A stretch of 64,000 nt of DNA from Malurus cyaneus samueli. Lineage: Eukaryota > Chordata > Aves > Passeriformes > Maluridae. Both the position numbers and the translations under genes were made by a program. Below the pieces are notes generated by a model. The model searched no databases. It was not told where the DNA came from and worked only from the letters and a program-made list of their open reading frames with translations. The DNA is taken from assembly GCA_009741485.1 (NCBI GenBank), contig CM019216.1, positions 58,268,656 to 58,332,655 on the forward strand, written 5' to 3'. Of the stretch, positions 1-64,000 are shown one piece after another. The stretch's first letter is position 1. The number at the start of each line of letters is the position of its first letter.

Positions 1-730
1 GCAAACTCTCCCGAATATTGTTGGCATAAACCATACAAACACTATTTACAAGTACCATTTGATAAGACCCACAAAATAAAATATCAAATCTACGTGAGCA
101 CATTTAGGTTTCAGGTACAAGTATTGTTACCTTTATTCCCATCCAAATATAGTGTGCTTATGAGAAAACAGGTATGAAAAGAATAGTGTATATATATAAA
201 CAGGAGTTCTCTGGCTGCTCACCATCAGCCCAGGGCTTGCAGCTGAACATGAAGCAGTCAGCTGGATATGACTGCTCACCAATTCATAAGAAAAAGAGAG
301 TACTTGGCAGTGTTATATGCTGAATTCCCTCCTGATAGAAAAGAATCTGGCCCCACTGAAGATCAAGGACTTTCATTAATGCATTTTAACAGAAGTTATG
401 CCCTTTAAGAGGCCTTGCTGCTTTCCTGTGATTTTAAGCAGTTGGGATCCAGTTTTCAATAGATTATCCTGAGAAAAGGTTTATTTCACATGTGAAATAA
501 AGGGTTGTTTCACAGGAATTTGCAGTTGAACCACTGACTTTAACTCAACTTGGGCACTCCAACTATTTCACTACTCTGAACATAAGGCTGTCTTTAGTGC
601 CTACATTTGCTGTCATAGTTTAATTCCTGTAACTCACAGAGTGCTGTGAAATAATTACACTGCAAGAAACTTTAAGCAGCTGGCTTTGATTCACCCTATC
701 TGAAATGACTTCAAGCACATAAACGTTTAC
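1..730 (-). other. Intron of ADGRG6, continuing beyond the window
   Basis: Downstream of the donor at 729-730 I find no further ADGRG6 coding segment; the next expected exon (end of GAIN, towards the GPS) is not visible. The one structural item is a perfect 22-bp palindrome at 480-501. Confidence 0.7.
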
Positions 731-871
731 CTGAAAAAGACCATTTTTATTGAAGAAAGTAAACTGAGCCCTGGATATAACTTCAAACTCATCTTGACTT
801 AAATTCTTCAGTAAACTCGGTGGCAGAACAACAGAAGCGAAGGCACTTGTCTGATCCTTGTCAAAATCTAT
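731..871 (-). CDS. ADGRG6: ADGRG6 exon: GAIN domain segment, last exon in window
   Basis: This 141-nt exon encodes 47 residues in phase 0 at both ends. It is bounded by an acceptor ending AACAG and the donor CAG|GTAAAC. The translation contains SVVLPPSLLKNLS and RAQFTFFNKNGLFQ, which align with the human ADGRG6 GAIN segment around SVILPPNLL and RAQFTFFNKTGLFQ. The GAIN domain autoproteolyses at the GPS and holds the tethered agonist. Only its front is here: the GPS and the seven transmembrane helices must lie beyond position 1. The upstream partner exon ends on a whole CAG codon, so the join is in frame. Identity rests on family knowledge from memory; frame and splice sites are read directly. 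Confidence 0.93.
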
Positions 872-3800
872 CTGTTAAATAAAAACAACAGAAGAACATG
901 TTCAAATAAAAAGCAAACCGTCTGTTGTCCCCGACAGGGCTCACACTCTTACACAGAAGTATCTAAATATGGGACTAGAACCAATCAACAGTAATATGAC
1001 TGGTGTCTATGTAAGTGCTGATGCAATAAACTAATTTTTTTAAGGCTGGGGAAGTTTTCCAACTTTCCAGCATGAGATCAGCGTTCTGCTACAAAAAAGT
1101 ATTAGATAAAACCAAACTCCTCCACTGCTATAATGATGTTTCGGAAATGATATGAGATGGCAATAATGGCAGTCATAAACATTTTCAATAATGTTCAAAA
1201 TACTTTTGCTCATAGCAAACAATGTTGAGAATTAAAAAATACGCTCTGAATCTTTCTTTCTTAAATTGTATTAGTTGGCTTGATCTGCACATCTGAAATA
1301 ATTCTCTTACGAGCCTTTATATTTTCTCTGTTATGGAAAGGAGATTTAAACATTATTAGTGTCTCTTCTCTGTATTTATTGTGCTATGTAGCACAAAAAA
1401 GGGCACCTTCTGACATCATAAAAAATAATCTATACTGGCAATGTATCAGACATCTAAAAGCCCTCTGTGGCCCAGGGATGTAACAAGTGAGCAGGAAATA
1501 AAAGAGGATGAAACCCTGCGTGATATCAGCAATTCTATGACTGCTTTGATGCAAAAACATTAAAGAATTTTACTGTGGGATAGGGGAACTCTCACTACTG
1601 ACTTCCCCAGAGGCATGCTGGTCATGTATTTGTGCCTGTCATGGTCAGCTGTATAATCCTAAAAGCACCATTAGTTAAGAGAAAGTTAAAGAAAGATTAT
1701 TCACCCTTGGAAATCAGTAAGAAGTAGCCCATAGAGATCTCCTGACAAGGATAAAAGTAGTTCAAAACTGGTTTTTAGAGGATAATTCTGCCACAGTAAA
1801 CAGAAAGTGTGTCTATGATAAAGATGTCCCCTTAGGCATTTTCTGTAAACAGAGTGGAAGAGGCTCCTCCGAAGAGGCATGGATATATTACAGGAACAAT
1901 TTAATAATATGAATCACCAAAACTTGACTTAGTCAAAGGTTTGGCAAGAAACATAAAGACACAGGGGACTGAAATAGAATCTTTCCAGATTGCCATGGAC
2001 AGATTTGCTTGGTATCCACTTTAAGAAAAATACAGAAAAAAATCTGGAAACATTCTGACATACAGCTTGAATAGTTTAATGTTCCCTGACGAGCCTAGGA
2101 TAGATCATCACATCACCGGTGAAAAACCCGGGCTTTCACAAGGGCATCTCCCTTCAGCAGGGATAGCAAGTATCTCTCTGACAGGCATGGAAAATATGAA
2201 CAGTTGCTGCAATTTTTCTGGTAGGAAGGATGCTAAGAATTCTCATTCAGCTGTTGGAAATGTGGAAGTCTCAGAAGAAACTCATGATCCAATAGGAACA
2301 TTACAAGTAATTTGACGGAGTTTGGATTTTATGATTATTTAGATGGTGCTGTAAGAAATGATTCCAGGACGAGAAAATTCCTGGATGTCCTGAAGCCACA
2401 GATGGTAATTCTTTTTATACATGTGATCATCTAAAACCTGGCTTTAGAATTTTTCCTTTCCTCTTTCCATAAATAAAGGATGAAATCTGCAGCAGAAACA
2501 TTCCTTTGATAACAAAAAACTATGCAGCTTCACAAACAGCTATTGAGCTTCAGTAATATGAGAGCTAAACAGAAGTAGATTTACAATCACCAAAATTCCT
2601 GATAAAATTGATTCAAATAAATTTTAGCTAAAACACCTAGGAATATAAATATATGAAAGCTCAAGTACATGAAATCTATTTTAATCTACTTAAACAAGCG
2701 CTTGAATTTTGATCCAAAGTCTATATACGGGCAAAAGTCCCTACTACTATTTTTTCTAGAAAGTAGACTTTTATCTATCTTCATTATTGGTTTGATTTTT
2801 ACAGTATATAGTATCTTGTTAAATGATCAGACATTTATTAGGATTTTTGTGATTTATTAGGATTGTTAGGATTGTGTTGTTACAATTTGCAGCAGGAATT
2901 AATTTGTTTCCACACAGTACTTATACTCTAGTGATTACTCTTTAACTGTTTTTATAATGCCATTTTTTGCTGAATTCAATTTTAGTTCCTCTGACCCAAA
3001 ATGACAGCAGATTTTTTTTCTTTTTCTATGTAATATTTTCTGTGTGTTTCTCCAAGTAAGGCTCACTGTCCTTGAATGATCAAACACCCATGAAAGTGAG
3101 ATTACATCTCTGTCACATACACTTCCTATTTAATTGAAAAAAAATACATTGCACTGTATTGTTAAAAGCATTTAGGTGCCATAAGATGCAGACAGGCATG
3201 AAGTGAGATTTAGAAATTCTTGGCACCTCATCACTACTGATTGCAAGAGAAACCTTGGAAAATCCTACAGGTGCTCATGTGCTTCTCATAATATCACAAA
3301 CTTTTAGATGCCTGGTTTTTTCTGTTTGTAGGGAAAAAGAAGGAAAAAAAATATTTTTGAGATGATGAAAAATATCTTTACTATAGTATCCTGTCTAGAT
3401 GCTATAGCACTAGAGACCTTCCAAAGTTTTATGTGATCTCTGTTCATTTTATTTTATAATCTAGGCTGCTCAAGCTCCACATGAATGATTTGAATGACCT
3501 TAGACATCCTAAATTGTATAAGCCAGTCAACCTGTATGTGCACAACTGGATAGACTTAGGTCTCTTAGCAGTAAATGATTAAACTGTGCTGGAAAGCTGA
3601 AGAATTACTGCATCTGCAGAAACATATATGTAGATACCTATGTCTAGGTATCTTATCTAAAGGTGAAAGAAATCAATAGAGTTGTTAGATATTGTACAAT
3701 GGTCAGTACAACGAACTGTTAAAAGTTACTTTCCTTTTTCACTCATTAAAAAACCCCACAAAACTAAAAAAGGGTCAGGCGTATTCTGGATTTATAAGTA

Positions 3801-4018
3801 AATTACTTTTTATCTGCATGGAATGTGAGTTTATCTGTGTTTCCTGTCACTCAAGGAAATTCTACATTAATCTGTTATCTGTTTGGATGATTGTAGGAAA
3901 AAGGAAATAGAAAGTAGGGGGAGAATTAGGAGTTGTAAGTGGATTTATAGGAACCACAATAAACACACTTGGAACAACAGGCACATTTCATGTTCAAATA
4001 CAACAGCTTGTTCTGTAC
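872..4018 (-). other. Intron of ADGRG6
   Basis: This AT-rich intron lies between the second and third GAIN exons. The ORFs here are short, low-complexity or hydrophobic by AT bias, and none resembles a protein I know. No recognisable repeat was seen. Confidence 0.7.
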
Positions 4019-4184
4019 CTGGAATTCAGATGCATTATTCTGTGGACTGACACTGAAAGAACCACCTTTGAACGAGGTTGAATTGATAGAAGACACTCCA
4101 AGTGCAAGATTTCGTGTTGAAATGCTCATGGATGGTCCAGCAAAATGGATCTTTAAAGCCAAGGCATCAATAGTTTTCAAAGCT
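4019..4184 (-). CDS. ADGRG6: ADGRG6 exon: GAIN domain segment
   Basis: This 166-nt exon enters in phase 2 and leaves in phase 0. It has the acceptor TTTTTAG and the donor CAG|GTACAG. It encodes ALKTIDALALKI, STRNLALGVSS and a Ser/Asn-rich stretch ending EFQ. Human ADGRG6 has ALKTIDELAFKI and TTRNLALSVSS at the same place. The first base completes the GA left by the preceding exon to give Glu, preserving the SSSE-ALKTID junction. One N-glycosylation sequon (NST) and another (NAS) are visible. A 101-codon plus-strand ORF over the same bases is an antisense shadow. Confidence 0.94.
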
Positions 4185-4653
4185 CTAAAAACAGAAGTAA
4201 AAATTATTCTGAAAACTGAATACAGAAAAAAACCCCACTCCTATGCTCTGTATGTTTCCCACATCACAAGATGATCCTCTTGTTATTGACCATGTTTCCA
4301 TCCCCCATCTGTGTATTCACAAGTAGACTCTTAGACTATGAATTTATGCATCTCTCTTGAAAACGAAAGCTTTTGATTGACAGAAACGGTCTGACTACGC
4401 ATCACTGGTCCTGAAATAATTTTCCAACAATACTTAGATCTATCCTGTGTCATGTGTGAGAAAACTTATTTTCCGTCCAGATACTTTGTTGTGTACACTA
4501 AAAGAAGAAATATTTGTGCATCTAATTTGGAAAATTCTTTTTGATGGACATCAGAAAAGTTGTATTTTCTGGCTTGTCTGCAAACAGAAGGATGAATCTT
4601 TACAGCCTTGCAGGTTGTTCTCAAAAGCTTTTCTCAAATGCAGAAATACTTAC
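4185..4653 (-). other. Intron of ADGRG6
   Basis: A short intron between the first two GAIN exons with GTAAGT donor and TTTTTAG acceptor. Nothing else is recognised in it. Confidence 0.85.
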
Positions 4654-4861
4654 TCTGAAGATGAGGCTGCCAATACACTGTCTGAACTGGTCAGAATATT
4701 GGAAAAAATTGTCACCACGGTAGAACCCAGAGATTCATCAATTTCTTCATCATTCACAATTTTTTTGAGTTTCTGCACAACGTCATTCACTTTGTCTGAA
4801 GTCAGCTGCTGCCCCTCACCAGTGAGATTCAGAAGCTGATTGGCGATATCTGCTGCATTTT
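4654..4861 (-). CDS. ADGRG6: ADGRG6 exon: first GAIN domain segment
   Basis: This 208-nt exon enters in phase 1 and leaves in phase 2, with an acceptor ending CTCACAG and the donor GA|GTAAGT. The product reads ENAADIANQLLNLTGEGQQ, then a helical stretch with VVQKLKKIVN, then LGSTVVTIFSNILTSSDS and a final SSSE. These match human ADGRG6 ANQILNLTADGQ, IVEQVKRIVN and LGSTLMNIFSNILSSSDS. This is subdomain A of GAIN, the helical part that packs after the hormone-receptor domain. The sequon NLT is conserved. A 130-codon ORF on the plus strand overlaps it and is a shadow. Confidence 0.95.
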
Positions 4862-5997
4862 CTGTGAGCATACAATCAAGCAAAAAGAGAAAATAATGCA
4901 TTACATTCTTGAAGTGATCCAGAAATACAAACTTTTGTCAACACTGTTGAAAGCTAGAGTATGTTTTATGGCACTTGGAATGAACATAGGATTTTACCCT
5001 TTTGTCAAATTTGTAACTTTGTAAAAAAGTATATAGAACCTGCTGATTATATACTGTTCTAATTGATTGTGTTGTTCTTTTCTTTGTTTTGACAGTTTGT
5101 AAATCAGAACTATTATTGAAAGAGATGACTGAATGAAAAAGGAATAAAATGCATGTGACCTTTTCTTTCTCCTTATGCTATCCTTTCTTTTTCACTGGGA
5201 AGAAGTTTCACTCTTGAAGTGAAACAAATGGGTCCAAAGTCTCTATTACTGGAAAAGTATTTACTGTTTTCAGCATTCTGAATGAAGTCTGAGCCCCTTG
5301 CAAATGAGTCCATTCTTTCAGAGAATGGTACTCCTACTCGTCAGAGGGCTGGCAAACAAAACACGCGAGCAAGTTTTATGAGAAGAATCTTCCTGGTCAG
5401 GAAAGTTTGATAGTGTGTCCAATGGCAAAACATGTTGAACTGTTATTTCAATGCCACCTGGACAGAAAACTAATATAAACACTAGCCTTTTACAACATTT
5501 GAGGTTTACTGGAATTTCCAAATAAGATTTTGAAAGATCAGCCTTCTTTAGTCTGCACTAGCTGCAGGTTGTTTTTTTACAATATAATTTACTGTCTACA
5601 GTCTAACACTGTGGAATGTTCATTTTACATGATGTGATGTTTTCATATAATCTGACTGCAAGTACTCCATCGACTGAGTTAGGTAGTCAGGCTCCCTAGA
5701 ACACCTCTATCAACAGAGAAAATAAAAGAGGCTTCTCCAACAAAGCAATTCGGAACAAGAGCTTGCTGTAGGTGCTTGGAAATACAGATGAGTGCATCAT
5801 TCTTTTCATTAGCCCGAAGAGTTTGATTTAATTCAGTAATTAGCATCCAGAGTTTTTAATGTGTGAGCTGAATTGAACTTGGGTGCACATCCGCAGAGTT
5901 TAATTATTTACTTTGCATCAATTTTTTAAAAAGTTTTTAAGCACCTTAGCATGAAGAGAAAATATCTCCTTCCAAAGACCAACATCAATATACCCAC
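4862..5997 (-). other. Intron of ADGRG6
   Basis: AT-rich intronic sequence between the second hormone-receptor exon and the first GAIN exon. No gene or recognisable repeat was seen. Confidence 0.75.
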
Positions 5998-6059
5998 CTG
6001 TGCAATTTCTAAGATCAGGCTGACCCCAGTATGATGTATAATTCTGCAGACCCAAATAG
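5998..6059 (-). CDS. ADGRG6: ADGRG6 exon: second half of hormone-receptor domain
   Basis: A 62-nt exon with the acceptor CCCTCTTTAG and the donor ACAG|GTGGGT, phase 2 in and phase 1 out. It encodes YLGLQNYTSYWGQPDLRNCT after the split Cys codon. The TYWG...NC motif of hormone-receptor domains is kept as SYWG...NC. A second AG lies 16 nt inside (CTGCAG), but using it would join TG to A and create a stop, which supports the first AG. The next exon begins AA, giving Glu at the junction. The ORF is too short to stand out alone; it was found by motif and phase. Confidence 0.88.
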
Positions 6060-6569
6060 CTAAAGAGGGAAAATGACAAAATTCACATGAAATACAGTAA
6101 CAAGATTACATAAATATTTCATAATACTTATGTAGGTGTCACAGTGATCATCTTTTCTCAATTAACAACATTCTAGCAATATGGCCTTTAGTGAAATATA
6201 ATATGTGTATTGACAGTGAAAGTAAATGATTGTTTAAATCATAGTGCTGAGAAAAACCCCAGTTCTTCAATGAAAATTCTGGCCTTGTACTTCAGGAAAG
6301 ACTTAAATACTGACACAAATTATTGTGCCCCTAGTACAGCTAGTCAAATGCTATTTCAGTAATTTCTCCTTGGTATAAATGGCTTTGATCAAGTCAATAG
6401 CAAGCTATAAGACCTCTCAGAAGAACATGCACAGGAGCTCTGTGAAGCTATAAAATCTATGCTATTAATGAAAACTAGGGTAGGTCACTACCAGATTCAG
6501 GTCCAAAGTGAGAGGCAAATATAAAGATTCCATTTTTTTTTATTTTTAAAGCCTTACCATAGCAAAATA

Positions 6570-6965
6570 CAGAATCACAGAAAGGGTCAGTTTGGAAGGG
6601 ACCCCAGTGGGTCATCTGGTCCAGCCTCGCTGCCCAAGCACGGTCATCCTAGAGCACATGGCACAGGATTTCATCCTGAATAGCTCCAGGGAGGGAGACT
6701 CCATAGCCTCTCTGGGCAATCTGTTCCAGTGCACAGTCACTCACACAATAAAGAAATTCTTCCTCATATTCAGGTGGAACTTCCCAGGCATCAGTTTCTG
6801 CCTGTTGCTACCTGTCCCATTGCCCAGCACCACTGAGCAGAACCTGGTTCCAAATTCTTGGTACCCTCCCTTCAGATACTCATAGATGTTGATGAGGTCC
6901 CCTCGCAGGTGGGAGGATCTTTTCCTCATAAGAAAGATCCAATCCCTCAATCATATTCGTCACCC
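6570..6965 (-). mobile_element. CR1 LINE fragment, 3' end
   Basis: The plus strand begins AGAATCACAGAA and continues into TTTGGAAGGGACC. This is the reverse complement of the CR1 3' end (GGTCCCTTCCAAA... followed by ATTCTRTGATT). The rest reads as the reverse complement of the end of the CR1 coding region and 3' UTR, including the CCCTCGCAGGTGGG and TTCCTCATA stretches. It is 5'-truncated, as most avian CR1 insertions are, and carries many substitutions. Short ORFs across it are relics. Confidence 0.85.
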
Positions 6966-8124
6966 TGTAACAACGGGTCCCAAATTAAACACACTTTTTC
7001 CTCAGTTTTCTTTAAAGAAAATCATCTTGTCATAGCATGGAAAAAGGCAGGACAGTGAATGGGAAAAAATTTTCCCTTTACTCAGCCCATGATAAAATAA
7101 CATTATTCCTCAGCTGATCAAAATAATTATAACAGCAGAGGTAATCACCCACTGTGGGATGAAGACAATTAGAAGAGACTGTTAGAAGAGCTTCCTCTTC
7201 TCTCAAAACACATCTCACCAGTGCTCTATATTGACAAAAGCTAGTGGAGGCAGAGACAAGGAAGGGACAGCACAGGGCAGAACACAGTATTTTTTTTTAT
7301 GAGAAGTGCTGTATGCAAACAATCAATGGTATAGTGTAGACCACAAATGAACAATAAAGACAGGCAACAGAGGACAGCAAAGGCCAGGCCAGAAACCTTA
7401 ATTTTTAATGATTCGGAAGCTCTGACATTAAAACAATTTGATTTCTGTACTACTCACTCTACAACAAAAGTTGGTCAGTCAGAATCAGTTCTTGTACAAG
7501 ATTAGGAGGCTGAAGAAGTGAGTTATTTAAATATAATGTGGGTTGCTTTCCTGTCTGGCACAGAACCTCAAGCTGATTCATATCCATGTTGCCATTCTGC
7601 TTTGAAAAAGTAAAAGATCTGGTCCTCTCAGAACATGTTCCAGATGCAGTGTGGGTGGATAAGGCTAATGTATTGCATTTAATGGTAATCATCCTAAATA
7701 CTGAAGGAATTAATTAATATTGCATCGTCATAACCAAGTGTAAGGCACTCAAAGGAGATCAAAGCCATAATGTTTTTGTAATATATAAACAGAAGTAATG
7801 ATATTCCCATTTTTCAAATGGGAAATAGAGCTACAGAGTCAAAGTCTTTTGTAGATGTTTGCAAAAAAAGCCTCCATCAAAGGAAAGTTTGTACTAAACC
7901 TTAAAAACACAAGTTCAAATCTTTAGGCATAAGGTTATCCCTACTTCAGTTATGATTAACTAACTGGCAAAATATTTGTTTCACAATTTATTTTGTTTTC
8001 CTCTGATGAGATGAGGTGTTTTGGACTAAACCAAATACAAATCTCATCTTCATAGAATTTTATTCTATTTCTTACACGAGGCAGCTTGTAGTGATGCAGT
8101 GGCAGCAAATGTGAAGCTTTGGTT

Positions 8125-8893
8125 TTGGTAACGTAAAGGTCACGGCCAAGTGCAAGGTCCTGCATGTGGCTCATGGCAATCTCAAGCACAAACAGAGGAA
8201 GGAGGAGCATGGATTGAAAGAAGAATGGATTCCTGAAGAGGAAGGACTCGGGGATATTGGTTGAAGAGAAGCTCAGTAAGACCGGGCAATATGTGCTTGC
8301 AGCCCAGAAAGCCAATCGTATCCTGGGCTCCATCAAAAGCAGCATGGCCAGCAGATTGAGAGCAGTTATTCTGCCCCTCTACTCTGCCTTCATGGGAACT
8401 CAGCTGGAGCCCTGCATCCAGCTCCGAGGCCCCCAACATCAGAACAGTGTTGATTTCTTGGAGCCAGCCCAGAGGAGGCCCACAAACACGATCAGAGGGC
8501 TGGAGCACATCTCCTATAAAGACAGGCTGAGAGAGTTGGGTTGCTCAGCCTGGAGAAGGTTCTGGAGAACTTGGAGCACCTAAAGGGAGCTACAAGAGAT
8601 CTGGACAGGGCCTTATTACAAGAGCAAGTAGTGACAGGACAATGGTGAATGGTTTTGAAAGAGATTAGGTTTCAGTTAGATATTAGGAAGAATTTTTTAA
8701 ATTTGAGGGTGTTGAGGCACTGGAACAGGTTGTCCAGAGAGGTTATGGATGCCCCATTCTTGAAAGTGTTCCGGGTCAGGCTGGAAAGGACTCAGAAATT
8801 TGGTCTAGTGGAAGGTATGTCAATTGCAGGGGGATTTGGAACTAGATGATCTTTAGGGTCCCTTCCAAACCAAACTATTCTGTGATTCTTTGA
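8125..8893 (+). mobile_element. CR1 LINE fragment, end of ORF2 plus 3' UTR
   Basis: This plus-oriented CR1 contains the landmarks of the last part of ORF2: GCCAAGTGCAAGGTCCTGCA, CAGCCCAGAAAGCCAA, CTGCCCCTCTACTCTGC, ATCAGAGGGCTGGAGCA and GACAGGCTGAGAGAGTTGGG. It ends in the conserved 3' UTR (TAGATGATCTTTAGGGTCCC) and an ATTCTGTGATTCT tail. The frame is broken into separate ORFs of 108 and 66 codons, so it is dead. It is 5'-truncated. The low-coordinate boundary is approximate. Confidence 0.92.
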
Positions 8894-9168
8894 CTTGAAA
8901 AAACAGCTTCATTCTGTGTGAAGGTGCTATTTTTACAACCATGTTGAACATGTATTAATTGTGGGCCTCATTAAGCCCTGTAGAAGTGGTAGAGAAGTCA
9001 TTTTTCCCCTGACAATGTAGTACATACTCCCAATGCACCCACATAACTGCTCACAAGAAATCATCTTCCTGAAATACAACACCAGCCAATGGCAACCCTC
9101 ATATGTAACTATATAACAAGAAATCTGCATCTAAAGCAACTCAGCTTCTCAGACACCTGAACACCTAC

Positions 9169-9283
9169 CAGGTTCTTGATGCAGTCTGAACTGAGCTCCC
9201 GTGGCAAAATGTGAAGTTGGTCACAGTAGGCCTGGTATCTGGCCAAAAATAGTTTGGAGGGTTTTCTTCAGCTAAACATTTTT
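9169..9283 (-). CDS. ADGRG6: ADGRG6 exon: first half of hormone-receptor domain
   Basis: This 115-nt exon has the acceptor TTTTTACAG and the donor ACCTG|GTAGGT, phase 1 in and phase 2 out. It encodes CLAEENPPNYFWPDTRPT, then TNFTFCHGSS and SRT before a split Cys codon. The opening corresponds to human CLAMEEPKGYYWPSI and the close to FSASRIC. The middle is divergent: the human LPCPDKPG stretch is replaced by TNFTFCHGSS, although the Cys remains. Hormone-receptor domains are short disulphide-bonded modules preceding GAIN in several adhesion GPCRs. The exon was found by motif and phase, not as a long ORF. Confidence 0.88.
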
Positions 9284-9998
9284 CTGTAAAAATGGGTATA
9301 TCAGTGTTAATAGTAAATTTCTCCATCTAACCATCTTTCAATTTCTTGTCCTCAGCTGATCAAGCACTCTACAGCACAAAATTGTTCCCAAATGCAAAGC
9401 TTGGTTGTTTGCTATGGAGTAGCAATAGAGATGCACAATGGGGATCACATTTGTAGCTGCTGCTCAAGGGAAAGAGCTGAATGTGCGTGCTGCATCTGTC
9501 TGCACTCCACCAGCCTCCCCCTTCTCCCTCAGAAAGGAAGGACAACCTTTGGTAGAAGTTAAATGGGCAAAGAGGAGAGCTGAAACAAGATTGATTAAGA
9601 GCAACAACTGGCAGGAACATAAACAACATTGAGAAGTGGGGATGAGGGGCCTTGGCATCCAAAACATCTCATTCTAGTCCAGCTCTGGCTGTAAAATATA
9701 ATTCTTCCCAAATATAAATCCCCAAACCACCAGAGGAGCTGTCAGGAACTGTCCCAGCCTCTTTGAACCAGACAGCAAGACATTAACTAAAGCAATCTGG
9801 ACAACTTTGTTTCTGTTAGAAGTGGTATTTTGTGCATGGCTCTGTGAGATTAGTGGAACAACAATACTTATAGGGACAATTAAAAACCTGAAACAGTCAT
9901 ATTGTTCAGAAATGTGTGATTATTTTAACAGAGAAGATGCTTATTTATGAACAAGAAAAAAAAAAAAGTGCTGTGTAACAAAGCTGAGCACTACTCAC
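9284..9998 (-). other. Intron of ADGRG6
   Basis: No repeat or gene is recognised. Overlapping ORFs of 64-97 codons around 9369-9667 lie on both strands and look like chance reading of a slightly GC-richer patch. Confidence 0.7.
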
Positions 9999-10141
9999 CC
10001 ACTGGATCAACATCCACAGTCTGAAGTTGATATCCTTCTTCTATGGTTCGATTATTACTTATGAGCTTCTGTCGAATGTCTTCCTCTTCTAAATTGATGT
10101 TGTTGGTAGAATTATAAACCAGAAGAGCCAAAGCATTAAAA
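9999..10141 (-). CDS. ADGRG6: ADGRG6 exon: C-terminal part of SEA domain
   Basis: This 143-nt exon follows a strong acceptor (TTTTCTTTGCAG) and ends at CCAGTGG|GTGAGT, phase 2 in and phase 1 out. It encodes ALALLVYNSTNNINLE, DIRQKLISNN and a tail ending TVDVDPV. Human ADGRG6 has LWALLVYNATNNTNLE in this position. The segment belongs to the SEA domain between PTX and the hormone-receptor domain, as I recall from the zebrafish ectodomain structure. The junction with the preceding exon is about three residues shorter than in human, so a very small extra exon is not excluded. Confidence 0.9.
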
Positions 10142-12282
10142 CTGCAAAGAAAATTATCAAAGTATTTCAGTCAGAACAGCAGAGGCCAAATGTGTGGAAA
10201 CAAAAATATCTGACAAACTCTGGTTTTCTGAGTACGGAACAATGTCACCAAAACAGTGTTGCTCATTACCTCTAAATTATTATTTTTGTATATATAGAGC
10301 CATAACAAGAAAATATGGTTGGGAAATTTCATCTTCTAGTTACCATTAAAAAAGCATCTCATCAAACGAGCTAAGAAATGTTTTCAGAAGAGTTCAGAAA
10401 ATAGGCCCTAATTAATTTTAAAAATGTGATTGCTGATGGCTCAGGAACTTAAGAGCTGATTCATCCCACCTCACAAATCTTGTCAGGGTGGGACAAGTCA
10501 TCCTCCAGAGGATCCACCTCTACACTGGCTACAGAGAAAGACTTAAAGATTAACAAAGAACAGATGCCTAACATTTAAGTCCCTTAAGTTTTTTATGGAG
10601 TGAAAAACACCCTGACATACTTCTGAAGCTTTTAGTCATAATTAGGAAAGTCAAGCTGCTCAGATGAGTAACTGAAGTTTGAGCACTAAAGGCTGCTCTG
10701 TACTGCAGCCCACTGCTACTTTCTTGAGCATAAGAAGCAGTTCAAAGTGCTCAAGCCTCTTTCCTGTGAAAAAATTAAAACAGACCCCACCCTTGTCCAA
10801 AAACATAGCTTTTCTGGAAGGAAAATCATGAACAGCAAACCAGTTCTAGCAGGACACAGGAAATAAGTCCAGAGTGCAAGGCCCAGAAATTTCCTCCTGG
10901 GACAAAAGGGAACACTTATTGGAGATGAGAGTATGTCAGTACCCAAGAGCATTGCTTGGCTCTGGCTAGTAGGAGGTAACCACTAAGACATGGAACACTG
11001 GATGTCCATGGGAGCCAAAATGTGGAAAAAAGGAAAAAGCAAACCTGCTTGGGCTGTCTTCATCTTAGCCTTGCCCTTGGTTACCCATCAGCCTGGATAA
11101 AGACAGACCTTTGGAGTGTGTGAGCTGTTCCTGGCAGCTTGGGGAGCCGTGGCACTGCCAGCACACGTTCACTGAGCAGGGCACACGCCCATCAGAGGTG
11201 CTTTCACCTGTGGCCCCCCATGAGAGAAAGCAACAGTGAGCTAAAGGGGCTTGCTGTCTACAGGAAGAAGTGTAGAAAAAAATCTGTAGGGGTGCTGAAG
11301 AGGGCTAGTAGGGTTTTCAGGTACTTCTTCCTAGATAGACCAGGAGTTCAATCAAAAGAAATCTTTCAGAAAGACATCCCCATGATGACAGCTCAGAACT
11401 GCACTTTCCAGATGTGCCTAATTTTCTTGACATATTCAATGTTTTACTGGCAACATGTTGCTGGAGAAGAAAGACAAAAATGTGACCACCTGCAAGCTTG
11501 GCTCCTTCTTTTCCCAGTAGATATATTTTAGCAGAGAAATTCCAGCTATCCCTGGCCAGGTCGCTCCTTCCCTGCTCCCAGAGATACTGAGTTCCTCCTA
11601 ACATTCCTTTGGTCTCTGTGGAGTGTTTGACATGTGTATGGCAAATAGCAAATAGTAGGGTGGATATGCATTAGCGGGCTTATGCTATATACCTCAGACA
11701 TATTACCAGCACAAGTTTATTATGGCACTTCTTTTTAGCAGAAGCATGGAAATTGCCTATGGGATTGCCAATTCCTTCAGCCCTCCAGTAAACAGCCCCA
11801 GAGTCTCCTGGCACTTAACCATCTTTCCTAAAAGATTCTGGCTTCACTCGTCTATTCCCTTTACTTCAGAAGAGGAAAACTTAATATACTGATGCCACTC
11901 CCTACCTCAGCACTCTGGCTGCAGAACAGACATTCTGAACAGCCACCACTACTGCTTAGCTGCCTGTTCCAGGATTCCCAATTAACCACAATTATATTTA
12001 GCATCCTAAACTCTGAAGAGGGATAACGCTAACAAAATAGGACAGATAATGATAGATGAGGTAGAACTGGTTGCAGTTACCTTGAAAAAATTATAGAGAA
12101 AAGTACTGATTATGAAGCACTGATAAAAATAATCCCTTCAACCAATCTGTTGTTTTCTGAGAAACTCTTGGAGCACAAGCCATGTATACTGTCTAATGAG
12201 AGCCTACTCCATATTATAATGAAAACAATTTCTACAAACTTTTCAGAATGACTCATGCTAGCTTCCCAGAGTAAATAAATAC

Positions 12283-12632
12283 CTTTTAACTTGACAGCTG
12301 ACGCAATATGAAGTTGAGTGCTTCCTTCCACTTTTGTCACACTCAGATCCCAGAAAGAAAACATTATACTGGAGAAAAGCAAATTCTCAATTTGGGGAAA
12401 AGGTAGACCTGCAGTCAAATAAATGGTGATGTTGCCATGCTCTGCTGGTGTCACCGGATTTGCTACACTCAACTTTAAATCTTTTACTGTGTGCCATATA
12501 CAGGCAGATAGATTCTCGCAGCAGTAATCAATCACAAATTACACATTATCTATAGTAAACCGCGCGGCCACATTAATGCCATCAATGTACAAAGATGGAC
12601 TGCAGTGTAGGTAAACACAAAGGGATAAGTGC
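12283..12632 (-). other. Unidentified protein-like segment, interrupted by a stop
   Basis: Read on the minus strand, one frame gives a stretch of ordinary globular-protein composition: HLSLCVYLHCSPSLYIDGIN, then CCENLSACIWHTVKDLKL, NPVTPAEHGNITIYLT and SFWDLSVTKVEGSTQLHI. A TAA at 12539-12541 splits it, and a GTATTT donor-like site follows at 12281-12282. Upstream, minus-strand sequence to about 12986 also reads as cysteine- and serine-containing protein, but in a shifted frame. I do not recognise the family. It could be a decayed retrocopy, an old retroelement fragment, or chance. It is not needed for the ADGRG6 reading frame. Confidence 0.25.
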
Positions 12633-15600
12633 GTTTCTCTTTTCTTTGAAATGGTGACAGCTGGAGCAAGCAGGAAAGCTGGGGAAGACCAGTGTCTATC
12701 CCACTTTGTGCTGGTCTGTTGAGCTCAGCTGGCTCAGGGAGAGGCTTTCACAGGCTGCATCCTCATCAGAGGCGCAGGAGGCGGTGGTGGAGCCTGCGCT
12801 GCCGCGGCACGGACCACAAAGCCAGCTTTCTTCTCGGGCAGCGTGACTCAGAGCTATTCCAGGACACTGCCTACACACGGGCTGCGGTGGCACCGCTCGC
12901 CATGAGGGCAGCCCCAAGGATGGATTAACAAACCACGCCAACCGTGCAGCGCAGGCTGCCTTGCACATTGACAGATAAATCAGCAATGCACATTTCTCCC
13001 TTCTGGTCTACTGGACAGGCTGAGCTAACAATGATTTACTGCTGCTGTCAAACTGTTTCACAAATCACTATTAATTTCTTTCACAGTTAATACTGATTTA
13101 ATGAATATAAAGAACCATTTTTAAAGAATCCAAATACTCAGGGAATCTAAGTTTGCACTAAAAGTCACTGGGAATTTCATTGCTAACTACCCGGGCGTAT
13201 TTTAAATAGTTTAAAATGTCGGAATTAAATTCTTTACAAATCTTGCTTTTGTGTTGTCTCTGAAGATAAGCAGTGAGGGGTAGCTATAACTGAAGACTGA
13301 CAGCACAGGTAGGCCCACAGAGTTGCCTGTGAGCAATATTAACTACTTCACATTAACAGGATAGATAAAAAAAAGAGCTGAATGTTCCATAACTTCACTC
13401 AGTGAAGACAGAATACAAAGAGCGGGCAAAATGTTAGAAAACACAGAATAAGATATAAAAAAATGTGAAAGTAGAGGGAAACTAAAGAAAAAGCATCTGA
13501 GTTGTGAATAATCTTCTGTTTGAGGTGATTTTGACTGCAAAGCATTAAAATGTTCAGAACAGAGAGAAAAAAAAAAAGAGTTGACATAATAGACACATTC
13601 AAAGAAATGCCAAGGATGAAGAGTTTCCTTTCCCTTTCCCTGAGGAAGGTGATTTTACAGTTAGAATATGAAATCTGAGCCACCATGACACAAAACTAAA
13701 AATTGCAGCTACTTTTTGGACTACTAAAAAAAGAAACATCCTAGGTCTTCCTTTTAAGTTAATGACCATTGTAGTAGAACAATTTTGCAAGCACCATGGT
13801 CATGCCTCTTGCCTGTGCTTGTGTCTCTGGACCTTGCTTCTCCTTGCAGATCTGGTGTGGGAATACAATCAACTATGGGCTTTCAACAGAAAGCACTTAT
13901 AATATGTGCTAATTTGGTATGAAGGCTATTCATTACTAGAGAATGTTGCAAAGAGCCAAAACAGAAGGGACTGGAAACCCTCACATTGAAAAGCTGGTCT
14001 TTGCTGAAATGAGTTTTTGGTTACACTTGTGCTGTGTTCTGAAACAAAAAAGAAAACTCCCATTCTCTGTTCTCCAATATAATGCTTTTCTAAAAATGGC
14101 ATCTACCAATGTCAGACCTATCCTAAATCTAGTTTAAAGTCAGTGGAAAGACAGAGCAAGTCACTGGAAGCTGGAAAAAGGTTGGAAGTTTCAGCAGGAG
14201 ACTAAGGGATCATCCTTCAGTCACTCAAAAGGAAATCCCAAATTCTTCCATCTTTGATGAAAGCTTTCTTTAGAGGTCATAGACACAAGATGCCAACAGG
14301 GCACTGTGGAGGAACCTGAGGGTTTTCACTTGGTGCTTTTTCAGTTGGTTTTTCAAACAGAAATATTGCACATAATGAACACAAGTGGCATTTTAAAATA
14401 TTTCTCAGCCCTGGTAAAGGCTGTCCCTTACTGCCTTCAGTAACACTGAAGATGAAGAGGTGTGGGGTAGAGATGGCCAGGTCCAAGTCCTTCCGAAAAC
14501 CTCACTGGTAGAAACCCAGAAAATTTTTGAAATAGGAACAGACACCACAGATATATTCATTTATAACAATAGTGTAATTATTTCATAACAAATAATGTGA
14601 AGTATTCTACAAATGTAACAAGCCTAATACTTTATTTAGGACTAGAAAAGCAAAATATGCTGCTCTAGCGTTGCTAACTCTTGTCTTAAAAGTATTACAC
14701 AATCTAATTAACGTAAGTCTTATCCAAGTGCATTTAACTTTCCATTAAGCAAAACAACACCCAAGAACACAGCATGCAGGAGCCTGAATATGCCTCACTG
14801 ACACTGGTGGCAAAACTCCCACAGACTTCAAAAAAGCAGGACTAGGCATGGGTAGTTCTGATTTCCTGCTTTCCTCTTTATTTTCATTCCCAAGACAAGG
14901 GATTTCTGTTTAAGTTTAGCAGTTTTTATGCAGGTGGCTACTGCTGTGGCTTTTAATTTGGATGAGATGTTTAACAGTACTAGCATTAATATTGTTTCCC
15001 ATAGTAGGAACAATTGAACACTGGAAATAGGCCAAAATTATGACAATCAAGCGGTGGAAGTTGAAACAAGCATTAACTTATTGTATGTTAAGTGGAGAAA
15101 AAATCATCAACTAATTGGGGCCTGAATTCTCAAAATTTCTAGCAAAATAAGAGAAGAAAGGAGAAGCGAAGGAGCTGAACTCAGACCAGTTCTCCTACTG
15201 TGAGGCAGCCCTATGTTGTCATCTGACAAAACCTAGGATCAGTAGGACCTTACTGAGAAAAGCAACAGCAGCAGTCAAGAGAAAATTTTTACAAAGCTGC
15301 AGAGTCATAAAAGGCAAAGAATTAATGAAAGAAACAAAACACATTTGTAGTTTATCCACAAAATTGGTTCAGTTGGATAAAATCCACAAATTGGTTTTGC
15401 TCTCAAAAGTTTGTGAAAAAATAATGAGGGACAAAGAAAGAGCTATATCCATAGGCCACGCTGAGCTTCTATCTATTTTGAACAGCTGCCCTCTCACTAA
15501 GACGGAAACAGCACAACCAGAGGAAAAATTGAATAAAGTCAAATATAGCTGTGATAAAATTATATTAAAGTAGTTAATAATCTACCAAAGTATTAGCTTG

Positions 15601-17774
15601 TTATGCACTGCTGTCATCCAGAGATGTCACAGTATTAAAGGTGCTGATAATAATATGCACTTTTGGACTTGGCACCCTGTCTCTCATCACTGGGTACATA
15701 CACGCCTAATGAGCACAGTGTACTTTGGATTTCTGCAGCTCATAGAACACAGCAATGAAAGAGCAAGGATTCACTTCAATAATTTTGTTTTGTTTTGCTC
15801 TTCACGAGGATGCAGTACTATTTAAAATATTTTTTTGGAAAACAACTATTTTTAATGTGACAAAAAAAGCCAGCTTCCTACCTCCCACTTCCAGCTTCTA
15901 TTTCTTCTCTGAATCATTCTCTCTAACGATTCTTTCTCTTTCACATGCAAGAAAACAGGTTGGGGAGTGTGACAGCTGAAATTCCTTAATGAGGGAGCAG
16001 TGTAGTAAATAAGGGTGAAGCAAAGCAAAATACACAGAACAGGCTAGGGGATGTTGTTCTGGGGTATTTTTTTACTGCTCTATAAAATACTGATCCAAAA
16101 GGAAAGCAAAAAATATGTTACCTGATTTACAAGAATATGAATTAATGTAAAGAGAGAAGAAACCTTCTCAATGAGCAATTTTAAGAATTAGAATATTACC
16201 TTGGAAATAAGAAAGTTATGATCTTGTGGAAAATTCAGAAAAGATAAATAAGGCTTTGTGAGTTAAGAGTTAAAACTAATATGTTCACTTCTGTAAAACT
16301 TAAAGTTAAGGCCATTAATCTTCCGTTTTTTGTCTTTAATTTTAACTGTGGAGGGAATTTCTTTTCAGATGAACATGAAGGTAAATAGAATAAAAAGTAC
16401 CTAAAAACTAAGGGTAATAGTAGAATGTCTAAGACTGCAACAGATTTATCCTTGACTGCCCAAAATGAAGAAGTAAGAAAATTTGCAGACAACTATTCAC
16501 AGAAATAATTTACAGAAACATTTAATTAATAGTAACTGCATAAAAACATACTGTAAGCAAGTTACATAAAAGAACTCAGCCATAACATTTCAGTGGATCA
16601 CCTGGGCAGTAAGGAATTACCATACTTCCAACAGGTATATAGAACTTCTTACCTCCAACTTGCTAATTGTTTATACTTTCAAATGTTACCCTAGAGTCTT
16701 GTAGGATTTCCTAAGAATCCTATCCAGGAAAAATCCAAGGAAAGTCTAACAAAAAGTCCTGACAGCAATAATCGAGAAGCAGTAGGGATAAAAGCTTCCT
16801 TTATGGATCTTCAGAAATTCAACCGATTTCTTCCCCACAAAATCCAGAAACAGATGTGTGAACCTCAAAGAACTGGTGACTAAATCCAGGAACACTCAAG
16901 ACTACTGGGAAGATGGTCCTTTTTTGGTTTCAGAAGGGAGGGATATACAAGTGTAAATATGTTGCAGAAAACCCAAGACCTAAAGCTGCTTCAACGAATT
17001 TTTCTCAAATGTTTTTTCTCTAAGAGGTAAATGATGCATGAAAATGCATTCAAGACATGAAAGCTATGTGGAAAAAGGCAGAAAAACCTGTTTATATGTA
17101 TATTTGCTCATGTTTATGTACATATGTAATGCATAGTGAGTGTATTTTTGTTAGTCATATATCGTGTGGCCCACTTATATTTTTAATTATCTTTGTATTA
17201 CCCCATCTGGGTTTCTAGATTGGGCAAAATCTTGACTTGGCTTTTCTTTGTTGTTGTTTTCTTTGCTAAGAAAAAATTCACAGCATAACACTCCTGATTA
17301 TATGGAGAACACTAAAATTTTATGTGACATGATTAGCATTTATACTAAATTAATCAGAATGATGAAAAAATGCCATTTGACCTTGACACAAATTGCACTA
17401 GAACCCACGAGAAGACTAGCTTTTCATTAGACCAGGCATCCTTTGAAAAATCTGACATATGATGAACATGTAATTCCTTTGCCTCTGAAATTACATATAA
17501 TGAACAAAAGAAATAGAAATGGGGTTACTTCCCCATAAGAATAATACATTATGAGAAGTAATTTAGTGGCATATTCACTGGATAGCCAAAAGTGAGGGAA
17601 AAGAAAGGGAAAGATTACTTAGAATAGCTTCTCCCTCTTCGTCTTCCAGAGGGAAGCATGGTGGGAAGGTGAAATGAGATGAAATCAGGTGTACAGCTCA
17701 GCTGCTAACCTCATAAAAGGTACAGGAATAAGTATGGGGAAAGCTTTACATTCCTCTGCAGTCCTGGGATGTTG

Positions 17775-17958
17775 GTAAGCCCCAAGGCATGGTCCCCACT
17801 TGAAAGGCCCTGCTGGCATAACCATATCATTTAGAAGTGTGAAAAAAAATCCTGCCCACATCACTACACTCTGCTGTAAATGTAGGTCAAGCAGCAAAAT
17901 AGCCCATTCAGAGACTGGGCTTACAGAGTACCCGTGAAATGGTTTTGCCAATAAAAGC
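17775..17958. repeat. Old amniote interspersed repeat (MITE-like)
   Basis: The run AAGGCATGGTCCCCACTTGA, the GCTGGCATAACCATATC block and the later TGGTTTTGCCAATAAAAGC resemble an ancient palindromic DNA-transposon-derived repeat common in turtle, crocodile and bird genomes. I recognise it by memory of the consensus style, not by alignment. The 152-codon minus ORF and 127-codon plus ORF overlapping here are probably chance products. Confidence 0.4.
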
Positions 17959-18924
17959 TGTCTTTCTGCCGCGGCTCTGTGGGAAGGAGATACCACTCCT
18001 TTACAGATCTTTTCATGTTTAGGCAAACTCTGTTGAAAACTGGAAGTACCACTAACTACTTCCTGACGGTAAGCTGGGAATACCGGGCTATCTCTGATCT
18101 TAAAAAGCCCAGCTTTTACTGCCATTATCATGGCAGTTCTCAAGAGTCAGCAGTTAAAGGTCTTTTCCTACAGGACTTCAGTCTACACTGCAAACAGATA
18201 TATCCCATACCCACTTATTGCCCCATCCGCACAAGACTAATTATGTTTTGGTTGTCTCTCCTTAATCTGGTCCTAAGATTCCCTCTCTCCCCATACAGCC
18301 CTCAGAAATCAGCCTGCTGCTTTCAAAGAAGCCCCTGGAGGCCAAGTTTTCAGGGGAGGTGACCCATCTAACTTTCTTTGGCTGCCTTTGAGGCCGTTCC
18401 AACTCCAGCGCCTCCAAGCCCAGCAGAAGTCAGGAAATGAGAGCATATGGTAAATAGTTTAACTCACACTAGTTCAGCTTTCAATTCTAGCATGATTTTT
18501 CAGTGTTTTCCATCTAGTAAGATGCTTATTAACTCAAAAGGCTCTGGTTCAAGAGAACAAATGCAATGACAGTGGATAGATACCAGAGTACCAAAACTTG
18601 TTGCTAAAGAAAGTTGGGTGTGTCGTACAACTTAAATATCCTGTATCTATTCAGTTTTTTGACAGATGAAACCTGAGCTCTGAAAAAAATAATCTGTTAA
18701 GGTTCAAAGCTCCGAACGTTTAAAGCAAAACAAACATGATAACCAGTATTAGGTTTCTAAGCACATTCAGAACACTGAACTTGCCAGCAGTCATATATTT
18801 ACAGACTTGCAGCATATGCCAAATAACAGACAATGAATCCAATAATTGACAATAAAGCCTCTTGTAAGGCCACTGGCAATAGCAGCTGTTGCCTCTGTGG
18901 AGAAAATGTCTTTCAAATTATTAC

Positions 18925-18978
18925 CTCCGAATACTTCTTTTTTGTCTTGCTCCCTCTCTTACGGAGCCAGGGTGGATG
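18925..18978 (-). CDS. ADGRG6: ADGRG6 exon: SEA segment with furin-type site
   Basis: A 54-nt exon with the acceptor TTTCTTTCATAG and the donor GGAG|GTAATA, phase 2 at both ends. It encodes IHPGSVREGARQKRSIR. RQKR followed by Ser is a consensus furin site (R-x-K-R) and aligns with human KVKRS, where ADGRG6 is known to be cut in the SEA region. Cleavage would occur in the secretory pathway and leave the two parts associated or release the N-terminal one. The next exon starts T, completing AG to Ser. Confidence 0.87.
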
Positions 18979-19058
18979 CTATGAAAGAAATAGACATTAA
19001 TTAGTGTGGACTAATTCTCCAAAAGAATACAGTGTAAACATCTTCCTCCTTAATTTAC

Positions 19059-19111
19059 CTGATATTGACCACATACACAGTGTAATTCCAGTTCTGGAAA
19101 GTACGGTTCAG
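19059..19111 (-). CDS. ADGRG6: ADGRG6 exon: SEA segment
   Basis: This 53-nt exon has the acceptor CTGTTTTTCAG and the donor ATCAG|GTAAAT, phase 0 in and phase 2 out. It encodes LNRTFQNWNYTVYVVNI, nearly identical to human LNSTFQNWNYTVYVVNI. Two sequons (NRT, NYT) are present, matching the human pattern. It is far too short for an ORF scan and was found by motif. It is one of the best-conserved segments in the window. Confidence 0.95.
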
Positions 19112-20426
19112 CTGAAAAACAGGAAGACATTGATCACATGAACGGTGAGATGTTAATGGGGCTCTTTGTTGCTTAAGGCGGTGTTAGAATTTCACCCTTC
19201 TACCCCTTGAGAAATCCCCTTCAGTTTTGCAAAGCAAAGAGAACACTCACTTTTCAGTGGGGTGATTGTAGTACAACTGGTAGCGAGAGATGTGGCTTTT
19301 TTGTGGACAGAGGGAAATCTGTACAAGGTCATGACACAGTGAGTAGGTGAGCACACAGGATGCTGACCTTTTCCTTTTCTCCCTCTCCTCCACATCTTAA
19401 ATTCTCAGATACACTTTGATTAGGATAGATTTAATGAAAAAGCTACCGGGTAAATTTTCACCTGAAAGTCTTCAAACTTCTGATGATCTTCTTTTCAGAC
19501 CTTTGTACCTTTCATTCTGAGTCTGCAACGACTGCTCAGTTTTCCCCCTGAGAAACACTTTTGCATACTCTGCTAGGTCCAAGTGATACCTTTCTAGATT
19601 CTTTGGCTCAGGTACCTACGTACCTTGGCTGGCTACTGCTGCTAAGGGAACAACCTTGGCAGGTGTGGATGACTGCAGTTCTGGTTTGTAGATTATTACA
19701 GGTGGTTTCCTTAGCTTCTGAGAGCTGAAAGCTCCAGGTTTATTGAAAGGAAAATAAAGAATTATTGCCATATTTCATGATACCATAATTTTGTGCAAGT
19801 ACTTGGTATAAAGGGTGCAATTATGTGAACTGTCAAAAAGGACAGACAATCTCTCTGAGATTGAGACAGGAAGAACTTTCAGAGGCAAAAACTTCAAGAA
19901 TCCCTCATGCAGAGAGCCCACAGAGCACTTATCTGCTAAAATGGGCTAAAAAACCAGGGAGTACTAGAGAAACCCCAGCAACTGACCTATGGCAGAAGCC
20001 TTCTAAAATAGACAATGTTAGGATAGATTAGGAAGGTTTATTGCCTCACACAAATCAATACTGTCTGTCATATTGTAACGTCAAACCTGTATTAGCTTTT
20101 AGGGAGAAAAATTTTGTCCTGTATAGAGATGTTAGAACTGAGACATGTACCTCTTTTGGTGGACAATTCTGATTTCTCCATACTTTTCAAAATCTCATGT
20201 ACTATCTACATTTCTTAGGAAGCTAGCTGGTAAAGTGCAGACATTTCAAAATTTTATCCATAGTGCTGGAGAGCCCCAGCTAGACTTGAATTCTGCTGCA
20301 CAAATCAATAAAACAAAGACATTTAGAGAACACATGAAGATTTCTTGGTAGTCTCTATTTTTTCCTTTTCCAGTTGATAACAGTGACTCATATTTGTCAT
20401 CATACAGGAAAGAAAACTTAACTTAC
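19112..20426 (-). other. Intron of ADGRG6
   Basis: A 1.3-kb intron inside the SEA domain coding region. No repeat or further exon is recognised. Confidence 0.75.
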
Positions 20427-20512
20427 CCATTCTGCAACAACATCATGTACTTTCGACACCGAGTTGGGGTTGGAGCTAGAGACAGTTATAGATATCCTGT
20501 AGAAGAGCCCAC
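20427..20512 (-). CDS. ADGRG6: ADGRG6 exon: start of SEA domain
   Basis: This 86-nt exon begins after AATGGACAG and ends GAATGG|GTAAGT, phase 1 in and phase 0 out. It encodes GLFYRISITVSSS, then SVSKVHDVVAEW. Human ADGRG6 has GIIYRISVVIQ and VQSKVAEW here. An inner AG (CTTCTACAG) would throw the frame off, so the upstream AG is chosen. Its 5' side is where either the Thr/Pro exon or the mucin-like exon can be joined: both leave phase 1, so the receptor frame is kept either way. Confidence 0.88.
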
Positions 20513-23173
20513 CTGTCCATTGAAAACAGCATAATGTCAGAAACTGAGCAAATTTACCTTTTTAATAATGAGATTTAGATTCATAGTTAATATAAAACTT
20601 GTGCTGGACCTCAGATACAAGGTTACCTCACGCTCTTGTTGGCATTATGAACTCTGAAATTATTAAGCCCTGCAGGTTTGGGCCCATTCTCACTAGTCCC
20701 GTTGGTTTTGACAAGAACTCCCTCCCCACCCCTCCATATTTTCAGAGACGTTTGAAATGTGACATGGAAACTCTCAGACAACATACTTAAAAATAGTATT
20801 TTGCATATGCCTCTACTGTGGTGTGCGAATTCAAGATCACGAAAGTGTCATGAATTTAAAAAAATATTATAATTTTTTTTATAATTAGTCTGTAACCTAA
20901 GTTACAGACTGTAGTAGAAACAAGTCTGTAAACACTGAAAAATTCTGCTCCTAGGCATATTGTTATAAGCCAGAATTGAATCACTGCAGATTAGACTTTA
21001 AACATTGTGAGAGCAGACAAAGCTTGTCAATTAAAGTAACAAGGTAACGGAGGACAGAATTAGGTGTGAGAAGGAATATAGAACTCTTGTTTCCAAAGTG
21101 CAGTCTTGCTCTCAGGCCTGGCAATAGCCAGACAGTAGAAGAACCCACACAAGCTTTGCAAAACGGGCAGCTGAACAAACCGTCTTTCAGTCACAAAATG
21201 TGTAACACTTGGCTCGGTGCAATTTTATATTCAGAAAACTGTTTTCAAATGGCATTGGGTAAATATAAACTCTCTTTAAGCTCATGAGTGGGTAGGCAGC
21301 ATTACAAAATTTCACATCTAATAAATAACATCAAATAATTTCATAGTTATTTTCTGTGTTAAAAGTCTGTACTTTTCACAAGGCAATTTTTTTCATTAAG
21401 CTACTAAACATTCTGTAAGCTCTAGTTGGGTAAAATTTCCCAGGATGTGGGGGAGGTTTAAGAACTTTTGGATCAATTCACTTGCATGTATGAGCATGTG
21501 TGGCATTGCTCGGTTCTGGGCTGTTACCAAAGTTGTGGGTATGTTGATCACAGAGACATGCATATATATAATCTTATGTAAATCTTATGGAGACACTACA
21601 TAGGACAGAGCAATAATTATACAGAAATCACTCTCTGTCTTTGATTGGAAAGGAACTGCTCTATCTTTCTGAATCTAAATAAAAGACCTCTTTTCCTAAG
21701 TGGAGCAAATGTCATAATTTACAAATTCACAGGTAATTACTGAAATAAAGGCATCTGGAAAAAAATTTGAAGTCAGCATTTTTCAATTGAAGTGTGAATA
21801 CCTTGGTTACAAATCATGAAATAGGTGGAGTATTGTTCTTTCTTTTCAATATGATTAACTATATGAACATTTAGATTGTTATGAGAATTCCTCTACAATA
21901 AAACACTAAGGAAGATGGTTTATTAGCTACCTTCTTTGGTAAGGTATGATTAAATTTTAGATATTAACAGTATGGACTTCTTTTTGATTTATTGTCTTTT
22001 TTTCCTCTCTTAACTCAGGAGGCACACAAAATTGGTGCATAGTTTCATCTGAAAATGTACTTCAGTTTATTATTACTGTGATAGTTTCAAATTTAAAAAA
22101 AAAATCCAAAATTAAATCTTTGAAAGTAGAAATTTGGACTTTGGGCAAGTTGAAAACACTTGCAAGACCTGGATCTCCTTTATATGTATATTTCTCTGTA
22201 TACACACATATTCAATTTTAAATCTATAATGTATCTTTTATATGTGCCATACAGATACATACAAACAGGACGTGTGCATTCAAATAAATTTTGTGCATTC
22301 AAACAAATTCAAATACAATTATATATAATTATAGCCTTCTTTAGATAATTATGTATAGTGACAAAATCACCTTAATATAGGAATATGCAAAGTATTTTCA
22401 AAATCATACACAGTAACTACAAACTAGGCAATATCTTCAAGATCTCTCCAAGATGGTAACCCAAAGCATATTTTAATGAGGAAAAAAAACAAACCAAGAA
22501 CTAATCTACATTTTAAAATACTCTCAGGAGACTGCAGTGGCAGATAGCAAAAACTAAAAACTATTAATTCCTCTTCAAGCTAAACAGTGGAAATCCCACC
22601 TCAAAATGCTGAAAAAAAAAAGGCATAAAATTGGTGAAAAGTGGCCAAAGACCATTTGAAAAGTATGAGGAAAAATATCTGGAAAACACTTCTCCCTACA
22701 TCTGCTACCAACTATAAAAATATAATGATCAATGAAATACAAATATTTTTAAAATTCTGTTTGAAAAATTATCCAAACATTTTGTTTTGAAAAATCTTTT
22801 CTTTTTGAAAGTAAAATCCTCAAAAATATGTAAGTGAAAAACATTCATACACTCCCTAACAACAAAATGGCATTAAATTATATAAGATACATGGCAACCA
22901 ATGTATTATCCTCACAGTCTCATGAGAGCTGTCTTAGAGAAGTACACAAATATTAGAAATCACACATTCATGACATTTACTATCACTAAGATGTTACACA
23001 TTCTCTTCTACTGTAATTATAGTATTATTCCAAAACATCTTCATTTGCTAAAGGGTCCTATATCTAAAAGATGAAAGACAGCTACTTCTATTTTCGGTCT
23101 ACAAACTGAATATCTAACAGATAAGATGATCTGGTTTTTTTTTTTCTACATCTAACTTAATGGCTTGACATAC
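20513..23173 (-). other. Intron of ADGRG6 downstream of the mucin-like exon
   Basis: AT-rich intron starting at the GTATGT donor. It contains a perfect 10-bp-stem hairpin at 20887-20910 and AT-rich simple sequence near 22160-22340. On the minus strand an AATAAA-type signal lies near 22070, about 1.1 kb past the readthrough stop at 23157-23159. No exon was recognised. Confidence 0.7.
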
Positions 23174-26100
23174 TGTACTGGCCCTCAGGACGACAGAGGC
23201 AGCCCAGCTCACTGGAGGAGTCACATAAACAAGACATAAGGATGGCAGCAGAACTGAAAAGTTGATTCAGTGGTGGGTGAGAGGTGCTGTTGTGGCTTGT
23301 CCCAGATGGTAAATTGGCCAAGGAATAAACATGGGCTGAAAGTGATGACTCGTGGTATGTCCCAGAAGAAACTGGTGTTTGGCTCTGCACAAGAGAGGGA
23401 TAGATGGCTGCTGCAGCTGCTGCCAGAGTGCCTGTCAAGATGGTCTCTTTGTGCTGAGGCAAAGGCACCACATCATCCATTACTGCAGTTCTCCATGATT
23501 CCAGAACAGAAGAGAGATTTGCAACATGTCCATAACCTGCATTTTCCAAATTCAAGGCATCAGTAGTAAGGACAGTCATTTCTACTCTGTTCCTGCTAAA
23601 GGATCCATACACCTCCCCTCCTGAATTCCACTCAGAAAGCCTTGGTATGATTGTTGATGTCAGAACAGCGAAATCCCTTCTGCCTTCATTACTGTCAATG
23701 ATTTCTTGTTCTACTTCCCAGAGAGAGTATCCCGGACTGCCCATTTGATTTTCAATAGAGTTTTTGTCTAAAACAGTTAGATAACTTCTCAGTGTTTCTG
23801 TTGTTGGCAAATTTAGCTCTCCTACATCCCACTGAGGCAGCAAGCTTGGAGAAATTGTATCAAGATGGTTCTGAAAACTTTGTGGGAGTGGAGGTGTGGA
23901 ATAGCTGTTAGGAGACACACTGACTCTCAATTTCGAGTCTGATTGAAGAAGCTGTCTCAATTCCAAAGACATTGGAAGGAAGTCAGAACTCACTGAACTG
24001 ATGTTTTTTAAAAAAAAACCTGCATATTTTTGAGCTTTACTTCTTGCTTTATCACTGGTATTTGTTACAGCATCATTCTCCAGAAGATTTTGTGACTGTG
24101 GTGTTCCGTGTGTTCTTGCACTGCTTATCAAACCCTTAACTATCCAAGTAACCTGAGTCCCGGGGGTACTGAGCAAGAAAGGAGCTCGGCTATCCCTTGA
24201 AAAAGAAGGCTGGGCTCCTGAATGTGTTGGAAAGACAGAAACAGGCTGATGTCTATTGTTTAGGAAGGCCATGTCAGTTTGGTCACTTAAAACATCAGTC
24301 TGAATCTCCATGTGCATACTATCTATGGAGTCTTCAAGTACCTGATCAAAAGAAGTCACCTGTGCCCATACAGAGGACTGAGTGAGAGGTGCTTCCAGGG
24401 AAGGGAAAGGAAAATCAAAATATAATTCACTGTTGGAAGTCACAGTTAGGTTTGCAACGTTCATTGTTGACTGCAATTGTGATATTCTCCTGCCATTACT
24501 TTCTGAAATTCTCTCTGGAATAAACGAACTAAAGATTTGTGTTTCAAGCATTGATACATGATTAGAAAGAATAATTTCTCCAGCTCTGTGACCTAATAGT
24601 GTAGTGGCAGATGTTTGTTCAGAGATGCTGTCAGACTTAGCATTGGAACTAATGGACAGCAATCTCTCTATTGGGGAAGAAAGAAGTTTATTAAATGAGA
24701 GCCAAAAATTTTCTGATGGCTCCCCAGAAAACACTTGAGATGTTTCTTTCAAATGATGGGAAACAGTCCAAAAACTTGCTCTTAAAGAAGGGAAAATATC
24801 TACATATTTTGTTGGAAAAGCCAAGTGATCTGAGTCCCAGGAGTCACCAACTGGATTCATGTTCTCTGGCTCTAATATGGAAAAAGCTGACTCTTCATTT
24901 TCATTACTATCATGAAATGCATCTAAATTGTTCTCCAGTGCTCCATTTCTGAGGGTCTCACTTGGCTTTTGAAAGTATAATGAATGCTGTAAATAATGAG
25001 ACCAGTAATTACTACTAGATATAAATATGCTGTCACTTTTCAAATATGTATCAGTCAACAGCCGTTGATAAACAGGCAGAGTTGTTACAACATGTTTAAA
25101 TGTTGAGCTTGTCCAGCCTGGTCCTACCAGAAATGCTGAAAATGTTAACAGTTCTCTACTGTGTCCTTGGACTAAATTTGTCAGCTGGATGTCAGGCACA
25201 AATTTCGTGTATGTTTTTTTCATATTTTGAAAAAAAATTGTTGGGTTTGCCTGTGGAATCTCCACAGAGTTTAAATTTGTAACGTCTCCTGAGTGATGTT
25301 CCTTAATGTGCACGGATTCCCTAAACTGAAATGCACTGTTTGCTGCTAGTGTAGAAAATGTTTTCCTATCAGCATTGCCTTCTGTCATTTCCAGGTAAAA
25401 ATTTGCAGGTGACAAGTCTAGCAAATCTAACCTACGTGTCTGGAACGGTGATTTCTCATCTGCAGATGATAGAGAGAAGCTAGAAAGTGAAAGATGAACC
25501 TCTTCTTGAATGTCAGAGACGTTGAGATGATGAAACAGAGTCTCGTTCCACCAGTTCACAGGCTCCAAGACATTGCTTGTATGCATGAAATTGTTTGTGT
25601 CGCTGCTGGAGGATGAAATCCACGGAGTTTCTATTTCATGTTCATAAGAAGCGCTGCTGCTGCTAGTGGGAGAGTGGAATGCTGGCTCCGAGTCAGAATG
25701 GCTGAGCCCACTTGCCAAAGTCCATGCTAGCTCTGTATTAGGATTCCTGCTGTGAAGAACAGGAACTGCTGCATTCACAGGCGGCTCTGTAACTGCATCT
25801 GCTGCATCAGAAGTGCCATGGAATGGACTTCTAGAATAATTCAAAACATTTTCATTTGGCAACTGATTCATCACAGTATGACCTAGGTTTATATTTTCTG
25901 TAAAAGCAGACAAGGTTTCGTTGTTGGTCTCCTCAGAAGGAGCTGATGTGGACAAGGCTGGAAGGAACAAGCTGTATGGGTTTTTTCTCTCTGGGTTCTC
26001 ATCTGCTGAATTTTCACTGAAATGCAGAGGCCTTTGCTTCACTGGCCAAATAATTGGGGTTGAGATAATTCCTATCGTTTTGATCCCCTCTATCTTAGAT

Positions 26101-26194
26101 TCTTGCTGCCTCTGTGGTCGTGAATGGGAAAATTCAGGTGAATTTCTCTTCATTCTGAAGATAACTGTAGCAGGAAGTCTGAATTCCTGCAGGT
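23174..26194 (-). CDS. ADGRG6: ADGRG6 giant mucin-like exon (about 1,007 codons)
   Basis: A continuous minus-strand frame runs from an in-frame stop near 26217 to a TAA at 23157-23159. Acceptors at 26195 (TACACACAG, with a branch-point-like TTAAC about 22 nt upstream) and 26165 (CCTGCTACAG) both give phase 1. The donor ACA|GTATGT at 23174 also gives phase 1, so the exon is symmetric (3,021 or 2,991 nt). The product is rich in Ser and Thr, with SSSSAS and SSSSSD runs, a six-Ala run near the C-terminus, and at least nine N-glycosylation sequons. Cysteine is absent except for two CLC motifs in the last 20 or so residues. This is the composition of an extended, O-glycosylated stalk. It sits just upstream of the SEA domain, a classic mucin arrangement. 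Human ADGRG6, as I know it, lacks this; ADGRG4 has a comparable exon after PTX. Membership in the ADGRG6 transcript is inferred from strand, position and phase. Confidence 0.78.
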
Positions 26195-27651
26195 CTGTGT
26201 GTAGCAAGCCACATAGTTAATGGATCAAAGAAAATATATGTAACTTAACTCTCTATTCTTCGCTGTCCTTGGTCTAAAAATCAACTTACCAAGAATTGAA
26301 AATTACTCCTGTTAGCTGAGTGAAAGTTTAATTTTCTTCTACTATGAGTGAATTTGGCTTATTTTCATGGTCTTTCTACTTTTTCTTATGAGTTTCAAAA
26401 CCAGATAAACAACTTAATTGTCCAATTTTTATTCATACTAATATTAATAAGATTTAGTTCATTCTGTCATTAAAAAAATAAGAGTTAACTGCTCATGGGG
26501 AACATAGAGTGAGTGGCTCCACAAAAAGGAAGCAAACACTTGGAAGAATTTTTTTCTTCTTGCTTCTACAGCTTATTAAAACCAAACAGTTTGGATTCAG
26601 ATAAATTCTTTCTCATTATGTACTGTACTGCCTGATTGCCAGTGTACAATAAATGGTCTGCCAAGAGAAAAAAATCATCCAAGAGTTTTAAATCCTACAG
26701 TAACAACTGATGGATTGGGGAAAAAAAAAACAACAAAAAAAAAAAACCAGCCTAAAAACCAAACCACAAACTCCACCCAGATTCTAACTTATTTCTGTGA
26801 AGTACACTGAAAAAATAAATCTTAAAAAAAAAATGCATATTTAAGCTTCAAATGAAATTTGCCAAAATCTATCTCTGGTTGTGTTTAACAACCATCTTTA
26901 ACAAACTAATAAATATTTTTGCAGCACTAAATGTTAAACTGATGTTCAGTCTTTAGGAGACAGTGATATCACAGAATTTGAGAAAGCCTCAAAAGAAATC
27001 CTGGCTTTATTCCCATGCTAATAATAGGTTCATTTACTGCCTAATTTTTCCCTTAATCTTCCTAAATGAAAAGCAAACGATATCTGATACTGTCAACATT
27101 TTCCCTAGTAAAGTCTGATCCAGCTCTTCTTTAAGTCAGTGGAAAGATTTCTGTTGACTCAGTGGAAGTGGCTTTGCGCCATAGGAATGGTTCCACTTGG
27201 CTTCCCCGCCTGAGGAATGGCGAGGAACTAGTGAAGAACAGACAATCCAAGCCTGCTACCACCCTGGCTGCACAAGTGGGAGCTGCACAGAGTCTCACAT
27301 CTGCAGCCTTGAAATGCTTCAAGGGCCTGGTTCTTTTCAGACCCTCTTCAAAAATCCCTCTCCCCTCCCTTGTTCTTTGCACTGTTAAATGCAATGGGTG
27401 ACACAAGGTTAGTCCCTTTCCTAGAAGAGCCAGGTAAACACGATACAAATAAACCCCAGGTTTGGTTCTGCTCTCATTTGCACCATTCTGACACCATGGT
27501 CCAGAGGTTTAGTCCTGATTTATCCGGTGTAAATGAGATCAGAACTCAGACATGACCCTTGGCATTATGATGGTAGGAAAAACACACCTTAAAATACAAC
27601 AAATTTTCTTTAGACACAGTACAAGGAAAAATGTAACACAGGATTTCTTAC
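26195..27651 (-). other. Intron between the Thr/Pro exon and the mucin-like exon
   Basis: It holds an A-rich run at about 26717-26747 and an old inverted-repeat element at 27465-27545. The ORFs around 27130-27450 lie on both strands and match nothing I know. Confidence 0.7.
27465..27545. repeat. Short inverted-repeat element (old MITE)
   Basis: An 81-bp segment has 20-bp inverted ends: 27465-27484 and the reverse complement of 27526-27545 agree at 18 of 20 positions. The terminal GGTGTAAATGAGATCAGAAC resembles an old amniote palindromic repeat of the CAGTGTAAAT type. It lies about 100 bp from the Thr/Pro exon. Confidence 0.55.
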
Positions 27652-27735
27652 CATTGTTTGGCTTATCGTTTCTATTAGTATCGGGCATGTTAGTGGTGAC
27701 AGTGGGTGGTGTAGGAGTAGTAGCATTTACAGTAG
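27652..27735 (-). CDS. ADGRG6: ADGRG6 Thr/Pro-rich exon (counterpart of alternatively spliced human exon)
   Basis: This 84-nt exon lies between CTTTATTACCAG and AATG|GTAAGA, phase 1 at both ends. It encodes ATVNATTPTPPTVTTNMP, then DTNRNDKPNN. Human ADGRG6 has ATVNSPSTTPPTVTTNMPVTNR at this place, in an exon of the same 28-codon size that is alternatively spliced and controls ectodomain conformation. Symmetric phase means it can be skipped without a frame change. One sequon (NAT) is present. It directly precedes the giant mucin-like exon, so this linker is where both optional segments enter. Confidence 0.92.
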
Positions 27736-30678
27736 CTGGTAATAAAGATGAGAAAGAGGTGAACTTGAATGAAATATGAATGTTAATAAGGTAAGACAAA
27801 ATGGGAACAATGCATGACAATGTAAAATGAAACCATCTACACACAATGCCATAAATGTTAAATAAACACATTATTTTCTCTGTACAAAGTGATGAATAGA
27901 TATGAACTGAGGGCCCAATTTTGCAATCCCCACTTGCAGTGACTTCAGTGGGACTTCTGCCAGTGCAAATTTTGCAGGATCTTTCATAAACTCCAAATCC
28001 ACTTATGAGAGCCTTAGTTGCACGAAGATGAGAAAATGTGTAAGTTCTAAGATGCATGCACTTAGAATTCTGCTTGTGAAAAGAATCCTTGTCCCTGGTC
28101 AAACACAAACAAATGAGAAACTAAAACACCCTTGTAAGGATCCAATTAACCTCACTGATCTCCAAACAATAAAGAGAAATGAAATCAGACTTGGAACAGG
28201 TGAAGTAGAATATCTATTATTAAGCTTTATGTAGGAACTCAGCTGTGGTGTTCCCACTGACACCAAAACTGCAAATTTTCCCCACAATGGACAGGGAGGG
28301 TATATATCCTGGAGGAATTCAAAGATCAGGCCACTGAATTTTCAAATAATGGTTTGGAAAATAATTTAGTTTTGTTCAATAACTCCCAGGAAATCCAAAT
28401 CCACTCACTGATAGAATTTTTTTCTTGAAAACCCTTATTTAAAATGGGAAGGTTGGTATGGTAAAATCTCACAGTGTTACATGGCTTTGGAAGATTTTGA
28501 CCAAATGTCAACCTAGGAAGGTTAAACAGTCATATTTTGGGCAAGAAATCACATTTTTTATGTTTTTCCAGGTTAATTTCTCTAACCTTTTAAGCCCAAA
28601 AGTCACAACTTGTCACAGCTTAGGGAGCAGATTCATGCTCAGGTTTGAGTGAGACAAGAAAATTAGGGAAAGAGAAGAAAAAGTTGAACATGGGAGCAAA
28701 CATGTTCTAAATGGGAAAGTATAGCAAGTGACACCCTGTAATGTACAAAAGCTCTTCCTTCATGCAACTTCAGAGCTATTTTGTCTGAGGAACAGGTTAC
28801 AAGGCTTCTAACTGATTGTATCTTCCAGCCAATGCTGTTAAAGGAGGCATCTTCTAATGCACGAAAATATCTGCTAAGCACAATGGAGAAATTAGCTCTT
28901 TCATCAGATACAGCTGATGTAACCTGGCATTCACAAACTTTTTTATTGTTATTATTGCAAAACACTCAACAAACAACAAAGGAATCCAAACTGGCCTCTC
29001 AGTTCAGACAAAGTCTATGGTGGAGAAAGAAATAGACAGACAGACATCTTTTTATGGTTTTCACTATTATGAAAATTATGACAATGGTGCTGAGTGGGAT
29101 AAACCTGATCTGGCATCTTACTCCAAAGTGACAAACTGAACACAAAGGGCACTTTACCACACACTTTTTAGACAAGGAAAGGGTATTACCTTTGTGAAAA
29201 TACTCTTAGTCTTTATTGAAGATGTGATAGTCTAGGACGTTAAGAAGGCAAGTTTGAAAGTCAGCATCTTTTATTAGAGTCAATATCTATTACTAAACAA
29301 GTTAATAAAGCTGGGGAAATGGATGAGACTTTTGGCAGGCTTGTTTTGCCAAAAAGTGTATCTACTTCTGAAGCCATCATAGCCGACACTATGAAAGATA
29401 TTCTCTCCCTTTCATACTATTTCAATGGAGGAAAACACTCAGCGATCTTCCAAAAGAATGGACAAAGATATTTATATGGTGGTACCCTTTACATATAAAA
29501 AAAACTAATATTGAATAATTGTGGAGGCCTCATTAACCCAAACTATTTGTGTAGTAGTATTTTGAACATACTGTGCTTTGGGAATATGATACCTGAAAAG
29601 TTACTGTTTGAAATCTGATTATGGACATTTATGTTGTTTCACTTCCCCTGTGGGGACCAGTACAATATGCTCCAAGAACCTGAACCAAATTTACCTCAGG
29701 AAAATCTGGGAAAAGTACACTGCAAATGGACATAGATCTCTTCCTGGCTTTCCAAGTAGGTGCATTTTCCCTTTTATTTTTAAGCTAAATTTGATTTACT
29801 TACTGGTTTTGAAAGAGTTCCGAGAATTATTCTCCTCTTATATTTTATTCTTTCCTGTTTCTTCCACAATTCAGCTGGAAAGATATTACAAAGCTAGATA
29901 CTTTTTTATGTAATTGTTGCTATAATTAAAGTTTAACATATCATGCCAACACGTTATAAAGGCCTGTGTTCATGAAGGTATTGTGGAAACGGGTTGAGAT
30001 TGTCAAGCACTTTTTATGGAACTTCAGCCCCTGAGCAGAACAGCACAAGTTAACCATCCTTGCATGTCCACTGATTCACGTGACATGGAAACCTGTAGGG
30101 TTCACCCATTCCTTGCACTCAACTGACCTGACTTTTAAAGATACCTAATGAATTTCTATATGTGACAATTTTTACCAAATTAAGCCATCACTAAGTGCTG
30201 TAGCATGTGTTACTTTCTCCAATAGCTGCTGAATTTTGCAGTTTGATGTTTTACCTGGTAATCTCAGAGTATCTAGCCTCAAAATAGCTTGTTGAAAAAA
30301 AGCCCTGAATAAAAGTTAGTTCCTTTGATTTACATTTGCTCATTTTGATTTACCCACTTTTTATACTGGTTCATATTTTACTGTCAAAATGTGCAGGAGA
30401 AAAAGAGGTGGAGAAAGAAATGAAAGCAGTCAGTTAATTCAGCTTTGATATAATGGAGACTATTTGGAAAATGCATTATCAAGGGAGTGATCACATTTTT
30501 TGACATATTGTTCATACAGGACACCCACATGTTTGATGAGACTAAAAATTCCTTTGCTTGCTATTTTTTATTGCCACTCATCCTTCTAGAATTGATACTA
30601 AAGAAGAAATGGAATAAAACCCTGAGGAAAAGAAAGATTTCCCAAAGATGAAACTTTGAAATGGTGGGTGTTTCTTAC
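27736..30678 (-). other. Intron of ADGRG6
   Basis: Contains an old interspersed repeat at about 27910-27983. The 189-codon minus ORF at 27539-28108 is mostly this intron read through the Thr/Pro exon. Nothing else is recognised. Confidence 0.7.
27910..27983. repeat. Old amniote interspersed repeat
   Basis: The motifs GGGCCCAATTTTGCAATCCC, GACTTCAGTGGGACTT and TTTTGCAGGATCT match the style of an ancient palindromic repeat of amniotes (ends of the GCAATCC and GCAGGATC type, centre TTCARTGGGA). Recognition is from memory. Confidence 0.45.
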
Positions 30679-30747
30679 CTTGGCAAAGGCTTCCTAGGTT
30701 TGCACAACTGGTTGGTTCAATTGAAGAAGAAGGAATTAGATATGAGC
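30679..30747 (-). CDS. ADGRG6: ADGRG6 linker exon after PTX
   Basis: A 69-nt exon with the acceptor TTTTAAAG and the donor CAAG|GTAAGA, phase 1 at both ends. With the G left by the PTX exon it reads GSYLIPSSSIEP, then SCANLGSLCQ. Human ADGRG6 has [23 protein letters not shown]. The two cysteines are conserved. The exon was found by motif and phase. Confidence 0.93.
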
Positions 30748-33700
30748 CTTTAAAAGAAGAAATAAAATAATTTAGAAAGGGTTAGTTACCGAATCTAAAT
30801 CTATCGTGTCTGAATACATATTATATCGTGCAGTGACACATTCCTCTTCCTTATTTCTCTCAGCAGCAAAACTGACACTGCCATTTGCCTGTAAGACTTA
30901 CAAGTTTTCATTTTCTGTTGCAGCTCAGGGATTCTTGAAAATGCTGCTGACTTGCGAGATAGAGTCACTTACGTATCCTCCCGTGGTTTCCTTAGCTTGC
31001 ACTAAATAACATCACATTAAAGGAATGCAGTTTGTGCGCCCTCTGTGAAATGGGTTTAAGCAAAGGGGTCAGTGTGGCCACGGGATGTATGTGATCTTTG
31101 TAACTGTGTTTCGCTGCTGCAGCACAGGTTACCCACCACACACTTGTGAGTAATCTGCCTGTGACAGACACCAGCCAGATAAAAGGTGATTAAACTTGTT
31201 CCTCTGCCCAGGGCGAGGGTGTGATTAGTATTCTGGTATGCGTGATTTCTAAACAGATAATATTATAAGTCTGTGTCTTTACAGAATTATTCATAACAGC
31301 AAGCATTACACTGATGATCTGAAGACAAAATCAAGGCACATGAGAATGGCTACAGAAAAAGAATTGGTGCAACTGCATTAATTGCACGTCACATATCCCA
31401 GAGGTTCAGCTGCAAATACAGCTGCCTTTACATACTCTGTTGAAAATAATGGGACCATAGAGCTCTGGCAAAATATGAACCTACTACGAGTTCTGACCTT
31501 TTGGCTTTTGCTTTACCACTTCAGAATCATACTGAGTCAATGAGGTTGTCTCATGAAACAAAACTATCCTTCCATAAAATTAAATAGCCACCACCCCCCA
31601 GCTTGTAAAGATAGCTAAGAAAATACTTCCTGTGATGCAAGAGAAAATGAAGCATGGAGCTTTGACACAGAAATTGTATCATGCCATAAACATAGCTACA
31701 CGTATTGCCAACAAATACAGAGTGGAATTTAAAAATGTTTTTCCTCAACAAATGTTAAATTTTGCTAATTTTTTGTAATAGACTAAGAGGTGGAGGCAAA
31801 TTCACTTGGTACACTTCCTATAAACTCCAGGAAGAATGCTCTGAGTGTACTATCTCCTGCATGAGGTGGTGTTCTTTTCCCAAAATAAATTTGCTAATAT
31901 CAAACAGTCAATATCAAAACCTACTCTACGTTCTGCCCCTGTAATGAACAATGGAAAGACAACTGGAGAGTTGGTTGGAAATATTGTGGGTGTTCATATT
32001 GTCTTCTCTATTTGAGACAGGGCTGTGATTTCATTGGGTGAAACTAAAAAAACAAACCTGTCCAACTTTACAAAACATTTAAATCAGAAGACTATTGTAC
32101 TGAGTTTGCATGGCAAAAGTTTGACAGTAACGGGGTTATAGGGACTGTTCTGTGAGAAGCTTCTAGAAGCTTTCCCTATGTCCAATGGAGCCAATGCCAC
32201 CTGGTTCCAAGATGGATGCGTTGACCAAGTCCTAGCCCATAAGAAACAGTGGTGGAGCCTCTGGGATAATGAATTTAAAAAAGGGGAAATGTTACTGCAC
32301 AACTGGAGCTGGAGAAGAGTGGAGCTAGACTATGTGAGAGAAGCAGCCCTGCAGACTCAAAGGTCAGTGAAGGGGGAGGGTCAGGATGGGCTCCAGGTGC
32401 TGGAGCAGAGATTCCCCTGCAGCCTCTGGTACAGACCATGGAGAAGCAGCTGTGCCCCTGCAGCCCATGGAGGTCCCTGGTGGAGCAGAGATCCACCTGC
32501 AGCCTGTGGAGGACCCCACACTGAGCAGGTGGATGCCTGAAGGCGGCTGTGAAGCTGGCACTGGAGCTGGCTCCTGGCAGGACCTGTGGACCCATGGAGA
32601 GAGGAGCCCATGCTGGAGCAGGTTTGCTGATGGGATCTGTGACCCCATGGACCTGTGTTACGGACATGTGTGATACATCTCAGTCCAAATGTCTAAAACT
32701 CAGATATCTGTGTCTGTCTGTCATGCTAGACTTTCTTTACAGTCAGTGGAGAGGAACAGGCACTCCTACAGCAAAAGAATTCTGACTTCCCTGTGACATC
32801 TTCTCCAGCATGAGATGCACTGATCTGTGGAATAATGGCCTTTTTATGCCATTATTCATAAACAGCACTGATGGCAATTAGATTAGCCTGAAACATCAGC
32901 CAGCTGCCTAAGGCAGACACATCCCACACTGAGTTAAATCTAAAAGTGAAATTAAGAATTCCTTTGGCCTTTGGGAATGAAGGACTCATAAAATGCACAT
33001 GAAAAAAAGCAGTTGCAGGCATGGACAGATATGCAACCATGCTATCCTTAAAGTGTATAAATCATATCCTGCTATACTGTAGCCAGTGCAGGCTTTAGAA
33101 CCCGAAACAAAAGTTGATTAATGCTCCTCAGTTTTTGCCTGGACTAAATTCTGAAATTGTGTTCAATAACAATACACTTCTATCACTATCTAGGCTACTT
33201 GTTTTAAAATGAGTCTGGATAACTAGGCTGTGCATGCATGCCTTCAAATGCAAGCTGCACAAAGGTATGGTAATAAAAACAGAATTCTGTCAAGTCTTAC
33301 ATAAACACCCCACCATGACTGCACAGCTGTGAAAACATTAGTCTAAGGAATAAACTAATAAAATGGAAAACTATGAAAAGAGTATCTGAAACAATATGCC
33401 AGTGTTTTATGCTCCATAAATCTACTTGTCAAAGCTTTGTCTGAAAAACCATGAAAATAATACCCCTTGAAAATGCAAGCACTGTTCAGGCAGAGATATG
33501 TTGAGATCACTGCTAAATGCTTGGTTTGCTTTTTTTAAGTTACATGCCATTTCCTGGTGAACCATTACTGGAGCTGTGTGAAAAACTCTTTTCTGCATAA
33601 ATCCTTTCACATAAATAAAGCCTAATCAGAGTCAGCTACCCAGTGTCAGTGGTTTATTCATGGTTGATAGCCTGACTCATCAACTCTCCTGTTGAAGGGA

Positions 33701-34964
33701 GTTTCTACAAAGAAGGCTTTTACTTGAGAAAAGGAAGGGAAGATAATTCTAACAATTTCATCTCTGGGATTAGCAACCATCTTTGAAATGGCACTGAACC
33801 CAGAATTTTCTTTTAGGAAATTCCCTGGCTCAGGAAAGCTTCTGTCACTGGGGGTGATTTCACATCAAGGAAAGAAAAAGACTAGCTAGCAAGTTTGTTT
33901 CCTCAGAGGCTTATGTAGAGGCAACAACGCTTATATGTAGATACATTTAAGTGACTTGTACAGATACCTGGGCCTAAAGTACTGACACTAATACAATTTT
34001 CTAAAAGAATCTTCTGCTGCTGGAAAGCTACATGATCAATCATATCCCAAGGAATAAAGCTGTGGAATGAAAATAATTCTATTGTTTCTATGACCACAGC
34101 TGTGATATTCTATTTGTGCCATAGGACTGTACAGTCTTTGAAAGAAAGAAGATTGACTCCTACTCCAGTCAAAATTAGATGAGACTGCAGCTTTTACAGA
34201 GGTGTTGGTAGGTTTTTTGGTAAAGTGTTATGGTAGTTAGCACTGTGCCACAGTGTAAGAAGAGCAAGACTTTCTGTGAAGTTATTTTCTACCAGATCCT
34301 TTTGTACTGAGGAAATAGAAAAAGCTTTTCTTTTACAGAACTCCTTCATCAGCTGTGGTCAGATCAGCTGATGGAAGAAGGACGATAATACATCATCATG
34401 AAGCAAAACCTCATGTTCTTGATCTCAAACTCTTCTTTCCTTTCTGTCTCTGATTTAGTATTTTCTTCTAGTTTCCTGTCCCATATGCATTGTTTTTGGC
34501 ACTGCTTTTGCTGTCTCTACATACATAGCATGAGGCTCCTTTGGCTCATTTAAGGGCCAAAGGGCAGGTATAAAAACATTTAGTAATTAATTAGTTAACA
34601 TAATTTTTTTTCTGTTGAGACCACAGTGATCTTATTTGAGGCTATCAGGTGCTTGTCATTGTCTCCCTTTCTTATGAGCCAATAAAGACTATTTAGGAAA
34701 AAGTTTGATCTGCAGATCATTTCCAGCAGCAGCTCAATGCGTTCAGGGGACATGTTCTTTTCCTTTAAGGAATCAAATCTACAACCTTCAAAGCCTCTGC
34801 ATATGGTAAGAGTTGAGCTAAAGCCTAAGATAGGTAAGACCTAGCTATTTTTCTTTCATGGGAAGGCTCTCATTTTTTTTTCCATCTTGGTATGTGATAT
34901 GTTCAGCACAAAACAGAAGTGTGGGGGGGGAAAAAGCAAAAAAGTTTTGGCAAGATATACTCAC
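30748..34964 (-). other. Intron of ADGRG6 with an LTR fragment
   Basis: A 4.2-kb intron. It contains an avian-type LTR fragment at about 32098-32668, listed separately. The remaining parts (30748-32097 and 32669-34964) show only short chance ORFs. Confidence 0.7.
32098..32668 (+). mobile_element. Avian endogenous-retrovirus LTR fragment (ERVL-like)
   Basis: A GC-richer insert begins TGAGTTTGCATGGCAAAAG and continues through TCTGTGAGAAGCTTCTAGAAGC, GGTTCCAAGATGGATGCG and repeated units of the kind GGAGCAGAGATTCCCCTGCAGCC / GGAGCAGAGATCCACCTGCAGCC. I recognise this as the body of a common bird LTR with internal GC-rich minisatellite-like repeats. No gag, pol or env remains and no partner LTR is seen, so it is a solo or truncated LTR. 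Overlapping ORFs on both strands are by-products. The family name is uncertain and the ends are approximate. Confidence 0.5.
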
Positions 34965-35585
34965 CACAACTCAAATTGTTTTCTGCTTTCAGCGCTGAAG
35001 TTGGAATACTCCAGAATTCATTTTCCCAGTCCACAATGTTTCCTTTCACATCGCAGCTGAGGTTGGCCAGCGTTTGCGCATTCATGGTGAAATTCCAGAG
35101 GCGGAAGTTGTAAATGTCCCCATTTAGAGAGCTCACTTCATTGCTGTTAGAGCCCAGCACCAGCCTCCCATTTCCAGGGATCACTTTGTCAAAGACCTCC
35201 GGACAGGACACTGTGTGATAGATGCTTTTGGCATATATACCTACAGTGCCCGAGAGGCTGTCCCAAACAACACATAGCTGCTGAAAGGTTCCAGTGAAAA
35301 ACTCTGCATTTCGGGGCAATGCATTCTTGAGGATGCACTGTGTGCCCGAGATGGACAGAAAATGGCCTTTTGTGGTCTTCCCAAAGCTGAGCAGTTCTGT
35401 CAACAATGCATCAGTGTAGGAGAAAACCTTCCAGTCGTCGTTGTCATCGCTGTTGCCCTTGGTGGCTTCAAAGCACAGAGTAAACTGCCTAAGCTCTGGC
35501 ACTGAGACAGCCTCTGCCACAGACACAGCATCGAGGTCAGGAACTTGGGGAATGATGACTTTCTGATTCCTCAGAGACACGGCAA
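34965..35585 (-). CDS. ADGRG6: ADGRG6 exon: pentraxin-like (PTX) domain
   Basis: A 621-nt exon, phase 1 at both ends, with the acceptor TTGGTTCTAG and the donor TGTG|GTGAGT. It encodes the whole PTX domain in about 207 residues. It opens [13 protein letters not shown], then [25 protein letters not shown] (the pentraxin core with conserved Cys and Trp), [13 protein letters not shown], and [14 protein letters not shown]. It ends at NNLSC plus a split Gly. Human ADGRG6 matches over the full length. The domain mediates extracellular interactions such as with laminin-211 in Schwann-cell studies. The exon is conserved with no break. Confidence 0.97.
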
Positions 35586-35630
35586 CTAGAACCAAGAGCA
35601 GATAAGTGAATTAACAAAAAACCCCAAAAT

Positions 35631-35695
35631 GCAAAAAAAACCAAATAAACAGGAAAAAAAAAACAACCCAAAAAACCAAACCAAACCAAAAAAGA
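35631..35695. repeat. A/C-rich low-complexity run
   Basis: The plus strand is almost only A and C here, with AACCAAAC-type units and A runs up to ten. It may be a retroposon tail or simple-repeat decay. A short ORF rich in Lys, Asn and Gln is an artefact of it. Confidence 0.7.
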
Positions 35696-37844
35696 AAATT
35701 CATCATATAGAAATAAAAGCAGACTGGCAGCAGGGCTTAAAGCTCATTAAAACAAATATTCATCAGGCGGTTTTTATCACTGTAATATACCAACAGCACA
35801 CACCAAGGGGAATTTGACTTGGGAGTGCACTCAGTTGCAAACACGCAGAGATCCTTTCAATGGCACAGAGAATGCTGCGTGACACTCAGTTAACAACCCC
35901 GTAAGCTGCATTAAGAGCAATATTAGGACATATTACCTACTGACTTCCAACTCTGCTTCAGCCCACTTTATAAAAATTACTACTCATTCATGTAGTAAGG
36001 ATGCATTAAGCAATGGAATAAAGCAGTTATTTGAAAAACGCAGTACGACTTGCTTTTAAGAGATATTATTTTAATTACTTGTCTGCATGACTGCACTATA
36101 CCAACAAAGTTCAGGCCCTCCTTCTTTTAAATATCGCAATAGAAGAAAGTCCCCATGACATTCCTTGGAAAAATGAAGCCTTTTGTTGCTGAATTTAGCT
36201 AATGGATATTTCTGCACAGCATTAGCCATCTTCTCATTTTGTCCCCAGCAGCTTTCTGGTCAAATATTGCAATTTTGTTCATGAATATTTATATCCAAGT
36301 TGTTCCCCATTTGCTAACAGTTGGGTCAGCAGTTTTGGATTTTGCACAAGTATCTAGAAGTTTCTAGTCCTCCTGCAATTTATGTATTGCCGTGAAGGAT
36401 ATTTAGGCAGAATTCCTCTGTCTCTAATTGTTGTTAAGTATTCTCACTTGCATGGGCAAAATGGCAGCCACCAAATGAGCAAAAAGATATCACATGACAT
36501 ACACTTTTTCTCCATGAGTACATTAATGACAATTCTGTTCACTCTGTTTTGGAGAACATTATTTTTCAAAATAAAACGTTTATATGCTCAGTTTAATTGG
36601 CACATTCATAGCAGCACAATTCCTCTAGCAAATTTCTCCACAGAAAAGTTTCCCGCTAGCCGACATGCCAAGGTCTCTGGTACGGATTGTAACTGCCCTC
36701 AGTTTTACTTCTGGCTCCACATTTCTGCATCAGACCACATCTCCTGCAAATGTCTACCTCTTATGCATTTTTACAGCATATAGGCTGGAAGCAAAACTGC
36801 TTCTTGCAGAACCTGAAGAATAACTGCTACAGTGGTTAATTTCCAGCCTCCTCTGGGATTTTTCAGTGATGTCACAACACTTGTGCTAATTACACCTATC
36901 CTCTTCTCAGAATGAAATAAAACCCTTTCAAACATGAGAGGGTGAGACATGAGGGAAGGGCGACTGTCACGCCATGCTGAAGAAAAGACACAGATATACG
37001 GTTTATCAGGATTCTGTGTTGTCTGTGGTACCGCAAGTTCTGTTTGCCAGATGCTTGCAAAGACTCTGAGCTCCAAATTACCATATTTGGATATACACAA
37101 GAACATAATTTGACCAATATATTACATAGTAAAATAACATAAAGCATTGCACATTATCTGCCAACCCAGCAACTTCATAATAGGAGGGAAGAGAGAAAAG
37201 TACTGGGCTTTTATAGTTACTGGATTTACTTCATAGATTTGTTTGTCTTCCCAAGGGAAAAAGCATGCTGTAACAATTTTATAGATAGAAAATGCGTTCA
37301 ACTCTCCATTGAAAACAGGGGCATTTTTTAGCGGGTTAATTATACTCTAAGCTCCTTTACGTAATACGGAAAGTGTTCCAGAAGAAGCATAAGGATTCAA
37401 GACCTGAAAAAGAAGAAAGCTTATTCAGATGAGCACTATGCAGCCTGCATTGGGGTGGTCAGGAAAGTTATAGACATTGTTATTGTCACATTTAAACAGT
37501 GTAGAAAGAGAAATAAACGGGAAGGTCTTTGCTCCCGTACTGAAGAAGTCGACTCAATTTTGCTGTATTCATCATAAAGATTTAACCCCTGGCACCTTCC
37601 CCATTCACCAAAAGGACAAATCTGACAAGTCCACATGGAGAACACAGAATCCTGTCATCAATATTAAGTGCAGTCATCAATGCTCTTGCACAGTCAGTCT
37701 TCACTCTGATGAATTTCAGATGTCAATATCAGAGAAACCAGTTATTCTCTGAGGAAGAATATACATAGACTCTTGGGATACTCATCCAGGTGTTTAGACT
37801 ACTTTCACAATGGTGTTAAATTATTTTAGCTTAGGAAGATCCTT

Positions 37845-37978
37845 TGATTAACTCCTTTGGTTAGAACATGGTGCTAATAATGCCAAGGTTGTTGGTTTGA
37901 TCCCTGTATGGGCCATTCACTTCAGAGCCGGGCTTGATGATTCTTTTGGGTCTCTTCCAACTCAGACTATCCTGTGAT
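37845..37978 (+). mobile_element. tRNA-Ile-derived SINE with CR1 tail (TguSINE1-like)
   Basis: The 5' part follows tRNA-Ile(AAT): GATTAACTCCTTTGGTTAGA (A box), GGTGCTAATAATGCCAAGG (anticodon arm) and GGTTTGATCCCTGTATGGGC (B box and T arm). A linker leads to TTGATGATTCTTTTGGGTCT and TCTTCCAACTCAGACTATCC, a CR1 3' end with a partial TCCTGTGATAA tail. This tRNA-Ile plus CR1-tail fusion is the design of TguSINE1 in passerines. It would have been mobilised by CR1 reverse transcriptase. It is diverged and should not be annotated as a tRNA gene. Confidence 0.85.
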
Positions 37979-38513
37979 AATTGGATTCCAATGGGCATGA
38001 CGTTTTTTGACATATTTTCTCATTTAAAAAGTGCAAGTATGTACAGCACCTGCATCTCACAGTCTCATATCTCTTACATCCCTTCTTACATAAGGAAGCC
38101 AGCAGTCCCTAGACTCTATTTCACAATCCTTTGCCAGGAACACTGGTCTCCTGACAGGTGATGGGCTTTTCAATATAGTCTGGTACTTAAGGAGTGCCTT
38201 TTGTTGTTTCTACCTCCCCTGCTTTCATCTGCCTTGTCACTGATTCTGGAAGAAATGTATCAAACTTTAATGAGCACTGCAAGTGCCCACATACCAAGTA
38301 CCTGTCTGAGAGTGTTTTGTTATTATCTCGGTGAATCTGGGCTCCTGCAGCCCTGCTCAGCTGTATTTCAATTTTACATGACATTGTCTCAAGCATTTTT
38401 GTACTAACACAGATCTCTTGGCTCTCCTTCCTCCCCTTTTGGTGACTGAGTGACTTCTACTTACTGGTGGAGTAACTACTCATGCAGTTAACTGTTATTA
38501 GGAAATTATTTAC

Positions 38514-38602
38514 CATGCCAGCTCTTCAGCTGGTGTAAATTGACATACTTCCTCTAAGATTATCACGGCTGGATTAGTTTACTGCAGCTGAGGATACAGC
38601 CC
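38514..38602. repeat. Old amniote interspersed repeat
   Basis: CAGCTGGTGTAAATTGACAT at one end and TTTACTGCAGCTGAGGATAC at the other resemble the two ends of an ancient palindromic repeat (AGCTGGTGTAAATTG... and ...TTTACACCAGCTGAGGAT). The centre is decayed. Recognised from memory of the consensus. Confidence 0.45.
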
Positions 38603-41243
38603 ATGAATACACTATTGGTGTGTTGCTGGAAGTGACAAGCAGGAAACAAACATTTTTGCGAGTGGCCAGCTTGATATGGACAACAGGACTCTGCAAAACT
38701 GCAAAACTCAGTTGGAAACTGTTCTTACATCAAACTGAGCAGTCACACAAAAGCTGTTGTATTCCCAAACCAATTCCCTCCCAGAACTCTTATGTTTGTC
38801 TTTCCCTGCGTGTATTTTTCTTATGTACATACTGCAATTAGGATGTACGTACCATTAATGCCTTTTTAAACAACATTTCTAGACAGTAAATTGTGTTTTT
38901 GAATGGCCTTTCACTTTACAACTTTGCATTACTTTGTGAAATTCAAAGCTGAACGAATGAATTAATTTCCGAGAAATGGAAGAAAATGTAACAGCATTCC
39001 CTTTGTTCTGGGGGAAATTAATGCTTTTGCCCGGCTATCATGTTTGTAGTAGTTAAAAACAATGTCGGCTTGATGAAGAAGCTTTGAAAGTTCACATGAA
39101 GCGAGGGGGTGTGCAGTCCTTCTGACAGCTTTGGGAACTCTTTGCAAGGATAGCGGAGCACAGCACTGCATCTGCCATGCGGATGTGTGGTCATTTCAGC
39201 GTGTGTGCACATTGGTGTCCCACTGTCCACGTGTTATATTACTTGAAAGGAAAGCAGTACATTAGGATCCCTTTCCCATGACCCTTTTCTGAGCCCAATT
39301 CCAGGTTAAGTATTACGAGGATCTTTGTCTGAACTATTTTATGAAAGTAACATAAATGCACGACAGTGGGAAATAAATAGAATATAGCCCTAGGAGAATG
39401 CAGCCAGCTCTCCTGGCATCCACAGTCAAAATCAAGATTTCAGGTGAAAGTTACACATTTGGAGCACTGAAACCAAATGAAGCCAGCCTTAGACTAGGTG
39501 CTTAACAGCAAACCTTAACACAGAGCTTCTGAACTAATACAAATGTGAAACATTGGAATATAACTCACTGGTGAAGGTCTTTACTACTTTTACTCACACT
39601 GGGGAATAGTCTTCTTTTTCAAAATAAAAGGGTGTCTTCCAAGACTATTTAATTTTGATGATGCCACCCATGAGCATAAGGTACTGCATATTTGGCATAG
39701 AGGTAATGCTTTTGCTTCCATAAAAATACATTACTGTAGGTATATCTACACAAAGGGTTCTCTGTGTTTGTGGACCTTTCCTCTCCTCCTTATTCAACAC
39801 AGCTGAGGTCAACATTGCATCTTTCAATTCCAATTATAGCTTATCATATCCCTTATAGTGATGCATAAACATTAAAATATTAAAGAAGAATAGAGAAATA
39901 AATAATTTTGCATAATCTGACCAAATATAATTTTTTATGATCCACTTGATTTTACAACTTCTTACGGTACAGCAAGTTTTGTTAATTTCAAATAGAGAAG
40001 CATTTCAGAAAATCTTCTCTGACTTTCAGAAGAAAACAGGTGCTCCTAAAAGTATTGCTACATTCATTTTGTCAGCATGAAAAGACCTCAGAAGAGAGAA
40101 GTATTTTTAGCTCCTCTGAGATGGTACCTTTTTTCTTTTCACAACTGCTCACAGATTTTGCTGACATAATCGTGCCTACTTTTGTCTTATGATTCCTGAC
40201 AGTTGCTATCCTAATTACCTTAAAATATATGACGTAATAATTTTTTTTTAAAAATAATCATGTGGAAGATGTGCTTGTGACTGAAGAGAGAACTGCCAAA
40301 CTTCCCCACTCCGTGTTTCTACACAGAGTGTAAAAACCTGCAGAACATAACTGTGCTACAATAACGCAAATGCTCAATCAATACTAGTGTTCAGTTTAAG
40401 GTATGTGACTTACAGAAAAAGGAAGTCTGCTGAGAGCATGCAACTGGAAACTGCAACCCTGAAGCGGGATAAACAGTGAGCCACACATGGGACCTGTCGG
40501 TGACTAATGCCCTTCGTTACCTCACTGCCCTTTACTGTCTAATGTACTGTCTAATTAATGCCAATTAATACTCTAAACAAAAAATCTAACACCAGTCAGA
40601 AGTTATTTGTACACTTGTCTTCTAGGAAGAAAAGCATGAGTGTCTTTTTAAAATCTTTAAAACCATTGTTACATATTTAAGGAAGGGAAAGAAAGGTCAA
40701 GGAACTGAAATGAAAAGGAGCCCATTTTGCAATCTCAGTTCATTCCTGGGAGTTTGTTCTAGAGGCTGGATGAACTCTGAGAAGTTCTTCTTTCTGCATA
40801 AACTTCTCCCCACCATTGGGAGTTATGCTGGGCCAGAGGTTTGGGCTGAACTTCTTTCTGGCTCAGCTGAGTTCCCTCTCATGCCCTCCTGTAGGTTTCA
40901 ATGTCCCCCTGCAGGTATGCTGACCTGAAAGACAGGTTACCTGCTTCCAAATCTTCCAGCATAAACTGGCAGGGAGAAAACTGTTAGGCCTAAAATCTTT
41001 GCATGTGAAGAGTTTTTCTGATACACTTTTTGTCATGTCGTAGAACAAAATAATTTTGATCCAAAGAAAAATAAATTAGCTAAAAAAAAACACAAGACAA
41101 CCCTGTAGCCTGTAAAGTGCAGCCTCGCCCATTCATTATCTTCTCATGGAGGACTTGATTCCTTTGGGAAGTCTCATTCTAATCCTTATAAGACATTTCC
41201 TTAAAACATCTATAAAGGGATGAAATGCTTTGGGCTTACTTAC

Positions 41244-41585
41244 TTCGTACATAGCTGGCATTAAAACCTTTCTTTTGGATACTGAAGTCGCTTTTAAATG
41301 ACACAATCATTTCATTTCCGGTAGAATTATAGGATAATCCTTTGGCAGTGATGCCACAAAGGTTCATTGGGCTTTCTCCATTGTCTAAAGTCAGTGAATC
41401 ATAAATGCAGCCTGGAGCTTCTTCAATGTCAAAATCGATAAATGTTAGCTGTATGATATATCCATGAGGTGCTCGGATGATCCATCTGCACGCTTGGCTG
41501 TTGGGATAGTCACTGGGGAAGCACGGAGAAGTGAAAACTCCAGAGGGGTCAGTTAGCACGGTCCTACAGTCATAGCATCCGTGAG
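41244..41585 (-). CDS. ADGRG6: ADGRG6 exon: CUB domain
   Basis: A 342-nt exon, phase 1 at both ends, with the acceptor TTTTTATTGTCAG and the donor CGAA|GTAAGT. It encodes one complete CUB domain in 114 residues: [76 protein letters not shown] and FNASYVR. The CUB cysteines and the acidic DFDIEE and YDSLTLDN residues that form the calcium site in this family are present. It aligns closely with human ADGRG6. The CUB domain binds partners such as collagen IV in published work. The exon must follow a signal-peptide exon ending in phase 1, which was not found. Upstream ORF extension to 41772 is intron. Confidence 0.97.
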
Positions 41586-44036
41586 CTGACAATAAAAAGA
41601 GAGAAAAGCTGGAGGTCAGGCACAGAGGTAACTTAAGAGTAAAGTAATCATCAACACAATGACTAAATGCATTTCTATAAGAAAAATATAAATAGAGATG
41701 GGAGGAAGAAAGGCAGAAAAAGGTCTTGTTTTTAATGGGCAAAATGTTGGAGAAATAGTATAGCAAAAGCATATTTTATGCAAAAAAAATCCTACAGCAA
41801 AGAAATATTAACATATCGCTGTTGACTAGTGCTACTAATTTGTGCACATGATATATATATTTCCCATGTATATTGGCCTCATAAAGGCAAAGTGAAAGCG
41901 ATGTTTTTCAGTTCTTAATAGCAAATTCCAATACTGCAGCTTCTAGAAAGATGATTGGTATAATTTACATTTTTTGGCTGCTGGTCTGATGCTGACTGAG
42001 CGCCATCCCAGCAGCTCTGTGACACACTATTGTTTACCGAGAAGTGTCCCTGGAAAGGAGCAGCACAAGAGTTGGGCTGAAGAGCAGCAGAAGCAGCAGT
42101 CCCCGAAGGTTAGTAAGTTGCATTTCCAGCCAATGCATTCCACATCACCCAGAAGGGTAGCAGTGAGCTACTGGCTTTTGAATCAACAGTGAGTTACTGT
42201 GTTCTTCCCAAGCTGACTCAGCTCCATTGACATATTTGTGGCAGTCAGGCTTTAAGAAATTCTTACCCTATTTGTCATACTCCTTTGCTCACCTGCTGTG
42301 CTTACCCACGAGAATTTCAAGCCCAGTTAGTCCCCAGGGTTGCATTTCTTGTTTGTTTTACATTTCCTCATTTATCATATATTTACTTAGTGTATTATGT
42401 TATATAATTACCGTGAACTGCCTGCTGCTAAAATCTGTAACAGTTTGCCAAAGCAGCACTGAAGAAAATGGGTGGGAACTGAATATCACCAAGAAATAAC
42501 CAAAGAAACTAACTGGCACATTTATGCTGAATTACTTTGCAAATATCTCATCAAGCCACAATGTCGTGTCAAGTACTACAAGGATGAAAAAACACACAAT
42601 ATTAGTTGCCCAAACTAAAAACAACTCAAAAAATTGTCAAGTGTAAATTACATACAGAACAGCTATAAAATAGGAATAAATGCAGCTAATTTTTCCAAAG
42701 AGCACTTGATAATTCTTTCCATTGACAGGGTCCTGTATTTTTCAGTCACATTTAAATGCTGGTTGGCCTAAGCTAATGGACCCTGACCCTGTGAAGTTGC
42801 CTGCCAAAAAAAAGCAGTTTACATCTACAGTTAGAATTGGGAGGTGTATTTTAAAGAGTTTCTATAATTTTTATTTGCAAAACACAAATTCATATGGCCC
42901 CAGTGAGGCAAAGAGACTGTTTGGGCTCTCAGAACCAAATACAGGCTAGTTACACTAGGACTGCTCAGTGGGATGCTTATTTGTTCAAATGAGAAAAAAG
43001 GATTGTCTGAAAGATTTGCAGGTAGCTTCAGGGAAGAAGTGGTGATCCTGGAATTTGAAAACTTAATCTGTGTAGTACAAACCTGTCCATTTTTAATTTC
43101 CTTGCAAATCTTTACAGTCAGAGGACTATGACCACCTGAACTGCAATCCCAGTGTTCCATTTATTAACCAGAGACAGAATATTTACTTATTAGTACGGTG
43201 ACTATAAACCCTGCAGTTGTACAAGATGTCAGCTTTATCCAGTGGATTTTGCACAGATAGGTATCAGTTTTCAGAGAACCACCCTAGACTGAGAGGATGA
43301 GGAACAGGAAAAGCATGCCCTGTGCCTAGTCCAGGGTGGGTGAGCCTCCAGGGGCAGAGCGGCTCTAACACGGCTCTGTCAGGAGCTGTCTCCAGCTGGA
43401 ACGCTCAGCAATCCATGACCCTGCCTTATTGCTGGGATGAGGGCTTACAGGGGTTGAGTATTTGGCAGCACATTTCTCTCACTCTCCTTCTCATTCCTGC
43501 CAGAGAGACAAATGACACAGAGCTTTCCCTGGGCACTCAGATGTTCCCGAAGCCAGGGATGAAGGTGCTAAGTGATGTAAATACATATAGGAACACGTGT
43601 GTTAATGTACACTCATTCATCCCAGGGCACTTAAAGAAATCTTAAGGGCATTGTAAGACATTGCTGAACCAGAGATAATATGAGACTTGTCAGGAAAAGT
43701 TTATCTCTGTTATTGGTAGAATTCACTGTGAGACTAGAAAAGTGCAATTTGTCCATCAGAAAGAGCACTCATGTTCCTGGTGTTTATTAATTCTATTGAT
43801 CATCGACAACCAAAACAGGACTCAGCTTTTCTATTTCTCTCTCTCTTGAGTATTTATCACTGTCTTCTAGCGTGTTTAAAAAAAAAAGCCAGTACATACA
43901 ACAAAAATAGTTTTATCCCTGCCATCACTGTAAATATTAAAGGATAAACGTTATTTATGTTTCTTAAATAATTTAATCTTTGCAGAAATGTATTTTTATT
44001 ATATCCATATTGTTTTTTTGATTTTACAGAACTAAT

Positions 44037-44072
44037 GCAAAAAAAAAAAAAAAAAAAACCCAAAAAAAAAAC
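44037..44072. repeat. Poly-A run with short C interruptions
   Basis: About 22 A, three C, then about ten A. It may be a retroposon tail, but no body is recognisable next to it. Confidence 0.8.
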
Positions 44073-47000
44073 CAGCCCCTAAATTTAGATAGGAAAATAA
44101 GTGCTCAAAACTTTGCATACACAGAAGAAACAGATTTGGTAAGCAAAATAGTTGTTTTTTTATTTAAGTGGGTTGGCTCCATTTTGGTATAGTAGCTATT
44201 CTGTCCATGACTGCAATTTGAAGGAGAAATATCCTGTTTTCATGCAAATGTCCACAGTAGTAAGTAAAAAGAAAAGAAAACAAACAACAAAACTATATAT
44301 AAACAGAATGGTTTTGAATGGAACGTTTTGCACAGCTTCTCATGAGACAGTTATTTTCTATAAACATCACCTATTTTACTCATTAAAGAGAAAAATTGCT
44401 GTGGCAACCTTAGGCTGTCAGCCAAAGCTGACAGATATTTTGCAATCCCATTGGCCCAGAGTAGTTCTGAACTGTGGAGAATGAATACTTGTTGCAATAC
44501 ACACCACAAACATTTCTAGAAGCAATCCAAGATATTTTATTGATTTTAATGGGAACAAATTTAGCGATGATATTCCTGGTTAGGAGCCCCATATAGCCAG
44601 AATCTGCCTGTCAAGTAATTTTTACCACCATAGACCACAGGAAAGTCACTCTCTAAGTATATTTTATAAAATAAAGGCCTTTCTCTTTCTCCCTCTCTAT
44701 TCTTTCCCAAACCAAAATAAACACCTGCTTCAGATAGTGCAATCAAGGACTTAATTTCAACGTTTCCTAAATTGAAGGCTTCACTGAACGATTCATTTGT
44801 TTCCATCATGAGAATACACTGGAGTATGGTTTTTCATGTCTTAATCACTTTTTTTTTCCCTGCATTGTACCCATACCTCCTATAATAAAGAATATTTGAG
44901 TATTTGGTGTGACACTTCAACACTACACTAAAAAGGGAAATTAATAAATTCCTCTGGAGCAAGTTAGAGCTTTCACCCGGTTATCTAAGTGATTCAAAAA
45001 TGTTAATTGACTTCAGAAGTGGAATAAACTGCAAGGAAAAGGCTTTTTCCTATCATGGCACGGAAATAATGGGCAAAAATGGAAAAACTTGCCACAGATT
45101 TTGGGTTCCTCATCAAAGAAATGAAACTACTGATTTTCCTTAACTTTCCTACTTAGTATTTGTACAGGGTTTTATATGTGCAAAGCACACTACCAATGAC
45201 TTTAAACTGTAGTTGGGAGAGCGCTCTGACAATGTGGCCCACTGCAGAGAAACCAAAAATGAGTATTACTGCCCAGTGGAAAATTTTGGTCAAAGCAACT
45301 TGACCACTTTTAGTAGCAACTTATCAGTAAAGGCACGGATAGGACTCCATTCTCGTGGTTGCCGATTTTCCAAACCATGAAACCACTTCCTCTCTTCTAG
45401 GAGTTTCCTGTCTGTCTTACATATATATATATACCTTTTAGCTTCTGTGAAGTATAAAGTACCCTATTTTAGTCTTTCCTACACCATGCTGAATCATCTG
45501 AAGTCTGCCCTAAAACGAAGGGGCAGTAAAAATGAAACAGTATGTGACTCAGTAATGATTGCACCATACAAACAGACATGGGCACATGCAAGCCTCATAG
45601 CCTGTGAAACAAGATTAATTGCCCAGCTTGTTCTGTTCACTGATTTTGTTTCTTTAGAGTCCCAGCACTGGATTCTACCATTTGCACTCATGAAGACTAC
45701 TGTAAGTACTGGAATACACAATTTGAAAGCGACTTCAATGAGTCATTTGTGGGCAGTTGAAGCCACAGGCAGACACAGAGCTACAATGCCTAACTGTAGA
45801 TTTGGGAAGGAAACATCCTTTATAAAATCTTATCACATACATTCGTACTTCTCTTTTTAATTTTTTTTTCGTAAATGACTAACACATTCCAGTACTTGCC
45901 TCCAAAATCTAAGCTAATATTAATATTTTCCTCTAGTTTCTCACACTCCTCTACCTCTCTCTATCGTCATCATTTACCTCTAAAACCTGTCTTATGTCCT
46001 ATTATACTCTGTACTGGGGAGAGTTGAATTAACACTAACAGTGTTTTGTTAAAATACATTAAAAGATTGTCTCATAACAGCAGAACAGAATGCTGCTGGA
46101 TTTCATTTTGGCATAAAAATTAAATCTACCTCTTTCTGTGGACGATACAACTTTTGCATGAAAATATCCTGAAATAAATCCATGTAGCTCTGGAGCTGAA
46201 TTTTCACAAAGCAAACCAAAACATTTTATGTTAACTCTAGCCATATTCAAGTGAACAACAAAACCTCCCCTGCCTGATAGAATTAGGCCAATTCTAAGCC
46301 ACAGAAAATCATAGCTAGATTACCCACCATTTTAGACATAAAAAAAAGCAGTACAGAATTAATTATAATTTGCTTTCTTGTTGACAGCTGAGACCATTTA
46401 AGCACTTTACATATATTTAGGAAGGCAGCATTTACATGGAGGGTCATTTCAACTAAGTAAAAGAGTACAGGCAGGTGACACAGCAGAGGCACTTGGATGT
46501 TTGTGGTGATGTCCAAAATAGATGAGAAACTTTACAATCATTTCCTGTCACGGCATGAATAAAGCACCTAGTTTGATGGACATTAGGTGGAAAACAGTTT
46601 TTCTTTATAATAAGCAAGTAATTGTTCAGGTTTTTTTTTTTTCTATTTCAAGCATATCATAACACAAATATGGCCAAACATTAGGTTAGATGTATTTATG
46701 ACTGCAAATAGATGGGTGAATGAGGTCAGCAATGGGCACACCTGCAGACAAGCACAAGGAAGGGCCAAACCACCAAGATGTGGGTGGGCTGGAATGGCTA
46801 CAGAACAAACAAACCCATGTTATTCCAGTGAGACACAAACACCAAACCCAAAACAGCTATCCTATGGGATAGGCTTGGACAGTAGCTTATCTTCACCTTA
46901 AAAAACCATTTTGAACCTAAAGGCCATCTGTACATCTACAGAAATGTCCATATGCAAAGTCTGGGCGTATTAATTGCAAACAACTTCACCATCATTCACT

Positions 47001-49539
47001 CCGAACATAAAGTAATACTCTGCTCTACTTAATCATTTGTAAAGATAATTTTGAGATAACACCTCTACAATTTGCTAATGCAAAACAGAAAGCCGCTGCA
47101 GACCAAACTCTGCTCTCTGTGCAACCCACACTTTGATTGAGTTCAGTCTGGGAAAGTTCAAATGAGGAGATGTGGCAGGTTTATTTTTGCTTCTTTATTT
47201 ACTTTCCAAATTGTAGAAGGTGTTCGATCTCTCAAAAAGATCTTTATTCTGCTACAGTATGCTGATAAAAATTACCGTGCACCACATATAATTTAATGCT
47301 TGCAGTAATTGTAATTACCAAATTAAACAGACAATCCAAATTCTATTTAAATATTCAGATTTAAAAATAAAATAAATTATTATCTCTGCAATAAATAGAA
47401 AGGAAGTAAGACTCTCATTCTGATGTGTACAAAAGTTTGTCCCTTCACATACAGTGTTACAGGGTTGAGTTCTACTGCTTGGAAATATGACTGTGGTCGT
47501 GTGTAAATGCAGATATTCCCTGATTTGTAATCATCATATGGAACAATTTCTACTTTAGCATTTCTACAATGTGCACAGCTCTAAACTCCCGAAAGTCTTG
47601 AGCAAATCCTATACCCTCACAGATATGCTTTGAATTTAAGCATGGACTTAAAATTCAGGCACTGTTTAAAGTTCTTTCATGCACAATGGTGCCTTTGAAT
47701 GCTGTGTTTGAAGCCTCACAGTCCTGTCTGCAGCCCCCTCAAGGCTGAATGGGAGAGATGACTCCATCAGTGCTGCTGTCTGGAAACCACAGGGGCGGCA
47801 CCGCGCAGACCCGAGCCGTCAGCAAGGCTGTGCCATCCTCCCTAGTTCTGACCATTTCCTTTTCCTTTTAATGAAAGGAGCAATAACTGCACCAACAACA
47901 TCCATTCAGGGAGAGGGATTCACTCTCAAACACACAGGATGGTAGCAGAAAGGTGGTCACCGTGCTATTAAGTAATGCTGATTAAATTTGGGGGGAGAAG
48001 GAGGTTGACTTTTTGTGCAAAAGTGCAATGAAATAGTTCCTTCCAGACTTTGAATTTCCTTCGCAAATTACTTTCTGCCCAAAAACCATGAAAAGCAAGG
48101 TTTCAATGTAATTCAGCCACAAATTTTCTAAAAATGTCATAATGTCAAAGTCTTTTATTCCCTGCCCTCCCAATTTAAAAATAGAATCATTATTCCTCTG
48201 GTTAGGGTTCAAACCCATCCCACCACCCTTTGTTGGTAGGTTATCCAAAATTTCAGCTCTGCAAAGGCATCAATAGCAGGCTTTGGTGCTGGACAGTTTG
48301 TGTGTTGAGAAATATATTTCAGTTCACCCTTGGGTTTTTTATAATTTCTCCAAACACTGAACAGACAAACTGTGGGTAACGAAAATCTCTGGCAGTGTAG
48401 TGTAAGTCATTAAAAAATGAAACTCTGAAATCTAAATAATTTTCTAAAACATACCTAATTTTTTTAATAAGTGTAGAATATATAGAATTCCCAACAGGGG
48501 ATAAACACGACAAGTTTTTCTATGAAATCACCTGCGTACATTCATCAATAATATAAGCAGAATATTTGATCAGCTTTATATGAGTGAAGCTTTATTCTTT
48601 CGCAACACATAATCAGATGTATTTTGCAGAGCATAGGTACAAAAAAGTTGTAGTTAGCAAAAATCTTTTGTATCTGTGTTATTCTTTCTTTGCAAATGCG
48701 ACTCTTTTGGTTGATTTGTAAAGAGTCATCATTTTAAGCACTATTAAAAACTCAGTCCAGACTCTCATTCTGCATTACTCCCATTGCCTCATCTTCACAG
48801 TACTCCTTGTACCCAGCAAGAATTTAAAGCCTCCATATTCCTGACTGGAAATAGCACATAACCCTGGCAGAGTCTTTTATAATTCAATGAAAGACAAGAT
48901 TGTGCTCTCACAAAATAATTCAACAATCGGGTTTTGGCCACTGAAGCCAGGAGACAAAGAGTGTACTATACCCTGGCCAGTCCTATCAGCTTGCCTTGCA
49001 TCATCTTTTGCTGATGCATTATGTCCTGCAACATATGCTTTGAATGGATGAACTGGTTGGCACACCTAAGAATAATTAAATGGTAGGAAAAAAATCTCCT
49101 CACAGGCTAATATAGAGACTTACATGAAACTGTAGCTGTTGTCTATGAATTCACTTATTATTCCCGCTTCCTATTGCTCCAGCCCTTATTGCTTATCAGT
49201 TTATTAACTAATTAAATTTGTCATCACATGGAATTAGAACTGGTTATTTTCTCTCTTTTGTAAGACAAGAACAAAGCACTTAATTAATGAAATTACATGT
49301 GACAAATTGAAAACTGATAAAAGACAATATTTTCTTTTATGTTACAATGTCAGCCTGTGGAACTCTGACCTGAAAAGTATCAAAGCAGGGAACATAAAAT
49401 TCAGAAAGTGAATAGACATTTTTCCAAGTGTCTGAGAGGACCTCGGAACCTTTCTAGACATAAAATAATTGATGATATGTAAGTGTAAGAAATTATAAAT
49501 GTCATGGCTAGTGTTTAAAATTAATCTTAACCAACTGTC

Positions 49540-49910
49540 CAGGAACAGCGATAATGGCTCCATCTTGTCATGGACACAATCCCAGTCTCCTGCCCACATG
49601 GCTGCAGCCCAAGGCTCTGGCACAGCCCAGGCCAGCTCAGACAGCTCTTCTCCAAACTCTTCATGGCTGTGGCTGAGCAGCCAGCACAGGTCTCAGGCCA
49701 TTCCCAACGTGCAACCTGGATGCAGCTACCCTGGTTTTTGTGACTGTGTGCACTTGGGACACAGCATGAGCTGCTCTCTGGGGCAGAGAACAGTCCTGGG
49801 CATATGTCATTTAGTGGAGTAGAAATGGCCATTGCCTGTGTGGGAGAGCAAAAGCAGCCATGTGAGGCAGAGCACGAGGCTCTGTCATGTGCATCTTTCA
49901 TAGGAGCCAA
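49540..49910. repeat. Unidentified GC-richer insert
   Basis: This block stands out from the AT-rich surroundings: long Pro/Ser/Cys-like ORFs open on both strands, and GGCTGCAGCCC, CAGCCCAGGCCAGCTC and similar words are frequent. It looks like an old inserted element, possibly an LTR, but I cannot assign it. No target-site duplication was established. Confidence 0.3.
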
Positions 49911-52900
49911 CTGAGCAATTCTCGTTAGTTTTGATGTTCAAACACTACACAGAAATCTGGGAGAAACAGGTGGTATTACATCCTGTTTCTTACATGATAA
50001 TCAAAATTATCTTTCAGGATACGCTTGAGGTCAGTAACAGTAATAATGCACCAAAAAATCAGGAAGAGCAAAGCTTAATTTTCAAATCAGGTTAAGATTA
50101 GAAAAGCAGACATGAGAATAGTAATTACTGACTCAGGAAGCATTTGCCATGAACACAGGCAGTAACCAGCTACTACTAAACCCAGCAGCAGGCTCTGCAC
50201 TAAAACCAGGACAGCAGAAGTTGATTCGCACTGCCTCTTGCCACAACTGCATTACATAGTCCTACACTGAGAGAGTTTACGTTATCTATTTTCATAGTTT
50301 TTTAATTTTCTTTTTTTTTTTTTTCAAAAATAAATAGATAAACCACATCTTGATTCTTTTCATTAAGGACACAGGTGGACTGGAACTTTACACTGGTTTA
50401 AAGAGTGCCATTCACATGCAGGCTGTTGACATGTTGGACAGGACATTTCAGGGAACTAACCTCTTGACTTCTCCAGACTAGCTAGCATCCTATCCAGTCC
50501 TCAAAGGAGTCATCCAAGTATTGACATTATCAGTATTTGTTGCTGGATCTCCACAACTTTATAATAGACCTGGAAAGGTAAGACCTGATGCTCTCGAGTG
50601 GGATGCCAGCACAACACAGAAATCATTACATATTCAGTGTGTTTCCAGATATTCCATATTGGCTCCAGACCCCATTTTATGCTGGAATTCAGTAGGCATT
50701 TATTTCTGTAGGGTTATCATAGCCACTAAAAAATCTGACCCTTCTTGATCACTGTAGCACAGATATCCTACTCCCTCACAGCCCCGACTTTATCACAGCA
50801 GTGACTCCAGCAGGTTTTGATTGATCTGGGAAATTGAGGGAACCAGCTACAATAGAAGAAAATATGTTCAGAGCCAGGGTGGGGGCCCTGCACTGCCTGT
50901 TTCCCCTTAGTTGTTTGGTTTTGTGCCAATGAAAATGGAAGTGGAAACAAACACACTGACTGGGTAAATCAGCCCTGACCCATATGAGTGGAGTTCACAC
51001 TGTAGACAAAGTTATGGATTTCCCCCAGAGGGAGGGGGTAATGTGAAAATCCTGTGTTACACCCATTGTAACTTAAGAATATTTTCATTGGCATTCCTGT
51101 GATAATCTAATAAAAATAACAGAATTGACTTGCTAGTTTTGGCCCGAGTTGGATTTTTTTTTTCCACAAAGTAGCAGAGGTTTGGGACAAAGAACGGTAT
51201 TGACAGTTCAGTTTAGATACGCTGGTTTAAAAAGTATTAAATACTCAGTATACAGGTGAGTGTAATAAGCACATAAACTTGCATACATGTCAGTAAAAAG
51301 AAAATTAAGTCAGGGAAGGGATAGGGTGGGAACAGGTGCGGGTTTTTTGTGAGGTTACTGCATATAACAGTGTGTTTTTAATCTGGGACCTACATATCAC
51401 ACTCCATCACAAACCCTGCTAAGATTTACGAGAGGAATAAACATCAAGAATATTGTCCATTTGTCTACTTTAGCAAGCAGTTCTGGCTGCTGGCTCTGAC
51501 CCATTCAGCTGTGGCACTGTTACAATGAGGATCACATCCTCAGCTGGAATAAATTGACAGTTTTCAACACCAGGCTGCACAAGATGAAGAGCTGTATGGC
51601 TAAATAAATTCACAGGCATCATTCATGCAAACAAGTTCTCTGGGAAGTAGTTAAAAAATTGAGTGTGAAAACAGTTGACAATTGTTTAGTGAGGAAGAGT
51701 GCTTTGTAGAAACTTGAGTTCCCACCAAACTGCGCAGATATGCGTTAAAATAATGTTACAACTAGGCACATCTTGGTAAATCTCAGTAAACCTCAGTCAT
51801 ACAGATGCATACCTTTCTTCTATATACACAGTGAATGCAGACTAAAGAAGGTGTCAGGATTAAATCCTTGAGTAACAAAATATTCTGTGCAGTAAAAATA
51901 GAAAATACTGCATTTTCACCTGCTACTTTACCCAGGAGATCCAACACACATCCAACATCCCAAAGCAGTTTCCATTTGTTCCATGACACATTCAAAATCT
52001 TTCATTGTAAGAAGATAGTTCAATTGCAGTGTTTTCTTGCCCAGGCTTCAATGTTGGAATGTCTTTTCTGGCTGCAGCTATCAGTATCCTGAATAGGCAT
52101 TAACTCCTATCAAGACCTCTAGAAAACACAAAGTAGGGGGGTTACTGTACTGCTTATCAGTGATATCCTTCAAGCTTTGCCTGTTTATAGGCCAAATTTT
52201 GTGTCTCAATTTTTTTTTAGAATTTTTAAGCTATCCCAGATAATCTGCTAGTAATTACATGTAACTCTTGCAGAAGATGTTGAAAATACATTTTGCTCTT
52301 GTTTAACAGAGTTACAGAAACTACGCAAAACTAATTTCCACTGAATTTCACTATTCTAATAAAATACTGAGGCATTCTAGACATACTGGGAAGCACCAAT
52401 TCAAAACTGATTTCATACAGAGCCTCTGAAATAATTTAAGAATTTTATTATTTGTCTTCACTATGAGTTTTCAAAGTATCTATTTCAGTATTATTTGGGT
52501 TACTTATATTTTAGTACATTAGTACTTTCTGAGTTCTTTTATTAATTTATTAAAAAATACACTGTTGGTAATATATTTGTCTCATCTGAAGATGTAGCAA
52601 TCTAAGTCAAAAAGGTTGGGATTTTTTAACATCACAAAACAATAAAGAGTTTTTCTATTACACACAGAAATATATTCCCCATCATAGAAAATCAGCAATT
52701 TCACATTCCACAGATAATAACACATTCAGTGTTAAAACTTCTTACTCAATGAGTTATGCCCAGACCAAATTGAAAAGATGTCCTGAGTAAGGGTATGGGG
52801 TATTTTCTTGTGTTCTTTCAATGGAAGGGTGAGGAGACTGGAAAGGGTTAGTATCTCTTTGCTAAGCCAAGCTTTCGCCTTTCCTACTTCATTTAGGGAC

Positions 52901-55260
52901 TTGCTGTAAATAGTGCAGCTACAAAAATAAAAAGTGAGATCAGAAATTACTTCTCAATATTTTGCATTGCTGAGAACAGAATAATACCGTGTACAAAATG
53001 GCAGACTAATATCTGTTGTGGTGAAGTGTGTACATTTTGGACCTTTAATGCTACTCTGATATCTCTAATGCTGTTTTGTGCTCTATATTCTCAAACAAGC
53101 CACTCATAATTTCAGTGGTACAGCCTCTAGAACTGCTTTCTTATCATATTGTTTCCATCAGATGTAAGGATGCAATGGACTGGCATATTTAAATCAAAAC
53201 AGTAATTCCTTCCCTGATGTATTGCCAGTTTCCACCGCAGGTATGTTGCTGTATTTCTCCTCATATAACAGCAGAAAAGAAAACACTGTGAACACAGACT
53301 GCAGAGTCTTTACTGAACAGCCAAGTGTCTCCTTATTGCTTCCATAAGCTTACAATGACTGATCTTTGTGTGACTATACCTGAACCTTCTATTTTCCATC
53401 AGTCTGGACTATGTGATTTATTTTTCTAACCTCCATCCAGTACTGCAGCTACTCCAGACACTGAACTCCCACTGCAATCAATCAAAATTTCTCCCCATAC
53501 ATTCCAGTGCTTTTTTCAACGCTTTTAGAAAAACCTTTTTCTTTAGTTCCCTAAAGAAAACTATTCCATGGGTGAATGGATTTCAAAGTTAGGAATTTGA
53601 TTCTGATCAAATTACAAGCATTTAACTCCTTGAGTACGGACACCACGTGCCCCAGCTCCCTTTTTGCATCTTGCTTCTTTACTGAAAAAGAACCAAAACC
53701 CAGATTTACAGTGATCAGAAATAAGTAACTGATTAACTGTGTCTTTTTTTGTCAACTATGACCACTTACCACACAAAACCTGAAAATATTCTCTCCTTAA
53801 GCAAGAAAAACTATGATATGCTTGACTAAGTTCGGCTTTAAAACCTCTCTCTTAGATTCTAAAATGCTTTATGTCTTGTTTTTAGTATTTGTCTACTCTA
53901 CACCTTAAAGAACGAGTTACCAGATATTGGTGTGATGTTTCTAAGTGTGTCTGCAATAATGTTAAATTGGTCTTTGCTTAAAAACATTTACAGCATTTAG
54001 TTACACAATACTGGACAGCTTCAATCTCAAACACCAGGAGAAATCAATTCTCAACTGAAAGAGGAATTCTGAAAATAGAATTCTTGTTTGTTTAGGGAAA
54101 CTTCTTGTTTCCCCAAATCGAAATCAGCAAATTATTCTGCTTCATGTAAGACCAAGAATGCTTTCTTAGTCTCAAATGAACTTGCTTCATGTGAAGGAAT
54201 TTATTTTCTGTGATGGTTCTGCAGTCATCAGCATTATTTGGAAACAGTATCTGAAGCACTTGCCATTTAATGTAAACAGCAGTTTTACAATTGACTTGCT
54301 CTGCAATTTCTGAAACCAAACCAAGCCAATCAGGCAAAGGAAACCTCTTTCATGAATCTGTTATTTACATATAAAGCAGACAGGAAAAAGATATTTTGTT
54401 TGCTCTGGAGACACAGTTTAAGGAGGTTTTAAAAGATTAGGAAGTATAATGACAGGTGCACAGTGTTCCTTAAAATGAGACGGGAAGTGAGTATGAGACT
54501 AAACTTTATGGCATCATCCTTCTATAAAACTAAGTGAACAAACTGTTCTCTCTTAATAATGACTATACCCTCACATTTGCAACCAAGTAATGTGCCTTTA
54601 CTTGACCTTTAACACATTGTGCTTCAGTAATTGCCTTAACTATTCAATTAAAGAAAGACAAGTACTGGATTAGTTCCATATTCCTTCTAAGGTTACTTTT
54701 TAAAATATTTTCCCGAAATATCAAACTCTGCAATTGTTTTGTATTCAACAAAGCTCTGAAGTTCAAGCAAGCCAACGTACATCATCACCTTAAAACTTAA
54801 GATCCTCGCTGTGCAACTTTTCAGCTAATCTTTGTAGCAAAACCTACCTCAGCATACACCAGCAACCGTGGCACTCTCCTTCGTAACACCATTTCCAACA
54901 CCGTTTGTTATTACATTTCAACTCTTCTCAAGCAAAGCATATTTCAAAGCCACAGAGAAAAAGATATCTTCCTATTTAGAGCTGGAGCCCATTTATCACT
55001 TTTCTCTGTCTTTGTACCTGAAATATGAACTAATAATAATATGAAAGTAACTTGTGTGTCTAGACAGATTATCGGGACACCTCTGAGAACTGAAGCCCAG
55101 TTTGACTGCAAATTTTCTATTGTTGAAATTCTTGAATCCATAAAGATTGAATCCTTCAAGATACTAAATCCTGGGTCTTCCACTGAGGAAGCCTGACAGA
55201 GATCTAAACCCAATCAGATCTATTAAAAAGAGTAAATATGGAAGAGACACTAATCAAATT

Positions 55261-55300
55261 CTAATATTCAAATATTCTAATATTCTAATATTCTAATATT
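55261..55300 (+). repeat. Five-copy 8-bp tandem repeat
   Basis: Five consecutive CTAATATT units, the second with one change (CAAATATT). A minor microsatellite. Confidence 0.95.
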
Positions 55301-58300
55301 GAACATCTGACTCTGAAGTTCCTAGGGAGCTTACAATTCCCACTGCTTTCACATTACTTACCTTTCACTATAGTTTTTAATCACAATCACTCTGATTATG
55401 CAGGTACTCAAAACCTTAACATTTGCAATACTGTAATTTTTGAGCTGTCATTTGAACAAGCGATGGGGCAAGCCCAAAGATAGAAACAAAACAGCATGGA
55501 AAGCATAAGCCTACTTCTCTTACAGAGGGAGGGGATTTTGCCTCCTGAATGTAGATTTACTTTGCAATAACAGTCAATAACAAAAGTTAGAAGCAAACAG
55601 TCAAAAGTAAGTGGTTTTACTCATGACTACAGGTTTCTGATTATGAAGAGTTAACTGCAATGTTTGGAGGGAGAATCAGAGAGAAATATCTCAGTGCTAC
55701 AGAACAAAGTGATTGAAAGAAAAGCCATTTGCCATGTGTGACAACTAACAAAAAAGCAGCAAAATAGAAAGCATATGCCCATTGCTATGGTACATGCCAT
55801 GTTATTACTACTATGACCCTTCAAAATGCACCAAGTGGAGCAGCAAGGTGTTTAAACTCACCTCCTGCAACAGCAGAATAAAGCAGTGTTCTTGGAGTTC
55901 CCTTTTTAATTGGTTTTTTTTTTTCTTAACTTGTACATGCATGCTGTGTAAACTACTGAACTGCAAAGTGTAAACTTGTGTTCATAAATGACCCCATCAA
56001 TGACTTCTATCTCTGCTCTTTTGGTGTTTATCTCAGTGACCATTTCCCTGCATTGAAAATTTACTTCAGGGGCTAATGAAGCATATCAGTGCAGTGTTCA
56101 AAAGCAGGCTGAGGAGACTGCTGGGAATAGTGGCTATCTCTCACATCTGCATTCTATCATACTGTCAAGAATAAAGTTACCATGAACTCCATTCACTTTT
56201 GTTTACCCACATATCTTAGATATTTTATCAGAAGTTCAGAGGAACACTTGAAGATAGGAATTCAGGGTAATAAGTTTAAAGTTTTGAAGAAGTAGTTATG
56301 TTTAAACGTATTAAGTAACCCATAAACCACATCTAACTCCCTTTATTTTGTTTCAACATTTTATGCTTACTAAAAGCTTTTCTCCATCATCCTTGGCGAG
56401 ACCTATCTAGTTTTAGACTTCATTCAAAACTAAAAAAAAAAAAGTTCTCACAGCAGGATTTGGATCACAGCCTTTAGACTCAAACATGAAAAACTGTAAT
56501 TGACAATAACAAAACCTGATCAAGTGATCTGACCACTGGTCATGCAGAGTTTATGTCATAGAAACAAATTACCTACCTTACTATTCTCACACACAAAACT
56601 CAACAGAAATATCAGAGTTGCTTAGGGTGAACACCTGAAGCATGGCAAGTTTTTATATGGAAAGCATGTTACCTGTGAGTGGCTATAATATCTGATCAGA
56701 AAACAGCAGGTGACAGAGTGGAGAAAGTTCTTCTTAATTAAGAAATCAACAGTGTTAGTTTTGATCCATTATTCAAGGCCGTCCCTACCAGGCACACACA
56801 GTAAAGAAAAAATCAGCAGAAACAAAAAGCAATCTCTACAATTGTTCAAAAAACACTGCCCTATGTCCCTCTAACATATATTTGAATGCAGCATCTAATA
56901 AAAACTGCAAGATAATGAAGCAGATCACAGCATTTTTCTGGAGGGAAAAAAACCCCATAATTTCAAGGCCTCATTTAGGTAGTGCGTTACCTTTATGGAG
57001 GTAGTGTCAGAAGACGCAAGAAGTGGTCTACAATATGGTAAGGCACAGCAAAACACCACTTTATGTGTTAAATCATTGTATCATGGTACTCGCACAAGAG
57101 TGGATGAGAAAAAAAGCAGACAAAGCCTAGGGGAAAAAAAAGTGAGAGCTGTATCTGACTCTCCCTTTCTCCTAATAGTGTCTCCTTCTGAAGAAGATAC
57201 ACTATATCCTGAGAGCACAGATATTCCAAAATATCCATCAGGCCATGGTACAGACAGGAGATAGGAAGAGGCACATTAATGTTGCAGTGTGTAGGTTGGA
57301 ACCCGCTTTATAGACCTGCTTAAACACAGCTCAGCATACTTAACAAGTTGGTAAGTGCTCCTTGCCATACCATGAGATTTTTTTAAAGAGCATATTTCAC
57401 TCATGGAAGCAAGAGAAGAATGAGTCATGAGTGATTTCATAACAGCTCTGCAGAAATTAGTCCAACGCCATGGCTGTAGCAGAACGAAGCTGGACAGACT
57501 GGGGAACACGGAGAAACAGTCCAAAACCACCAGTAAGAAGCATAGAGTAAAAAGAATAGTGCCTGTGTAAACAGGAAATAAAGGAAGTTTTGCACTTCAC
57601 CCTGACCATGGTGTCTTAATTGCTATGGATAAGAAAAACGGAAAAATTCTTTTCACGCTACTTATGTGCATATTCAAATAGGCATTTTACTCTGTATATC
57701 ATCACGTGAACCAAAATCTACCTTGCTACTGTCCTGTGATAGCATTATTTCTTCCACAAAAGTCAGTGACTAAGCCAAGAACTATGGTAGACTCCCATGG
57801 CAAGAATGGCAGAATTTTTAGAAAGATGATCTGACCTTGGTCAGGAATTCAGTCAATAAAACTTAGTGGCTTTGTTCTTGCTCTGTTCTGAGTTTTTATA
57901 TCAAGGACTCTCAGCTATTAGCTCAATTAACCTACAGTCAATAGAAAGAGCTCCTTAGGGAAAGTATTCCTTCTTATTCTAATTACTCTGGTTGACCCTA
58001 GTGCCAAGGTCTGCCAAACAGCTGCTAGACTAGAGCTAAAGGATGATTGTACCTCCTTCCTTAAGAGACAGGCTATTCCAGATCTCCTAGTTCTTATGAA
58101 ATCTATTAAATCTATTTTAGTAGCTGTGTGGTTGGCACTAGCATCAATCATTGCAAGTTTTTCAGCAAAAGTTGCTGAGCAGTGCGTGCAAACCAACAGG
58201 GAAGTCTTCAGTATGGTTCAGGACAGCTTCGGCATTGCTCTCCCACAACACGCATGGAAAAGCTGAGAAACTTTTAAATACCTCCAAGTATTAAAACTAA

Positions 58301-61264
58301 TATAAACTTTGTACCTGATCAGCTGACCTAAACATTGATTTGGTGCAGCAAAGATTAACTGAAAACTCAAAAAGATTATAGGTGTAATCAACCTCCTGAA
58401 AATTAGCAGTATAGGAATAATTAGATGGGAAATCTTATTAAAAAAAAAAAGAGGAGAGAGAGAAAAGAAATCTTGTTCAAAAAGTATTCTGCAATGTAAT
58501 TTCTGATAAGTGTCAAAACATGTAATAGCCATTGCCTTTAAAACATTTAGAAAATCTTTTTTGAATACTGAAGAAAATTGAAAACAACTGCTTAAAATCT
58601 TCCTTTGAATTTTCAGAGCAATTCTTTTCTCCACCATTAAAACATTTAGGCTAGAATTTTTATCACATCACTTTACTTTAAAATTAATACAACTTTAAGT
58701 TTCAACAAAAACAACATGTTTTGGCAAGAATTATCAATCTTGTTTGATAATATCAATTCAGTTCCTCATCCAAATATCCTTCCAATAACTTTAGTATTTT
58801 CTTTCCTTTTTGTAGTTTTCTTAAGTGTTATTATGCAGCAAATTCTGCGGTGAGACAGAATGCTGGAGATCCACCTGTAATGTGAAAAGCTTTTTGGTGT
58901 GCTAAACAGCTCTCTTGTGACTCTCATGACTGCAGGCTTGTCTGCATCCAGGCAGCTCCGATCACCTCCTGTAGTCAGACACAAAACTATTCAGCCAGAA
59001 CAGCCAAAACAGGCTCTGACAGCAGGCAGGGCTAACAGCAATTACAACATTTGGTAGCGTGTGGTAATTGAGTCATTATGATCAGGCTGCAACAACTACA
59101 TGAAGGAAAAATTCTTATAATAGCTCAGATGGTAACTGCTTGCATATTTTCTTCAGTCTGGATCAGTTATGAAAACTGCAGGGCACTCCCTGATGGTTGG
59201 GTGGAATGCTCTCCTCTGACAGAGCCACTCAGGTACCCTTTACATATGTGCAGTGCCATGTAATCAAAAAGGTGATGTCAGCCTCATCTCAATGGCTCTG
59301 AAACTCTGCTCACCTATTCTGCTATTGAAGATACTGTGCTGCTGTGTGGAGTAGCAATGGTGGCAGTCCTAAAACTCTCCTTGGATCATCTGGTAAGTCT
59401 GCTTCAGCCTGAACTCTAAACATGACTACAGTGAAGTGTCAGTAGCAACTCTGAGCAGTTTTAAGTTATGGAAACGCCAGAGGGCTGCTTGTAAGTAATC
59501 AGGCAACCCCTGGATTCTTCACCAACTCTGACTTGCAAACATTTGCCAGAAGTGTTTTTATTTATAACTAGATGGAGAATTGCACCTTTGCTTTCAAGCG
59601 TCCTGACTCTTCACAAGTGCTACCTCTGAGGCTACTGATGAAACAAATACAAAATAATAATAGAGACAAAAATAAGAATACTTCAGCCTAGAAAAACTGA
59701 TCATACAAACCTTCCAAGTAGGAAAAATCAACAAAAAAAATGCTACCATGCTAACATTCAAATCTTATCAGTAGGGTAAGAATGGTCTTATTTTGCCTAT
59801 CTGTAGAGAAAGGGCTGTGATGAAGCAGGTTAAGCAAAGTATAAGGGACAGAGTGTGCTGAGTGATACAGGTGTGATGCAGAGTTATCATGAGATGTCTG
59901 GAAAGGCAGCCTTGCAGCGCCGAGGGCTTTTATCACTATAAGGTGATAAAAGCATGAGCCACACATTCACATCCCTTCCATAATGGCAGTGAGGCCACCC
60001 TACAGCATATGGAGCAGGACTACAGCTGCTATGCAGACTTCTGCTCAAAGTAGCTCTGTGCCCTGCCTGAAACTCATCCTTCTCCCAGGACTGTGTTCCC
60101 AATGCTAACCAAAGGTCCAGTTTCATTTCAAAAGCAGCAACTATAACGGGAAATCACCTTATTCTGGTTGTAATCTGACTCTCAGCACAAATGCAATGGG
60201 AAATGGATTATTTCATGAAAAATTATGATGACAAAAAACAAAACCGAGTTCCAGTGTACATATACTTAACACTGTTTTGTCCCACAGTAAAATCTCCTTT
60301 AAGCCAATTTTGTTTTCCCCCTGCACACGAAAACCTTGCTACTCCATTTACAAGCAGGAAGCCACCCTGTTCTGAGAAGAAAATTTACTTTACCATAATT
60401 GTATCATAAGTTTCTCAGCATTCAGATAACTGAAAAAAAACAAAACTAGAACAACAGCATTATCTTCCACCTAGAGCTGACGTTTGCATGGTCTTTCAAA
60501 TAGAAAGGTCTAAAAATCTCTGATGTCTGAACCTGATCAGCTGATGTCTGAACTGCCATCAATGAGAAATAATCTATTTATGTGACCAAATCTGAGTTGA
60601 CATGCGGGAGTGCACTGTCCTTTTAGGGAGAGGCAGGACCATTGGAGCCATGGCTGCCAGATCTGTGCTGTGCAGAATGACAGGTTCAGTCCCGCATCTG
60701 TGAGAAAGAACTTACAGCATATATGGTGCAGTGCAGACTGTCTCAGTTCCTTCTGTATTGTAGGTGGTTTCTGTCTCTTCTGCATTTCAGAAGAAAGCAG
60801 AAATTAATCCATTCTTTTTGCAGTGATGGCACTTTTCTCCCCTTCTGCCTTAGGGAAAAACAGTCATTTGACCCTTTCACCAAAGTTTCAGAGGGTGGTC
60901 TAGCTATTCATTGCAGCTGAACATGTTCTGCTAATGTTCGCAGTTGTGAGGAATTGCCACTCAAGGGAGCTGCTGGAAGCTTTCACTACATTTTAATAAA
61001 GTACCTGAAGGACCATTCAGTCCTTTCCACTGCTTGTCAACATGATCAAACATATCCTATTATTTCCAGACCCATTTTTGCCAGATGCAGTCTTAGTCTA
61101 GAGCACTGGAGCAGGAGTGTAATTACAAGCCATACATCCTTAAGATTTGCTAATAATGTTAACACTTGTGAAGTTTGCTGGTAACTCGCAGCCAGGTAAA
61201 ACTAGCTTGCTCCAATTTCTGCCTCTGACCTGGCCAGTGCCTTGGCTACCACAAAGAGTCTGTG

Positions 61265-61830
61265 GTATAAGAAATGCTAGAATTAGTGGACACCTGGATA
61301 AATAAAACCTATTTGGGGAGTCAACATGACTTCTGTAAAGTGGCATTTTGTCTTAAAAACTTCTCAGAGTTCTCAGAAGGCTTCAGTTGTGCTATGTGGG
61401 TTCATGTGATCCAGCTGACATATTTCATTTGGATATCCAGAAAGTTTCTGGCAAAGAACTTCACCGTAAGCTTTAAAGCCACTAAGAAGCCATTGTATAG
61501 AAAGGCAAGTTTTGGCATGGACAAGTAACAGTTTAAGAAGTAGGGCATAGGAGCAAATGTGAAGCTGTAAAAACACAAAACAGTCACCAGTAGAGCTCCA
61601 CAGGGGCCTTTGCTGGGATCCACACCACACTAATTAGTGTATACAGGAAATATCTGGAAAAGCTGTAGAGGAGTACAAAGATTGCTGATGATGGAAAGCT
61701 GCTACAGGCAGTAGATACCTTGAAGGCAAACTGTAAAGAACAGAAAAATGAGTCTCTTATAAGACAGAGTGACTAGGCAATAAAATGACAAATAAAATTC
61801 AATGCAGATAAGTGTGACAGTGCCCTGAGT
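61265..61830 (+). mobile_element. Decayed CR1-type LINE, reverse-transcriptase region
   Basis: The sequence keeps landmarks of CR1 ORF2 in order: GGACACCTGGATAAATAAAA and GGGGAGTCAACATGACTTC, GGATATCCAGAAAGTTTC, AGAGCTCCACAGGGGCC (the GVPQG motif), GCTGATGATGGAAAGCTG (from FADDTKL) and AAATTCAATGCAGATAAGTG (from KFNADKC). Frames are broken throughout. It is older than the CR1 copies near 6.6 and 8.5 kb and lacks the 3' UTR. Confidence 0.75.
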
Positions 61831-61857
61831 GCACTAAAAGCCCTTAATTGGCTTTCA

Positions 61858-62410
61858 GTTCTTGCTGGGCATAGGCTGTAGGTACATCTGTCTCTGGCCT
61901 TTGTCTCTGGCTGCTCCTAACATGACTCTTGGATGGACCCTGGACCTGCTTCTCCAGCTCAGCCTTATTAGCCCAGCCCAGACACTGTGAGTCTGTACCC
62001 ATCTGTGTGGGACCAGCCTGGCTTCCAGATCCTCCTCCATCATGGGCAGCCCAGGTCCTGCTGTTCCCAGCCAGGGGACAGCTCAGGGCACATGTGGATG
62101 TCCCAGCCCGGGTTTAATGAAGCTGCTGAGCCACAGGAAAAGGAGCGTGGGTGTGGGTCCTGGGTGGGGACAGTCAGGGGAAAAGAGGGAGTAGCCAGGG
62201 AAAGAGGAGATGTAATGGAGAACTGACAAAGGTCCAGGAAAGGTCTGTAGGTGACAGGGGAGACGGAGATAGTGGTACCTGCTCACTGTCATCACTTAGT
62301 GGCCCTTTGTGAGACAAGGGAGGTTCAAAGTAAGGAGAACAAGGTGGCCCTTCACGCAGTAGGAAGTGGACACACGGCACTCCCTGCCTGAGGACAACTG
62401 TGGGTGTGCG
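61858..62410. repeat. GC-rich insert, probably an old mobile element
   Basis: A GC-rich block follows the CR1 fragment: CTGGACCTGCTTCTCCAGCT, CATCTGTGTGGGACCAGCCT, GTCCTGCTGTTCCCAGCCAG, and GTGTGGGTCCTGGGTGGGGA. The word pattern resembles a bird interspersed repeat, but I cannot name the family. ORFs on both strands (60-80 codons) are by-products of its composition. Confidence 0.4.
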
Positions 62411-64000
62411 AGTTCAAAGGGAGAGTGGGCAACCAGCTGGCAGAAATCCATTGCAGACTAAACAGGCAAGCCACACCAGCCTCAGTTAGATTTGCATTCC
62501 CAAAATGGAAAGGGTTGAAGACTGGGAGAGTTTTGAGGGAAAGTATGAAGTACCCAGGCCTTGTTTTTAACTCTCCTATTCCAGGTGCCCAAATATGACC
62601 ACTGGGCTGCTTCTTAAAGAAGCAACAGACCTACTTCTGTTCCAAGGGCAGATGGGCATCGAGACTTTGTCCATAGATATAGGAAAACTCAATTATTTGA
62701 TGTAATCTGCAACTTGAAAACTGACACAGTTATTAAACATGTCATATTTCTAGAAGACTCATTTGTCTTACCACATGCTACAAGTCTGGAGAGTAAGATA
62801 AACAACCTTAGCGCTAAAGGAAATCCTTTTTCAAATCTGGTGTCTTAAGGATTATGATCCCTGTTCTTTTTGAGGATGTTGGCACCAAAGGCACTAAGGA
62901 AGCAGGGGGTGCTTGGCACTGCATGCAGGTTCCAGTCTTTCATCTAGCAGACTATCTTGACATCAAAGATATCCTACCCTTTACTAAATGTATTTATTTA
63001 TTTACTTAATTTATGGCTGAACAAGTAGGAATCTCTCCACAAAGCTCTGGGCACCCTGCCATTACCTCAGATACAGAGGAAAATTTTATGCATGTCAGAG
63101 AACCCCACTTCCTGGAAAAATGCCACCTTCCCTCAAACTTCAGTCCACCCAGGACCTACTCACTCAGACTCCAACACTCCCCAGGTGCTCCTTCAGAAAC
63201 TAACCGTAATTAGTGGTTTGTTTCCTATTTCCAACAGGACAACACAAATCAATCATCAATAAACTAAACACTACATTGTCTTAAAAATAAACAAACAAAT
63301 ACACTAAAAAGCAAACAATCAAGCAAAAAAATTCCCCCAAACCCAAACCAAACTACATTCACACATCACTTTAGAGAGAATACCAGAGAAGATTATGAAA
63401 TATTTTTTTAAATATGTAATCAGAAATTCCCCTGAATTTATACATAGAATAAAAAATTGAAGTAAAAAAATATTTTAAGGAACATGCTGGGAGTATGGCA
63501 ACAGATTATCTCTCTGTTCCTTTTTTTCCTTTTTATTATGAAATACCATGTTCTGGTGTTACATAGGTTGTACAGAACCAGGTTGCTGTTGTTTTAACTG
63601 CTGGATCATTCAAAGGCTGCAATAAATAATTAAATTTAAAAGGAAGGTGTGAAGCAAATTGCTTCACAGGGAAGTGGTTTTATTACTCCAATCACTGCCA
63701 ATTTCAGCTTCCTTAAAATGTCTCAAAAATATAATGGAGAACATCTTGATTGAGTGGGAATGAATGAAACACGAAAAATAAGGAAATTACATTTTGTTAA
63801 GAGGACTTTCTACTCTGCATATGGGATACATTAAAATTCTAACTACACATCTCTAAGAGTAATTATAGTTTTATCTACATATACACAGACATGTCAACAC
63901 TATAAACCCCGCCCAGAAACAGTCAGACACCATTAGGGTTGCACAATCAAGGACAACTGAAGTTAGGAAATGCCAGAGTTAACCTTCCTCTGGCCTTTGT

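Follow-up and report, generated by a model that had tools for sequence, protein, structure and literature searches.

A conserved giant exon at the ADGRG6 hinge of sauropsids, with a furin-type motif and a weak splice donor

ADGRG6 (GPR126) is a much-studied adhesion GPCR with roles in myelination, the inner ear and the placenta. Its CUB-PTX part binds collagen IV, and its closest PTX paralogue is ADGRG4. The hinge of the ADGRG6 ectodomain is the site of a small alternative exon (exon 6), and insertion of 23-28 residues at this point is described in PMC6954182 as changing both the shape and the basal signalling of the receptor. In that account, with the zebrafish exon 6 (23 aa) added, 21% of the particles are open-like and occur alongside closed ones; the human exon-6 isoforms differ in size in solution. 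Collagen VI is reported in PMC10252604 to bind the fragment 446-807, which starts at the SEA furin site, and not the fragment 31-348; laminin-211 is said there to bind at a place like that of collagen VI.

In sauropsids, the ADGRG6 hinge, between a disulfide-loop linker and the SEA domain, includes a conserved exon whose product, of about 1,007 residues, has no predicted fold. The exon is already present in public gene models and, hence, is known to databases; no description of it was found in searches of the open-licence literature, and ADGRG6 is not named in the main text of PMC7038749, a study of squamate exons that are long and evolve fast. New here, as read from sequence, are a furin-type motif, a weak yet conserved terminal donor, an internal donor and soluble-form readings of the gene. 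The reading preferred, at a probability of about one half, is that a regulated hinge exon separates the CUB-PTX head from the remainder of the receptor, and that furin cleavage within the exon may set the head free.

Position and make-up of the exon

The window is the whole stretch of Malurus cyaneus samueli DNA that was analysed (64,000 nt), and all positions refer to it. The exons of the gene match P0036, a complete bird ADGRG6 protein that matches the solved ADGRG6 structures 21du and 6v55 and has CUB, PTX, SEA_Gpr126, GPS and 7tm_2 all over the Pfam cut-off, in this order on one gene. Mapped exon by exon along about 96 kb (window plus flanks), residues 1-1442 of the 1,500 of P0036 are placed, whereas no match for the final 58 was found in that span. 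The exon order is signal, CUB, PTX, two-Cys linker, exon 6, giant exon and three SEA exons; the signal exon lies near 76.9 kb, outside the window, and the remaining ectodomain, GPS and 7TM exons lie towards and beyond the window start. Mapped with P0036 on the minus strand are the CUB exon (41244..41585), the PTX (pentraxin) exon (34965..35585), exon 5 with the two-Cys linker GSYLIPSSSIEPTSCANLGSLCQ (30679..30747), and the first (GLFYRIS..., 20427..20512), second (19059..19111) and third (18925..18978) SEA exons, the third of which includes the known SEA furin site RQKR. Exon 6 is a Thr/Pro exon at 27652..27735 (minus strand) of 84 nt, or 28 codons, the same length as the alternative exon 6 of human (28 aa; PMC6954182).

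The giant exon (23174..26194, minus strand; 3,021 nt, phase 1 at both ends) directly follows exon 6 and precedes the first SEA exon. It lies inside a stop-to-stop frame of 1,019 codons (23157-26216, minus strand), and its sequence has 0 stops in this frame versus 62 and 75 in the other two. With the slash marking the splice boundary, the acceptor reads ...acacag/ACCTG and the donor TACA/gtatgt. Exon 6 ends AACAATG/gtaag and the first SEA exon starts cag/GTGGGCTC; thus, the junctions of the giant exon are in phase 1 on both sides. The product is composed of 15.1% Ser, 7.5% Thr and 6.2% Pro with 9 sequons, and its cysteines are restricted to residues 988, 990, 998 and 1000 of 1,006, a C-terminal CLC...CLC cluster (23193..23231, minus strand) that comprises the only cysteines of the exon in Malurus. 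The corresponding region of the homologues has 0-9 cysteines (P0053 set aside). The initial annotation, made from the Malurus letters alone without database searches, had described an open frame of about 3 kb on the gene strand, located inside ADGRG6 between the Thr/Pro exon and SEA, with an AG acceptor and a GTATGT donor in phase 1 that fit the neighbouring exons, and with a Ser/Thr-rich product of at least nine sequons that is free of cysteine until its last 20 or so residues; the exon mapping, phase, splice sites and residue counts given above agree with each part of this description.

Phase, splice sites and the 10 of 54 homologous models that join the region to SEA identify the giant frame as an ADGRG6 exon and not a separate gene; CUB is also present in 7 of these 10. 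Two models (P0002 of Haemorhous and P0040 of Zootoca) make the exon region a protein of its own. Elsewhere in the window, open frames at 17685-18146 (minus strand) and 45381-45860 (plus strand) have 153 and 159 codons, a size range also met in simulated sequence, and no Pfam match over the cut-off; no RNA families were found in the 64-kb window.

Distribution, age and origin of the open frame

Protein searches returned 54 homologues of the exon, including 30 with a species name, all sauropsid, and 24 without. The named carriers are birds (from emu, duck and fowl to songbirds), turtles (Pelodiscus and Caretta) and lizards (Zootoca and Pogona). No mammal, amphibian or fish is among the 30 named homologues from these searches, which cover predicted proteins that share exact five-residue words and would miss unannotated exons elsewhere. 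The first search scored the 7,989 candidates with the most shared words and gave identities to the window of 77% (songbirds), 35% (Pelodiscus) and 31% (Zootoca). The third, which used words from the most conserved stretch (77 residues) of the turtle protein and lengths of about 801-2,550, matched 25 of 28 candidates, with every named match sauropsid. At least 900 residues of the region are present in 49 of the 55 sequences (window included); the P0053 piece also holds the rest of the receptor. In the Pogona vitticeps model (P0044), the Thr-rich exon-6 type segment occurs twice in tandem, TTNMPDTNRTDKQTN...TTNMTDTNRTDKQTN, and the hinge of this lizard seems to be lengthened in yet another way.

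The exon is old and probably sauropsid-wide, with an age on the protein-search evidence of at least the sauropsid ancestor, and gain on the sauropsid stem would need fewer events than repeated loss elsewhere. The view that the exon is absent from the known mammalian gene is consistent with its occurrence in no named mammalian protein found. Its description as a bird feature is correct for birds but too narrow, as turtles (Pelodiscus, Caretta) and squamates (Zootoca, Pogona) share it. Of the two histories first suggested, ancestral with loss in mammals or gained independently, loss is the less economical option, since no named amphibian or fish protein with the exon came up in the protein searches either.

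A chance frame, an annotation artefact or the remnant of a mobile element would fit the result that no Pfam family is over the cut-off in the exon, where the sole match is a sub-threshold dDENN (17.6 bits versus a cut-off of 26.8), yet frame, phase and start motif are kept across three sauropsid groups, the translated exon is single-copy in the Malurus genome (the only other match has an E of 0.69), and both chance and neutral survival are ruled out by simulation. In 60 Markov-1 sequences of 64 kb that kept the dinucleotide make-up of the window, the longest open stretch was 224 codons (mean 147) compared to 1,019 here; thus, the exon is not a product of chance, and the chance openness of the frame, (1-p)^1006, is about 4e-25. 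These values bear out the early judgement that a chance frame of this length is very unlikely. When neutral drift was simulated to 81% amino-acid identity, the mean gain was 8.8 stops and none of the 200 copies remained open; 48 homologues with at least 900 residues of the region read without a stop, including some at 31-35% identity. This explanation is highly improbable, and the giant frame is very probably a true ADGRG6 exon under selection. An origin from repeats or mobile elements was rejected on the single copy of the translated exon and on the absence of tandem repeats within it, the short repeats of the exon being two direct pairs of 20-24 nt and one inverted pair.

Furin-type motif, unfolded chain and weak donor

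The furin-type motif R-M-K-R occupies exon residues 13-16 (26145..26156, minus strand). By homologue comparison, R-x-K-R is found in all 32 sequences that cover the site (27 RMKR, 4 RVKR and 1 RKKR), a count that leaves out 23 of the 55 sequences (20 begin inside or after the motif and 3 are without the anchor used). An invariant R-x-K-R with a free second residue has the look of a furin site, and the motif is the conserved R-x-K/R-R of a furin substrate in a stretch that AlphaFold2 predicts to be unfolded. The SEA furin site is kept in all five bird and turtle proteins checked, as well as in the window. That furin cuts at the exon motif is rather probable; that such a cut would release the CUB-PTX head is rated a little short of an even chance. 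The highest-conservation block of the exon is GIISTPIIWPVKQRP (residues 41-55; 26028..26072, minus strand), with a mean conservation of 0.95 across 49 sequences. Over the first 50 residues, Malurus shares 52-94% identity with duck, emu, P0034, two turtles and two lizards, the values for P0034 and Zootoca being depressed by their late start; later segments of 50 residues are mostly 10-50% identical outside birds.

AlphaFold2 assigns the exon chain (21 sequences) a mean pLDDT of 26.4, with 1,010 of 1,011 residues below 50. The PTX exon, a control by the same route (16 sequences), has a mean of 57.5 and core blocks of up to 88, the control itself being of modest quality and its rows more alike than those of the exon. 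A PDB profile search of the exon gave no match up to E 10, and a hidden folded domain was ruled out by the Pfam, PDB profile and AlphaFold2 results. The product is predicted to be an unfolded, probably glycosylated chain. Tandem repeats are usual, although not obligatory, in mucin domains. The exon is a poor match to a classical mucin: its S+T+P content is 29% overall and reaches 48% only in residues 151-200, and in homologues with at least 900 residues it is 27-31%, with 6-21 sequons (P0053 left out). The label 'mucin-like' from the initial annotation is, thus, partly right: the chain is Ser-rich, predicted to be unfolded and carries sequons, but has a modest S+T+P content and no tandem repeats. 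With 2.5 angstrom per residue, the pitch quoted for mucins in PMC10687090, a fully extended chain of 1,007 residues would measure about 0.25 micrometre, and the real span should be below this value given 29% S+T+P.

The ADGRG4 locus of Malurus (30 kb with no N; L025-L027, G000:C1:1728001-1758000) has a single long Ser/Thr/Pro-rich frame between PTX and 7TM, of 250 codons and 43% S+T+P. This frame is far shorter than the human stalk described in PMC10687090, and the pairing of a short ADGRG4 frame with a long ADGRG6 stalk is a possible trade-off. A tblastn of the bird and turtle exon against the Malurus ADGRG4 locus gave a best E of 0.53, to the PTX exon. Descent from the ADGRG4 stalk was ruled out for Malurus by this absence of sequence similarity, and the comparison with that stalk, raised at the outset, is reduced to a parallel of position.

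A plain uncut spacer, in which a longer receptor lets the CUB-PTX head reach farther or feel shear as proposed for ADGRG4 (PMC10687090), would account for a Ser-rich chain with no predicted fold and with 6-21 sequons in the near-complete homologues. This reading is unlikely in view of the R-x-K-R on the head side of every covering sequence, which is unexpected for a load-bearing tether, the low S+T+P content without tandem repeats, and an N-terminal block far more conserved than a spacer needs. It is also the reading of the initial annotation, whose simple extensible stalk fits the unfolded, Ser-rich chain but takes no account of the conserved furin-type motif, of the weak terminal donor and the internal one, or of models that give a soluble form, all of which enter the reading of a regulated, cleavable hinge exon.

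The terminal donor GTATGT (23168..23173, minus strand) scores -0.03 bits with a U1 duplex of -2.9 kcal, and ACA/GTATGT is the weakest of the ten donors scored in the gene. The internal donor CAC/GTAGGT (GTAGGT at 25430..25435, minus strand, phase 1), which would retain 253 exon codons, scores 1.76 bits, and values for the other eight run from 1.9 to 8.7 bits; the scoring, from base frequencies and U1 pairing, covers these ten donors. The 21-sequence alignment A1 has 34 invariant columns, two of which (S1007 and M1008) overlie the donor A/GTATG. This Ser-Met is kept in 35 of the 36 sequences that read past the donor, P0043 being the exception. The terminal donor is, thus, conserved yet weak, which suggests that its use is regulated and would explain the variety of gene models.

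The models, which where joined to SEA are database predictions, include: (i) ten with the exact terminal donor to SEA junction (P0028, P0033, P0041, P0046-P0048, P0050-P0052 and P0054; among them Caretta, Athene, Bubo, Falco tinnunculus, Corvus and Callipepla), of which P0028 and P0033 are without part of the exon, (ii) four, P0036-P0039, with the same internal-donor junction FQKS/GLFYRIS, (iii) P0053, with an odd junction, (iv) 35, including P0019, that run past the donor without SEA, and (v) three that stop before or at the exon end. P0049 (Indicator indicator) joins SEA elsewhere, from a point some 90 residues short of the exon end, which hints either at additional internal donors or at an error in the model. 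Six named ADGRG6 isoforms that run past the donor (Camarhynchus, Guaruba, Oxyura, Numida, Pelodiscus and Pogona) include CUB together with a PTX-type domain and are without a membrane part. In the window, the soluble reading ends after SMSSH at an in-frame TAA (23157..23159, minus strand), as read from the open frame and the homologue tails. A stop after the same fifth codon past the donor is found in 27 of 36 sequences; P0026 and P0030 stop slightly earlier, and emu P0027, P0032, P0040 (Zootoca), P0042, P0043, P0044 (Pogona) and P0045 read on beyond this position. The tail past the donor (23157-23174, SMSSH plus stop) is nearly alike in most birds, Pelodiscus and P0034, which may reflect either donor-side regulation or a coding tail. 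The tails of the 24 unnamed homologues may be open frames called from genomic DNA.

The six soluble-type isoforms, the very weak donor and the shared fifth-codon stop are the grounds for reading the exon mainly as an alternative last exon, which yields a secreted CUB-PTX-stalk protein, with the whole-exon membrane receptors as prediction artefacts. By contrast, the Ser-Met over the donor persists although much of the exon is only 10-50% identical outside birds, the exon length preserves phase, ten models splice the exon to SEA, seven sequences do not keep the stop, and the tails of the unnamed sequences may derive from genomic frames. Nor do the poly(A)-like hexamers of the downstream intron (21919..22477, minus strand; ATTAAA from 22477 and AATAAA from 22071, 21993 and 21924, with a fifth, ATTAAA, from 20566) help this reading, as the 5 seen compare to 5.8 expected and at least 5 occurred in 211 of 300 simulations; poly(A) signals were, thus, dropped as support for a soluble form. 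A role mainly as a last exon is improbable on this balance, and whole-exon membrane receptors are likely to be made.

Proposed hinge mechanism and comparison with described systems

In the preferred reading, the hinge exon is regulated through its weak donor and would operate as follows. Skipping of the exon would give the ordinary receptor, while its inclusion would set the CUB-PTX head apart from SEA-HormR-GAIN-7TM by a long spacer, glycosylated and unfolded. The ectodomain would then lose its closed form and the head would be uncoupled; with open-like particles already seen for the 23-residue zebrafish exon 6 (PMC6954182), about 1,000 unfolded residues would uncouple the head. Furin may cut the R-x-K-R at the exon start, in an unfolded stretch of a protein of the secreted pathway, and, with the motif outside any fold, the cut would let the head leave. 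The region that binds collagen VI (and laminin-211) would remain on the cell. Where the weak donor is unused, the transcript would end in the intron and encode a soluble CUB-PTX-stalk protein, and use of the internal donor would give a 253-residue version. The exon would, in this way, set the tethering of the head as none, short, long, cut or free.

Certain points go against the hinge reading. More models end past the terminal donor than splice there (35 versus 10), the added furin site may change little because SEA has a furin site of its own, and the head might stay bound to HormR after the cut. An extended form of the proposal is tentative and rather doubtful: that sauropsids evolved a splice-controlled release hinge in which cleavage by furin turns the CUB-PTX head into a soluble matrix-binding factor, and in which the new N-terminus of the remaining receptor shows the deeply conserved GIISTPIIWPVKQRP as a ligand-binding or self-regulating module. 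If the release hinge is true, ADGRG6 has a second, lineage-specific way of being switched.

Sauropsids may have extended, cleaved or secreted forms of the receptor that are not seen among the annotated mammalian versions, and domain diagrams of ADGRG6 are incomplete for sauropsids. ADGRG6 results from chick or zebra finch need an isoform check. In birds, turtles and lizards, the exon is some 36-44 times longer than the 23-28 residue insertion at the same spot and offers a natural experiment on the degree of coupling between head and receptor that ADGRG6 needs.

Compared to described systems, the ADGRG6 exon resembles the ADGRG4 (GPR112) stalk (PMC10687090) as a long unfolded region between PTX and SEA; unlike the 250-codon ADGRG4 frame of Malurus with its 43% S+T+P, it has 29%, and it is without detectable sequence similarity to the ADGRG4 locus of Malurus. 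The soluble N-terminal isoforms of a human aGPCR survey (PMC11039983) are alike in that a premature intron stop gives a secreted ectodomain, whereas the putative secreted form here would end behind a giant exon that is lineage-specific and has a weak yet conserved donor. Cleavage of GPR126 by furin in SEA (PMC6954182) also uses an R-x-K-R in the ectodomain. The exon motif is instead upstream of SEA and outside any predicted fold; thus, no domain would hold the two pieces together after a cut. The closest parallel in position is the alternative exon 6 of ADGRG6/GPR126 (+ss/-ss; PMC6954182), which is at the same hinge, is Ser/Thr-rich and is likewise expected to open the ectodomain. The giant exon differs from this 23-28 residue insertion in that it is a separate exon of about 1,007 residues directly after exon 6, has a putative optional use, occurs so far only in sauropsids, and adds a furin-type motif and a soluble-end reading.
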